This document shows positions 1 to 49,401 of a stretch of DNA of 49,401 bases, piece after piece. The translations under genes were made by a program, and so were the position numbers. The stretch is taken from IMG/VR virus record IMGVR_UViG_3300024346_000107, positions 1 through 49,401 of that record. One strand, given 5' to 3'. Origin of the DNA: a virus. The notes under the pieces are model-generated. The model was given only the letters and a program-made list of their open reading frames with translations, had not been told where the DNA came from and made no database searches. Position 1 is the stretch's first letter; each line of letters starts with the position of its first letter.

Positions 1-18
1 ATGCCTGAGTTCGTGTAA

Positions 19-117
19 GATATTCATGGCGATCACGTTCTACTATATAAAGATGGTAACCCAACATCACCAGACAATTGTGATGCAGTACACGCAAGTT
101 GTAATTTAAGAAAATAA
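19..117 (+). other. possible ORF remnant or partial coding segment
   Basis: After an in-frame TAA at 16-18, plus-strand frame 1 stays open for 32 codons to TAA at 115-117. The translation looks protein-like (HGDHVLLYKDGNPTSPDN is part of it), but there is no ATG start and no ribosome binding site. It could be the 3' end of a decayed gene or chance. No family is recognised. The other plus-strand frames give less natural translations. Confidence 0.2.
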
Positions 118-121
118 ATAC

Positions 122-150
122 TTGACATTCTCTGTTTAGTATGTTACTAT
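122..150 (+). promoter_or_regulatory. sigma70-like promoter for the tRNA gene
   Basis: TTGACA at 122-127 is a perfect -35 hexamer. A 17-nt spacer leads to TACTAT at 145-150, with an extended -10 TG at 142-143. The expected start near 157 is about 5 nt before the tRNA 5' end. This is a host-type promoter, unlike the T4-late octamers that serve the structural genes, so the tRNA could be made before late transcription begins. Confidence 0.7.
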
Positions 151-161
151 ATAAAAACAAT

Positions 162-233
162 GCGGAATTAGTATAATGATTACGTTAGGTGTCCAACCTA
201 AAGATGGAGGTTCAAGTCCTCTGTTCCGCTCCA
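162..233 (+). tRNA. tRNA-Gly (UCC), G at position 33
   Basis: A full cloverleaf folds by eye. The acceptor stem is 162-168 with 223-229, with discriminator T230 and an encoded CCA at 231-233. The D arm is 171-183 and resembles that of enterobacterial tRNA-Gly. The anticodon stem is 185-189 with 197-201 around a 7-nt loop at 190-196. The T arm is 206-222 with a TTCAAGT loop. Anticodon TCC (192-194) and discriminator U fit tRNA-Gly. T4 also encodes a tRNA-Gly(UCC). The odd point is G191 at the position of the nearly invariant U33. Reading the anticodon as GTC would destroy the anticodon stem. Confidence 0.85.
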
Positions 234-244
234 ATCTCTCTCTA

Positions 245-265
245 CCCCTCTTCGGAGGGGTTTTT
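245..265 (+). terminator. rho-independent terminator after the tRNA
   Basis: The 6-bp stem CCCCTC/GAGGGG (245-250, 255-260) is closed by a TTCG tetraloop and followed by TTTTT at 261-265. This is a textbook intrinsic terminator for the short tRNA transcript. Confidence 0.85.
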
Positions 266-273
266 ATTGCCCA

Positions 274-300
274 TAAAAAAAGGGACTCCGAAGAGTCCCT
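274..300 (-). terminator. rho-independent terminator after gene 23
   Basis: The 8-bp perfect stem AGGGACTC/GAGTCCCT (281-288, 293-300) reads TTCG in its loop on the minus strand. A run of T (complement of the A run just left of 281) follows in the minus direction. It lies 46 nt beyond the gp23 stop and closes the head operon. It is back to back with the tRNA terminator. Confidence 0.85.
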
Positions 301-345
301 CTAAAATGTGGTGAGTTAACCTCACTCTTATTTTTATACCAATTT

Positions 346-1659
346 CTAGGTTAAGATGTTAGTAACCTTGAAGATGCGGTAGTACTGGTTAGTCTTAGCA
401 GTTGCAAGACCGTCAGTAGGTGTAGAACCCACAAATGGGTTAGACGCCATACCATAACGAGTTTTGAACCCGATACGTGGTTGGAAGTCATCTTCACCAA
501 CTGCTTTAACCATTTGTAATGGTACATATGGGCAGTAGAATACACCTGAGTCATATGGGTTAGTACCCTTATAACCTACAGTTACGTAGTCAGTGCTTGC
601 ATATGGGTCGATGTATACTTTGATGCGACCGTTAAGTAGACCAGCAAAAGTATTACCAGTGTCATCTACTTGTAGGTTGTTCGCAAGAGCAGGACTATAG
701 TCCAAAGAACCAGCAGCAGCAAGTGCAGTTGCAACATCTGAAGAACAGATGATTACGTTACCTTTACCACGGCGAGTTTCTTTAGCGATAGTGTTTGCTT
801 CACGATCAATCTGTACACCAAGACCTTTGAACTTCTCAGCACTCCAACGACCATCTGTATCAGATGACATATTGAAAACACCTTTAGCAGTAACGTTTGC
901 TTGTTGAGCACCAGTCTTCGCTTGAGAGTTGATAGTACGGATAACTTCACGGTTGATTTCCGCAAGAATTTCAGTACTAAGAATGTTCGCAAGTTCAGTT
1001 TCAGCGTCAAGACCGTGAATTGCTTTAAGGTCTTGTGCAAGTTCTAGAGTGTACTCTGCTTTCAACGCACGTGATTTAGCAGTAACAGTTTGACGTTCGA
1101 TTGTGAAACCCATCTCACCGAATGAAGAACCACCAGTACGACCAAGTGCTTCAGCATCAGCAGTAGGCATACCACCAGCAGTAAGGTTAGAAAGTCTAGT
1201 ACCTTGTGAATCAACTCCATTCCAACCAGACGCATTGTCTGAATCGTGAGTACCAGAACTGTCACCAGAGAAACGAGTCTCTGCTTCGTTGAACAATGCT
1301 TCACGGTTAGAAGTAGAACCACCTTTGTAGCGTGACTTCATAGCGAAGATCAAACCAGTTGGGCCATTCATAGGTTGAACACCACACACATCATAAGCGA
1401 TGAGGTTAGGCATTGCACGGCGTACTAATGAGATTAGTACTGGGTCAAAGTTGTTAACTGAACCAGTTGCGTTTGCAGGAGCAGCAGCGTTTTCAGTCAT
1501 GAAACCTTGAGAAGCAGAACGTTCTTCTGAGATTGCTTTCTCTTGGTTTTCTAGGATTGCAGCGGTAACTGCACGGCGGTGATTGTCTTGAATCACGCCA
1601 GCAGACTCTTCGTTAAGAACTGGAGCCCACTTTTCGATTAAATTATCGTAAGATTGCAT
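346..1659 (-). CDS. 23: major capsid protein gp23
   Basis: This 437-aa precursor forms the hexameric capsid lattice. Residues 78-95 (LVRRAMPNLIAYDVCGVQ) match the most conserved block of T4 gp23. The stretches around MGFTIERQTVTAKSR and LELAQDLKAIHGLDAE also correspond. It is shorter than T4 gp23 (521 aa), as in marine T4-like phages, because the insertion region after the conserved block is compact. FMTE at residues 53-56 aligns with the T4 propeptide site (FLTEAE), so cleavage by gp21 near Glu56 is likely. An AAGGA ribosome binding site lies 8 nt before the ATG. It is the last gene of the head operon; no gp24-like vertex gene follows. Confidence 0.97.
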   Translation of the reverse strand: MQSYDNLIEKWAPVLNEESAGVIQDNHRRAVTAAILENQEKAISEERSASQGFMTENAAAPANATGSVNNFDPVLISLVRRAMPNLIAYDVCGVQPMNGPTGLIFAMKSRYKGGSTSNREALFNEAETRFSGDSSGTHDSDNASGWNGVDSQGTRLSNLTAGGMPTADAEALGRTGGSSFGEMGFTIERQTVTAKSRALKAEYTLELAQDLKAIHGLDAETELANILSTEILAEINREVIRTINSQAKTGAQQANVTAKGVFNMSSDTDGRWSAEKFKGLGVQIDREANTIAKETRRGKGNVIICSSDVATALAAAGSLDYSPALANNLQVDDTGNTFAGLLNGRIKVYIDPYASTDYVTVGYKGTNPYDSGVFYCPYVPLQMVKAVGEDDFQPRIGFKTRYGMASNPFVGSTPTDGLATAKTNQYYRIFKVTNILT

Positions 1660-1677
1660 TTGGATATTCCTTATTAA

Positions 1678-2712
1678 TTATCTTTTAGGTGTTGTTTTGC
1701 GAATAGTTTGAAGATATTGTTCCATTACAGAAGATACTTCAACAGTACTGTCAGCGTCTTCTATAATTGATTCTACTTCTTCACTACTTGCGACTTCTTT
1801 GGCGAAGTGTGACTCGATGATTGTTTGGACTTTAGATTCGAAAGAATCATCAAAATCAAAACCTTCAACAAGTGACTTCAATTTAACTACTTGAGTTTCT
1901 GCAAGGTCACGTGACGCTTCTCTGATAACAGATTCACGTTTGTAATCTTCCAACTCAGCAGCAGTTTCGATTACTCTCTGAGTGCTTTCGTTGAGTTTAG
2001 TTTCTAACTCTTCGACAGACTCAGCAAGTTCGTCAACTAGGTCTACCTTAGACTCTGGTACGTCAATGTAAGACTCTGAGAACAGGTCTTTCATTTTGTC
2101 CATGAAAGTTTCAGCGATTTCAGTACGGAGACCGTTCTGAATTGCAACTTGATTACTTTCCATCCAAGATTCAACTACATAATTCAGGTAGCTGTCTACT
2201 TTCTCTACAAGGTCTGCTTTAGTAGAAGATACTTCTTCTGCTAATTCTTCCTTATACTGCGTTTCTAAACGATCAACTTCTTCTGACAATTTAGATTTTA
2301 CAGCTGACTCAAAAATTACTGCGGTTTTTGCCTTAAACTCATCACTGAGAGTGGCTTCAGACTCGACTAATGCATCTAGTTCAGCAGCAGTGTCAACACT
2401 TGTTTCAGCGATGACTTCATCTGTACCCATATCTACTGATTCTTCAACACCACAAACTGCCTCGTAAGCAGACTGAATATCCGCCTTCTTACCTTTCAAC
2501 AGTTGAGCATTGATTGCACTAACCATACCCGCTTTAGTTTTTGGAGCAGGAGCTTTCTTAACGGCGTCAGCTGCTTTCTTTACAGATGCGATAGACTCGT
2601 CTTCGCCTTCTGTACCTTCTACAACTTCGGTCGTTTCTTCGAGAGTTTCTTCCACAATGTCGTTAATTTCTTCATCGTGAAGTTCAACTTCGACTTTATT
2701 TTCTTCAGTCAT
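1678..2712 (-). CDS. 22: prohead scaffold (core) protein gp22
   Basis: A 344-aa, highly acidic, helix-rich protein directly upstream of gene 23, the T4 position of the major scaffold gene. Its N-terminal 40 residues are dominated by Glu and Asp. Most of the rest is predicted coiled coil (residues about 110-270) without cysteine clusters or recognisable enzymatic motifs. It should fill the prohead and be degraded by gp21. It is longer than T4 gp22 (269 aa). A good AAGGAG site precedes the ATG. Sequence identity to T4 gp22 is low, so the call rests on composition and gene order. Confidence 0.85.
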   Translation of the reverse strand: MTEENKVEVELHDEEINDIVEETLEETTEVVEGTEGEDESIASVKKAADAVKKAPAPKTKAGMVSAINAQLLKGKKADIQSAYEAVCGVEESVDMGTDEVIAETSVDTAAELDALVESEATLSDEFKAKTAVIFESAVKSKLSEEVDRLETQYKEELAEEVSSTKADLVEKVDSYLNYVVESWMESNQVAIQNGLRTEIAETFMDKMKDLFSESYIDVPESKVDLVDELAESVEELETKLNESTQRVIETAAELEDYKRESVIREASRDLAETQVVKLKSLVEGFDFDDSFESKVQTIIESHFAKEVASSEEVESIIEDADSTVEVSSVMEQYLQTIRKTTPKR

Positions 2713-2722
2713 TATTGACTCC

Positions 2723-3385
2723 TTACATATTAGATTTGATTAACGAGAGGAAATTTTTGAACTCTCGAACACTTGTCTCATATAAGACAGTTTTCGGAGC
2801 GTTTTTAATTTCAGTCTCCATTTCTTCAATTACTTGAGGTTTCAAAACACCGTTATTCCAAACCCAGTCTACACCTTCCATTATACCATTAACGAAAGCT
2901 TCAGGTGCGCTAGGGTCTTGTACAATGTCAACAGTACTAAGAATAAAGTCGTCTTTAACGACCATTGCGCCATTTTGTCTCTCAAGACTACCCATACCAC
3001 GAGTTGACACACCTAGTTGAACACCACCATCAAGAAGACCTTTAACAATCTTACCCATCGGAGTATCCAATATTTGTGCCTTTCCAACCACATCATTTCC
3101 CTCAAACTTGAGGTCTGTGATGAGATGTGAAACTTTATCCAAGTTAACAGTCGGCCCTTCGGGGTGATTCAACTCACCTACGGCACGTTTCTGACTAACT
3201 TGTTCTTGAACGTACTTGTCTACAGCTCTTTCCATAATTGCTTTAGGATAGACACGTCCGTTACGATTCTTCTTATCTGCCTGTGCGAAAACGCCTTCGA
3301 TGACGTAGTTCTTCTCGCCATTCTCTTTCTTTTCAACAAGACAGGATAGAGTATTATTATCCGTAAATTCTGTAATTAACTTCAT
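2723..3385 (-). CDS. 21: prohead maturation protease gp21
   Basis: A 220-aa serine protease of the T4 gp21 family. It is expected to cleave gp23 and the core proteins during head maturation. The motif GELNHPEGP at residues 70-78 carries the probable catalytic His74. GVSTRGMGS at 125-133 carries the probable nucleophile Ser127. NRNGRVYPK at 40-48 is the usual N-terminal family signature. Length is close to T4 gp21 (212 aa). Its ATG overlaps the stop of the preceding gene by one base (TAATG), which suggests coupled translation. Confidence 0.95.
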   Translation of the reverse strand: MKLITEFTDNNTLSCLVEKKENGEKNYVIEGVFAQADKKNRNGRVYPKAIMERAVDKYVQEQVSQKRAVGELNHPEGPTVNLDKVSHLITDLKFEGNDVVGKAQILDTPMGKIVKGLLDGGVQLGVSTRGMGSLERQNGAMVVKDDFILSTVDIVQDPSAPEAFVNGIMEGVDWVWNNGVLKPQVIEEMETEIKNAPKTVLYETSVREFKNFLSLIKSNM

Positions 3386-3600
3386 TAGGTCAATTCCTCT
3401 ATTACTTTTTTTGCAGATTTCTCTGCATCCTTTTGTGACTTGAAGGCGTCTAACTTGTCACCATCAATATATACCACAAAAGGTAGAGTCCCCTTCTCCT
3501 TTACAATGAGAACAGGGATACGTTTAATCTTCTTATCAAAGACTACTTCACCTTTCGGTTTCTTTTTTATTTCGGACAGTATTTCTTTATAAGATTTCAT
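3385..3600 (-). CDS. small lysine-rich protein of unknown function
   Basis: This 71-aa protein sits between the gp68-like core gene and gp21. It is rich in Lys (motifs EIKKKPKGEVVFDKKIKR and AEKSAKKVIEELT). The middle looks like a short beta hairpin (VLIVKEKGTLPFVVYIDGD) followed by a C-terminal helix. No T4 family is recognised with certainty. The position suggests a small prohead core or protease-regulating protein, but that is only inference. Two late-type promoter octamers lie immediately upstream, and the stop overlaps the gp21 ATG. Confidence 0.75.
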   Translation of the reverse strand: MKSYKEILSEIKKKPKGEVVFDKKIKRIPVLIVKEKGTLPFVVYIDGDKLDAFKSQKDAEKSAKKVIEELT

Positions 3601-3605
3601 AGTAT

Positions 3606-3613
3606 TATTTATA
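3606..3613 (-). promoter_or_regulatory. T4-type late promoter octamer
   Basis: The plus strand reads TATTTATA, so the minus strand has the exact T4 late -10 octamer TATAAATA. By T4 spacing, transcription would start at the A of the ATG at 3600. Confidence 0.6.
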
Positions 3614-3621
3614 CAAATTAA

Positions 3622-3629
3622 TATTTATA
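3622..3629 (-). promoter_or_regulatory. T4-type late promoter octamer
   Basis: A second exact TATAAATA on the minus strand, 16 nt behind the first. It would give a leader of about 16 nt before the small gene at 3600. It would serve that gene and 21-22-23. Confidence 0.65.
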
Positions 3630-3636
3630 AAATTAA

Positions 3637-4008
3637 TTATCTTTGTAGAAAACCCGCCTTTGCCGAAGGCGTTTTACCACCCTTAAACATATTGGGGTTG
3701 GTCGCTAGATGACTCGGTAACTTACCCTTCTTTATCAACTTATGTAGTACTTTCTGTAACTCGTGAGTGTCTACCCCAAGTTGTCTAGCGACCTTTGCGA
3801 TTCCTGCCGCACCTTGTTTTGGATTCTTTTTTCTCCAATCAAGGTAGTAACGAATTGCTTTCTTATATAGCATACCCTTTACGCCAGGAATTTTCACTGC
3901 GATATCTGTCGGAATATTAATAGATTCCATGATTGCTTCATCAATGTCTTCATCAGTTAGAACTTCAATTAAATCAAATTCTTCTGTGAATGTCTTGAAA
4001 CTAATCAT
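3637..4008 (-). CDS. prohead core protein, gp68-like
   Basis: A 123-aa basic protein (many Lys and Arg after residue 40) immediately after gp67, where T4 carries gene 68. The N-terminus MISFKTFTEEF is typical of small T4-like head proteins and may be a targeting segment. The middle (residues 45-100) is helical with KKAIRYYLDWRKKNPKQ and a possible helix-turn-helix-like stretch. The start overlaps the gp67 stop region by 8 nt. Sequence similarity to T4 gp68 cannot be shown by eye, so the name rests on position and size. Confidence 0.6.
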   Translation of the reverse strand: MISFKTFTEEFDLIEVLTDEDIDEAIMESINIPTDIAVKIPGVKGMLYKKAIRYYLDWRKKNPKQGAAGIAKVARQLGVDTHELQKVLHKLIKKGKLPSHLATNPNMFKGGKTPSAKAGFLQR

Positions 4009-4285
4009 CGGTTTCCTCTTCCTCTACTACTTCTTCCTCTTCCTCAACATCATCTAACTCAACTTCTTCATCTTCGATGTCTTCGATGTCATCGTCTTGG
4101 TCGTTGAAGATTGCTTGTGCAGTTGCAATACGTTGTGCTTCTAGTGCATCTGCCATCTTGTCTTGTATAAGACTATTGAAAGAACCTTCCGCATTATTCA
4201 AGTCACCATCAGTGATTTGATTTATTAGGTTTTCTACCGCAGTAGGTTCTACAACTTCTTGTTCTTGATTTTCTACTTCACTCAT
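4001..4285 (-). CDS. 67: prohead core protein gp67
   Basis: A 94-aa very acidic protein with a C-terminal third almost entirely Glu and Asp. It lies 2 nt after the portal gene, which is the position of T4 gene 67 (80 aa). In T4 gp67 is a core protein needed for head shape and is cleaved to an internal peptide. The central LIQDKMADALEAQRI helix resembles that of cyanophage gp67 proteins. Order and composition support the call. Confidence 0.8.
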   Translation of the reverse strand: MSEVENQEQEVVEPTAVENLINQITDGDLNNAEGSFNSLIQDKMADALEAQRIATAQAIFNDQDDDIEDIEDEEVELDDVEEEEEVVEEEETDD

Positions 4286-4287
4286 TA

Positions 4288-5790
4288 TTATTCCTCATCT
4301 TCGTCTACAGTGGAATTTTCACCTTCGACTTGTTTTTTCATTTCTTCGATGTCCTCATCAGACATCATCATTACGTTCTTCATTGCCCACTCACGTGAGA
4401 AATACTCGCCCACATACTGTGATACCTGATCAAGAGTTTGCAGTCTGTTCTGCAATAGTTCTGCATCCTTTAACTCAGTAAAGTGGTTGTCTCTCTGGAA
4501 GTCTACTGTGATATATCCTTTCCAAGTCTCCCAATCCTGTTCGGTAATAATACCTTTTAGAATTAGTTGTTTCTTCAGAATACCACTAAACAATGCAGAG
4601 AATCTTCTACGAAGTCTGTCAATAAACTTCTGGAACTTAACTTCGTCCCTTCCGATTTCGGTTGACCTACCCAGAGAAAACTGTGATTCTTGTTCCAAAC
4701 GAGATACAGGTACGTTCAACGCACGATACAATCTCTTCTGGAAGTAGATGATATCATCAATCTGACCAAGATTCTCACCGCCAGGCAGTGTACTTATCTC
4801 TGTGCCACGACCACCCTCTCTACGAGGTAACCAGAAGTCTTCCAACATAGACATATGTTTGCGGTCATCTTTTAGTTGACCAGTGTTCGAATCGTAGACA
4901 ATCTTATTACGATAACGAGACATGATGTCCTTCATGTATGCTTCTGACTTATTGCGTGGCATATTACCCACGTCAATATAGAAGATTCTACGTTCGGGGG
5001 CACGTGCAAGACGATAGATTACAAGTGAATCTTCCATCATGCGTAATTGATTAATTGGTTTCAGTGCCTTATGTAGGTAGGACACAACCTGTTTCTTACT
5101 TGGGTCTAATAGACCACTAGAAACATATGAGATACTATCGGGAGAAAGTCTTACACCTTGATTGGTTCCTGCTTTCTCTTGATAGATATAAAATTCGTTG
5201 ACCTTCTCGACAACCTTTGCGCCTGAGATAGGGTCTTTTTTATAGTTTACTTCTTTAACTTTACGAATCTTTGCAGCATCGATAGGTCGGATTTCTTGAA
5301 TACCCGACTTTAGATTAGATTCGTTTACTACGAGGTGGTGATATACTCGACCATCTACATAGAATGAACGGAATATGTCATGACCGAGTTCTGTAAAGTT
5401 CATCATATTATAGATGTTGTTGAACTCTTCGACCATTTGTTTTTTGATATTTTCGGGAGCTTCTACTTTCTCTAGATTAAGTTCACATGAACCATCCATC
5501 TCAGAACCCACAATAGACTCGTTGACGATATCTTCTACGGCAGCATCAACTTCGGGATGTGTCGCAACACCACGATATTTGAGTACAAGTGCTTGGTTGT
5601 CTTTCGCCTTATTCCCTTCCATGTCAATGTACTGACCATAGTGAGAACCAGACGCTGTTACATAACCCGCACCATCATCATCGGTGGGAGCAACAATCGA
5701 CCTTAACTTGTCTTTTTCTTTTGTTGGTTTTTCCTGACGTTTCAGTTCGAAACCAAATAATTTTATACCGCTATTATCGTTATCTGCCAT
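4288..5790 (-). CDS. 20: portal vertex protein gp20
   Basis: This 500-aa protein forms the dodecameric portal through which DNA is packaged and to which the neck attaches. T4 gp20 has 524 aa. Characteristic blocks are VEDIVNESIV (about residue 84), FRSFYVDGRVYHH (about 140) and the stretch ending RAPERRIFYIDVGN. Also present are WLPRREGGRGTEISTLPGG and the LNVPVSRLEQE region. The C-terminus is acidic. A GAAGGT ribosome binding site precedes the ATG. The gene starts the head-precursor block, followed at 2 nt by gp67. Confidence 0.96.
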   Translation of the reverse strand: MADNDNSGIKLFGFELKRQEKPTKEKDKLRSIVAPTDDDGAGYVTASGSHYGQYIDMEGNKAKDNQALVLKYRGVATHPEVDAAVEDIVNESIVGSEMDGSCELNLEKVEAPENIKKQMVEEFNNIYNMMNFTELGHDIFRSFYVDGRVYHHLVVNESNLKSGIQEIRPIDAAKIRKVKEVNYKKDPISGAKVVEKVNEFYIYQEKAGTNQGVRLSPDSISYVSSGLLDPSKKQVVSYLHKALKPINQLRMMEDSLVIYRLARAPERRIFYIDVGNMPRNKSEAYMKDIMSRYRNKIVYDSNTGQLKDDRKHMSMLEDFWLPRREGGRGTEISTLPGGENLGQIDDIIYFQKRLYRALNVPVSRLEQESQFSLGRSTEIGRDEVKFQKFIDRLRRRFSALFSGILKKQLILKGIITEQDWETWKGYITVDFQRDNHFTELKDAELLQNRLQTLDQVSQYVGEYFSREWAMKNVMMMSDEDIEEMKKQVEGENSTVDEDEE

Positions 5791-5823
5791 ATCTTACCTT
5801 CAAATTCCTTATTATAAAAGTGA

Positions 5824-5843
5824 CAGAGGGATTTCTCCCCCTG
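5824..5843 (-). other. imperfect hairpin between genes 19 and 20
   Basis: An 8-bp stem with one mismatch (5824-5831 with 5836-5843) reads GAAA in the loop on the minus strand and is followed by CACTTTTA. It may be a weak attenuator or an mRNA processing and stability hairpin between tube and portal genes. The T run is short, so full termination is unlikely. Confidence 0.35.
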
Positions 5844-5863
5844 CCCTTTTATGTATAACTAGA

Positions 5864-6391
5864 TTAACTAGTGGTATCACTTTCCCAGTACTGGACTTGG
5901 AACTCAACCGTGAACTCTTCAATCACATCGTTTGTTTCATAGTTAACGTCAATTGCACTAACGTTAGTCGGGAAACATCCTCTGAAATTGTAGGTCTTAG
6001 TTGCATTACCTTCTCTATCTAATTGTTCAATAACCAAATCTGCCTGATAATCGATAGGATTAACCAGACCAGAGTTTGATTGATGTCCATTGATACCATT
6101 CATCCAGCGTTCCATAGCATTACGGATACTGAAATCGGTATCATTTAGAATAGTCACAGTCCAAGGTTCAAATGTACGGTCACCCGCCATTTTCAGTTGT
6201 CTACCACGGAAAGGTACATCGAATACGTTCATAATCGAAGCAGGTAACTGTGCAGCCTTACACAAGAAGGATGTAAGTTCTACATCACCACCCGCATAGC
6301 CTGGAAAGTTAACTGTCGCTTTGAACAGATTGGGACGAGCACCGCCCCCTCTTAATTTTGACTTAAAGTCATCTACACCTAATACAGCCAT
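5864..6391 (-). CDS. 19: tail tube protein gp19
   Basis: A 175-aa subunit of the inner tail tube (T4 gp19 has 163 aa). The family core is clear: LFKATVNFPGY near residue 22, FLCKAAQLPAS at about 42-52, FRGRQLKMAGDR at about 61-72, then WTVTILNDTDFSIRNAMERW. It follows the sheath gene by 12 nt. A paralogous tube fold recurs in the plus-strand gene at 47697-48398. Confidence 0.95.
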   Translation of the reverse strand: MAVLGVDDFKSKLRGGGARPNLFKATVNFPGYAGGDVELTSFLCKAAQLPASIMNVFDVPFRGRQLKMAGDRTFEPWTVTILNDTDFSIRNAMERWMNGINGHQSNSGLVNPIDYQADLVIEQLDREGNATKTYNFRGCFPTNVSAIDVNYETNDVIEEFTVEFQVQYWESDTTS

Positions 6392-6403
6392 TTTTATTTC
6401 CCC

Positions 6404-8263
6404 TTATACCGTGCCAACTACTTCTTCAAAGTCCACACCAGTTCTAACTGCAACAAAGTTCAATGTTACGTAGTTAATAGAACGAGCGGGTTTGATGAAG
6501 ATAGAAGCGATAAATTCATTACGATCAACCACAGCACCAGTGTTGTTTGTTTCATCACATACAACCTTAAAGTCTGTAATACCTCTTCGACCTTGAATCT
6601 CTCGCAAGAAAGGTTCCACAATGTTTACGAACTCTGCACGAGTAAACTCGTCATTGAACTCAAACATCACGTTACGTCCAGCGATTCCAATTGCTCTTTC
6701 GATACCAAGGAACAATCTACGTACATTGATACGATCAAATGCAGAAGGTCTTGATTCGGAAGTCTTATCACCATAAAGGATAATTCCTTCGCCTGGGATA
6801 TTTGCGATTGGGTTAATACCTGCTTTGTACAGAGTATCTCTGTCCGACTTTACTGGTGAGAGAGCGATATCAGTTATACCAAGATAACGTCCTCGTCTAC
6901 TACCAGCGGGTGAGAACCAAGGTGCAGCAACCAAGTCTGTCGCAGCCATCAGACCAGCGGTCGATGATGCAGCAGGGATTTTGATGTACTTGTCGTTATA
7001 CTTATCATATACTTTCAAGAAGTTGTTATCTTGAATTAAGTATGATGATTTGGTATATTCTTTGTTACAAGCAACGACAGCAGCAGTAGTACCAAGAGTG
7101 ATTGCAGCCTGAGATGGAGATGCGACCGCAACACAATCTTTACGAAGCGAACCAGCGGTTGCAACAAGATCATTCACGATGGTTTTTGCATCTATATCCG
7201 TTGAACCTAATGGAGCGATTAAGAAATCCACTTCGATATTATCTACATCTTCAAAATGGTCAAATCCACTTAGAATCGAACCTGTACTTAATGGGTCAGT
7301 ATCAGTCGAACCACTGTGGAAATTCCACGTTTGTTGAGATGTACGACCAACTGGAGAACCAAAGTCTTTGGTGACTGCTGGGTTATTAACAGTACTATTC
7401 CAATTCGAAGCTGTATCACTGAATGTTGCAGAAGGGTCGCCTGCACTGTCACCACTAACTAGTGTTGAGTTATGCAGTTTTGCGCCAAAGTCAGCAGAAT
7501 CTGCTGAACTAGCTGAGTGAGGAACACCAGCGTAAATCCACTGAGACCTTGTCTTCAATACTTCTTTGAAGTAGTTTGACGTGCCATCAGTGTTTTTAGC
7601 GTTCTTTGCAACAGAGAGGAATGGGAATGTTTCTAATACCGTTCCTTGAACACCAGTGATCGAACCTTCATTATCGTATACAACAACATGAAGTTCGTCA
7701 TTTTTACCATTCAGAGATTCAACGTGTTTTGATGTGCCTGGAGCCTCATCAAATTGACTAGCGTAAGTCCAACTATTAAATGCTGAAGCTTTTGCAGATT
7801 GACTACCATCGAGAGCATCGGTTAGTGAACCGAAGATTGATACACCAAGAGAACTACCTAACTTGCCTGGGTATTTCGCAATGAATACACCATCAGATGA
7901 ATCTACCGTGAGGGATTCAAAAGCATCCTCATTTTTGATCTGGTCTGCTGTCAGTGAACCAAGACTGTTGTGGTTACACAAAGCATTCTTGTCACTATCG
8001 GTTTCACGTACTACGTGAAGTGAGTTGGAGTAACGTAAAAAGTAAGCAGCAGAATGAAAATCTACTGTACTTGTTGAGTCGGGTGACGAAAAGGTGTTGA
8101 CCAATCCATTCTCATCCGAGACTAGAGTGGGTACACCTACTGGGCCCCAACCGAACTTCCCTACAAATGCACCAGTAGAAGTTTGAACATTAGGCACTAC
8201 GCCCGTAAGGTCAATTTCCTTTACTGTTACAGCAGGAGAAGCAGAGGGTGTGAAAAGTGCCAT
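6404..8263 (-). CDS. 18: contractile tail sheath protein gp18
   Basis: A 619-aa sheath subunit (T4 gp18 has 659 aa). The N-terminus MALFTPSASPAVTVKEIDLTG and the block TGAFVGKFGWGPVG are typical. The conserved C-terminal domain includes FSPAGSRRGRYLG and NRINVRRLFLGIERAI-like residues (DRINVRRLF). FEFNDEFTRAEFVNIVEPFL and RGITDFKVVCDETNN are also present. The variable central part (about residues 100-400) is the exposed protrusion domain. Two late promoter octamers lie 60-90 nt upstream, and AAAGGAT is the ribosome binding site. Confidence 0.97.
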   Translation of the reverse strand: MALFTPSASPAVTVKEIDLTGVVPNVQTSTGAFVGKFGWGPVGVPTLVSDENGLVNTFSSPDSTSTVDFHSAAYFLRYSNSLHVVRETDSDKNALCNHNSLGSLTADQIKNEDAFESLTVDSSDGVFIAKYPGKLGSSLGVSIFGSLTDALDGSQSAKASAFNSWTYASQFDEAPGTSKHVESLNGKNDELHVVVYDNEGSITGVQGTVLETFPFLSVAKNAKNTDGTSNYFKEVLKTRSQWIYAGVPHSASSADSADFGAKLHNSTLVSGDSAGDPSATFSDTASNWNSTVNNPAVTKDFGSPVGRTSQQTWNFHSGSTDTDPLSTGSILSGFDHFEDVDNIEVDFLIAPLGSTDIDAKTIVNDLVATAGSLRKDCVAVASPSQAAITLGTTAAVVACNKEYTKSSYLIQDNNFLKVYDKYNDKYIKIPAASSTAGLMAATDLVAAPWFSPAGSRRGRYLGITDIALSPVKSDRDTLYKAGINPIANIPGEGIILYGDKTSESRPSAFDRINVRRLFLGIERAIGIAGRNVMFEFNDEFTRAEFVNIVEPFLREIQGRRGITDFKVVCDETNNTGAVVDRNEFIASIFIKPARSINYVTLNFVAVRTGVDFEEVVGTV

Positions 8264-8328
8264 AACTTTATCCTTTTTTTCGTTTATCTAATTATAAGTT
8301 TTCATAATACGTTTATTTTCAATACTTT

Positions 8329-8336
8329 TATTTATA
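8329..8336 (-). promoter_or_regulatory. T4-type late promoter octamer for gene 18
   Basis: Exact TATAAATA on the minus strand in the 154-nt gap between genes 17 and 18. The predicted leader to the gp18 ATG is about 60 nt. Confidence 0.7.
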
Positions 8337-8344
8337 ATAATAAC

Positions 8345-8352
8345 TATTTATA
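8345..8352 (-). promoter_or_regulatory. second T4-type late promoter octamer for gene 18
   Basis: A second exact TATAAATA on the minus strand, 16 nt behind the first. The tandem pair suits the high demand for sheath, tube and head proteins. Confidence 0.65.
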
Positions 8353-8360
8353 GAAAACGC

Positions 8361-8389
8361 TTGACAATTCTTGTAATTACGTGTATAAT
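8361..8389 (+). promoter_or_regulatory. perfect-consensus sigma70 promoter, antisense to gene 17
   Basis: TTGACA at 8361-8366, a 17-nt spacer and TATAAT at 8384-8389 match the bacterial housekeeping consensus at all twelve hexamer bases. It fires on the plus strand, opposite to every nearby gene, with an expected start near 8396. The transcript would enter the 3' end of the terminase gene in antisense. No convincing plus-strand gene, tRNA or clear terminator follows. Confidence 0.6.
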
Positions 8390-8417
8390 CTAAGCTGTGT
8401 TTGGGGAGAGTTGAATA

Positions 8418-10019
8418 CTACCATTCAGTACCACCTTCGAAGTTATGCCAACCTTTATGTTCCTCATCATCTACAATGTCATTCAATCCATTATCGATAA
8501 AACCAACTGGTGGTACATCATCATCAATTTCTTTCATTTTTCTTGCGAACATCATCTCTTTTAGATTGATGTCTGTCATATCGGCAAAGAATTGAGATGT
8601 AACAAAGTATCCGAACATAACCAGATTCATCATTAGATCATCGTGGTTACCATCAGATGCTTCGTATGACTGACCTTTTGAAGTGAAAGTTGATATCTCC
8701 ATAATAGTATTCTCATCAACGATACTCAACTTCTTCTCTTCTAGGATATCCTTGATAGAAGAACAACCAAGTCTCTTGGTCTTCCTATTTATCTCGATAC
8801 CAATTCTGTTCGCTTTGACTGCGGACTCCATATGAAGGTTCTCATACTCTAGGTCTTGATACAGTCCATTACATACAACTGTACCCTGATCATTGGATTC
8901 AACAACAACATATGCCTCATTGTAGAAATTTGCGTACTTATATATAACATTAGGAAAGAGTAAAGGAGATATAGTATTATTGCGATAGACAGCAACCTGT
9001 TTGAAAGGTCTCGTGCTAATGTCGATTACGTTAAACGTAGAATAATCCTGTCCTCTTCCTTTTGATACGTCCACCATCATAACATATTCATGTTCTTTCT
9101 GTGGGTTGTCATATATTAATAAGTCCCCCCCTTCACGATGAGTTGAAGGTTGTGCGGCACGAAAACCTAATAGTGTCTCGGCATTAATTAGGGTATCACC
9201 TGTCCCAAAGAAAGTATTACCAAATTCTTGGTCAAACTGTAATTGGGATGTATTACCTATCGTCTGTCTCTTCCACGCTTCATCTCTGCCAGGCACATCA
9301 TACCAGTTCACTGTAAACGGAACAAAGTCATTTACCTTTTGTACCGCACCTTCCCATATCTTATGGAAGGTATTACCGATACCATTTGCGGTAGATGTAA
9401 TGATTACCTTGGTGTCCTTACCCGCAGAGATTACTGGATAGGTAGAAGTGTAAAACTCATTTGCACGTTCAACAAACGCAAACTCATCTAGGAACAATAG
9501 GTTAACAGACATACCACGAATAGAACTACCAGAGGTAGATGCTGCAATGATACGAGAATTGTTACTAAATTCTATAGAACCTTTGTTGAGTGCTTTAGTG
9601 CCTGGCTGTAGGAAGAATGGAAGATTCTCTAACATCAACGTGACACGACCCAACATCTCTCTTGCGGTAGAACCTTTGTTAGCAAGTACGGCAATAACCT
9701 TCTCACTATGAAAGACCGCAAACCAGATTATGTATCCTACCGAACTGATAGATTTACCAGACTGTCTACACGCAAGTACGATAGAGAATCGATTGTTATT
9801 GAAGTGGTCGAACATCTTCTCTTGGTATGGATACAAGTTAAAGGGGACTAACCCATCGTCCAAAGAGATTACTTTTAGATAAGTTTGACAGAAGTATACA
9901 GGGTCTTGGGAACACTTGATGTATTCCTTGATCTCGTCTTCGGTAAAATTATGTTGAACTCCATCTCTCTTGACATTTATGTTGCCAAGATAGGTTTCAT
10001 TCTTGTTCGGGTTCGACAT
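8418..10019 (-). CDS. 17: large terminase subunit gp17
   Basis: This 533-aa protein is the packaging motor ATPase and headful nuclease. Walker A is CRQSGKS (residues 84-90). Walker B is LLFLDEF (174-180) with catalytic Glu179. The coupling motif STANG is at 209-213. The nuclease domain has Asp317 in MMVDVSKG, Glu374 in VVVESND and Asp460/461 in GNHDDLMM, matching the three acidic residues of T4 gp17. It is shorter than T4 gp17 (610 aa), mostly at the N- and C-termini. Its start overlaps the gp16 coding end by 23 nt. Confidence 0.97.
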   Translation of the reverse strand: MSNPNKNETYLGNINVKRDGVQHNFTEDEIKEYIKCSQDPVYFCQTYLKVISLDDGLVPFNLYPYQEKMFDHFNNNRFSIVLACRQSGKSISSVGYIIWFAVFHSEKVIAVLANKGSTAREMLGRVTLMLENLPFFLQPGTKALNKGSIEFSNNSRIIAASTSGSSIRGMSVNLLFLDEFAFVERANEFYTSTYPVISAGKDTKVIITSTANGIGNTFHKIWEGAVQKVNDFVPFTVNWYDVPGRDEAWKRQTIGNTSQLQFDQEFGNTFFGTGDTLINAETLLGFRAAQPSTHREGGDLLIYDNPQKEHEYVMMVDVSKGRGQDYSTFNVIDISTRPFKQVAVYRNNTISPLLFPNVIYKYANFYNEAYVVVESNDQGTVVCNGLYQDLEYENLHMESAVKANRIGIEINRKTKRLGCSSIKDILEEKKLSIVDENTIMEISTFTSKGQSYEASDGNHDDLMMNLVMFGYFVTSQFFADMTDINLKEMMFARKMKEIDDDVPPVGFIDNGLNDIVDDEEHKGWHNFEGGTEW

Positions 10020-10362
10020 CTATTACATCATCCACTTGTTTTTCATTATGTATAAGTCGTTGCAAATCTGTAGTTGTTCCTACAAATAGATTGTTGGTAG
10101 TATTACCACCAACTTGTTTTGGTTCATCATCCTTCTTAATGTCCTTGTGTTTCTTATTCAAGTCCATCAGTTTATCGGTGACATCTGCCATGTTCTTCAT
10201 CATACCCGATAATACCTCAAAGGCACGAGGGTGTTCACTCTCACGTGCAACTTCGATCATCAAGTCCATACTCTCTCTACCCTTCTCAATTATATCATGA
10301 TAGGTGTCACGAGAGGTAGTATAGTCATCCTTGATATTTTTATCGTTGTTTTTATCACTCAT
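9997..10362 (-). CDS. 16: small terminase subunit gp16
   Basis: A 121-aa helical protein directly upstream of gp17 in the canonical order 15-16-17. It should form the ring that recognises DNA and stimulates gp17. The core (residues about 20-80) is coiled coil, including FEVLSGMMKNMADVTDKLM. The C-terminal tail contains NLFVGTTTDLQRLI, the kind of short segment that contacts the large subunit. T4 gp16 is longer (164 aa). The start is coupled to the gp15 stop by a TAATG overlap. Confidence 0.9.
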   Translation of the reverse strand: MSDKNNDKNIKDDYTTSRDTYHDIIEKGRESMDLMIEVARESEHPRAFEVLSGMMKNMADVTDKLMDLNKKHKDIKKDDEPKQVGGNTTNNLFVGTTTDLQRLIHNEKQVDDVIDVEPEQE

Positions 10363-11138
10363 TAAGCGCTATCCAAATTAGTTACCAAGAATCCATAATC
10401 ACTATCAGCGGTTACTGTAGAGGGAGTTGGTACAGTCTTTAATGTATTTAGGTATACGTCACTGTCCGCCAATCCACCTTCCATCAAGAAGAAATTGTTA
10501 CGAACGTCACGAATAATGTCACCAGTACCTTCGGGCCCATATAACGCAATCTTCATATCAAAGTCTAATGTATATATGATAGTTCTACGTTGTTCAATCG
10601 CACCCTCATAGTCATCAGAGAAGGCAGTACCAGTCAAAGAGATGGGTACATCTTCGGTCAGACTTGGAATATCTGCGAAAGGTTTTATTGTCGCAGTGTA
10701 CTGTGGAGCAAAGTATGGTAGAATCTGTTCAACAATCTGTAGTGCATCATCCTGTGACTTTGCATATATGTTGAGTGAAAATGTGATATTATATGGTGTC
10801 GCAGTATAAATTTTCTGACGTTTGGTTATCTCATTAGACGTTTTGGATATGTTATTGACCTTGGGTAACTGTCTGGTCGGGTCATATGCCATACTCGTAA
10901 TCTCGAAAGACATACGAGGAAGTTTCATTGCGACTCTACGTTCTGCATCTTCGCCAGATTTCATCTCTTCTAGTCGGGAGATGAAGTTTCTCTTGGGTGC
11001 ATATGCTAGAGGTACTTTTACTTGAGATATAGTCTGTCCCGCATTGTTATGTCTCAATACGTGGATGTTATTAAACAATGAACCGAATACCGATACCGCA
11101 GTTCTTACTCGTTTATGATAAAACCATGTTCCAAACAT
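10362..11138 (-). CDS. 15: tail terminator / sheath-stabilising protein gp15
   Basis: A 258-aa protein (T4 gp15 has 272 aa) that caps the tail tube and sheath and joins the tail to the neck. MFGTWFYHKRVRTAVSVFGSLFNN at the start and the central TATPYNITFSLNIYAKSQDD followed by QILPYFAPQYT are characteristic of the family. It lies between gp14 and gp16 as in T4. Both ends are one-base TAATG overlaps. Confidence 0.95.
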   Translation of the reverse strand: MFGTWFYHKRVRTAVSVFGSLFNNIHVLRHNNAGQTISQVKVPLAYAPKRNFISRLEEMKSGEDAERRVAMKLPRMSFEITSMAYDPTRQLPKVNNISKTSNEITKRQKIYTATPYNITFSLNIYAKSQDDALQIVEQILPYFAPQYTATIKPFADIPSLTEDVPISLTGTAFSDDYEGAIEQRRTIIYTLDFDMKIALYGPEGTGDIIRDVRNNFFLMEGGLADSDVYLNTLKTVPTPSTVTADSDYGFLVTNLDSA

Positions 11139-12007
11139 TATAAGTCTCCAAACGGATTTGATTCTGAGAAGTCAAGGAAGTCACTCTCGAAGTCATCAAA
11201 GATTTTATTCTGTGCATCTTGTTGAATCTCTTGTAGTTCTTGTACAAGTGTCGGTGTTGTTATTGTACCAGAAGACTCTCCTCTCACTGACACACCTGTA
11301 ACAAATGTATGGTACTTACCATCAGTTGCACCAGCGTGTGCGAGTTTAACTGTTTTAGTGTCTCGTGTGAATCCAGTCACTTCACCCTTCATTGCGAAAG
11401 TATCAAAGTCTTGTCTAATAGTTTCACCGACTGTATAACCACCACCAGCAGAATCCAAAGTTAACTGATATTGGAATGCACTTTCGCCTTCTACTGCATC
11501 AATAACTGCAATGTCGGTATCCAAGTCCTCATCATTGTACTCGAACAACTCACATTGCATTCTGAATGTGGGTAGATTACTCATCTGGTAGAAAGGTGTT
11601 TCGGTCTCTACCTTACGAATTTCAAACAAAGATTCGGATAGTGTCAAGTAAATTAGATCACCCTCACGAGGACGGAAATTGCTCTCGGTGAGTTTATTAC
11701 CGATTAACTTCTTCCATCTCTTTCTTGAAACAATAAAGTTCGCTTGGTCTCTTAATTCGATACCAAACTTAGTAAACAAGTCACCCTCACCATCAAACGC
11801 CTCGGTGTTTTCGATGTACATTTCTACTTTATACGCTTGACCGAATCGTGACGGTACGTCATCAAGAAAGACAGAATCTTTATTGACGATTTCTCGTGGA
11901 AGGTAATATACATCCTGTCCATACATCTGGAGGGCTTCAATTATGATGTCCTCATAGACTGTCTGTTCAGAACGAACACCTTGTTTGAAGTATGGGTTCG
12001 TTGCCAT
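11138..12007 (-). CDS. 14: neck protein gp14
   Basis: A 289-aa neck protein (T4 gp14 has 256 aa) that works with gp13 to complete the head and accept the tail. MATNPYFKQGVRSEQ followed by EDIIIEALQMYGQDVYYLPR is a strong family signature. SRFGQAYKVEMYIEN and RDQANFIVSRKRW follow. An extra low-complexity segment near residues 195-260 explains the greater length. It lies between gp13 and gp15. Confidence 0.95.
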   Translation of the reverse strand: MATNPYFKQGVRSEQTVYEDIIIEALQMYGQDVYYLPREIVNKDSVFLDDVPSRFGQAYKVEMYIENTEAFDGEGDLFTKFGIELRDQANFIVSRKRWKKLIGNKLTESNFRPREGDLIYLTLSESLFEIRKVETETPFYQMSNLPTFRMQCELFEYNDEDLDTDIAVIDAVEGESAFQYQLTLDSAGGGYTVGETIRQDFDTFAMKGEVTGFTRDTKTVKLAHAGATDGKYHTFVTGVSVRGESSGTITTPTLVQELQEIQQDAQNKIFDDFESDFLDFSESNPFGDL

Positions 12008-12011
12008 TATG

Positions 12012-12803
12012 TTATCCTACAAAGAAGTCTGGTGGAGTGTCGTATTCATTATATAGACGTTGACGTGTAGTCTCAATCTCTTGTTTTGCATCTTCTAATA
12101 TCTGTCTACCATTCAACTGTATGCCACCAGGCAGTGTCATCCCATCAAATTTAACGAGGTTCTGTCCCCACTGTTCTTTGATGAGTGAAGTCGCATATTC
12201 TTTTAGGAAGGTGTTGTCCCAGACTTTACCTGAACCATCACCATCACGACCGACCCATGCTTCCATTAGAATCCTGTCACCCACTTTTAGGTCACCATCC
12301 GCATTAAGGTCACCAAAGATTTCTAGTGATGCGCCATATCGGTCGAACTGAATCTGTGGAGTACCATTTAGTTTCATATCAAGAAGTGACACATACTGTT
12401 GCATCTGTTCAAAGTACTGAATACCTTGCATTCCAGAAGTTAGGTCATACATATCATTGAGTCGCATTTGATACTGAACATCAAACATACCAGAACCAGA
12501 TGCTGAACTGTTGATCGGCAATACACGAATTACACTAAGTATATGTGATTCCGAGAGTGCGCCACCCAAGTCAGTACTGAAATCAATCTTACCAGCAGCG
12601 ATCATGTCACTGGTAATAGTTATGGGATGGTATATTCGATAACTACCCTCACCAGTATATTCCATGAACATTCTGAGTGCATCATTGACACGGTCTTCGA
12701 TCTGGTCATCATCCACATTTATTTCAATTACAGGATGTCCCAGTTTACGTAGACAGTAGTCTATGAAATCGTTTCGATTACTTGTTGCTTTATATGTTGA
12801 CAT
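12012..12803 (-). CDS. 13: neck protein gp13
   Basis: A 263-aa homologue of T4 gp13 (309 aa). The N-terminal block FIDYCLRKLGHPVIEINVDDDQIEDR and later LKEYATSLIKEQWGQNLVKFDG and QILEDAKQEIE are the usual gp13 signatures. It acts with gp14 at the head-tail junction. It follows the 2061-aa fibre gene, so the neck module begins directly after the adhesin block. An imperfect late octamer (7 of 8) lies at 12810-12817. Confidence 0.93.
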   Translation of the reverse strand: MSTYKATSNRNDFIDYCLRKLGHPVIEINVDDDQIEDRVNDALRMFMEYTGEGSYRIYHPITITSDMIAAGKIDFSTDLGGALSESHILSVIRVLPINSSASGSGMFDVQYQMRLNDMYDLTSGMQGIQYFEQMQQYVSLLDMKLNGTPQIQFDRYGASLEIFGDLNADGDLKVGDRILMEAWVGRDGDGSGKVWDNTFLKEYATSLIKEQWGQNLVKFDGMTLPGGIQLNGRQILEDAKQEIETTRQRLYNEYDTPPDFFVG

Positions 12804-12818
12804 TATACCTATTTATCC

Positions 12819-15800
12819 TTAGTTTAACAACGACCCTGCATTGTTATATACATTAATTCTGTAGTGTGAACCCTGTTGTCCATCCAGAGTATCTGCATTC
12901 AGACCAGAACCATTAGAGTCCACTGTCTTCAATAGGGTTAGTATTTCTGCGGCAGTCTGGTCTGCGGTTGCATTTGATTCAATGGTATCTAACTTAGTGC
13001 CATCCGAATCAACATTACGACCCTGAATTGTTCCATCGGTGGTAATATTTCCACCAACAAATAGTGTTGTACCATTCACTAGTGCCAACTGAGTCGAGTA
13101 CAGTCTCGCAACTGTGGTGTCAACACCCGCCTTAATAGTATTAAATTCTAAAGCACCATCTTCCGTACCATCGGTCTTGTCAATAATCTTACCCAAAACC
13201 GTTGCATAAACTACATCTTCAGCTGCGGAGTTCTTACCCTTAAACTTCGCTTGTCCGAGGAAATCGTCATCAGCAGGAGATGAAGAGTTTCTTGTAAAAG
13301 TGAATGTGGGAGAAGCTGCTGCACCATCACCACTTCCTATAAGATTAATAAGTGCCGAAGTACTAGAAGTATTAAGTGTCAACGTACCACTAGTGAGGTT
13401 TATATTACCTGTACCAGTGATGTTATTACTATTGAGATCGAGGTTACCGCCCAACTGAGGTGTAGTATCTTCAAGCAAATCAGATAGGTAATCACCAGCG
13501 ATACTGTCAAGTTTTGAACCATCATTAGCAATATCACGACCATCAATTGTACTACTTGTAGTCAATGCACCACTAAGGTCTATTGTAGTACCATTCAACA
13601 GTCTCAATTGGGTGTCGGTAAGTCTCATTACCGAGGTCTGTGTACCTGATTTGTTAAGTTGCCATTCGAATGTACCACATTCTGAACCATCGGTGACACT
13701 ACCAATTCTATTATAGAACTGACCATAAACAGTATCTTGACCAGCATCGTTCTTACCCTTAAACTTCAGTTGTCCGAGGTTATCGCCAACGGCAGGAGTA
13801 CCTGATATTCTCTTCAACTGGAAGATTGGGCCTGATGCACTGTTGGAATCAGTCTCAATGATGTTGATTGCCGCTTGTCCATCGACATTTGATGTGGTCG
13901 TTAATACACCAGTGTGAGTGATGTCACCTGTACCAGTGATATTATTACCATTGAGGTCAAGGTTACCACCCAACTGAGGTGTGGTGTCTGCAACAAGACT
14001 TGTGTTAATCGCAACCGAACCCGCACTATCTACGAAACCATTTGCATCAATTGTTAGTACAGGTATCGCAGTAGTAGAACCATATGTTCCTGCGGTTACT
14101 GTAGTTTGTGCATCACGGTTGACTTCACCAGTGAATGTACCACCCGCAAAGTTACCACTCGCATCTCGTGCAATGATTGCCGACCCAGTATTTGCACTTG
14201 TCGCAGTAGTCGCAGAGTTGTTTACCTTACCCGCAGTACTAATCGTTGCAAGTTTAGTGTCAACAATTGCAGCGGATGCGTTAATGTCTGCGTTAACAAT
14301 ACTGCCGGGATTGTATGCGGTTGTAAGTGTGACTGCACCTGTACCATCAAAGGATACAGCGTTTGCAGTGATGTCACCAGTCAGTGAGAAGTTCTGTCCA
14401 GCTGCAAGTGCCGATGCAGTAGATGCATTACCTGTTACCGCACCAGTCAGATCACCTTCAAAGGTTTTTGCAACCAAAGTCGCAAGACCGAATGATGCAT
14501 CCGCAGTGTTAATTGCTCCTGTTGGGGTTGAGTCATACTCATCAATCAGTTTCCACTTCTCGTCTGTGACATCAAAGAATATACCAGCATGAGTATATCC
14601 AACACCACTTGTACCAGTATTTCGGTTAGTGAAGAAACCAGTATCCACATTTACTGGAGCAGCAGAACCAGTCCACTTATCACCACTAGTGTGACCAGTA
14701 GTTGCACCAAACTCAATATCAATATTATCACTTAGTGTTTGTGCGGAACCTGTGATGTTAACACCAGTTGCCTGAGGTGATGCGGAATCATAACCCCACT
14801 CAAATGTGTTTGGAGTTCCTGTTCCATCAATCTTTGCATAGAAGTTTTTACCAGCAGTCCCTTTGAAGTGACCACCAAAGAACGCATCATCAAGACCCGA
14901 ACCTTGGAAGGATGTTCCTGCTTCACCAATCGTATCACCTTCGTTGAGACGATACATTGGGGAACCCTGTGTCACATTAGATGTACCTACCGTGGTTTGA
15001 CTACCCAAGATAGTTAAGTTACCATCTATTTGAAGGTTTGCACCAATATGTGCGGAACCAGTAACACGGAATGAGTTAACCGAGTGATTTTCTCGGTTGA
15101 CCATGAGGACACCAGTATCGGAATCACCAGATACAACAACCCAACCCATACACATTGGGAAGTTTGGATATGTTGGTTCACTGGATTGTATCTTACCATT
15201 CGCTGTTGCAGATACGAAGAACTGTGAACTCGCAGTAACCGCAGCAGTGTTAATTTCTGTCAACTGACCTTGAAGTAACAACATACCATAACTGTTGTTT
15301 GCAATGTCATGTGATGCAAGACCCTGAGCATTATATGCAGAGGAACTAGATGCATTTGCGAGTGCAACTGTCGGAACGTCTTGTGCGCCCGAAGTGTAGT
15401 TACCATTGAAGTACAGTGCCGCACCTTTCTTGATTACTGCACCACTATTGTTGAACACTCTTTGGTGTTCTTGTGTACCAACTTCAATAGGTCTATTACT
15501 ACTACCATTGATGTCATTATAATAGTTTAGAGTCTTATGTTCATTATCATAGAACACCAGACCCTCACTATATGGTTGATTACCAGAGAATGTTGTTGTA
15601 TCAAGTTGAACATTCAGAAGTGATGCCGAATCTGCCACCAACTGGGTGGTTTTTAATTTGTTTTCAACACGTAGGTCATCAAAGTGTTCACTCGCACCAT
15701 CAACGAGGATGATACCATTTGATGCATCAGCGACAATGACACGACCAATGTGATGTGGGAAACCAGTGTCAACTGTTACTGGAGTTTCTGTCACAACACC

Positions 15801-18800
15801 AGCAGAGTCTGGGGATAGGAACAGGATGTTTCCTGCTGTCATTCCCGCAGTATTGACATCACGAACCAGACCATAACGAGTTACCCAACCGTGAGCGCCA
15901 TTTGGAATGTTCATTGTCGCAAGACCAAATACAGCACTTGAAGTAGATGTATTTGCACGTGCAAGTGTTACTTTTGGTTTACCATCTGTATGTGTACCTG
16001 AGATGTATACTGCATCACCATTATCAATCTGGGCGCCTGTACCATTATAAACATACAGGAATGTCTCTTGACCAATGTTCAGGTTTACATCGGGATTTGC
16101 ATTTTCTTGAGTACGCAGTCGAACCGAAAGACCTTTGTTGTGTTCGGAGTCGAAGTACAATGAACCAGCAGTCTGTGAGAATGCACTGGTCTGAGGGTCG
16201 AGTTGAAGACCCTTGGTTACCGCACTGTCTTGAGTTACTTTACCGAATGTTACATCACTTGTAGTCCCAACATCCTGACCAATACTGATCGCACCGTTAC
16301 TGTATGTTACACCAGTACCACCAGAGAACATCCCCTTGACATTTGCAGAGTCGATATTGAACTCACCAGCGGTTACAGATAAACCTTTGTTTGCGGTAAG
16401 ATGCGCTCTTACCTCACTTGCACTCGGCCCTGTGTAGGTAAAGACACCATCACTGTAAGAGAAACTTCCGTCTCCACCAGCGTCTGTGGCAGAGAACATC
16501 CCCTTGACATTTGCGGAGTCAATATTGAATGTTCCGTCTGAGTATGTTAATCCTTTATTACCCGCAAACATTCCCTTGACATTTGCAGAATCTATGTTAA
16601 ACTCACCAGAGGTTACCGATAGACCTTTGTTTGCAGTAAAGTGTGCTCTTACTTCAGATGCACTTGGCCCTGTGTAGGTAAAGACACCAGACCCACTATC
16701 ATATGACAATGAACCATCACCACCAAGGTCACTAACTAATAGAGATGCCTTCGCATCTGAGTCAACACGAGCGGTAGTGTAGTAGAGGTTACTCCCTTCT
16801 GGTAATTGTCCAGTGTTTGCGAGTCCAAGGTCTGAATCAAAGTTCGACTTGGTGTAAACACTCTCAACATCAAAGGTAAACTGACCAGTTGAATTATTGT
16901 AGGTTAAGTCCCCAGCACCAGTAAAGAGTCCACGAATCGTAGAGGTTGTTGTTGCATCTACACTACCAACCGCACCTAGAGAGGTGATGTTCGCAGAGTC
17001 AAATGTTGCTTGACTTCCTGTTATCTGAGTAGTCGCAAGGTTTGTGATAGATGCGGAATCGAATGATGCAGAATCAGTATGAATAGATTGTGCAGTAATT
17101 ACATTGAAACTTGCACTATCAATCATTGCAGTCAATCGAGTGTTGAAGTCGCTATCGAAGTTTACTTTGGTATAAACTTGTTCTACATCAATACTAAACT
17201 CACCAGTTGATGAGTTGTAAGTTATGTCACCACCAGCACTGAAATGCGCTCTTACTTCTGCAGCACTTGGGCCAGTATATGTGATTGTACCAGCTGCTGT
17301 GTCGTAAGATAGTGAACCATCACCGCCCGCATCCGTTACTGATATAGCACGTTTTGCATCACTATCAGCACGTGCAGTAGTGTAATACAGATTAGACCCT
17401 TCGGTCAAGTTACCTGTATTAAATGGGTTGAGATTTATGGTGGAAGTGAATGAATTACCATCCGCAGTACTAATGGTGAAGTTGCCATTTGAAGAATCAT
17501 ATGCGGTAGATGTGACCCCCGCAACCGCAACTGTCCCCGCACTATCTAACTGACCTTGTGCATTTACTGTGAATACTGGAATCAGTGATGCAGAACCATA
17601 TGTTCCCGCAGTGACAGTAGTATTCGTAATAGAAATTGTATCGGTGGAGGAGTCATATGTGATACCTGTTCCACCATCTAGTGCAGCCCCCAAGTCCGAA
17701 TCAAAATTGGTCTTGGTGTATACGTCTTCAACATCAAAACTAAACTGACCAGTAGAGGAATTATATGTTAAGTCTCCACCCGCAGAGAATAGACCACGTA
17801 ACGTAGAAGTTGATGTCGCATCAAACCCAGTGATACCACCCACAGAAGTAATGTTTGCACTATCAAACGTTGCCTGTGACCCAGTTAACTGAGTTATATC
17901 CGCAGTGTTAGATGTTAGGTTATAAACCTGTTGTAGACTTGTCGTATCCGAGTCAATCAGATTATGCCAAGAACCACCATGTGCAAAGAGTCCTCTACCA
18001 GTTCCGTGTACATGGGCAAACATACCATGATATGTTCCCGCATTTGGTAGGTCACCTTCTGAACTGTACACATTACCGAATAGAATCTTACCAGTTGTCT
18101 CTAGGGTCTCACCATTGAGTGTCCAGTAACCAGTACCCTCATTCCACAAGAATGATTTGTTTGCGGAATCACCACGTTCAATCTCAATACCAGCATTCTC
18201 TGTTGGAGCACCTGTGGCATTGGAGTTAAGAACGATAGTGTTGTCTGCAAGGTTAATAGTTTCGGTGTTTACTGTTGTCTCTGTACCAGTGATGGTCAGA
18301 TTACCATCAAGGACGGTATTGCCAGTTACTCGTAGAGTACCAATATTTGCACTATCGAAAGTCGCTTGACTTCCTGTTAAATTTGTGTTTGCAAGACTAG
18401 TAATGGTTGCACTATCAATAGTTGCACCATTGACTACAGTCACACCTTGGTGGAAAGTCTCATTGATGTCAGTTCGTGCGACATCGGAATCATTAAATAC
18501 AAACGTACCATTATTAGAATCCAATGAGAATATCGCAGTATTGTTTGTACTTAAAGACAATCCTAGACTAGTCTTGTTGCCATCACTATCGACTACAACT
18601 AAGTCACCGCCACTATCTTGAATTGATAATGAACCCATCTTAATTGAACTACCACTTAGATAAAGGTCACGCCATCTATGTGTAGGTGTTCCGAGGTCGT
18701 ATGTTACGTCATCAGCGGGTTCTAGATTACCAACAAAATCTCTATTGGTAAATCCAAAGGTATATGTATTTGCGGAACTATCAAATGTTACAAAGATGTT

Positions 18801-19004
18801 CTCTTCACTACGTAAGTTGGTTACTTCATAATTACTTGTTGTGGTATTATATGCAAGAATAGAACCATTTTCTTCGGTTGCAGACACATCCACACCACCC
18901 AAGTTGGTGATAGCGAATGAACCAGCGGTAACCTTTTTTACTGGTGTTCCTACAACAATTTTTTTGACTACAATCTTGTCACTATACGTAGCTTTGATAG
19001 CCAT
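12819..19004 (-). CDS. giant repetitive tail fibre protein
   Basis: The largest gene of the window (2061 aa), probably a long trimeric fibre. The N-terminus (residues 1-150) looks like an attachment domain and contains LGTPTHRWRDLYLSG, a motif of phage fibre shafts. The middle carries many imperfect repeats built around AGGDLTYNSSTGQFSFDVE, VYTKSNFDSDLG, GPSASEVRAHF and DTTPQLGGNLDLNGNNITG. It ends with LNADTLDGQQGSHYR, a fibre-tip motif, and has no intramolecular chaperone (peptidase S74) domain. Which host surface structure it binds cannot be told. An AGAGGAAAGAG ribosome binding site precedes the ATG. Confidence 0.85.
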   Translation of the reverse strand: MAIKATYSDKIVVKKIVVGTPVKKVTAGSFAITNLGGVDVSATEENGSILAYNTTTSNYEVTNLRSEENIFVTFDSSANTYTFGFTNRDFVGNLEPADDVTYDLGTPTHRWRDLYLSGSSIKMGSLSIQDSGGDLVVVDSDGNKTSLGLSLSTNNTAIFSLDSNNGTFVFNDSDVARTDINETFHQGVTVVNGATIDSATITSLANTNLTGSQATFDSANIGTLRVTGNTVLDGNLTITGTETTVNTETINLADNTIVLNSNATGAPTENAGIEIERGDSANKSFLWNEGTGYWTLNGETLETTGKILFGNVYSSEGDLPNAGTYHGMFAHVHGTGRGLFAHGGSWHNLIDSDTTSLQQVYNLTSNTADITQLTGSQATFDSANITSVGGITGFDATSTSTLRGLFSAGGDLTYNSSTGQFSFDVEDVYTKTNFDSDLGAALDGGTGITYDSSTDTISITNTTVTAGTYGSASLIPVFTVNAQGQLDSAGTVAVAGVTSTAYDSSNGNFTISTADGNSFTSTINLNPFNTGNLTEGSNLYYTTARADSDAKRAISVTDAGGDGSLSYDTAAGTITYTGPSAAEVRAHFSAGGDITYNSSTGEFSIDVEQVYTKVNFDSDFNTRLTAMIDSASFNVITAQSIHTDSASFDSASITNLATTQITGSQATFDSANITSLGAVGSVDATTTSTIRGLFTGAGDLTYNNSTGQFTFDVESVYTKSNFDSDLGLANTGQLPEGSNLYYTTARVDSDAKASLLVSDLGGDGSLSYDSGSGVFTYTGPSASEVRAHFTANKGLSVTSGEFNIDSANVKGMFAGNKGLTYSDGTFNIDSANVKGMFSATDAGGDGSFSYSDGVFTYTGPSASEVRAHLTANKGLSVTAGEFNIDSANVKGMFSGGTGVTYSNGAISIGQDVGTTSDVTFGKVTQDSAVTKGLQLDPQTSAFSQTAGSLYFDSEHNKGLSVRLRTQENANPDVNLNIGQETFLYVYNGTGAQIDNGDAVYISGTHTDGKPKVTLARANTSTSSAVFGLATMNIPNGAHGWVTRYGLVRDVNTAGMTAGNILFLSPDSAGVVTETPVTVDTGFPHHIGRVIVADASNGIILVDGASEHFDDLRVENKLKTTQLVADSASLLNVQLDTTTFSGNQPYSEGLVFYDNEHKTLNYYNDINGSSNRPIEVGTQEHQRVFNNSGAVIKKGAALYFNGNYTSGAQDVPTVALANASSSSAYNAQGLASHDIANNSYGMLLLQGQLTEINTAAVTASSQFFVSATANGKIQSSEPTYPNFPMCMGWVVVSGDSDTGVLMVNRENHSVNSFRVTGSAHIGANLQIDGNLTILGSQTTVGTSNVTQGSPMYRLNEGDTIGEAGTSFQGSGLDDAFFGGHFKGTAGKNFYAKIDGTGTPNTFEWGYDSASPQATGVNITGSAQTLSDNIDIEFGATTGHTSGDKWTGSAAPVNVDTGFFTNRNTGTSGVGYTHAGIFFDVTDEKWKLIDEYDSTPTGAINTADASFGLATLVAKTFEGDLTGAVTGNASTASALAAGQNFSLTGDITANAVSFDGTGAVTLTTAYNPGSIVNADINASAAIVDTKLATISTAGKVNNSATTATSANTGSAIIARDASGNFAGGTFTGEVNRDAQTTVTAGTYGSTTAIPVLTIDANGFVDSAGSVAINTSLVADTTPQLGGNLDLNGNNITGTGDITHTGVLTTTSNVDGQAAINIIETDSNSASGPIFQLKRISGTPAVGDNLGQLKFKGKNDAGQDTVYGQFYNRIGSVTDGSECGTFEWQLNKSGTQTSVMRLTDTQLRLLNGTTIDLSGALTTSSTIDGRDIANDGSKLDSIAGDYLSDLLEDTTPQLGGNLDLNSNNITGTGNINLTSGTLTLNTSSTSALINLIGSGDGAAASPTFTFTRNSSSPADDDFLGQAKFKGKNSAAEDVVYATVLGKIIDKTDGTEDGALEFNTIKAGVDTTVARLYSTQLALVNGTTLFVGGNITTDGTIQGRNVDSDGTKLDTIESNATADQTAAEILTLLKTVDSNGSGLNADTLDGQQGSHYRINVYNNAGSLLN

Positions 19005-19017
19005 CTCTTTCCTCTTC

Positions 19018-19386
19018 TTATTTTGTAACCGAGGGAGATACTTCGATTTGACCTTCGAGTATTCTCTGGGTTATTGTATTGGTATCACTATCAGTGTGAG
19101 ATAACTCTACGTCATAGACGTACCTACCTCTAGGTTTCAAAGCATCTGTTTGTGCATTAGTGAGTGATAAAGTGAGAATCCCATCAGCTGGTGGGGTTGC
19201 TACTACTGCATTGAATTGTAGTGTGTCGGGGTCGTTTGCAGAGTCAGTGTATCTGCGTTTCATCATAGCAGAAACTGACCTATTTGTCAAGTCAAACGCA
19301 CTTCCACTATCATGAACCAGATGCACTTCAATTGCAACATCTGTTCCCTGATTAATTGTTATATCTTCGTAATTTGTTGATGACAT
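19018..19386 (-). CDS. small beta-sandwich structural protein, BppU-N-like
   Basis: A 122-aa protein whose pattern EDITINQGTDVAIEVHLVHD, FDLTNRSVSAMMKRRY and GRYVYDVELSH resembles the N-terminal domain of phage baseplate upper proteins (BppU). That domain is an all-beta module used to attach receptor-binding parts. It is 13 nt upstream of the giant fibre, so it probably anchors or accompanies it. It has its own late promoter. The family link is by motif memory and moderate in strength. Confidence 0.6.
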   Translation of the reverse strand: MSSTNYEDITINQGTDVAIEVHLVHDSGSAFDLTNRSVSAMMKRRYTDSANDPDTLQFNAVVATPPADGILTLSLTNAQTDALKPRGRYVYDVELSHTDSDTNTITQRILEGQIEVSPSVTK

Positions 19387-19424
19387 TCTAAATACCCATG
19401 TTAAATAAAACCTTTATGTGTTTA

Positions 19425-19432
19425 TTTATAAG
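19425..19432 (-). promoter_or_regulatory. T4-type late promoter, extended 14-nt form
   Basis: Exact TATAAATA on the minus strand within the longer shared sequence AAACCTTATAAATA (19438 to 19425). The predicted leader to the ATG at 19386 is about 33 nt. Confidence 0.75.
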
Positions 19433-19450
19433 GTTTAGAACTCCAAGATT

Positions 19451-20125
19451 TTAGTAATCGGACATTATTTCTTCTATGATTTCGTCTTGCATACCCATAG
19501 ACATTGCACTCTCGTCAAAGATAAAAGAAACGGTTATTCTCCAACAATTAGTTTTTGCGGCATGATAAACTCTTTTGTCCCAAGATTCACTATACGAACC
19601 AAAGTATCCAGCTTTGCATTGCCAACCCTGTACATCTTGCATGACAACATCTTCGCCTGTCTTACCATCAACATATTTGAAGTATCCGTCTCCAGTTTCT
19701 GACCAAGAGAAGATTAAGTTATATGCACACGCATTTGCATTGTTATGCCACGAGAGAAACCCGCCAGGCGGATACATTGTGAACAATGCACACGTTCGTG
19801 TAGAGAATATGGTACACAATTTTTCATTAAGTATACTAAATCTTTCTACGAGTTTTGCTATTTCAGCATTATTTTTGGTCTTACCATTAGTGTCTAGATG
19901 AGTGTTTTTTAGTGATATTGAGTGAGTAGCTTCTGGATACCCATCGTGGTCGGTATCCATGTTTATAATTTGGTCACGATACTCATCACTTGTAAACCAA
20001 TCCGCATCCTTTTCACTTCCATTAACACGCAAAAGTGACATTAGATGTTCACGGTCATCATAGTATGTTTTCACTTCTTCGAGAAGTTCAATGACTTCCT
20101 TATTTCTTATAGGAATATTTTTCAT
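19451..20125 (-). CDS. 2OG-Fe(II) oxygenase-like protein with altered metal triad
   Basis: A 224-aa protein resembling the double-stranded beta-helix dioxygenases (prolyl-hydroxylase type) common in marine myophages. FTMYPPGGFLSWHNNAN (115-131) gives His127 of the iron site. RVYHAAKTNCWRITVSFIF gives the distal His188 and the 2-oxoglutarate-binding Arg196. The second ligand of the usual HxD motif is Asn129, which may weaken or change iron binding. It is coupled by TAATG to the glycosyltransferase-like gene and lies next to the fibre genes, so a virion protein is a possible substrate. That is inference. Confidence 0.75.
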   Translation of the reverse strand: MKNIPIRNKEVIELLEEVKTYYDDREHLMSLLRVNGSEKDADWFTSDEYRDQIINMDTDHDGYPEATHSISLKNTHLDTNGKTKNNAEIAKLVERFSILNEKLCTIFSTRTCALFTMYPPGGFLSWHNNANACAYNLIFSWSETGDGYFKYVDGKTGEDVVMQDVQGWQCKAGYFGSYSESWDKRVYHAAKTNCWRITVSFIFDESAMSMGMQDEIIEEIMSDY

Positions 20126-20868
20126 TATACAATCAACTTATCCTTCTGTAAACATCCAGAATAGTGTCTCAATATTGGGGGTTTATCTGGTTTTTTCAAA
20201 CCACTATAATCATACTGTGTAAAGTAGTTCCATCGAATGTCATCATCAAAGATTCCGATCTTCAAGCCTTTGTACTTTTCCACCTTCTCGGTCAACCACC
20301 AGAGGGTTGTCTGATCAAAGTGTTTGAGGTCTTTGTTCCAAATATCATCATCAAAACCATCGGGTTTCCATTGACCCGAATGTTGTCTACGATACAGATC
20401 ATCCCAGTCCTCCATGAACTCTTTTACTAATGGATTGGAACTACGATAGAGACACACACCCCCACATAACTTGTACTTCTCAACGCCACCATCAAACTTA
20501 AATTCACGAATTGCATAAAACTTTTCACGTTCTTTATTCAATTCATGAAAGACTAAATCATAGTCCTTCATTTCATCCCAGACCTTTGCGATGTCTTCGT
20601 GTTCGCATTCCATGTCTGCATCAACATACATGGTGATGTCGTAGGGTGTTTGGGCCATACCAGTTAGTTTCGCACGATAATGATTGTCACAAATTTCGAC
20701 ATTATCAGCTTCATCTGCACGATGGTCAATAAACCTTTCTTCAGTGAAAAGTGTTATATTCGCATCAGGATACCAGTCTCGGATTGATTCTATTAGGTTG
20801 CAAGCGTAAATGTAGAAGTTTGAATTTCTGGATGCAACAATCACAAAACCTTTAGTGAGTTCCTTCAT
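20125..20868 (-). CDS. glycosyltransferase-like protein, GT-A fold
   Basis: A 247-aa protein with the arrangement of nucleotide-sugar transferases. The N-terminal part GFVIVASRNSNFYIYACNLIESIR is Rossmann-like. The metal-binding DxD is in MYVDADMECEH (Asp83, Asp85). An acceptor-side region CGGVCLYRSSNPLVKEFM follows, then DQTTLWW at 185-191 and HYSG at 235-238, as in GT8-like enzymes. Its location between fibre genes suggests that it glycosylates a fibre or a host surface molecule. The donor sugar cannot be told. Confidence 0.75.
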   Translation of the reverse strand: MKELTKGFVIVASRNSNFYIYACNLIESIRDWYPDANITLFTEERFIDHRADEADNVEICDNHYRAKLTGMAQTPYDITMYVDADMECEHEDIAKVWDEMKDYDLVFHELNKEREKFYAIREFKFDGGVEKYKLCGGVCLYRSSNPLVKEFMEDWDDLYRRQHSGQWKPDGFDDDIWNKDLKHFDQTTLWWLTEKVEKYKGLKIGIFDDDIRWNYFTQYDYSGLKKPDKPPILRHYSGCLQKDKLIV

Positions 20869-21301
20869 TTTTCATAGAGTCCTGTATAATTAAAATAGCG
20901 TAAAGGTTCACTTCAGGGACAGACTTAGAACGTCTCAGTTTAGATTTCAATGCACGATTCTTAGATGCTTTGATTTCTTCGATCTCAAAGGTTTCTAGTT
21001 TATATGCAAATAGTTTCTCTAGTTTCTTCGCACGTTCCTTTTCAAGTTTTTGTTGTTTATCAACTTCTGCTTCTTCTTGTTTCTGTTCGAGTCGTTTCTT
21101 ACTTGAATTGTTAATCTGTTCTTCGCCAAGAAACGCAACGACTTCTTTGAAATCTTCGTTCTCTGTGCCGTCAGCGTTTAACTTGTCGAGTTTCCAAACC
21201 TTACGAGTTGTTTTATTTCCTTCGACAATCTCACTAATTGCATTTAGAGTTTTCTTTCGAGGGGTTTCCCAAAATGCATTATCTAACCATGTTCTAGACA
21301 T
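20852..21301 (-). CDS. charged coiled-coil protein of unknown function
   Basis: A 149-aa protein with a short N-terminal segment (SRTWLDNAFWETPRKKTLNAISE) and a long, Lys/Glu-rich helix (residues about 75-130) that is probably coiled coil. It lies right after the tetrapeptide-repeat fibres and overlaps the glycosyltransferase start by 17 nt. This position fits a fibre assembly chaperone or a fibre-associated protein. No family is recognised. Confidence 0.65.
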   Translation of the reverse strand: MSRTWLDNAFWETPRKKTLNAISEIVEGNKTTRKVWKLDKLNADGTENEDFKEVVAFLGEEQINNSSKKRLEQKQEEAEVDKQQKLEKERAKKLEKLFAYKLETFEIEEIKASKNRALKSKLRRSKSVPEVNLYAILIIQDSMKNEGTH

Positions 21302-21340
21302 TGTTGTCTCCTAATTCATTCAAAATTATATATAAGTATT

Positions 21341-23461
21341 TTACGAAACCCTTTGGTATAGGGTATATGTTGCACTGACAAAGGTTCCACTACCAACAGT
21401 TGTTCCTTGAAAATCGCCAGTATAGTTACCAAGAAAGTTTCTACTATAGTTTGCACTGAAAGTACTAGTACGTGATCTCGTTGAGGTCGCTGTACTATCA
21501 CGAGTAAAATCACCTGTGGAATTTCTGGTAAAATCCTGCGAGAATGTGGAAACTCGATTCCTTGTATAGTTAGCAGAGAAGACAGAACTTCTCGTTCTTT
21601 GGTATTCAGCTGAATATGCAGAACTCCTCGTTCTTTGGTATTCAGCCGAAAATGCAGAACTTCTCGTTCTCAAGAAGTCCCTAGAATAATTACCAGTGTA
21701 GTCACCTACATAATTGCTTGATCGTGTTCTCTGATAGTTTGCACTAAATGCTCTTGAATAATTACCAACAAAGTCGCCAGTAAAGTCATTAAGAGAATCT
21801 CTGGTAGAGTTAAGAGTAGAATTTCTTGTAAAATCGTTTGAGTAATTACCAGTATAGTTACCAACAAAATTGCCTGTACTCGTTCTCGTACTCGCTCTCG
21901 TACTCGTTCTCGTACTCGTTCTCGTATATGTTGATCCATCATTCCTAGTACTAGTACGTGTTGATGTTCTGGTATAGTTACCAGTAAAGTTACCATAATA
22001 ATTTGTAGTGCCTACATATGATGAAGATTGTCTACTAGTACGTGTTGATGTTCTGGTATAGTTACCAACAAAGTTACCAGTAAAGTTACCTAAGTAGGTT
22101 CTACCGTAGTTACCAAAGAAGTTACCAGCAAAGTCACCAGCATAGTTACCAGTAAAGTCTGTTACACGAGTTCTGGTATACGCTTGGGAAAACACATTTG
22201 TAAAGTTACCAGTAAAATCACCTGTGAAATCACCAGCAAAGTTACCAGTAAAGTCTTGTGTATAATTAGCTTCAAAGTCTCTGCTATAATTACCAGTGAA
22301 ATCACCAACAAAGTTACTTGTACGTGTTCTCTGATAGTTTGCACTAAATGCTCTTGCATAGTTACCAGTAAAGTCTCTGCTATAATTACCTGTATAATTG
22401 CCTACAAAGTTTCTCGAATAATTACCAGTATAGTTACCAACAAAGTTTCTACTATAATTACCAGTGTAATCACCAAGAAACCCAGAATTTGAAAAATTGC
22501 CCTCGAAGTTGCCGGTGAAACCTGACTGGAAATTACCAGTAAAGTTACCTAAGTAATTTCCTGCAAAGGTTCTGGAATAATTTCCTTCAAAACTACTTGA
22601 TCGGGTTCGGGTAAAATCTGTGGTGTAATTTACGTCCCCTGTTGAGTGACGTGTATCTGTCGCAGTACCACGAGAGACCCAAGTACCTGACGAAGATGGC
22701 GCACCTTGTGAATTACTTCTTAACTGATAACTACCAATATCAACAGGAAATGAAAAACCATCTTTTTGCATCCTAGTTTGACATCTTGTACCAAAGGTAT
22801 AACCAATTTCGGCATCAGTCATTTCCTGAAGACCTTGGAAAGTGCCTGTCAGACCACTAGACCTTTTGATTGCAACTGGTCGCACAGCCGTGGGTGCGGT
22901 CATCGTATCTCTTATATACAGATTATAAGTTGTTCCGGCAGTACCATCAACCAGAGTATCTTCAAAGACTCCAGCTTTGTATACCGAATAATCTGAACTG
23001 GGTGCAGATGAACCGATCTTGATTGTGCCAGGATATTCGGATGTTGTAATACGAGAAAGTAATCGGTCGGTGAGAGTGTCAACTTCCGAAGAATCTAACT
23101 CATGTATTTCGGACGTTCCGCTGTTATCAGTAAATTCAATTGGGTATCGGAATGCAGATGAATCATTGGCAAAATCAACTGTATCAGCAGTACCTTTCTG
23201 AAATAGTGTCGTTTGCACTGTGGTTACAGGAACACCACCACCATCGAATGCATGACTGCCTGGCCCAGAACTATAATACCCATCGGTAAGCACACCAACA
23301 GTTTTAACATTGTTATTAACAGTACACAACATACCTAGGGCGTTAGAATCTAATGTAGAGATATGCAACCCAGCTTGGTACGCAAGGTAGTTCTCTTCGG
23401 TAGTCGTTATTTCCTTGAGGTCACCATTAGTGCCTTCAAGTTTTAGTGTAGTATCTCCCAT
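21341..23461 (-). CDS. tetrapeptide-repeat tail fibre / adhesin (706 aa)
   Basis: The N-terminal 270 residues are a globular domain shared with the upstream paralogue (TEENYLAYQ, YPGT, TMTAPTAVRP, GTATDTR). Residues about 278-687 are an almost uninterrupted four-residue repeat, roughly [N/D/S/T]-[Y/F/S/T]-x-[G/R]. Examples are NYTGNYSRNFVG and a Ser/Thr/Arg variant TRTSTRTS. About 100 units are present. The strict period suggests a beta-solenoid or fibrous shaft, not the classical pentapeptide repeat. A C-terminal cap of about 20 residues (SATYTLYQRVS) is shared with the paralogue. It is probably a virion fibre. Confidence 0.75.
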   Translation of the reverse strand: MGDTTLKLEGTNGDLKEITTTEENYLAYQAGLHISTLDSNALGMLCTVNNNVKTVGVLTDGYYSSGPGSHAFDGGGVPVTTVQTTLFQKGTADTVDFANDSSAFRYPIEFTDNSGTSEIHELDSSEVDTLTDRLLSRITTSEYPGTIKIGSSAPSSDYSVYKAGVFEDTLVDGTAGTTYNLYIRDTMTAPTAVRPVAIKRSSGLTGTFQGLQEMTDAEIGYTFGTRCQTRMQKDGFSFPVDIGSYQLRSNSQGAPSSSGTWVSRGTATDTRHSTGDVNYTTDFTRTRSSSFEGNYSRTFAGNYLGNFTGNFQSGFTGNFEGNFSNSGFLGDYTGNYSRNFVGNYTGNYSRNFVGNYTGNYSRDFTGNYARAFSANYQRTRTSNFVGDFTGNYSRDFEANYTQDFTGNFAGDFTGDFTGNFTNVFSQAYTRTRVTDFTGNYAGDFAGNFFGNYGRTYLGNFTGNFVGNYTRTSTRTSRQSSSYVGTTNYYGNFTGNYTRTSTRTSTRNDGSTYTRTSTRTSTRASTRTSTGNFVGNYTGNYSNDFTRNSTLNSTRDSLNDFTGDFVGNYSRAFSANYQRTRSSNYVGDYTGNYSRDFLRTRSSAFSAEYQRTRSSAYSAEYQRTRSSVFSANYTRNRVSTFSQDFTRNSTGDFTRDSTATSTRSRTSTFSANYSRNFLGNYTGDFQGTTVGSGTFVSATYTLYQRVS
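21394..22620 (-). repeat. 12-bp coding repeat array of the 706-aa fibre
   Basis: The DNA of the tetrapeptide region repeats with a 12-bp period, with units such as GGTAACTTTACT on the minus strand varying at wobble positions. It is coding, not intergenic, and offers many chances for slippage or recombination with the upstream paralogue. Confidence 0.7.
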
Positions 23462-23472
23462 AATACCTCTAT

Positions 23473-26091
23473 TTATGCGGTTCTTACATAGAGTGTATAT
23501 GTCTCAATGTTTGTGGGACTACTCCCTATTTCTGTGCCAGCGTAATTTCCTGTAAAGGTTCTTGAATAATTACCCTCAAAACTTCTCGCATAATTACCAG
23601 TATAGTTACCTATATAATTCTCCGATCTTGTTCTTGTAGAGGTACGTAAAAATTCACTACTGTAGTTGCCAACATAGTTACCAACGAAATCTCGTGAGAA
23701 TTCTGATGCGCCAATGTAACTGGATACTCGTGTTCTCTGAAAGTTTGTTGTGTAATTGCCCACAAAGTTTCTTGAATAATTACCAGTAAAGTCACCTGTG
23801 TAGTTTCCTTCGAAATTCTTTGAAGACGTTCTGGTTGAAGCTCGAGTAGAATTTCTGGTTGAAGTTCGGGTAGATGTTCTAGTATAAGAGGCTGTTCCAC
23901 TACCAACGGTTACCGTATTGCGAAGAAAGGAGCTGGTTGATTGTAGGCGAGAGAGTGCTTGGGCGAAACCGCCCTCTGGCGACCCATAAGAACCACCATA
24001 AGCGGCTGGTGTGCTGTCCTCAATGTCGCCAGTATCACTATTCTCCGCCATGAACAAATAAGTATAAAAAGCCGGGCCTTGATTGGTCATTTCATTATAT
24101 TGGAAAGCACGGTAGAATCTCATTAGACGTTGACCACCATCAACATAACCAGTAAAATATCCTGCCATCTGAAGATAAGTAATCGTTCTTGAGCCGGAAC
24201 TTACTATAGTAGTATCCACATTAGTAACAGCTTCATTACTACTTAGAGTTACCACAGCAGTACCAACATAGTTACCAAGGAAATTACCACCGTAGTTACC
24301 AGTAAAGTCCCCAGTAAAGTTACCAGCATAGGTACTTGTACGTGTTCTCTGAAACTGTGTATTCCTCTCCCTTGTATAATTACTTGTTCTAGTTCTAGTG
24401 AAGTTGCCGACATAGTCACCAACAAAGTTACGACTAAAACTATCTTCTACGGTTCTGGTACTATTTCGGGTGAAGTCACCAACAAAGTCACCAGTAAAAT
24501 CACCATCAAAGTAAAGAGTTCTTGAGAAGTTGCCGACATAGTTACCTGCGAAGTCGCCAACAAACTGATTCTGTCTAGTACTGGTTCTTGTATAACTGGC
24601 TGAATAGACACCTTGGAAATTATGATTATAATTCTTTTGTCTAACCGCCCAGTTATCGGTGAGGGTATAACCTGTTATCGAAACACCTCTCTCGTATGTA
24701 AAACCATCATTGCCAGGATATGAAGTCACGTTCATAGCAGTGCTGTGATTTGAGTAAGAGTTCTGTATTACAGTGACGCCGTTAAAGACAACATATAAAG
24801 TTGCTGAATTGCCATAATAACTGCGGACAACCCTCCAATAGTAAGTAGAATTATTACCGTAATAGGGACTATTGCTGACGCCCAAATAGTCACCAGCATA
24901 GTTACCAAGGAAATTACCAGTATAACTACTTGTGCCTTGGAAGTCTTGGTTACGATCTCTGGTACTAGTTCTAGAATATGTACTGGTTCTCGTAGAAACT
25001 CTTGTAAAGTTTTGGTCTCTTTCTGTAGTATAGTTACCAATGTAGTCGCCCACAAAGCCTGGCGAGTATATACTTGTACGAGTTCTAGTATAGGTGTCGC
25101 TAAAATTACGAGTATAATTACCTATAAATTGTTGTGAGAATGTCGAAGCTCTATCTCTAGTGTAGTCTTGTGAGTAAGTAGAATCTCTTTGTCTCGCATA
25201 TGTTGAAACCCTACTACGTGTATAAGTTGCATCAGTAACCGCTTGTCGAGTGTCTGTTGCAGTACCCTTTGATGACCACGAACCAGAATACCCATTTGCG
25301 ACAGGAGTACCTTGTGCAGAACTTAGAAGTAAGTAGGAACCGACAGGATTAGCCGACTGACCAATTCGATTTTTTGATACAGTACCCAGACTTTGACCTA
25401 TCTGTCGGTCTGTCATTTGTTGAAGACCCTGATAATCACCACTATCACCATTAGACCTTTTTATCGCAAATGGTCGCACAGCTGTTGGTGCGGTCATGGT
25501 GGTTCTTTTATGAAGATAGTATGGAACAGTAGTACCATCTGTCCTAGTGTCACTAAAAATATGTTTTTCAATCGCATAGTCGGTAAGTGACCCAGAAGAA
25601 GATAATTTGTATGTGCCTGGGTAATCGTTTGTATAGATGGTCGAATTAATTCTATCGATCACCCTGATTTGGTCAGAATCATCCATCTCCCTGATTTTAA
25701 GTTGGGGTATAACTGTATCAACACCACCATCAGTCTGGGTATAACCCACACTAGTATCGGAATCTGAATAGATAAGTCTACGTACATCACTGTCCGCATT
25801 AGATTGAACAAAAGTATTTTGTCCTATTACTGAACCAACAGTGGTGATCGGCAAGAAACCGCCAACTCCAGATGGAGTACCCACCGCAGAATCATAAGAG
25901 GTATTAACGAAAGTGCCGATAGGTTGATAAGAAGATGCCGCCAAAGACGTAGACAGTCTACCAGTATTAGTAGAGTCCTGTTCTGCGAGATATAGACCTG
26001 TTTGGTATGCGAGATAGTTCTCTTCAGTCGAAGAAAACTTCTGAAGTTCTGTTGGCGCTGCACTATCCTTTAATTTTAATGGAACACTCAT
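23473..26091 (-). CDS. tetrapeptide-repeat tail fibre / adhesin (872 aa), paralogue
   Basis: Paralogue of the 706-aa gene, 11 nt upstream of it. The N-terminal domain (residues 1-285) aligns throughout (EENYLAYQTGL, TMTAPTAVRPFAIKRS, SKGTATDTR). The four-residue repeat runs from about 287 to 855. It is interrupted by two non-repetitive segments, about 404-492 (Tyr-rich) and about 611-734 (mixed composition). These look like inserted globular domains and are good candidates for receptor-binding parts. The C-terminus ETYTLYVRTA matches the other copy. Confidence 0.75.
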   Translation of the reverse strand: MSVPLKLKDSAAPTELQKFSSTEENYLAYQTGLYLAEQDSTNTGRLSTSLAASSYQPIGTFVNTSYDSAVGTPSGVGGFLPITTVGSVIGQNTFVQSNADSDVRRLIYSDSDTSVGYTQTDGGVDTVIPQLKIREMDDSDQIRVIDRINSTIYTNDYPGTYKLSSSGSLTDYAIEKHIFSDTRTDGTTVPYYLHKRTTMTAPTAVRPFAIKRSNGDSGDYQGLQQMTDRQIGQSLGTVSKNRIGQSANPVGSYLLLSSAQGTPVANGYSGSWSSKGTATDTRQAVTDATYTRSRVSTYARQRDSTYSQDYTRDRASTFSQQFIGNYTRNFSDTYTRTRTSIYSPGFVGDYIGNYTTERDQNFTRVSTRTSTYSRTSTRDRNQDFQGTSSYTGNFLGNYAGDYLGVSNSPYYGNNSTYYWRVVRSYYGNSATLYVVFNGVTVIQNSYSNHSTAMNVTSYPGNDGFTYERGVSITGYTLTDNWAVRQKNYNHNFQGVYSASYTRTSTRQNQFVGDFAGNYVGNFSRTLYFDGDFTGDFVGDFTRNSTRTVEDSFSRNFVGDYVGNFTRTRTSNYTRERNTQFQRTRTSTYAGNFTGDFTGNYGGNFLGNYVGTAVVTLSSNEAVTNVDTTIVSSGSRTITYLQMAGYFTGYVDGGQRLMRFYRAFQYNEMTNQGPAFYTYLFMAENSDTGDIEDSTPAAYGGSYGSPEGGFAQALSRLQSTSSFLRNTVTVGSGTASYTRTSTRTSTRNSTRASTRTSSKNFEGNYTGDFTGNYSRNFVGNYTTNFQRTRVSSYIGASEFSRDFVGNYVGNYSSEFLRTSTRTRSENYIGNYTGNYARSFEGNYSRTFTGNYAGTEIGSSPTNIETYTLYVRTA

Positions 26092-26107
26092 CGTGTCAAT
26101 ACTCCGA

Positions 26108-27205
26108 TTAGTTTAGTTGAGTTCCATTTACATCGTATATAAGTGGGACATCTGCTCTTAGAGCATTAAGTGCATTTACAAAGTTATCTCGTTCTGAACC
26201 AACAAACGCAACATTAAGATTACTTAAACTTCCCAAACGATTGTCACGTATACCAGCATCAGAGTCTAAAAGAGAAATATCATCTGCAAGTGAGTTGACT
26301 ACAGTTACAAGACTTGTTCTATTTCCTATGGAACCATCAGTATTTAGTTGTGCAATATTACCTACCGCACTATCTAGTAGTCTAATAGATTGACCTATGC
26401 GGTTTGCCCTGAGATTTCCTGAACCGCCTGAGTCTGGAATTGCACCCATTTCAATGTGTAATTCATTAATCGCACCACGAACAGTAGTCTCAGAAGTAGA
26501 AAGAACTGCGGCACCAATCTCTGCATCCAATTCGTTGATACCATCAGCGAGTGTTCCTGCCGTAGTAGTCAATGCCTGTGATGGTTCAACAAAGGTATTG
26601 AGTGTATCAATCTCCACTTCAAGTTCTGCAATCGCACCTGATACAGTTGTTGCAGTAGTACCCATCGCATCCGCAGTGATTGTACCTAACTCTGCATCAA
26701 GTTCATTAACCGAACCTGTAAGAGTTTTTGCGACAGTGGTCAGAGTTGTATGTGGTGTCGCACCAATGTCAGAATCTAGTTCATTGATTGCGCCCGTAAG
26801 ATGTTTCTTGGTAGTGTTAAGATTATTTTCAACTAGGTTGGAAACATCACCTCGAATTGCAGTTTCAAGTTCGTTGATTGCATCAACAATACAAGTTTGG
26901 TCATTTGTACCTAAATCCGCAAGCGTTCTTTTAGTACCACCTTCCGCATTGTACAGGTCTTGTTCTAGTTCGTTGATACCTGCTACAAGGTTAGTTGCAG
27001 TAGTGGTAATTTTCGCAGAAACAAGTTCATTGGAAGCTCCTCGAATTGCAACTTCAAGTTCGTTGATAGCAGCAACTGCACTAGAGTCTTCATTAGTATT
27101 CAGACGCCCAGTCGCACCCAAATCCAATGATATGGTGTTTTGATTGGTTACCAACGTAGTGAAGGTATCCTGAATATCTGTGATTGTAGGTTTATTAGTC
27201 GCCAT
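26108..27205 (-). CDS. fibre protein with INEL repeats
   Basis: A 365-aa protein built from roughly 25-30-residue repeats. Each has the core T-x-L-x-x-A-I-N-E-L-D-x-E-I-G (for example VRGAINELHIEMG and ADGINELDAEIG). At least eight copies lie between residues 35 and 260. Such repeats are typical of trimeric, helix-rich fibre shafts. The C-terminal 100 residues are divergent, with LLDSAVGN and LLDSDAG echoes. It lies at the head of the adhesin block behind a late promoter inside the preceding small gene. The exact role is unknown. Confidence 0.75.
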   Translation of the reverse strand: MATNKPTITDIQDTFTTLVTNQNTISLDLGATGRLNTNEDSSAVAAINELEVAIRGASNELVSAKITTTATNLVAGINELEQDLYNAEGGTKRTLADLGTNDQTCIVDAINELETAIRGDVSNLVENNLNTTKKHLTGAINELDSDIGATPHTTLTTVAKTLTGSVNELDAELGTITADAMGTTATTVSGAIAELEVEIDTLNTFVEPSQALTTTAGTLADGINELDAEIGAAVLSTSETTVRGAINELHIEMGAIPDSGGSGNLRANRIGQSIRLLDSAVGNIAQLNTDGSIGNRTSLVTVVNSLADDISLLDSDAGIRDNRLGSLSNLNVAFVGSERDNFVNALNALRADVPLIYDVNGTQLN

Positions 27206-27415
27206 TTACAGTTTCTCTACTAGTTTATTGAGAAGTACCTTTAGTTCATCGACATCTTGTCGCAACTCTTGGAACTCTGATTTTCGTCTTCGTTTCTTCA
27301 TTTTCACTTCACGTGCTTTTTGTATCTCATCTTTATTTATATTAATAATGGCACCACTGTTTGAACTTCTCACCAAACCAGTGTGTCCATCGACACCAAT
27401 ATGATCTCCACTCAT
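27206..27415 (-). CDS. small basic coiled-coil protein of unknown function
   Basis: A 69-aa protein with N-terminal MSGDHIGVDGHTGLVRSSNSGAI, a basic cluster KMKKRRRK and a C-terminal leucine-zipper-like helix (ELRQDVDELKVLLNKLVEKL). It is coupled to the large structural gene by a TAATG overlap and abuts the INEL fibre. The helix could trimerise and connect the two. It contains a late promoter for the fibre. No family is recognised. Confidence 0.65.
   Translation of the reverse strand: MSGDHIGVDGHTGLVRSSNSGAIININKDEIQKAREVKMKKRRRKSEFQELRQDVDELKVLLNKLVEKL
27334..27341 (-). promoter_or_regulatory. T4-type late promoter octamer inside a small gene
   Basis: Exact TATAAATA on the minus strand. 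It lies within the coding region of the 69-aa gene and about 120 nt before the INEL fibre ATG, so it could give extra fibre mRNA. Confidence 0.55.
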
Positions 27416-30400
27416 TAGGTAGCCATCGCAATTGCACGTAAGTCACGCAACAGGGGTGGTTTAGAGGTGTTGTTACCATTAAACACTATTTTGAATTGAT
27501 ACTGTGTGAATGGTGCAACATCACCACCATCACCACCAATAAGATAACGATACTCACGGAAGTTTCTTTCGTCTGGTGCAATCGCATTCTCTACTGGTTG
27601 TAGTGTCCAATCCACATCAAAGATGTTTTGGTCACCATTTGCAACTCTCCAGTACACATCAAGGTTACTACCAGCGGGTCTCATCGCAGCAATCATTAAC
27701 TTCAAACCAACTGCGGGTTCTTCGAGGTCTCCAACACTAGTAATATGTTTTGCAAGTGAGGAACCACCAAACGCATCTGTCTCTGCAACATAGTTAATCG
27801 GAACATTGAATCCGTTTGCAGTAGCAGATGCCTGATTATCAATCAAGTTTGCTTCGGTTGTTAAAGATGCATTCTGTGCATCAATAACAGGACTCACATC
27901 GGTACGTGTTGTTGACATATCAACTTTGAAAGTACAAGAACGTTGACCAGAACCCAATTCACTAGTTTCGTTTGAGGTGTTTGCGATCATTCTCGGTGCA
28001 GTAAACATATTCAAGTCAGCAATGGAGATATCACTACTATACGTACCATCTTTCTGATATTTTACTTGCGAACCAGAAGGTGCAGCAAGTGATTTACCAG
28101 TAGTGAATTTCGCATTGTATACCAATGAAGTGTCATCTGGCATCAAAGTTGAGAACTGAGGTATACAAGTATCAAATATAACTTGTTTATCTATCAATAC
28201 GTCATCACCACCAAATCTTCCTGAAGAAGTACAAGCGGAGTCTGCATTGAATTGTAGGACGAATCCATCTACCGCAGTAATAGTTCTTTCACCATTAATA
28301 GACGAACCCTTAATACCATTATATGTAGTTGCATCAACAAGACCAGAAACATTAACTTTATCGTTAACATGGAAACCATGATGACCCGCAAGTACTGTTA
28401 CTTGGTCACTGTCTGCACCATGATCAGCACTCATGTATAGTGGGTTTTCGTCAAGCAATTCTTCTTCAACATCACGGTTCTCAAATACTGCACTACCAGA
28501 AGTTGCAAAGGTAGCAGTAAAGATTTTGAACGCAAGGTCTTTAGTTTGATCTGGTTCCCAAGTCGTACCATTCTGTGACTTAAACAATGAACCCATAGAT
28601 GGTTGACGAGAGATTCTCTTCTCGGTTGAACCTAACTCGAACGCATATGTTTCACCAACATACGCCTCATATTCAGTAGATTCTGCAAGAAGTACAATCG
28701 CATACTCTGTCTGTGGATTCAAGAAGATTGGTTCATCGAACTCAAATGTAGTAGGTGTAGCAACTACCGCAGATTGTGTTTGTGAAGAAGGTAGATTCAC
28801 CTGACTAGGTGGTAAGAACACAATAGATTGCGAATGGATGTCGGTCGCACTTGGCGCACCATTAACCATTGGTCGAATCTGTAATTGAATCGGAACACCA
28901 CTGGTATCCTTACTCTTGAAATAACACTGTACTTTAGTTACATAGATACCACTTGGGTTTGTAACTTGGAAAGACTGTGCAAGTGGGTCAGTAAATCGAA
29001 CACGAGTAGTCTCTGTCCAACGTTTTGTTTGGACTGTAGTAATACGAGTAGAAGTAATAGTCTTCTGTCTAGTATCCAGAGTACCCTGTGCAGTATAGTT
29101 GAATGTCGCACGTGATAGTGCAGCATTGTCATCATTCTTACTAATGTCAAGAAGTTTGAACTCACGAGTACCAGCACGGAAACGTAGACTAGGACTAGAA
29201 GGTATAAAGAATGAACCTTCAATAGAACCATTCACATCGGATTCAAGAATGGTTTGTCCCTGTGGATGTGATGACTTACGTCTATATCTGTTTGAATATG
29301 TTAGATCGGTTGCCTTTTGACCATAACGTTTGAAAGTCTCTTCTCTACAAAATGCACTTACATCCTTACCATCAAAGAATGGGAAGTAACGAGTATTTGG
29401 TCGTAGACCCTCTGCCTTGAAGAATACTTTACGTGAACGTATGAATGGTAGGAATGTCAATGATACAGTTTTGTCACCGACCACCTTACGAACGGTTCTT
29501 TCACCAACAACTACACGTTGCGAGAAAGACCTAGTGAGGTCAAACCCTTCGGGGCGACCTGCTCCACCATTAAGTTCGGTAGCCCTTACATTATTAGGTA
29601 CACCCACCCAGTTCCATGCGGTTGATCGTCTCCAACCACCGAAACGGTTTCTCCCACGACCAGTCGGACTCTGAGTGCCACCGATAAGACCGAAGCCTGG
29701 TACAGGAACGTGCCATCGTCCAACTCTCCATTTCCAACGAGCTCTTCGGTTTGCACGAATTTCAACAGTCGTTGAACGGTCACCAAGATTCAAATCCGCA
29801 AGAGTTTCGGTTGCAGTCTGATTAATAACGTTTGCGGGAGCGTATCTTGTTTGGAACCAATTGTCTCTAGAGGGAGATAATTTTAGATTACCTTCACCTG
29901 TAATAACTGCGAATGGGTTAACATTCATTGAAGACGATACAAGATTCTGGACTATACCTTCCTTTTCACTATACTTCAGATAGATCGAGTCACCTTTCAT
30001 TACAGTGTTTGTCGATAGATCGGAATCGTATGCAAGAATTACATCATCTTCTTCTGTGGGTACACCCAACATTTTTCCAGATGGGTCGATTGAAGCACGA
30101 TACTCTGGATTATCTCCGTCCGAGAAACTTCTATCTGCGAAGTTATCAACAAAGAAACCTGACTTAGTTCTTGGGTTACCATCAGAATCTAGTACTAATA
30201 GAGCAGAAGTATCTAGTTCCAGTAGACTTAAAGAAGTCACTTCTTCTAGTTTATCAACTCTCTTTTCCAGTTCAGAGATATCACTCATGGTAAATCGTTT
30301 TGTTTTGATCGGTGTCATTACAACATCCGAATCATTCAGACCATATGCATTATGTTCTAGATGGAATAGTGCAAGAGTGTTCTCTGGAGTAGCAGGAACT

Positions 30401-32646
30401 TGTGAACCGAAACCAGCCTCACCGACAAGATTCTTAACTTCACCTTGTGTGGTTACAACGATCTTATCTGCACGTGGCACATAGTATTCAACATCTGCTT
30501 GGAACACATCACCATTCTGAGGCAGTTCGTTTACACCAGATGAAACAAAGACATCACTTGCATTATGGGTAGAACGGAAATCGATCACGTCTCGCAAACT
30601 GATTGAAACACGTTGATTAACTTCAAAATCTGGAATCTTTTCGTACTCTACTTGACCAGTATATGAGTTAACCGCAAAGAAGTCACCAGTACCATGTGTA
30701 AAGTGTTTGAATCTAGAGAATACATTACCTGTAGGTGCTGTAGCACCAGTTTCTAAAATTAAACGACCGTTCCCATAAAAACCTGCACGTTGACCATTGT
30801 CTACACTGAACAAACGTGAGATGTCATTACCGGCAGAATCGGTCTGTTTGATAGATTCCACACTAAAGATGTCTGCGACACCCATAGGAATAAACTTAAC
30901 ACCATTACCATCTGAATCAATTGCAGCAGCAACAGTGGTCTCGACCAAAGTTTTCTGTCTGAGTGCGGGTGAAGCCTTGTTCACTTTCGCATATATGGTA
31001 AGTGCTGTATTAGGGAGGTTGGTGACTGTCATCGACTGAGTACCAGCAGCACCAAATGTTGCATTAGTAATTACTACACCTGTGTCATTACGAGTAACAA
31101 TCCAATCAGCAGTGTTTGCCCATGTCTCACCTGTAACTGTCAATGCGGACAATGTTAAAGAGGCACCACTTGCAGTACCAGTTACAACACGTTGTACCTC
31201 GAAGTCGAAGTCAGTAAGTGACTTGGGTCGTGCCTGCGGTAATGGATATACCAAATTAGTTTTTTGTGATTCTTTAATTACTGCTTTACTATTCTCTAAA
31301 ATAAGAACCGCACGTTTAGTTGCGGTAGTACCAACAGTCTTAACATTACGCAAAGACTGACCAGAGTTCATCTTGATGTCGAATAGATACACTCGGAAGT
31401 TTGCGCCATCTTCTTCAATGAAACGGACTCGTGCAGTACCAATCACACTACCTGATGGGTCACTCGCATGAGTCGATAGGTTTTGTGCAGCGAAAGTCCC
31501 AACATCAAGTAGACCTTTCAGTTCACTACATATGAAGTACTGACCATATGAGATACCAGATACTTCATTCGGAATTATTTGAGATGTACGAGGTTTTGCA
31601 ATTGTAAGTGGAGTAGGTTTCTCGGTCGCACCACGATAACCATTCACATATGCAACACCATCAGATACGGTTGCAATAATATTATCACCAGAATCTTCGA
31701 AATCTATGGTGAATGGGTTAACAATATAATTACCAGACTCTTCTTCAGTCCTTGTCGCCAAGACATCGTTAATCTTATTGTAATCGTCAGTACCTTTTAC
31801 TTGGTCAACGATATTACCTTCGTGAACGTCACAGTAATAAACAAAGTTTTCATCACTTTGAATCAGGTCTTTGGTTGTTAAGGTAAGTTGGATACGATAA
31901 CGATCTGCGCCAGGCGAAGATAAATTTGGTGTTACACCTTGGTTATCATACAATGCATCCGTATCTGCGGTAGTTACGATGTCTTCGGTTACTTTGAAAC
32001 CAACAACTTTGGTTGGATATCTTGTGTACTTTGAAAGGATGATTGACTGACCCTTTGAAAATACAAAATGTCCACGAGTAAAGAAGTCACCTTCTGCGTT
32101 TGAAATCTGACAACCACGACCGACAGGTAGTTCTGTACCAACCGCATTTGCAACCTGTAATGTGACCGATGCGCCCACATTGGTCATCACATTACCAGCA
32201 GCTAATCGGATAGGTTCTTCGCCAGATACACCCGATGCAGTATTAATGTACTGTACATAAAGAGTTGAGGGGTCACTACTTGTAGCAGCAACAAACTCAA
32301 GTACTCGCACCTGAATACCACTTCCAGCACCAATGTTCGGCCCAGTAAGAACTGTTCCGACCAATGTTTGTGGGTCAGATGGTAGGGGGTGTGTCAGTGT
32401 GTTTAATTTGATGAACTCGTAATCATTATTAATAGTTGGGCCGCCTGGATTTACTGCAGCGCCTTCCTTAAAAATGTTTCGACCAAATCTTCCTATTTCC
32501 TCTTGGATAATAGTCTGTAACTGAGTAAGTTCTCTTGCCTGTAGAGATCGTCCACTATTAAAGAGGAGTCTGTGGTAGTTATCACTATCTACAAAATCGT
32601 CTTTGTATGATGAAGAGAATACATTGGATGTAAATGTTTTTGACAT
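27415..32646 (-). CDS. very large virion structural protein, DUF4815-like N-terminus
   Basis: A 1743-aa protein. The N-terminal block DNYHRLLFNSGRSLQARELTQLQ followed by QEEIGRFGRNIFKEGAAV is the signature of a large structural family of marine T4-like phages. I recall this as DUF4815. Residues up to about 850 have beta-rich, baseplate-like composition. A stretch near 960-1010 is unusually rich in Arg and Trp. The C-terminal part (about 1200-1743) resembles beta-sandwich fibre-attachment domains. The position after gp8 and before the fibres suggests a baseplate-peripheral protein, perhaps replacing T4 gp9/gp10-type parts. That is inference. Confidence 0.75.
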   Translation of the reverse strand: MSKTFTSNVFSSSYKDDFVDSDNYHRLLFNSGRSLQARELTQLQTIIQEEIGRFGRNIFKEGAAVNPGGPTINNDYEFIKLNTLTHPLPSDPQTLVGTVLTGPNIGAGSGIQVRVLEFVAATSSDPSTLYVQYINTASGVSGEEPIRLAAGNVMTNVGASVTLQVANAVGTELPVGRGCQISNAEGDFFTRGHFVFSKGQSIILSKYTRYPTKVVGFKVTEDIVTTADTDALYDNQGVTPNLSSPGADRYRIQLTLTTKDLIQSDENFVYYCDVHEGNIVDQVKGTDDYNKINDVLATRTEEESGNYIVNPFTIDFEDSGDNIIATVSDGVAYVNGYRGATEKPTPLTIAKPRTSQIIPNEVSGISYGQYFICSELKGLLDVGTFAAQNLSTHASDPSGSVIGTARVRFIEEDGANFRVYLFDIKMNSGQSLRNVKTVGTTATKRAVLILENSKAVIKESQKTNLVYPLPQARPKSLTDFDFEVQRVVTGTASGASLTLSALTVTGETWANTADWIVTRNDTGVVITNATFGAAGTQSMTVTNLPNTALTIYAKVNKASPALRQKTLVETTVAAAIDSDGNGVKFIPMGVADIFSVESIKQTDSAGNDISRLFSVDNGQRAGFYGNGRLILETGATAPTGNVFSRFKHFTHGTGDFFAVNSYTGQVEYEKIPDFEVNQRVSISLRDVIDFRSTHNASDVFVSSGVNELPQNGDVFQADVEYYVPRADKIVVTTQGEVKNLVGEAGFGSQVPATPENTLALFHLEHNAYGLNDSDVVMTPIKTKRFTMSDISELEKRVDKLEEVTSLSLLELDTSALLVLDSDGNPRTKSGFFVDNFADRSFSDGDNPEYRASIDPSGKMLGVPTEEDDVILAYDSDLSTNTVMKGDSIYLKYSEKEGIVQNLVSSSMNVNPFAVITGEGNLKLSPSRDNWFQTRYAPANVINQTATETLADLNLGDRSTTVEIRANRRARWKWRVGRWHVPVPGFGLIGGTQSPTGRGRNRFGGWRRSTAWNWVGVPNNVRATELNGGAGRPEGFDLTRSFSQRVVVGERTVRKVVGDKTVSLTFLPFIRSRKVFFKAEGLRPNTRYFPFFDGKDVSAFCREETFKRYGQKATDLTYSNRYRRKSSHPQGQTILESDVNGSIEGSFFIPSSPSLRFRAGTREFKLLDISKNDDNAALSRATFNYTAQGTLDTRQKTITSTRITTVQTKRWTETTRVRFTDPLAQSFQVTNPSGIYVTKVQCYFKSKDTSGVPIQLQIRPMVNGAPSATDIHSQSIVFLPPSQVNLPSSQTQSAVVATPTTFEFDEPIFLNPQTEYAIVLLAESTEYEAYVGETYAFELGSTEKRISRQPSMGSLFKSQNGTTWEPDQTKDLAFKIFTATFATSGSAVFENRDVEEELLDENPLYMSADHGADSDQVTVLAGHHGFHVNDKVNVSGLVDATTYNGIKGSSINGERTITAVDGFVLQFNADSACTSSGRFGGDDVLIDKQVIFDTCIPQFSTLMPDDTSLVYNAKFTTGKSLAAPSGSQVKYQKDGTYSSDISIADLNMFTAPRMIANTSNETSELGSGQRSCTFKVDMSTTRTDVSPVIDAQNASLTTEANLIDNQASATANGFNVPINYVAETDAFGGSSLAKHITSVGDLEEPAVGLKLMIAAMRPAGSNLDVYWRVANGDQNIFDVDWTLQPVENAIAPDERNFREYRYLIGGDGGDVAPFTQYQFKIVFNGNNTSKPPLLRDLRAIAMAT

Positions 32647-32656
32647 CAGTTTTACC

Positions 32657-34015
32657 TTAAATTTGGATTACGAGTTTAATATCTTCGGTCTGATCTGTCG
32701 AACGAGTAACAGAAGCACGGTTATCAATATATAGGACTTCTCCAGTAGTGGTATCTACTTCGGGAGTCACATAAGGCGATATCGATGCATTCAATACACC
32801 AGCTCCATTACCACTCACTTCTGTGATCGCTTCACCAGCAGAGAAGTTGCCAAAACCAGTTTCTAATGTTTGATGATACCATATGTTTGCAGAGTCAACT
32901 TTATCAATAAACGCTTGAACACCTGAAGTTCCACCTACAATTTTGTTATCAGCAGTAAACCCTTGAGTCACACTACTGAAATTAACTTTCTTCAAACAGA
33001 TACCAGTATCAGCAGTGAACAATGCAGAACCAGTTGAGTCACTAGGATTCTTCAATAGACCAACTTGTCGGAAATCGTTACCAACAATAAAGTCGGTTGA
33101 TTCAGTACCAGATGGTTTACTGTTCAACATGATTGCGGTAGAACGTAAGTCATCTCTTGGGTCTGCACCAAATCCACCATAACTTCCAATGATTGCACGT
33201 ACTTTAGCGGGTTTAGTTGGTGAACCACCACCTGTAATGACCACTTCAGCGAAATTATAACCAGAACCTAATGTATAAGCACCAGAACTATCAATTAGTT
33301 TAACATTGACTACCTGACCACCAGAGATGGTGGCGTCAGCTTTTGCCTTCGTTCCATTACCAACAATTGATACAGTGGGTGATGATGAGTAACCAGTACC
33401 ACCTGAGTCAACTGCATACCCGATAATCTGACCCGCAATAGCATTGTTCTGTACTACCTGTTGTTCGATATCAGCAGCAGGAGAATCCGAGTCAGTGGAT
33501 AACACCAGTTTTGTTGGTAGATAGTTTGCAGAAACGAACTTGGTCGCATCCAACGCACCAATGGAGTACAAGAACTTCCAAATATAACCATCCGCAGTAT
33601 CAAATGGAGTACCCACCGTATTACCTGTGGGTTGAACTGTAGATACCTGTGCCAGACCCTGTGCGTTTCTACCCTGTTGGATACACATATAAATTTGGTT
33701 GTTGTCGTTCATGACATAGTATGTCTGAGTAGGATAACCAATTTGTGCATCATCATATGCGGAATAGATCGAACCCGATGACCAGTTATAACGAGGAACC
33801 ACAAACGAAAGGTCAACTACCTTTTTCGCAGACTGTAATCCAAGACGAAAGTCTCTTTCTTCTCTTGCAGTGTTTAGTGGAGCCGGTGCAATGTCCGAAT
33901 CGTTCCAATCTTCAGAGCGACCAATCACCGCATAGTAGTGCGTACCCGAAGAATCTATATCATCCTTCAGATTTTGAATTACCTGCTTTTTAATTGGGTT
34001 TGTAATAATCGCCAT
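32657..34015 (-). CDS. 8: baseplate wedge protein gp8
   Basis: A 452-aa wedge subunit; T4 gp8 has 334 aa. The opening MAIITNPIKKQVIQNLKDDI followed by YYAVIGRSEDWND is characteristic of the family in marine T4-like phages. So are VPRYNWSSGSIYSAYDDAQIGYP and YVMNDNNQIYMCIQQG. The insertion near residues 200-290 is Gly-rich beta structure. It is followed at 10 nt by the large structural protein. Confidence 0.92.
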   Translation of the reverse strand: MAIITNPIKKQVIQNLKDDIDSSGTHYYAVIGRSEDWNDSDIAPAPLNTAREERDFRLGLQSAKKVVDLSFVVPRYNWSSGSIYSAYDDAQIGYPTQTYYVMNDNNQIYMCIQQGRNAQGLAQVSTVQPTGNTVGTPFDTADGYIWKFLYSIGALDATKFVSANYLPTKLVLSTDSDSPAADIEQQVVQNNAIAGQIIGYAVDSGGTGYSSSPTVSIVGNGTKAKADATISGGQVVNVKLIDSSGAYTLGSGYNFAEVVITGGGSPTKPAKVRAIIGSYGGFGADPRDDLRSTAIMLNSKPSGTESTDFIVGNDFRQVGLLKNPSDSTGSALFTADTGICLKKVNFSSVTQGFTADNKIVGGTSGVQAFIDKVDSANIWYHQTLETGFGNFSAGEAITEVSGNGAGVLNASISPYVTPEVDTTTGEVLYIDNRASVTRSTDQTEDIKLVIQI

Positions 34016-34023
34016 TTTCTATG

Positions 34024-35043
34024 TTATCCTATTGTTGTACCGTTATTAGATACGAAAAACCATTTACTTGCCGTTGAGTTCCATACAAGAATGCATCCAT
34101 CACCCTGACCAAACGAGACATGACCATTGTTACCCACACCATAAATATTTGATGTTGAACCTGTAGTCAATCTTGCCTCACCCGCAGCGATATTCATGAA
34201 AGTCTTCATCTCACCTTGGATTGCGCCATCAGCAATAGTAGGAAGAATCAAACTACCTGAGTTAAATACCGTCAGTGGTTCGGTTAAGTCTACCGCACTT
34301 GTTGTGGAAACATCTGTTCCCTTCTCTAGAACTAATTTGTTCTTAATCTCGACACCACCTGTACCTTTCGCAGATAATTCAAGACTGATATTAGTGTCCC
34401 CACCCTGTACATCTATAGATGGGCTATTACCTGTTGCAGAGTTTGAAATCTCAACATGGTTGACCGCACTCGAAACATTAGCAAACTTGAGATATTCATT
34501 ACTTGAACTATCTAGTAACGATGCACCACCATCTAAACCACCCAGAGTTGGATTCTTAATTGTTGGGGTAAGTAATGTTTTGTTTGATAAAGTTTCAACG
34601 TGGTTTGCAAATACAAAGGTATCACCCGCACCCAATACAGGAAGCGCAATGTTACGATTCGCAGTGATGTTACCAACTGTTATGTTGTAAGTGTGACTGG
34701 CATTGGCATCCTGAATCTTCGGGGTTGTCATTGTGGGAACAAGAAGAGTCTTATTAGACAGTGTTTGAGAAGAACTGTCCAGAACCAGTGTTCCGCTATC
34801 ATTGGGAAGATATACATTGTTATCAGCGGTAGGTTCCACCGCAAGCAATGTAGTTTCATGTACATCTTCAGCCTGACCTTCGAACACCACACCCAACTGG
34901 CTGAGTGTCACAGTCGAAGAGTCACCACCAACAGACGTGTAGAGTTCTGTAAAGTTCTCGTTTATTTTTTGGGCAGCAACACGAAGGGTATCACCTGTAC
35001 CATCGTTTGCTGTTGTTCCCCTGTTTAATGTCTGTTGTGCCAT
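34024..35043 (-). CDS. fibre-like virion structural protein
   Basis: A 339-aa protein with the N-terminal module RGTTANDGTGDTLRVAAQKINENFTELY. This is a common attachment segment of marine-phage fibres and short tail proteins. Two paralogous segments follow (SQTLSNKTLLVPTMTTPKIQD and VETLSNKTLLTPTIKNPTLGG), then a beta-rich C-terminal domain. It sits between a gp7-like wedge protein and gp8 and has its own late promoter. It may be a baseplate-attached short fibre. The precise T4 counterpart is unclear. Confidence 0.7.
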   Translation of the reverse strand: MAQQTLNRGTTANDGTGDTLRVAAQKINENFTELYTSVGGDSSTVTLSQLGVVFEGQAEDVHETTLLAVEPTADNNVYLPNDSGTLVLDSSSQTLSNKTLLVPTMTTPKIQDANASHTYNITVGNITANRNIALPVLGAGDTFVFANHVETLSNKTLLTPTIKNPTLGGLDGGASLLDSSSNEYLKFANVSSAVNHVEISNSATGNSPSIDVQGGDTNISLELSAKGTGGVEIKNKLVLEKGTDVSTTSAVDLTEPLTVFNSGSLILPTIADGAIQGEMKTFMNIAAGEARLTTGSTSNIYGVGNNGHVSFGQGDGCILVWNSTASKWFFVSNNGTTIG

Positions 35044-35067
35044 TTTATAGTCCGTTTGTTATTTAAC

Positions 35068-35075
35068 TATTTATA
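35068..35075 (-). promoter_or_regulatory. T4-type late promoter, extended 14-nt form
   Basis: Exact TATAAATA on the minus strand within AAACCTTATAAATA (35081 to 35068). The predicted leader to the fibre-like gene at 35043 is about 19 nt. Confidence 0.75.
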
Positions 35076-35086
35076 AGGTTTATATG

Positions 35087-36088
35087 TTATAATGTAAAAC
35101 TTTTTAGGTATTGATCTGAGTCTGCACTCCACCATTCGTGTTTCTGTTGGTCGAGTGTTTCGAATGCAAAGTTGTTACTCAAGTCCATACCATTGGTTCC
35201 AACTTCATCCGAATCATCGAATGTTGGTGAACCCGCAATCTGTGCCTCACGCAAAGATGAGTACTGATTATTGATTGTCTGTATCTGTTGTAGAGAGAAG
35301 TCTTCAAGTGAGTTGAACTCCGCATTGATACGACTATAAACACCCGCTGAATCAGTATATAGGTCATCCACAATAGCGGTCAAATCTGTAACTCCTTGAT
35401 CTAAAAACCCTGCGGCAGAATGAACCGCAATGGGTGCTGGATTTTCTAATATAACTTGTGGTGCGGTCACGGTATCTGTCACGACCGACATAATCTGAAC
35501 TTCCGAACCAATGAACATCCCAGCTGGATGTGTAAATAATTTGTATGGTTCTAACCATTCTGACTGTGATATATCAGTCTTGATTAGAATCGCAAATGTC
35601 TGAAATAATTTATCATTAGTCAGATATTTTTGTGAGTTGAATCCAATCTCAGAACCAGTTTCACCAACCTTGAATACTTGGTTTTTAGTATACTCTATTG
35701 AGGGGTCAACATCAAAAAACGTTCGGAAGAACTGTTCAATAGAGAATTTAGTTCCCTTTGAACGATACAACTGATTCGAATATTTTGCTGCAGCACGTTT
35801 GTCTTTGAATCCCTCAAAGTAAGATTGACCCAACAGTAATTCATCTTCAATAAATGATAGAAGATTTATATCTGTCTGTGTAATGTCTCTACTGTAGAAT
35901 AATTCGTGTACGAGTTTTGACGGAGATAAGTCATCCTGTTCGAACCCATAATACTCTTTTAACAGCGAGATGAGTTTGGGGTATTCAGTACTAAAGAACT
36001 CTGGAAGGATGTCCTCAACTTTATGATCAATAAAAGTGAGTTCCCTTCGGTCGAGGTCGGTTAAAGTAACATCATTTCTGTTACTCAT
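35087..36088 (-). CDS. baseplate wedge protein, tail-protein-I / gp7-like
   Basis: A 333-aa protein directly after gp6. The motif LYRSKGTKFSIEQFFRTFF (residues 108-126) resembles the RKGT motif of P2 tail protein I, the minimal equivalent of T4 gp7 in the wedge. The preceding segment FFSTEYPKLISLLKEYYGF is also typical of marine T4-like phages. It is far smaller than T4 gp7 (1032 aa). It would join gp6 and gp53 in the wedge core. The start is coupled to the gp6 stop by TAATG. Confidence 0.65.
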   Translation of the reverse strand: MSNRNDVTLTDLDRRELTFIDHKVEDILPEFFSTEYPKLISLLKEYYGFEQDDLSPSKLVHELFYSRDITQTDINLLSFIEDELLLGQSYFEGFKDKRAAAKYSNQLYRSKGTKFSIEQFFRTFFDVDPSIEYTKNQVFKVGETGSEIGFNSQKYLTNDKLFQTFAILIKTDISQSEWLEPYKLFTHPAGMFIGSEVQIMSVVTDTVTAPQVILENPAPIAVHSAAGFLDQGVTDLTAIVDDLYTDSAGVYSRINAEFNSLEDFSLQQIQTINNQYSSLREAQIAGSPTFDDSDEVGTNGMDLSNNFAFETLDQQKHEWWSADSDQYLKSFTL

Positions 36089-37914
36089 TAGTTAGTAACT
36101 CCAGATTCAACGTCAACGATACGTGAGAATGATTGTGATGTGTCGAACTCAACAATATCCTGTCTAAATGGTGTAACTGCACTTTCATTGGCTGGTTTTG
36201 CACTTAACTTAATAGTAGTTTCCGAACCAATAAAGTTGTCTATCTGAAGACCAACAATACTTACTGTATCACCAGTATAAGAACCCACATTGTCAACAAG
36301 AACTTCACTATCCTCAGTATTAAACACTTCTAATTTATTACTATTTAGTTTGTTTCTTAGGACACAAGTTTTATTCTTTAGTGTGAACTGATTTGATGTT
36401 ATGATGTGATTAACATCATCGGGTGATGCTAAAGGGACAACATATCGTAATGTATGATCTCCCACACTAGTCAAAATTGGTGAGAATCGTCTCTGGACAA
36501 ATGTTTCTGAACGAGAAGAAAGGATAGCAGGACTTACGTCATCAATCAATGATAACAGATTAGAACGTCTATATGATTGTCCGAACTTACCTGTATTGTC
36601 ATCAAAATAAGTTTTAATTGTATTGTTTACTGTATCTTGAATAGTATTCCTTGACAAAGTGGTCAAGTTTGGGTTAAACTGGAAGAATGTTCTAGTCTCA
36701 ATAAATGTCTTAACAGGGTCGGTGAACTTAACATTAAATGATGCAACCGATAATTGTTTTGCTAAATCGATAATAGAATCCTTAGTTACCTGTTCGGTCA
36801 CTGCATCAACATCTGCATTAAATAGGATGGATAGGAACACTGTACCAAATTCTGGTTCAAGCGCATCTTCACCCCCAAAGGACTGCATATCCTTGATTAG
36901 TGTTGAGAAATTTCTCAATACCAAAGTAGAGTAATCTACAGCGGTTACCATTCGATTCTGAGTTGCATACTGGAATGGTGCAGTTTGTCGGATAGATTCA
37001 TTCGTTTCTTTTGCCGAACCACCAACTGCGTTAGAGACTGTCGATACACTCATGTCATATGAAGTACCAGAAACACTAACACCAGACTGCGCTTCAAACA
37101 CTTTCGCAGTGTTAGAGTCTTCGCCACTTACTGCAAGGTAAGTTAGTGTAACCTTTGAACCTGTCTTGGGTGCATCACCCAAAGTAGAACCATTACCAAA
37201 TGACAACTCATAGAAACCATTAGGTGATTCTTTTAAGATGTACAGTGTGGAGTTTGCATTAATTGTGTTCGCCTTCAATATACTTGTATATGGTGTGAAG
37301 ACTGAACCTGATGCTGTTTGAAACACACGAACAATCGCAGTATCTATATCCATAGTCGCATCAGGAACAATATAAACTGCATTGTCTTCTGCACGATGCA
37401 CTAAGAAAGTTTTGACTCTCTCAGTACCTTCGAAAATCTTAATACTATTGCTACCACTCGCATCTCTAAATTCATACAGACCCGAACCATTATCCTCCGC
37501 AGATATGTCCTCTAATGTCTGGAACACAAATTCCTTATCATCCACAGTTGTATTAAACTTATATCCCGAAGGTATCTGTATGGTTGAGGTACGGTCAGTA
37601 ACACCAGAAAGATTCAAAGATAACTTGACAATCGCCTGAGATGATGTCATACTATCTGGGATGTAACCGATACCCTCTGAAAGAGAAATCAGTGAACTAC
37701 GAAGTTGTGCGGTTCCAAGGAAAGATTCGTTCAATGCGAAATTAGCGATCAATCCGTTATAGTGCGTATTATAGGCAAGAACATCTAGAATGTTTGACAA
37801 ACCAGACGCTTCGAAGTTGTAATCCGAAAATTCTTCTTTCTGTGCAAGGAACGTTTTTAAGTTGTTCTTAATTGCATCAAAGTCTAATGAGGTTGATTTT
37901 ATTGTTGTTGCCAT
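36088..37914 (-). CDS. 6: baseplate wedge protein gp6
   Basis: A 608-aa baseplate J-like protein that dimerises to form the inner ring of the baseplate; T4 gp6 has 660 aa. The N-terminal block FDAIKNNLKTFLAQKEEFSDYNF is diagnostic. So are LSNILDVLAYNTHYNGLIANFALNE and LSEGIGYIPDSMTSSQA. QNRMVTAVDYSTLVLRNF lies in the J-like core. It lies immediately after gp25 in the canonical order 25-6. Confidence 0.96.
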   Translation of the reverse strand: MATTIKSTSLDFDAIKNNLKTFLAQKEEFSDYNFEASGLSNILDVLAYNTHYNGLIANFALNESFLGTAQLRSSLISLSEGIGYIPDSMTSSQAIVKLSLNLSGVTDRTSTIQIPSGYKFNTTVDDKEFVFQTLEDISAEDNGSGLYEFRDASGSNSIKIFEGTERVKTFLVHRAEDNAVYIVPDATMDIDTAIVRVFQTASGSVFTPYTSILKANTINANSTLYILKESPNGFYELSFGNGSTLGDAPKTGSKVTLTYLAVSGEDSNTAKVFEAQSGVSVSGTSYDMSVSTVSNAVGGSAKETNESIRQTAPFQYATQNRMVTAVDYSTLVLRNFSTLIKDMQSFGGEDALEPEFGTVFLSILFNADVDAVTEQVTKDSIIDLAKQLSVASFNVKFTDPVKTFIETRTFFQFNPNLTTLSRNTIQDTVNNTIKTYFDDNTGKFGQSYRRSNLLSLIDDVSPAILSSRSETFVQRRFSPILTSVGDHTLRYVVPLASPDDVNHIITSNQFTLKNKTCVLRNKLNSNKLEVFNTEDSEVLVDNVGSYTGDTVSIVGLQIDNFIGSETTIKLSAKPANESAVTPFRQDIVEFDTSQSFSRIVDVESGVTN

Positions 37915-37915
37915 T

Positions 37916-38365
37916 TTATCTTAACCTTGCAAGTGTGGTAGTGAACGTGGTCTCTTCTTCTGTGTTAACTACTTTGAATTTTAATGTTACTTCTAATGTG
38001 TTTCTATCGGGTTGAAGATTAACATCAACAGATAAGACTTCTGCTCTTGGTTCATAGATTTCTATATTATCTATGATATTTCTTTTTAGTGAGGCAGACC
38101 CGCCTCCATCCGCCAACTCAAACAATTGTCCTCTCAAGTTTCCACCAAAGTCTGGACGAAATGGTTTCTCCAACAAATTTGTAAGGATTAAAGTCTTGAC
38201 AGCCTGTTTAACCGCACCCCCATTTGACTTCTTGTAGACTTCACCACTAGTAGGTTTAATCGCAAGTGTCAAATCAATATCTTTGTACTGTCGTTCACGA
38301 CTACTCGATATTGACGAGGTTTGGAGGTTGTTGTCTTCTTGTGCAAATGCTCTTCGTATCGCCAT
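37916..38365 (-). CDS. 25: baseplate wedge protein gp25
   Basis: A 149-aa protein of the gpW/gp25 family; T4 gp25 has 132 aa. LLEKPFRPDFGGNLRGQLFEL (residues 64-84) and the conserved EPR (105-107, IYEPRAEV) are the hallmarks. It forms part of the conserved wedge core with gp6 and gp53 and contacts the sheath initiator region. A late-type octamer ends 6 nt before the ATG. Confidence 0.96.
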   Translation of the reverse strand: MAIRRAFAQEDNNLQTSSISSSRERQYKDIDLTLAIKPTSGEVYKKSNGGAVKQAVKTLILTNLLEKPFRPDFGGNLRGQLFELADGGGSASLKRNIIDNIEIYEPRAEVLSVDVNLQPDRNTLEVTLKFKVVNTEEETTFTTTLARLR

Positions 38366-38370
38366 ACTTC

Positions 38371-38378
38371 TATTTATA
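38371..38378 (-). promoter_or_regulatory. T4-type late promoter octamer, leaderless geometry
   Basis: Exact TATAAATA on the minus strand. The T4 spacing puts the transcription start on the A of the gp25 ATG (38365). It would serve the 25-6-wedge block. Confidence 0.6.
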
Positions 38379-38385
38379 ACCTTTT

Positions 38386-38979
38386 TTACTCGGTTTCTTT
38401 AATTTCTACTAATTCATCTTCACTCATTAACTCATTATTATAATAAGTTTCTACATCCCCAGCGAACTCAATATCAAATGATTCGGGGGTGTTCGGAAAC
38501 TCTAATCCTATTGATGCACAAAGACTTTCGTCTGGATTATAGTTATCATAGTCAAGATACAACTTACCAAACTTGACATAATCCTTCCAATACTCTGCAA
38601 CATCGAATGTTCTTTCTAGGTCAATATTACCTTCTTGATCTACTACTTGATAATACACCAATCTACCATCAGACTTCTTCTGCATAGTTTCATCATTCAC
38701 GTCTGGTTCTCTCATCTGATAGATTCCTTCAGAGACAATCAAACGAACATCATTAAAGTTCTTGGTATTACCATTGATGATTCTCATCGCTTCAGCTTGT
38801 AGGTATAAGTGTCTTGCGATTTTCTGTCTCTCGGTATTGGTTACGACATGGTTGAACGGAGTTCGGTCACCATACGCACCAAGGAACTTTGCAATCGTGA
38901 TGCCAGGCCCTAACTTGGTTGCAGATGTTATCGCACCCTGTTTCGCTGGATTGTATACTGGGTCAACTAATATAATCAT
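38386..38979 (-). CDS. conserved T4-like virion protein of unknown function
   Basis: A 197-aa protein between the spike needle and gp25. The N-terminus MIILVDPVYNPAKQGAITSA is followed by GITIAKFLGAYGDRTPFNH and a helical stretch ERQKIARHLYLQAEAMRIING. The C-terminus is acidic. It is not a PAAR protein (T4 gp5.4) by motif. The position suggests a spike- or hub-associated protein. Its ATG overlaps the needle stop by 4 nt. Confidence 0.7.
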   Translation of the reverse strand: MIILVDPVYNPAKQGAITSATKLGPGITIAKFLGAYGDRTPFNHVVTNTERQKIARHLYLQAEAMRIINGNTKNFNDVRLIVSEGIYQMREPDVNDETMQKKSDGRLVYYQVVDQEGNIDLERTFDVAEYWKDYVKFGKLYLDYDNYNPDESLCASIGLEFPNTPESFDIEFAGDVETYYNNELMSEDELVEIKETE

Positions 38980-40478
38980 GGCGTAAATCTCTTTCCTCTA
39001 TTCTCAATTGCATTACCAATAGGTTCAAATCCAAATCTAGATGAAGCGGATTTCTTCGCAGTCCTACCAACTGATGGTGGAGTCTTTGTTTTATATTGTG
39101 GATTGAGTCTTTCTTCTGCAACAAGAGTCGAACCAATAGTATTACGAGATGCCGAGTTTCGAAACGCAGAACGAATCTCTTGGGTTGTCGGAATCTTATC
39201 GAATACGTTTTTATAGTCATCTGATAACAGGGTTTTGGTCAATAATACATCTCCACCATCAACCACAACTGTTCTGATTGCATAGTCACCATTGACCGCT
39301 TGACCTATTACCCACTCACCAGTAATTTGTGCTTGACCAAGACCCGAACTCGGATATTGAAATTCCTCTGCAAATATAGGAGTATGTGTACTTGCACTTA
39401 ACAGGTCGGGTGGTGTGAATGTTGCCGAACCCACCGCAGCAGTACCAGCGGTTACTGCGGTCTTCGCAGCTTTTGCATTCTGTGCATAGTATGACCTAAG
39501 TGAAAGATCAGCGAAGTTTGCGTTATTCGCTTTCCATGCTTCAGACGCCTTACCAAAGAACGTACCATAGAAGTTCGCACCTGAGTTAAACTCAACAGGG
39601 CCTTCGCCACCTTGGAATACGTTACCTGTAAAGTCAACCATTCTACCACCGATTGCACCCTTTTGTCCCATAACAGAAACATACTTCGCACCAGTGATGT
39701 TTGCATTCTTACTCGTGATTGCAACTGCTTCCTTACCTGACACGAGGATATTGTCCTCCGCAGCAATCTCAATATTACCCTCAACAAAATTCTTTTGGTC
39801 TAACTTGACAAACTGATTGTGGTCTGCTAACATAACATCTGTAACGGTACTCAAGGTTCTGTTTGTCTTGGTCTTCTTAACAGTCTCTTCACGATTACCT
39901 GTTGTGATGGTTCGATGATTCTGTTGAATCTCTTCACGTAGACTACCACCAACATTGACATTGTAGTTACCACCCACGTCAACATTGTAGTCACCAGTCA
40001 CCTTCATGTTCAAGTTACCTTGATACACGAGATTACCATTACCCTCAATGATGACAGTCTGGTCACCACCAGTCACTTCGACCTTGTTGTTTACTGCGGA
40101 AATGATAACAGAACCATCTGCCCTCATCTCCACACCCGCACCTGTACGATGTTTGATCAGTACTCGTTCACCGCCAGGCGTGTCATCCTGTTCGATTACA
40201 TGACCCGACACAGTTTCCTGTACTTGGTTGAACGGATATTCGGAAGGACGTTGTGACTGTATCCCCAAAGATACACCAATGTCACCACCCCCAACATAGA
40301 GGTTATTCGTCTTGGAACCACGAGATGCCTTATTGATTGATGACCCATAGTTATACTCACGTTTGGGGTACTCACCAGTAGGGTCTTGCATTCCATCACT
40401 AGGAACACCCAGAGTATTCTCTGTACCTTCACCGATCTTATCGACTCTTAGGTCAAAATTGTCTTTCTTAGTTGTCAC
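38976..40478 (-). CDS. spike needle protein, gp5 C-terminal beta-helix homologue
   Basis: A 500-aa protein corresponding to the membrane-piercing needle of T4 gp5 and the VgrG C-terminus. SGHVIEQDDTPGGERVLIKH (residues 91-110) and VEMRADGSVIIS match the usual entry into the trimeric beta-helix. The short repeats GDYNVDVGGNYNVNVGGSL (162-180) form the helix turns. The region after about 290 is low-complexity and may be a tip or sheath-like extension. In T4 this is one chain with the OB and lysozyme domains; here it is a separate ORF, third of three. Confidence 0.85.
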   Translation of the reverse strand: MTTKKDNFDLRVDKIGEGTENTLGVPSDGMQDPTGEYPKREYNYGSSINKASRGSKTNNLYVGGGDIGVSLGIQSQRPSEYPFNQVQETVSGHVIEQDDTPGGERVLIKHRTGAGVEMRADGSVIISAVNNKVEVTGGDQTVIIEGNGNLVYQGNLNMKVTGDYNVDVGGNYNVNVGGSLREEIQQNHRTITTGNREETVKKTKTNRTLSTVTDVMLADHNQFVKLDQKNFVEGNIEIAAEDNILVSGKEAVAITSKNANITGAKYVSVMGQKGAIGGRMVDFTGNVFQGGEGPVEFNSGANFYGTFFGKASEAWKANNANFADLSLRSYYAQNAKAAKTAVTAGTAAVGSATFTPPDLLSASTHTPIFAEEFQYPSSGLGQAQITGEWVIGQAVNGDYAIRTVVVDGGDVLLTKTLLSDDYKNVFDKIPTTQEIRSAFRNSASRNTIGSTLVAEERLNPQYKTKTPPSVGRTAKKSASSRFGFEPIGNAIENRGKRFTP

Positions 40479-42532
40479 TTATTCATCTCCGATGGACTCA
40501 ATGGCGCAGAATTTAATGGGTCACCTATTTTATTCTCTTTTCTGAATACCGACTCAATATAATCCTGTACATCAAAGTATGGGTCAAATTCACTTGCATC
40601 AATGTCGTTGTGTCCAAACACTTGTCCGCCTGGATATCTACGATAATAACTATTGACAAACTTTTCTAATGTGGTAAACTGTTCTCTAGTAAACGATTGT
40701 GCAGACCTATAGTCTGTAGGGTTGTTATCACCCGAAGAAACATTCAGTCCACCCACCATTGCAATACCTATAGAGTATGTATCATGGCCATTGACCACAG
40801 CGTGTTCACCGATACGGTTAACTGGTCTACCACGTTGCAGTCTACCATCTCTACGAATCACATAATGGTATCCAATACCCTCATGTCCCAACTCTACTTG
40901 TAGGTTATTTATCTCAACCGCACCTATATCTTTATTGGTGTATGTCTCGGTTGCATGGATAACCAACTCTGTGATTTGACGGAAGACATTACCAAATTCC
41001 GCATCAAGTTCCTCGACAGATGATACCATAGTGAACATATCATCTGGACTACTCTTGCCACTCCATTTCGCTGACTGATCAATTGGTTCTGCAACATCAA
41101 ACAAGTTAGCACTAACAACAAAGGAACCACTAATGGTAGTATCCAAATCACTCATCTGTTGTTCAATAGATGATATTTCTTGTACCGCAATCGCAATCTC
41201 TGATTCTGGGATACCTCGTCTTCTCGCTTCCTCTTGCATCTTTATTTGCATATCTAAGGTAGTAGAAGTATTAGGGTCATCACCAAGAACTTCTTTCATG
41301 CGGTCTGATACATTAGGTGACTTGGACACAAGAGTCTTAACACCCTCCTTCTTATCCTTACTATTACCCGAATTAAACTGTTCCAGTATCGCAATTCGTT
41401 CTTGTTCTGATGATGATATCCCGCCAGGAACCAGATTCTCAATGAAAGATGATGCAGCACCAGTTAGTGATTCTGCAACATTTTGTAGAACACCAGACAA
41501 ACCCCTATTACTTCTACCATCAAAACCAGTGTTGAAGTTATCCGCTCCTTCCTTAAATTTATCTAACGAACTAGAAACATTTTTCACATCAGTATCTACA
41601 ATACCAGCGGCAGTACCCAACTCTGGTATTTCGGATTTAAGTCCCTGTTTTTTATCGGTCAGTCCATCTAGGTTAGTGGAATTTACAACAGAGTCTGTCG
41701 CTTTCTGAATCAACTTGCCAGGCAATGCTTGTGCTTCATCAATTGCATCAGTTACAGTTGAAACTGCATCATTTATAGCTGCAATGGGTGCAATCGAACT
41801 TAATGTGTTCGCCAGATTACCCGAAAACTTTAGATTACTCATGGAAGGTCTAGACAGGAAATTACCGCCAATAGAACTAGGAGGTCTCAGTGCTTCGGTA
41901 ATATTCGTGAAGGTTTCTATTTCTGCGAAGTCTAACGATTTCTTATTCTCCGCAATACCTTGACATTTTGCAATACTCTCCGCAGTACCATCACACACAA
42001 CCGCAAGTGCAGAAGTCGGGTTGGTCGCTTTAAGTGCTGGAAGTCCTGTTAATGATGTAACAGATGTTGTCTTAGAACCAAACGAACGAGCGGGGTCGGT
42101 TATATCACGACCAGCACTCTGGGTTATCGTAAGATTACCAGAACCATCAGAGTCTATTGTTTGAGTTTTCTCCACTAGACTACCATCCGAGTCAGTTGGC
42201 ACTTTCAAACGAAGAAAATTACCATCTGAGTCGAGTACAGTATCACTTGTTGTTGATGTGTTATTCCCCTGTATACCAGTAATTCCATTAATGTTGTCGG
42301 TGAACTGTCCTACCGAACTGTTGATAACCTCTTCCGAAGAGTTTGTAGATTGACCTAGTGTCTTTATACCAGCGACTTCTAGACCATTTTCTTGACCAAT
42401 GATAGTATTACGTTTCGCAAAACGTTCTTCGATTGCCCTTCTACTAGAACGAAGATGTGTCGCCTCTAGACTATGTTTCTTTCTGTTCTCGGAACCGAGA
42501 TTAACATTCAAATTTGTTTTATCAAGTGACAT
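40475..42532 (-). CDS. hub protein with C-terminal N-acetylmuramoyl-L-alanine amidase domain
   Basis: A 685-aa protein. Residues about 520-665 form an amidase_2 (T7-lysozyme-like) domain. It has His526 in LVIHATET, the core GYHYVIRRDGRLQRGRP (554-570) and His641 in FGHNDID. Asp650 sits where T7 lysozyme has its zinc cysteine, as in AmiD-type enzymes. The 500 N-terminal residues are Ser/Asp-rich, partly helical linker without recognised fold. It lies between the gp5 OB gene and the needle gene, where T4 gp5 has its lysozyme domain. It should locally open peptidoglycan during DNA injection. Confidence 0.85.
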   Translation of the reverse strand: MSLDKTNLNVNLGSENRKKHSLEATHLRSSRRAIEERFAKRNTIIGQENGLEVAGIKTLGQSTNSSEEVINSSVGQFTDNINGITGIQGNNTSTTSDTVLDSDGNFLRLKVPTDSDGSLVEKTQTIDSDGSGNLTITQSAGRDITDPARSFGSKTTSVTSLTGLPALKATNPTSALAVVCDGTAESIAKCQGIAENKKSLDFAEIETFTNITEALRPPSSIGGNFLSRPSMSNLKFSGNLANTLSSIAPIAAINDAVSTVTDAIDEAQALPGKLIQKATDSVVNSTNLDGLTDKKQGLKSEIPELGTAAGIVDTDVKNVSSSLDKFKEGADNFNTGFDGRSNRGLSGVLQNVAESLTGAASSFIENLVPGGISSSEQERIAILEQFNSGNSKDKKEGVKTLVSKSPNVSDRMKEVLGDDPNTSTTLDMQIKMQEEARRRGIPESEIAIAVQEISSIEQQMSDLDTTISGSFVVSANLFDVAEPIDQSAKWSGKSSPDDMFTMVSSVEELDAEFGNVFRQITELVIHATETYTNKDIGAVEINNLQVELGHEGIGYHYVIRRDGRLQRGRPVNRIGEHAVVNGHDTYSIGIAMVGGLNVSSGDNNPTDYRSAQSFTREQFTTLEKFVNSYYRRYPGGQVFGHNDIDASEFDPYFDVQDYIESVFRKENKIGDPLNSAPLSPSEMNK

Positions 42533-43395
42533 TATGAAATCCTATCTACTAAGTTAAGTGCATTTCTTTCAATCTCTTTGATTGATACACTGTCTGGTTT
42601 GCCCAAGTAGTACTTACTGACTATGTAACATATACCTTTATTCTCAAGTTTATCTGAGTTGAGAAGTCTAATGTTTGTACTAGATTGTGTACCATTTAAT
42701 TCAAATGCGACAAAGGATAACTGAATCAAAAATTCGTTATAATCGTTAGAGAATTTTTGTAACTCTGAGTATCGGAGTTTCGTGAATGCCCCTATCCCAT
42801 TTGAATCTGAACTAACACCTGTCTTAAAACCAGAAACAAAACTGAGTGCAGCAGTTAAACCTATAGATTGTTTAACCGAATAACCTAGATTTAAGAAGAA
42901 CGATACCGCAGTCTTTTCCCTATTTTGTTTTACAAGCAAAGAGATGTCACCAGTTGTTTCGTTTTGTATATCGATGTTTTTGGGTGAGGATTCTGTCGCA
43001 ACATTATCCCAAACAACTTCTGGTTTGTTATCTGCATCCAAGGAGACTTCTGTTTGACCTATTTGTACTGTAGTAGGATATTCGATATGTGGAAGTGAAC
43101 CAAGTATAATAGGTGTCTGTGAGTTTACTCCATCCATAAACATACCAAATACCAATGCACTTGGTTGTAGTTGTGGCATTCGTCCGATACCAGATGCACC
43201 GCCTTCGGTAGTAGGAACCATGCATTGTGCCCAAGGTAGATCGGACTGAGGAATTAGTCGGGTGGATTCTGTGTGTAATCCGTGAACACGAATCTTCACT
43301 CGTCCCTCATAACCATATGGGGGTGATGCATCAATCACAGTTGCAACGAACCATCGTGTGTTATCACCATAGAACTCAGATAGAATTGGATTCAT
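42532..43395 (-). CDS. 5: baseplate hub/spike OB-fold protein, gp5 N-terminal homologue
   Basis: A 287-aa protein. Residues about 1-110 match the OB-fold domain of T4 gp5 and VgrG: RWFVATVIDASPPYGYEGRVKIRVHG, LPWAQCMVPTTEGGASGIG and VFGMFMDGVNSQTPIILGSLPHIE. The remaining 170 residues have no recognised fold, and no lysozyme or beta-helix follows in this ORF. It would connect the hub ring to the spike. Both its ends are one-base TAATG overlaps, so the hub, OB and amidase genes are translationally coupled. Confidence 0.85.
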   Translation of the reverse strand: MNPILSEFYGDNTRWFVATVIDASPPYGYEGRVKIRVHGLHTESTRLIPQSDLPWAQCMVPTTEGGASGIGRMPQLQPSALVFGMFMDGVNSQTPIILGSLPHIEYPTTVQIGQTEVSLDADNKPEVVWDNVATESSPKNIDIQNETTGDISLLVKQNREKTAVSFFLNLGYSVKQSIGLTAALSFVSGFKTGVSSDSNGIGAFTKLRYSELQKFSNDYNEFLIQLSFVAFELNGTQSSTNIRLLNSDKLENKGICYIVSKYYLGKPDSVSIKEIERNALNLVDRIS

Positions 43396-44753
43396 TATGG
43401 AAGTTTCTCCAGTTTACAAACATTCATCGACACGGTGTGTTGTGTCCCTTGGAATGTGTGTCTTGTATCATAGATAATAAAATCACCTGACTTCGCCTTA
43501 TCTACCAAATCGTCTGGTGATGCAATTTTAGATTGTTCAATATTATCATTCACGATTTTTAGATTAACTATATCACCAACACCAGCTTTTGAGATGATGA
43601 AACCAGCACCTTCGACAACCACATTTAACATATTTTTATACAAATGATTCAGTACTGACCTTCGTTCTAATTTCTTTTTAAGTTTTGTTCCATCGTATTC
43701 ATCGTGGTACGACTTAAATCTACCGTAAGTACCCGAAGAAGTGACAGTATGGTAGACATGAGAACTGTGTTCATCTATAATCTTGTCACCTATCTTCATC
43801 TCTGCATCAAACACGTTCTGATTTGCACCAATAAAACTATGTTGTTCTAGATTATCTAGAACATTTTTTATTGAGTGTTTACTCTTGGATATCCTACCAG
43901 TATTAATATTGGTATTCTGCATAGTAGAAGCAATTGCGCCCTGTTGAATCAAGTTTAGAGTATTTGCTTGTTTTGATACCATGAGCGCCTTAATCGTGAA
44001 GGTCTTCTCAAACTCTGTCTGGTCTTCTGCGCCAGCAATGTTTGCTGGATTATACACATAAGGTAACTTTGAGTTGAACGCCTTTTGTGACAACATCGCA
44101 TCTAGATTACCCAGTCTTAAATTTTTATCATGCATTGATGCATATGTAAAGAATGGCGAACCTGTGACTGTGGTCGCACGTTTGGTCAACCAATCTACTG
44201 CATCAATTGGTGTCAGATTAGGAATGATACCTTTCATATTTGATTGTAACGGAAGGTTTCGTTTTCCATTAGGTAAGAATAGATACGATAAGTCAATGTC
44301 AAGACCCATCTCTGTTGCAAGCATCTTAATTAAGATTTCATCAATACGACCATTGAATGATTTGCTGATTTTCTTGAGAGACGATAGAAATGCGTGTTCA
44401 TCTAATAATGTAAACAAGAGTACACTAGACTTTCCATTATCGTTAGACTTAATAGAACGTTCGATACCTGTCATAATGAATGTACGTTCCATGACCACAT
44501 CAAGATTGTTATCAACCGAGGACATCTTAATCGACAATCTCTCGGTTCCTTGAAAGGATATTGTGTCGAATAACGCTTTATCATCAAGAAGGACAACCTG
44601 ACCTGATAGATAAGGTTTATCTAAACTTTCGAATAAACTAAGTTCCACAACAGAAGTCTTTACGTCAAAGGATGAAACATCTCCGCCCCCAAAACGATCA
44701 GCGGTGATTAGTGCTTCAATAATTTTATACTGTTGAGACTTCGAGGTCTTCAT
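43395..44753 (-). CDS. baseplate hub protein, gp27-like
   Basis: A 452-aa protein upstream of the gp5 OB gene. LFESLDKPYLSGQVVLLDDKALFDTI and FQGTERLSIKMSS resemble the tube-like domain of gp27/gpD hub proteins. Later parts (TVTGSPFFTYASM, DIVNLKIVNDN, GDFIIYDTRHTF) fit the second barrel of that fold. T4 gp27 has 391 aa. It should form the trimeric hub to which the gp5 OB protein binds. The assignment is by motif pattern and gene order, not by full alignment. Confidence 0.75.
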   Translation of the reverse strand: MKTSKSQQYKIIEALITADRFGGGDVSSFDVKTSVVELSLFESLDKPYLSGQVVLLDDKALFDTISFQGTERLSIKMSSVDNNLDVVMERTFIMTGIERSIKSNDNGKSSVLLFTLLDEHAFLSSLKKISKSFNGRIDEILIKMLATEMGLDIDLSYLFLPNGKRNLPLQSNMKGIIPNLTPIDAVDWLTKRATTVTGSPFFTYASMHDKNLRLGNLDAMLSQKAFNSKLPYVYNPANIAGAEDQTEFEKTFTIKALMVSKQANTLNLIQQGAIASTMQNTNINTGRISKSKHSIKNVLDNLEQHSFIGANQNVFDAEMKIGDKIIDEHSSHVYHTVTSSGTYGRFKSYHDEYDGTKLKKKLERRSVLNHLYKNMLNVVVEGAGFIISKAGVGDIVNLKIVNDNIEQSKIASPDDLVDKAKSGDFIIYDTRHTFQGTQHTVSMNVCKLEKLP

Positions 44754-45529
44754 TAGACACCTTTATGGAAATTATTAAACTCTGACACAACTTTTTCGAT
44801 TACACTTGGTTTCAATATAATAATTTGTTTCAAGTCATCCTGTTTTCGTTCTACACGTTCACGATATGTCACTGCTGTTAGGTTTCCAATATTACCGAAG
44901 TCGTATAACGGAACATCCTGATAAAGACCCTTAGCGTCTTCGTAGTGATGAACAGCATCATATTGTTTTGACTCTTTAATCAGTGTAGCAGTAAAAACCT
45001 CACCCTCTGCGGATGTGTAAATTAAGGTTTCGTTCTGACCGAAGTTTTCTAGATTTGGTAACTTACCAAAGAGAGCGCCAGGGGTCAAGGAAGTGTCAAT
45101 CACTAGTTGACCAAGGTCTGGGATACGTCTAACCACACGTCCTACTGTACCACTCTGTGTACCAGTAACAACCTGTCCTACAGGAAAGGAGTTTGATATG
45201 TCAGTGTTGGTAGTCACGATGCGGTACGGATACTTTGCCTTTATAGCATCCAACACTTGATGTTGTACTACGGGCCAACCAGACGAACGTATTGAGTCAT
45301 TCATCAAAAAGAATGTCCAGTAGTAATCGGTTGTTCCATAGAGTCTGTAAGATAGTGTGTCGGGTCTATCACCAGAAATAATGGTGTGTTTCTGATAAAA
45401 AGAAATATCGTCTTTCAACCCATCGATCAAATCTACATACTGACTGATATTATCAAACAGTACTGGTCTTTCATTGTCACCAAATCTATAATCAGTGAGA
45501 GCGAAGTTTCTGAAATACTTAGTTGTCAT
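44753..45529 (-). CDS. 53: baseplate wedge protein gp53
   Basis: A 258-aa wedge protein (T4 gp53 has 196 aa). The N-terminal YFRNFALTDYRFGD and the LysM-like block SGDRPDTLSYRLYGTTDYYWTFFLMND (residues about 51-78) are diagnostic. gp53 completes the wedge and promotes joining of six wedges around the hub. It lies between gp48 and the hub gene with TAATG overlaps on both sides. The C-terminal part (RVERKQDDLKQIIILKPS) is a helical extension. Confidence 0.93.
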   Translation of the reverse strand: MTTKYFRNFALTDYRFGDNERPVLFDNISQYVDLIDGLKDDISFYQKHTIISGDRPDTLSYRLYGTTDYYWTFFLMNDSIRSSGWPVVQHQVLDAIKAKYPYRIVTTNTDISNSFPVGQVVTGTQSGTVGRVVRRIPDLGQLVIDTSLTPGALFGKLPNLENFGQNETLIYTSAEGEVFTATLIKESKQYDAVHHYEDAKGLYQDVPLYDFGNIGNLTAVTYRERVERKQDDLKQIIILKPSVIEKVVSEFNNFHKGV

Positions 45530-46515
45530 TAGAACCCATCCTCTTCAACATCTTTTCTGTTGAGTGTTCTTGTTTCTTGGAATGATAGTGACATTTCAAT
45601 TTCCTGAAAGTTACCATCAGAATGCATTGCCATAGCAGTATTATTATAAGTAACACTCACATCTCTTAGGTAACATGGTTTGATTCGAGTTGCAATCTCT
45701 TCACCCTTATATTCCAGACTGAGTTGAAATTTGTTCGGAAACTTATAACCAACAGAAACCTGACTACCCGCAACGTCTATATTGATATTTTCGGGATATA
45801 GTTCTGTTCGGAACAATTTTATAATTTCTTTAATTTCTTCTGATTCTTTCTGTGATGTCGCAATGAACTTAAACGCAAATGCAAACTCACGAAGTGCAAC
45901 AGACTTAAATAATACACGAGTGTTTGGATTGGTAGTTACTTGACCCGCACTTCTGAACGCACCAGCGATTTCGTCTGGGAACTTACCCATCAGTTTTACG
46001 GTGGCAAGTTTAGCAACATCTTTGTTTGCAGCACCACTGAATGCTGAACCTATAGTCTTACCTGTTTGTTCCAACAATGCATTGACAGCACCACTACCAG
46101 ATTTAAGACCCGATTCTGCGGCCGCACCCATACCTCCCAAGTCCATATTATCATAAGCAACATTATCACGAAACTGCAAACCAGCAGGAAGGTACAAGGA
46201 TACTTGTCTTCCTAATGAAGTGAGAGGTTTCCTCTTAGTTACAGGCATTTTGTCGGGGACTAAACCCTTTACCTCATTGACCGCTTTTTGTTGGTCTTCA
46301 GGATTATCCCCAACGACCTTTGCTACCGCAACTTTTGCGAGTGCCTTGGTCATTTCTCCGGCTGCACCCAGAACATTACCGAGATCGGTCTCGTCTTCTT
46401 TCATTACATTGAAAACGATTCTGCCCCCATAGTCATCTGGGTTATTCAGTGGATACTCAAGGTTTTTTCGGTTTAGTCCTGATAATATACCTTGAAGTTC
46501 GGTCGGTTCTGCCAT
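45529..46515 (-). CDS. 48: baseplate tail-tube cap protein gp48
   Basis: A 328-aa tube-fold protein that starts the tail tube on the baseplate. NPNTRVLFKSVALREFAFAF followed by KESEEIKEIIKLFRTELYP matches the core shared by T4 gp48 and gp54. VSLYLPAGLQFRDN lies upstream in the same fold. The order 48-53-hub-5 favours gp48 over gp54. It is the first gene of the leftward late cluster and has a dedicated late promoter in the 55-nt divergent gap. Confidence 0.85.
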   Translation of the reverse strand: MAEPTELQGILSGLNRKNLEYPLNNPDDYGGRIVFNVMKEDETDLGNVLGAAGEMTKALAKVAVAKVVGDNPEDQQKAVNEVKGLVPDKMPVTKRKPLTSLGRQVSLYLPAGLQFRDNVAYDNMDLGGMGAAAESGLKSGSGAVNALLEQTGKTIGSAFSGAANKDVAKLATVKLMGKFPDEIAGAFRSAGQVTTNPNTRVLFKSVALREFAFAFKFIATSQKESEEIKEIIKLFRTELYPENINIDVAGSQVSVGYKFPNKFQLSLEYKGEEIATRIKPCYLRDVSVTYNNTAMAMHSDGNFQEIEMSLSFQETRTLNRKDVEEDGF

Positions 46516-46526
46516 TTTAGTTTCTC

Positions 46527-46534
46527 TATAAATA
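46527..46534 (+). promoter_or_regulatory. T4-type late promoter for the rightward gp4 cluster
   Basis: Exact TATAAATA on the plus strand, 36 nt before the gp4 ATG, predicting a leader of about 31 nt. It lies downstream of the opposing promoter's start, so the two transcription units overlap at their 5' ends. Confidence 0.75.
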
Positions 46535-46554
46535 GGTTAGAAATCATTTATCTT

Positions 46555-46562
46555 TATTTATA
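46555..46562 (-). promoter_or_regulatory. T4-type late promoter for gp48 cluster, extended 14-nt form
   Basis: Exact TATAAATA on the minus strand within AAACCTTATAAATA (46568 to 46555), predicting a leader of about 34 nt to gp48. On the plus strand the same bases contain AAGG (46562-46565), the ribosome binding site of gp4. Confidence 0.75.
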
Positions 46563-46570
46563 AGGTTTTT

Positions 46571-47071
46571 ATGGCATATTCGGGTAGATACAGAGTAAAA
46601 AATCCAAAGAAGTATGAAGGAGACCACACAAAGGTCACCTATCGTTCTTTGTGGGAGAAACACGCCTTCAAATGGTGTGACGATAACTCCAAAGTGATAA
46701 AGTGGTCTTCCGAAGAAGTCATTATACCATATCTATATGAGGTTGACAAGCGTTATCACAGATATTTTATGGACTTAAAGATGGTTATGGAAGATGGTAA
46801 GACTTGGTTGGTCGAGATAAAACCAGATAAAGAAACCAAAATACCGACTGGTAATAAGAATACCAAGAGATACCTCAACGAGAGTTTCACCTATGTCAAG
46901 AATATTAACAAGTGGGAAGCTGCGAACGAGTATGCAAAAGATCGTGGATGGAAGTTTGTCATCTGGACTGAGAAGAACGAACCATTGAAGACTCTTATTC
47001 CTAAATCAACAAAACCTCTGAAACCTTTGAAGAAAACTTTGAAACCTTTTCGTAAGAAACGTAAAAAATAG
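46571..47071 (+). CDS. 4: head completion protein gp4, TnsA-like nuclease fold
   Basis: A 166-aa homologue of T4 gp4 (150 aa; also called 50/65), needed to finish packaged heads. YRSLWEKHAFKWCDDN, FMDLKMV and WLVEIKP form a PD-(D/E)xK-type set with Glu29, Asp68, Glu82 and Lys84, as in TnsA N-terminal domains. The last 20 residues are a Lys-rich KPLK-repeat tail. It opens the rightward late cluster. AAGG, 5 nt before the ATG, supports this start. Confidence 0.92.
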   Translation: MAYSGRYRVKNPKKYEGDHTKVTYRSLWEKHAFKWCDDNSKVIKWSSEEVIIPYLYEVDKRYHRYFMDLKMVMEDGKTWLVEIKPDKETKIPTGNKNTKRYLNESFTYVKNINKWEAANEYAKDRGWKFVIWTEKNEPLKTLIPKSTKPLKPLKKTLKPFRKKRKK

Positions 47072-47072
47072 G

Positions 47073-47080
47073 TATAAATA
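47073..47080 (+). promoter_or_regulatory. T4-type late promoter octamer, leaderless geometry
   Basis: Exact TATAAATA on the plus strand between gp4 and the next gene. T4 spacing puts the start at 47086, the A of the downstream ATG. Confidence 0.6.
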
Positions 47081-47085
47081 AACGT

Positions 47086-47700
47086 ATGAGTAATATTTTC
47101 AACAGACTAGAATTGCAGGCATTCCGTGCGGGGATAACTCCACGAACAGATGAGTCTCGTGCATGGTTTATGAACAAAGCAAAGAATATGCGTAACATAA
47201 ACCGCACCAAACTGATAAAGGAAGACCCTCTCGTCCAGAGAACTGCATTGAAGAATCTGTCGAGAACTGGATTAGTCGGAACAATGCAGATGTTCTTCTA
47301 TGACCCTAAACACAAAGATAAACTTCCATACTATGATTTGTTTCCTTTGATTATTGTGGTTGGGCCTGCGGAAGGTGGATTCTATGGATTGAACCTACAT
47401 TATCTTCCACCAATTTTACGTGCGAAGATGTTGGATGCATTGATGGAAACCGCAAACATGAAGGCGACTGACGATGCAAAGTTTCAGATAACATATAAGA
47501 AGTTACAGGCAGTTTCCAAGTTGAAATACTACGAACCCTGTTTCAAACATTATCTGACTAAACACGTCAAGAGTAAGTTCGCAGAAGTACCCATGCCTGA
47601 ATGGGAGATCGCAACCTTCTTACCAACCGCACAGTTCCGTAAGGCGAACTCTAAGAAAGTTTATGCAGATTCACGAAAGAAAATAGGTAAAAACGCATGA
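47086..47700 (+). CDS. conserved T4-like protein of unknown function
   Basis: A 204-aa basic protein between gp4 and a tube-fold gene. Distinct motifs are YYDLFPLIIVVGPAEGGFYG followed by LNLHYLPPILRAKMLDALM, and WEIATFLPTAQFRKAN near the C-terminus. I recognise the LNLHYLPP pattern from T4-related phages but cannot assign a function. A DNA-end protector (gp2-like) or a tail assembly factor are possible from position only. It overlaps the next gene by 4 nt (ATGA). Confidence 0.8.
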   Translation: MSNIFNRLELQAFRAGITPRTDESRAWFMNKAKNMRNINRTKLIKEDPLVQRTALKNLSRTGLVGTMQMFFYDPKHKDKLPYYDLFPLIIVVGPAEGGFYGLNLHYLPPILRAKMLDALMETANMKATDDAKFQITYKKLQAVSKLKYYEPCFKHYLTKHVKSKFAEVPMPEWEIATFLPTAQFRKANSKKVYADSRKKIGKNA

Positions 47701-48398
47701 CGTTAAACATTGATGAATTCAAATCACAGGTTGGTAAAGGTGGCGGTGTCGCCATGGGAAATCTGTATAAGATTTTCCTCCCACCCATCAATGGTGATGC
47801 ACGAGAGATGAATCTACTCTGTAAGGCAACATCTTTGCCAGGCAGACAAATTCTATCAACCGAAAAACAAATGGGTCTTACAGTATCTAAGATTGCATAT
47901 GGTTATGCAAACGAAGATGTAACTTTGACCTTCCATTGTCTTAATGACATGAAAGTAAAGGAATACTTCGAGACATGGCAGAGTCTTGCGGTCAATCAAG
48001 AGACCCAAGAGGTTGGATACTTTAACGAGTATACACATCCGATCATTATACAACACATTAAGAAGGGAGTTGCATTCCCTATTAAAAAGAAAAAATTATT
48101 TGATACTGGTAAGATACCTTCTTCGATTAGAAGTAGATTACCACGACTAGGGCCAATAGACCTCGCACAAGGTGAACTAGATTTTAACGGAGTATTTGGT
48201 GATGATATCACTTATACGTGTGTCCTAGATAAAGCATACCCAACAACATTGAACGCAATTGAGTTGAGTGATGATGGACAGTTACTTGAAGTGACAGTAC
48301 AAATGTCATACAAGAACTGGAAGTCCAAAAAAGGTGACTCTGTACCGACCGATTTTGTTAAAGGTCTGGCGGGTGAACTAATTCGTAAATTTTTATAA
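47697..48398 (+). CDS. tail-tube-fold protein, gp54-like tube initiator candidate
   Basis: A 233-aa protein with the tail-tube core seen in gp19: GNLYKIFLPP, LLCKATSLPGRQI, then the strand and helix EDVTLTFHCLNDMKVKEYFETWQ. The insertion KKKKLFDTGKIPSSIRSRLPR near residues 140-165 and the extra C-terminal strand distinguish it from gp19. As the window's third tube-fold protein (with gp19 and gp48) it could be the baseplate tube initiator gp54, which is otherwise missing here. That remains inference, since T4 gp54 is longer (320 aa). Confidence 0.65.
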   Translation: MTLNIDEFKSQVGKGGGVAMGNLYKIFLPPINGDAREMNLLCKATSLPGRQILSTEKQMGLTVSKIAYGYANEDVTLTFHCLNDMKVKEYFETWQSLAVNQETQEVGYFNEYTHPIIIQHIKKGVAFPIKKKKLFDTGKIPSSIRSRLPRLGPIDLAQGELDFNGVFGDDITYTCVLDKAYPTTLNAIELSDDGQLLEVTVQMSYKNWKSKKGDSVPTDFVKGLAGELIRKFL

Positions 48399-48416
48399 CA
48401 TTATTTGGAGAATATA

Positions 48417-49118
48417 ATGGCATTACCTAAGTTAAATGGGAATCCGAAGTATGAAATGACGATTCCATCCATGCAGAAGACAGTGAGGTTTAGACCGTAT
48501 CTGGTAAAAGAAGAGAAGGTTCTTCTCATGGCATTTGAGAGTCAAGATACGACTCAAGCAATGAAAGCGATAATTGACACCATTGAAGTTTGTGTTGATG
48601 ACAAGATTAACACCAAGGAATTAACCACATTCGATGTGGAATATATGTTTACCAAACTCCGTAGTAAGTCAGTAGGTGAACGTAGTAGATTGAACATGAA
48701 GTGTACCAATTGTGATACACCTAATGAGTTTGAAGTCAATCTAGAAGAACTAGAAGTAACAATGGATAAACCTTCCGAAAAGATTGAGTTACAGGAAGAT
48801 GTCCATGTGGAGATGGGTTATCCATCCGCAGACGTTTTGATGAACATGAAAGAAGGTTTATCACAAACAGAACAAATAATCGAACTGATTGTCTATAGTG
48901 TCAAGAACATTATGACCGAAGATGAAAACATCAACGCAAACGATGTACCTAAAAAGGAATTGCGTGATTTTATAGATTCTATGACAGGCGACCAGTTTAA
49001 GAAAGTTAGTGAGTTTGTTGCAACGATTCCAACTCTGACAAAAGAGATTGAGTTTGATTGTAAAGAGTGTGGAACGCACAACGAACATACACTATCGGGT
49101 TTTACTGATTTTTTTTAG
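48417..49118 (+). CDS. 26: baseplate hub assembly protein, gp26-like (0-frame product)
   Basis: A 233-aa product from ATG at 48417, chosen over a TTG 12 nt earlier because GGAG at 48407-48410 is well spaced for it. LPKLNGNPKYEMTIPSMQKTV followed by FRPYLVKEEKVLLMAFES is the T4 baseplate gp26-like signature. Two CxxC pairs (Cys96/99 and Cys215/218) form a probable zinc ribbon. The last codons before TAG are GAT TTT TTT inside an eight-T run, from which a -1 frame continues. In T4, gp26 helps assemble the central hub. Confidence 0.85.
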   Translation: MALPKLNGNPKYEMTIPSMQKTVRFRPYLVKEEKVLLMAFESQDTTQAMKAIIDTIEVCVDDKINTKELTTFDVEYMFTKLRSKSVGERSRLNMKCTNCDTPNEFEVNLEELEVTMDKPSEKIELQEDVHVEMGYPSADVLMNMKEGLSQTEQIIELIVYSVKNIMTEDENINANDVPKKELRDFIDSMTGDQFKKVSEFVATIPTLTKEIEFDCKECGTHNEHTLSGFTDFF

Positions 49119-49303
49119 TAAACCTTTCCCATGATAGTCTGATAAATTTTTATCAGACTAACTTTTCGTTAATGCAACATCATCATTATAGTTTAACAGA
49201 ACTTGAAATGATGATGCCGTGGGAAAGGGAGGTATACGTTACTCTTCTCACCGAATATATTAAAGAAGAGAACGATAGGATAAAACAACAACAGGGTAGA
49301 TAG
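48417..49303 (+). CDS. predicted -1 frameshift fusion product of the gp26-like gene
   Basis: A ribosome slipping back one base on T-TTT-TTT (49109-49115) reads TTA GTA AAC and continues for 62 codons to TAG at 49301-49303. This gives a protein of about 295 aa. The extension is clearly coding-like. It contains HDSLINFYQTNFSLMQ, YSLTELEMMMPWEREVYV and LLTEYIKEENDRIKQQQ, a helical tail typical of tail-assembly-chaperone T domains. The in-frame ATG at 49172 could alternatively start a 43-aa protein, but no good ribosome binding site precedes it. The short-plus-long pair just before a possible tape measure gene mirrors lambda G/GT. Confidence 0.7.
49109..49115 (+). other. -1 slippery heptamer T TTT TTT
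   Basis: The 0-frame codons are GA(T TTT TTT) TAG. The eight-T run 49109-49116 allows both P- and A-site tRNAs to re-pair perfectly after a -1 shift, and the stop codon directly next would add a pause. This is the strongest candidate recoding site in the window. Confidence 0.7.
49135..49160 (+). other. 12-bp perfect hairpin downstream of the slippery site
   Basis: TAGTCTGATAAA (49135-49146) pairs perfectly with TTTATCAGACTA (49149-49160). In RNA the inner A-U pairs probably open to leave a loop of about 4-6 nt. The stem begins 19 nt after the slippery heptamer and lies within the -1 frame. It may stimulate frameshifting or regulate the next gene. It lacks the T run of a terminator. Confidence 0.6.
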
Positions 49304-49401
49304 ATGTCCGAAGAAATGCACCCCTCTGCTGGTAGTGGTAGAGACCAAGAATCTCAGAAGAATCTTCTGAGAAAGTTGATCAACACCATGAAAGAAGACA
49401 A
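49304..49401 (+). CDS. N-terminal fragment, possible tape measure protein (gp29-like)
   Basis: ATG at 49304 follows immediately after the TAG of the -1 frame (TAGATG). The frame is open for 32 codons to the window end (MSEEMHPSAGSGRDQESQ, then LLRKLINTMKED). The hydrophilic start with a following helix and the place behind a frameshifted chaperone-like pair suggest a tape measure gene. Too little sequence is present to confirm this. Confidence 0.45.
   Translation, partial: MSEEMHPSAGSGRDQESQKNLLRKLINTMKED

Follow-up and report, generated by a model that had tools for sequence, protein, structure and literature searches.

The stretch of DNA analysed here (the window; 49,401 nt) comes from a marine T4-like virus and carries a gp26-like gene on its plus strand, followed by a short open segment in the -1 frame and the start of a further gene (Table 1). 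The gp26-like protein matched PF12322 with 193.6 bits, over the curated cut-off of 24.5, and PHROG_150 at E 2.8e-59, which agrees with the identity proposed in the initial annotation. Its ATG lies behind GGAG and is a plausible start; a mechanical list of open reading frames opens at TTG 48405 instead. As described there, the gene ends in GAT TTT TTT TAG (49107-49118), and the eight T residues at 49109-49116 are the only run of at least eight T or A in the 49.4 kb window. After a slip of one base backwards the -1 frame is open from 49115 to 49300, giving the 62 codons claimed for it, and its TAG is followed directly by the ATG of the next gene, again in accordance with the earlier description. 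The -1 peptide matched PHROG_634 (cyanophage "gp51"; baseplate hub assembly catalyst) at E 1.4e-27 and positions 235-281 of PHROG_150 at E 2.1e-6.

Table 1. Features at the gp26-like locus of the window
Feature	Position	Strand	Evidence
gp26-like gene, candidate short form of a tail assembly chaperone, 233 aa	48417..49118	+	PF12322, PHROG_150, predicted fold match
Weak Shine-Dalgarno-like element (CGGG), corresponding to that of the family	49096..49099	+	-3.7 in the identical L003 vs family mean -6.3
TGA closing the -1 frame just upstream of the T run	49106..49108	+	
Slippery heptamer T TTT TTT	49109..49115	+	kept in 242/244 junctions
gp26 stop TAG, immediately 3' of the heptamer	49116..49118	+	
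-1 frame tail domain, 62 codons and stop (TAG 49301-49303), putative C-terminal part of the long form	49115..49303	+	PHROG_634, -1 coding signal
Stem-loop 19 nt after the heptamer, possible stimulator	49135..49160	+	perfect 12-nt arms
First ATG of the -1 frame, rejected as the only start	49172..49174	+	-1 segment protein-like in start-less relatives
5' part of the following gene (candidate tape measure), truncated where the window ends	49304..49401	+	

Whether the gene at 49304 is a tape measure had been proposed as a check. This identity finds some support in phiM7, where the large gene downstream of the pair weakly matched a tape-measure PHROG (E 1.8e-5), but not in the full-length relative of the gene itself (L012 3888-5813, 641 aa), which matched no PHROG or Pfam family. 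Upstream, a strand switch at 46515-46571 separates baseplate genes of the minus strand from plus-strand genes for gp4-like, gp2-like, tail tube and gp26-like proteins.

If the -1 frame tail were a separate small protein, its translation would have to begin at an ATG close to the gp26 stop or beyond it, through reinitiation or translational coupling. In the window, however, the first 19 codons of the -1 frame contain no ATG, GTG or TTG; the first of these is the ATG at 49172, the 20th new codon, preceded by CTG 49139 and ATA 49142. No Shine-Dalgarno-like motif was found by eye in the 25 bases before 49172, bearing out the earlier remark that this ATG lacks a good ribosome binding site.

An alignment of gp26 3' ends in relatives had also been proposed as a check. 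By tblastn, gp26 relatives were detected in 1058 phage records and tail relatives (E <=0.01) in 554. All 16 annotated phages without a T4-type gp51 (C48C1, Mosig, P-SSM2, Melnitz-3, S-WAM1, KVP40, phiM7, phiM9, pf16, YB07, OLIVR5, BUCT-ZZ01, MED4-213, ACG-2014d, S-PM2 and syn9), of which 13 were chosen via a tail match and YB07, OLIVR5 and syn9 via a gp26 match, combine a slippery site close to the gp26 stop (T TTT TTC, T TTT TTT or T TTT TTG) with a tail open in the -1 frame; both are also present in Aeromonas phage 65.2 and PhiW-14. IMG/VR was scanned with gp26 queries in addition. From 295 sequences we removed two that duplicate the window, ten from two-gene phages, four whose gp26 runs off the contig end and 35 with a repeated junction, leaving 244 distinct junctions. 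T TTT TTN lies in frame beside the gp26 stop in 242 of these, with two of the IMG/VR scans represented by the best 80 of about 600 matches each, as TTTTTTC (204), TTTTTTT (32), TTTTTTA (5) or TTTTTTG (1). A -1 tail was likewise recognised in 242, the two sets differing by L045 (site present, contig ending inside the tail) and Pseudomonas phage Cygsa01 (tail present, no site). L216 was counted as lacking both because its gp26 reading frame is broken; its true end reads AGT TTT TTT TAA and is followed by a -1 tail. Cygsa01, whose gp26 ends in ATT TTC ACC TAATG, is thus the sole true exception. Here (L197 1572-2482) the tail has persisted without the site, and the gp26 stop shares bases with an ATG (TAATG); reinitiation may have taken over from frameshifting in this phage. 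Its tree neighbour PhiW-14 retains T TTT TTC. In L081 the gp26 frame, besides the -1 frame, also matched the tail profile at a loose limit.

The 242 junctions were reduced to 103 clusters less than 80% identical, to which Cygsa01 does not belong. The first TTT lies 2-5 codons ahead of the gp26 stop in 95 clusters and 10 codons ahead in eight, and the rest of gp26 in these clusters holds 17 other in-frame T TTT TT among 22,718 codons. All 170 non-T4 junctions of the first collection have a T as the last base of the codon preceding the site and TTT as the first Phe codon, where codon use would give 108 and 129, respectively; Phe-Phe elsewhere in gp26 is spelled T TTT TTY in 5 of 160 cases. The log10 probability of keeping NNT-TTT throughout the 103 clusters is -38.6 from codon use, a value that assumes independence although the clusters are not independent. 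Long T runs are error-prone, and the run might be misread, gp26 and the tail forming one plain frame, or the tail might be dead in a decayed gene. As the independent contigs L003-L017 agree and the arrangement recurs in 242 of 244 junctions, chance or assembly error is ruled out, and sequencing error or decay can practically be dismissed.

The question whether the -1 segment is translated from the slip onwards was addressed with 52 of the 170 junctions which have no ATG, GTG or TTG in the first 18 codons of the -1 frame. For pairs of 60-75, 75-90 and 90-99.9% identity, pN/pS in the -1 frame was 0.395, 0.279 and 0.077, without a single stop, while the other frames contain many stops and reach pN/pS values of 1.16 to 4.24. 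Upstream of the site the relation is reversed, with 0.362 in the own frame of gp26 and 2.31 in the -1 frame. These values were pooled pairwise from pairs that are not independent, and the contrast is large. By its substitution pattern, the start-less segment is under protein-level constraint in the -1 frame and in no other, and the ATG at 49172 is therefore rejected as the only start. A separate tail protein has several points in its favour: in 73 of 166 relatives the -1 frame reaches its first ATG at the fourth new codon, where reinitiation may yield an additional separate tail; KVP40, phiM7, phiM9, YB07 and PhiW-14 have an ATG across the gp26 stop, making a separate product possible in these phages, and Cygsa01 has one as well; and 15 of the 18 single-gene records examined that contain the site annotate the tail as a separate small gene. 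Such a protein does not explain the protein-like start-less segments, the retention of the slippery site whatever the start codons, or the fused tail of T4-type gp51 (see below), and we regard it as very improbable.

Candidate stimulators were found on both sides of the heptamer. The residues ahead of the site are mostly Leu-Glu-Gly, and Glu is encoded by GAG in 123 of 169 cases compared to 28% elsewhere. Pairing of this stretch with the anti-Shine-Dalgarno sequence has a family mean of -6.3 kcal/mol vs -1.35 in other gp26 stretches. The same peptides with codons drawn from usage gave -4.9, and the observed pairing was lower in 181 of 242 junctions; part of the signal is due to the peptide itself. 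Where the best 6-nt pairing was below -4, it ended 7-9 nt upstream of the heptamer in 162 of 176 cases, and pairing was weaker with T7 (-4.6, n=32) than with T6C (-6.6, n=204). This element recalls that of E. coli dnaX. Downstream, 54 nt are more stable than synonymous recodings of the -1 frame (mean z -1.56 in 103 clusters), compared to mean z values of -0.41 for 206 gp26 stretches and -0.42 for 103 later stretches of the -1 reading frame (Mann-Whitney p 5e-11 against the gp26 stretches). The window itself has a perfect inverted repeat here, absent from the initial annotation, with a stem-loop of -13.1 kcal/mol (z -3.8; z -3.2 vs synonymous recoding), whose distance to the heptamer exceeds the usual spacing. 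The nearest relatives (L005, L011 and L014) have weaker stems (z -1.0 to -1.3), and no stable structure was found downstream of the heptamer in syn9 and phage 65.2 (z 0.4 and 1.3). In 57 of the 103 clusters the longest stem has at least 7 pairs; it starts 0-52 nt after the heptamer, and at 4-9 nt in 24 of these clusters. No stem-loop with a constant position was found, and only an enrichment of downstream structure is claimed. The family is thus enriched in an upstream Shine-Dalgarno-like stretch and in downstream structure, and the window combines a stem-loop, which possibly helps the slip, with a weak upstream stretch.

The same fusion could be formed if the RNA polymerase slipped on T8 and added an extra T to some messages. 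The resulting protein would be identical, and the T8 of the window, the only such run, is suited to this. In 204 of the 242 junctions, however, the run is interrupted (T6C), and the enriched elements on both sides fit ribosomes better, so that slippage during transcription appears very unlikely.

T4 carries both gp26 and gp51, and the relation of the two proteins to the frameshift gene was analysed. T4 gp51 aligns with positions 13-280 of the 282 in PHROG_150 and T4 gp26 with 14-235 only; therefore gp51 corresponds to gp26 plus the tail. T4 gp26 and gp51 matched each other in BLASTP at E 1e-5 for a single comparison, and profiles of ten gp26 and ten gp51 proteins aligned at E 2.8e-23. A profile of the in-silico fusion aligned along gp51 15-254 of 256 (E 5.3e-25), with its gp26 part reaching position 200 and the tail starting at 202; the tail alone matched gp51 202-254 at E 3.7e-11, and no match of the tail profile to T4-type gp26 was obtained (E 0.44). 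In the ten phages with separate gp26 and gp51, gp51 has the tail in frame and none of the gp26 genes has the slippery site; four of the ten keep Phe-Phe, spelled TTC TTT or TTC TTC. These gp26 genes serve as a natural control for the question whether protein constraint explains the site. A single PF12322 gene was found in all eight single-gene genomes searched (C48C1, P-SSM2, KVP40, phiM7, S-PM2, 65.2, PhiW-14 and Cygsa01) and two in all five T4-type genomes (T4, UFV01, G2248, SemperBestia and Aes012). The window, a fragment, differs from phages with a T4-type gp51, which has its own gp26-like domain besides the tail, in that only the -1 frame tail follows. A separate gp51 was also not found on the L012 and L016 contigs, which are fragments searched without a positive control.

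KVP40 and 65.2 are listed in the Straboviridae together with T4, yet have one gene with a frameshift; this suggests that frameshifting is older than the two-gene arrangement. An unrooted tree of gp26 and gp51 resolves three groups: the frameshift genes (100/97), gp51 (100/98) and, with nine of its ten members, T4-type gp26 (96/90). The tenth T4-type gp26, from SemperBestia, falls beside gp51 on a long branch; the order of duplication events is not decided by this tree. In Cronobacter phage SemperBestia, gp51, gp26 and gp25 follow the tail-tube initiator as a tandem on the same strand (gp51 and gp26, L196 2501-3794), whereas the order in T4 is diverging. This tandem is a possible intermediate or relic of the duplication. 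Records of T4 annotate gp26' (L021 2834-3121), the product of an internal in-frame start in gene 26, which might be a second way to two forms and bear on chaperone ratios. The record of T4 strain GT7 (KJ477686; L021 1695-2444) has no feature in the stretch shown where the 249-aa reading frame of gene 51 is intact.

The predicted structure of gp26 (54 rows, mean pLDDT 92.4, pTM 0.85), for which the short form alone was modelled, was compared with known folds. Residues 1-95 matched 3fgx, 3klu and 2ob9 (HK97 gp13) with Z 8.1, 7.4 and 7.1, middling values for which the tool warns that a Z under 8 may reflect a common arrangement. Against this stands that the three best matches belong to one family, followed by a drop to Z 4.4 for 5ir0 (unknown function) and then to <=3.0. 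With Foldseek alone, 2ob9 ranked sixth (E 0.61, prob 0.77). Among predicted viral proteins, 71 matched the gp26 model at E <=0.001, and many of the named best matches are baseplate hub proteins. By sequence, no solved relative of T4 gp51 was detected, matches of the gp26 profile were at chance level, and NCBIfam gave nothing over the cut-off. According to passages of PMC9603447, 3fgx, 3klu and 2ob9 are all called tail assembly chaperones; the predicted fold of gp26 thus matches that of a tail assembly chaperone, and the comparison with lambda G/GT made in the initial annotation fits.

Therefore, from the conserved site, the protein-like evolution of the start-less -1 segment, the in-frame fusion in gp51, the loss of the site where gp51 is separate and the chaperone-like predicted fold, the locus very probably encodes a short and a long tail assembly chaperone made by -1 frameshifting, in keeping with the fusion originally suggested. 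Most ribosomes would stop at TAG 49116 and yield the short gp26-like chaperone. A fraction would slip back one base on the heptamer, where the stem-loop may assist, and so bypass the stop and append the 62 residues of the tail domain. If lambda gpG/gpGT is a guide, the tape measure protein would be coated by a large number of short chaperones and a small number of long ones, the latter bringing in tail-tube subunits through the tail domain; neither form would remain in the completed tail. The ribosomal nature of the slip, its frequency and the role in tail assembly are what we infer from these comparisons. A wider reading, to which we assign about even chances, is that a three-part signal (a Shine-Dalgarno-like element usually 7-9 nt upstream and weaker with U7, a U6Y/U7 heptamer, and downstream structure) in a single gp26 gene is the standard route to the chaperone pair in the T4 group outside the T4-type two-gene phages, and that T4-type gp26 and gp51 arose from such a gene by duplication and in-frame fusion, the second gene replacing the recoding.

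The initial annotation was not aware of such a frameshift as a standard feature of gp26. None of the 18 single-gene records examined that contain the site has a joined gene and three annotate nothing for the tail; the locus is thus mis-annotated. In C48C1, Mosig, Melnitz-3 and syn9 (L018, L019, L022 and L035) the annotated tail gene begins only at an internal start, and the tail is without annotation in S-WAM1, ACG-2014d and 65.2 (L023, L033 and L195). As a finding it is less new than first thought, because passages of PMC10885494 and PMC12846349 cite Vladimirov et al. 2022 (Virology 566:9-15) on tail assembly chaperones of T4-like phages and on a polyT signal in them, the first of these papers describing T4-like phages with a short gene and a longer fusion gene. 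The same work is cited in PMC12859696 and PMC9603447 and stands in the reference list of PMC12671138. No description of a frameshift in cyanophage or marine gp26 was found in the open-access PMC literature, of which partial texts were covered, and Vladimirov et al. 2022 may contain much of it. This kind of frameshift is known, and the T4-like case probably is as well; going by these citations, the chaperone identity of the T4 genes has been published, and what we add is the breadth, the -1 coding test and the evidence for stimulators.

Among known systems, the cyanophage gp26/gp51 pairs (P-SSM2, S-PM2, syn9 and S-WAM1) share the slippery site at the gp26 end and the -1 tail with the window, but have T6C instead of T8, and records list their tail as a gene of its own or, for S-WAM1, omit it. 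In T4, gp26 corresponds to the short form and gp51 to the short form plus tail, but both are separate genes and gp26 has no slippery site. The slippery sequence of lambda is G GGA AAG, unlike the poly-T site in gp26. As described for lambda gpG/gpGT (PMC5009743), a short chaperone is accompanied by a -1 frameshifted long form. Similarly, in Pseudomonas phage Adele and the Andersonviridae, another phage group, the tail assembly chaperone gene is described with a -1 frameshift close to its end, at a conserved GTTTTT that contains polyT (PMC12846349).
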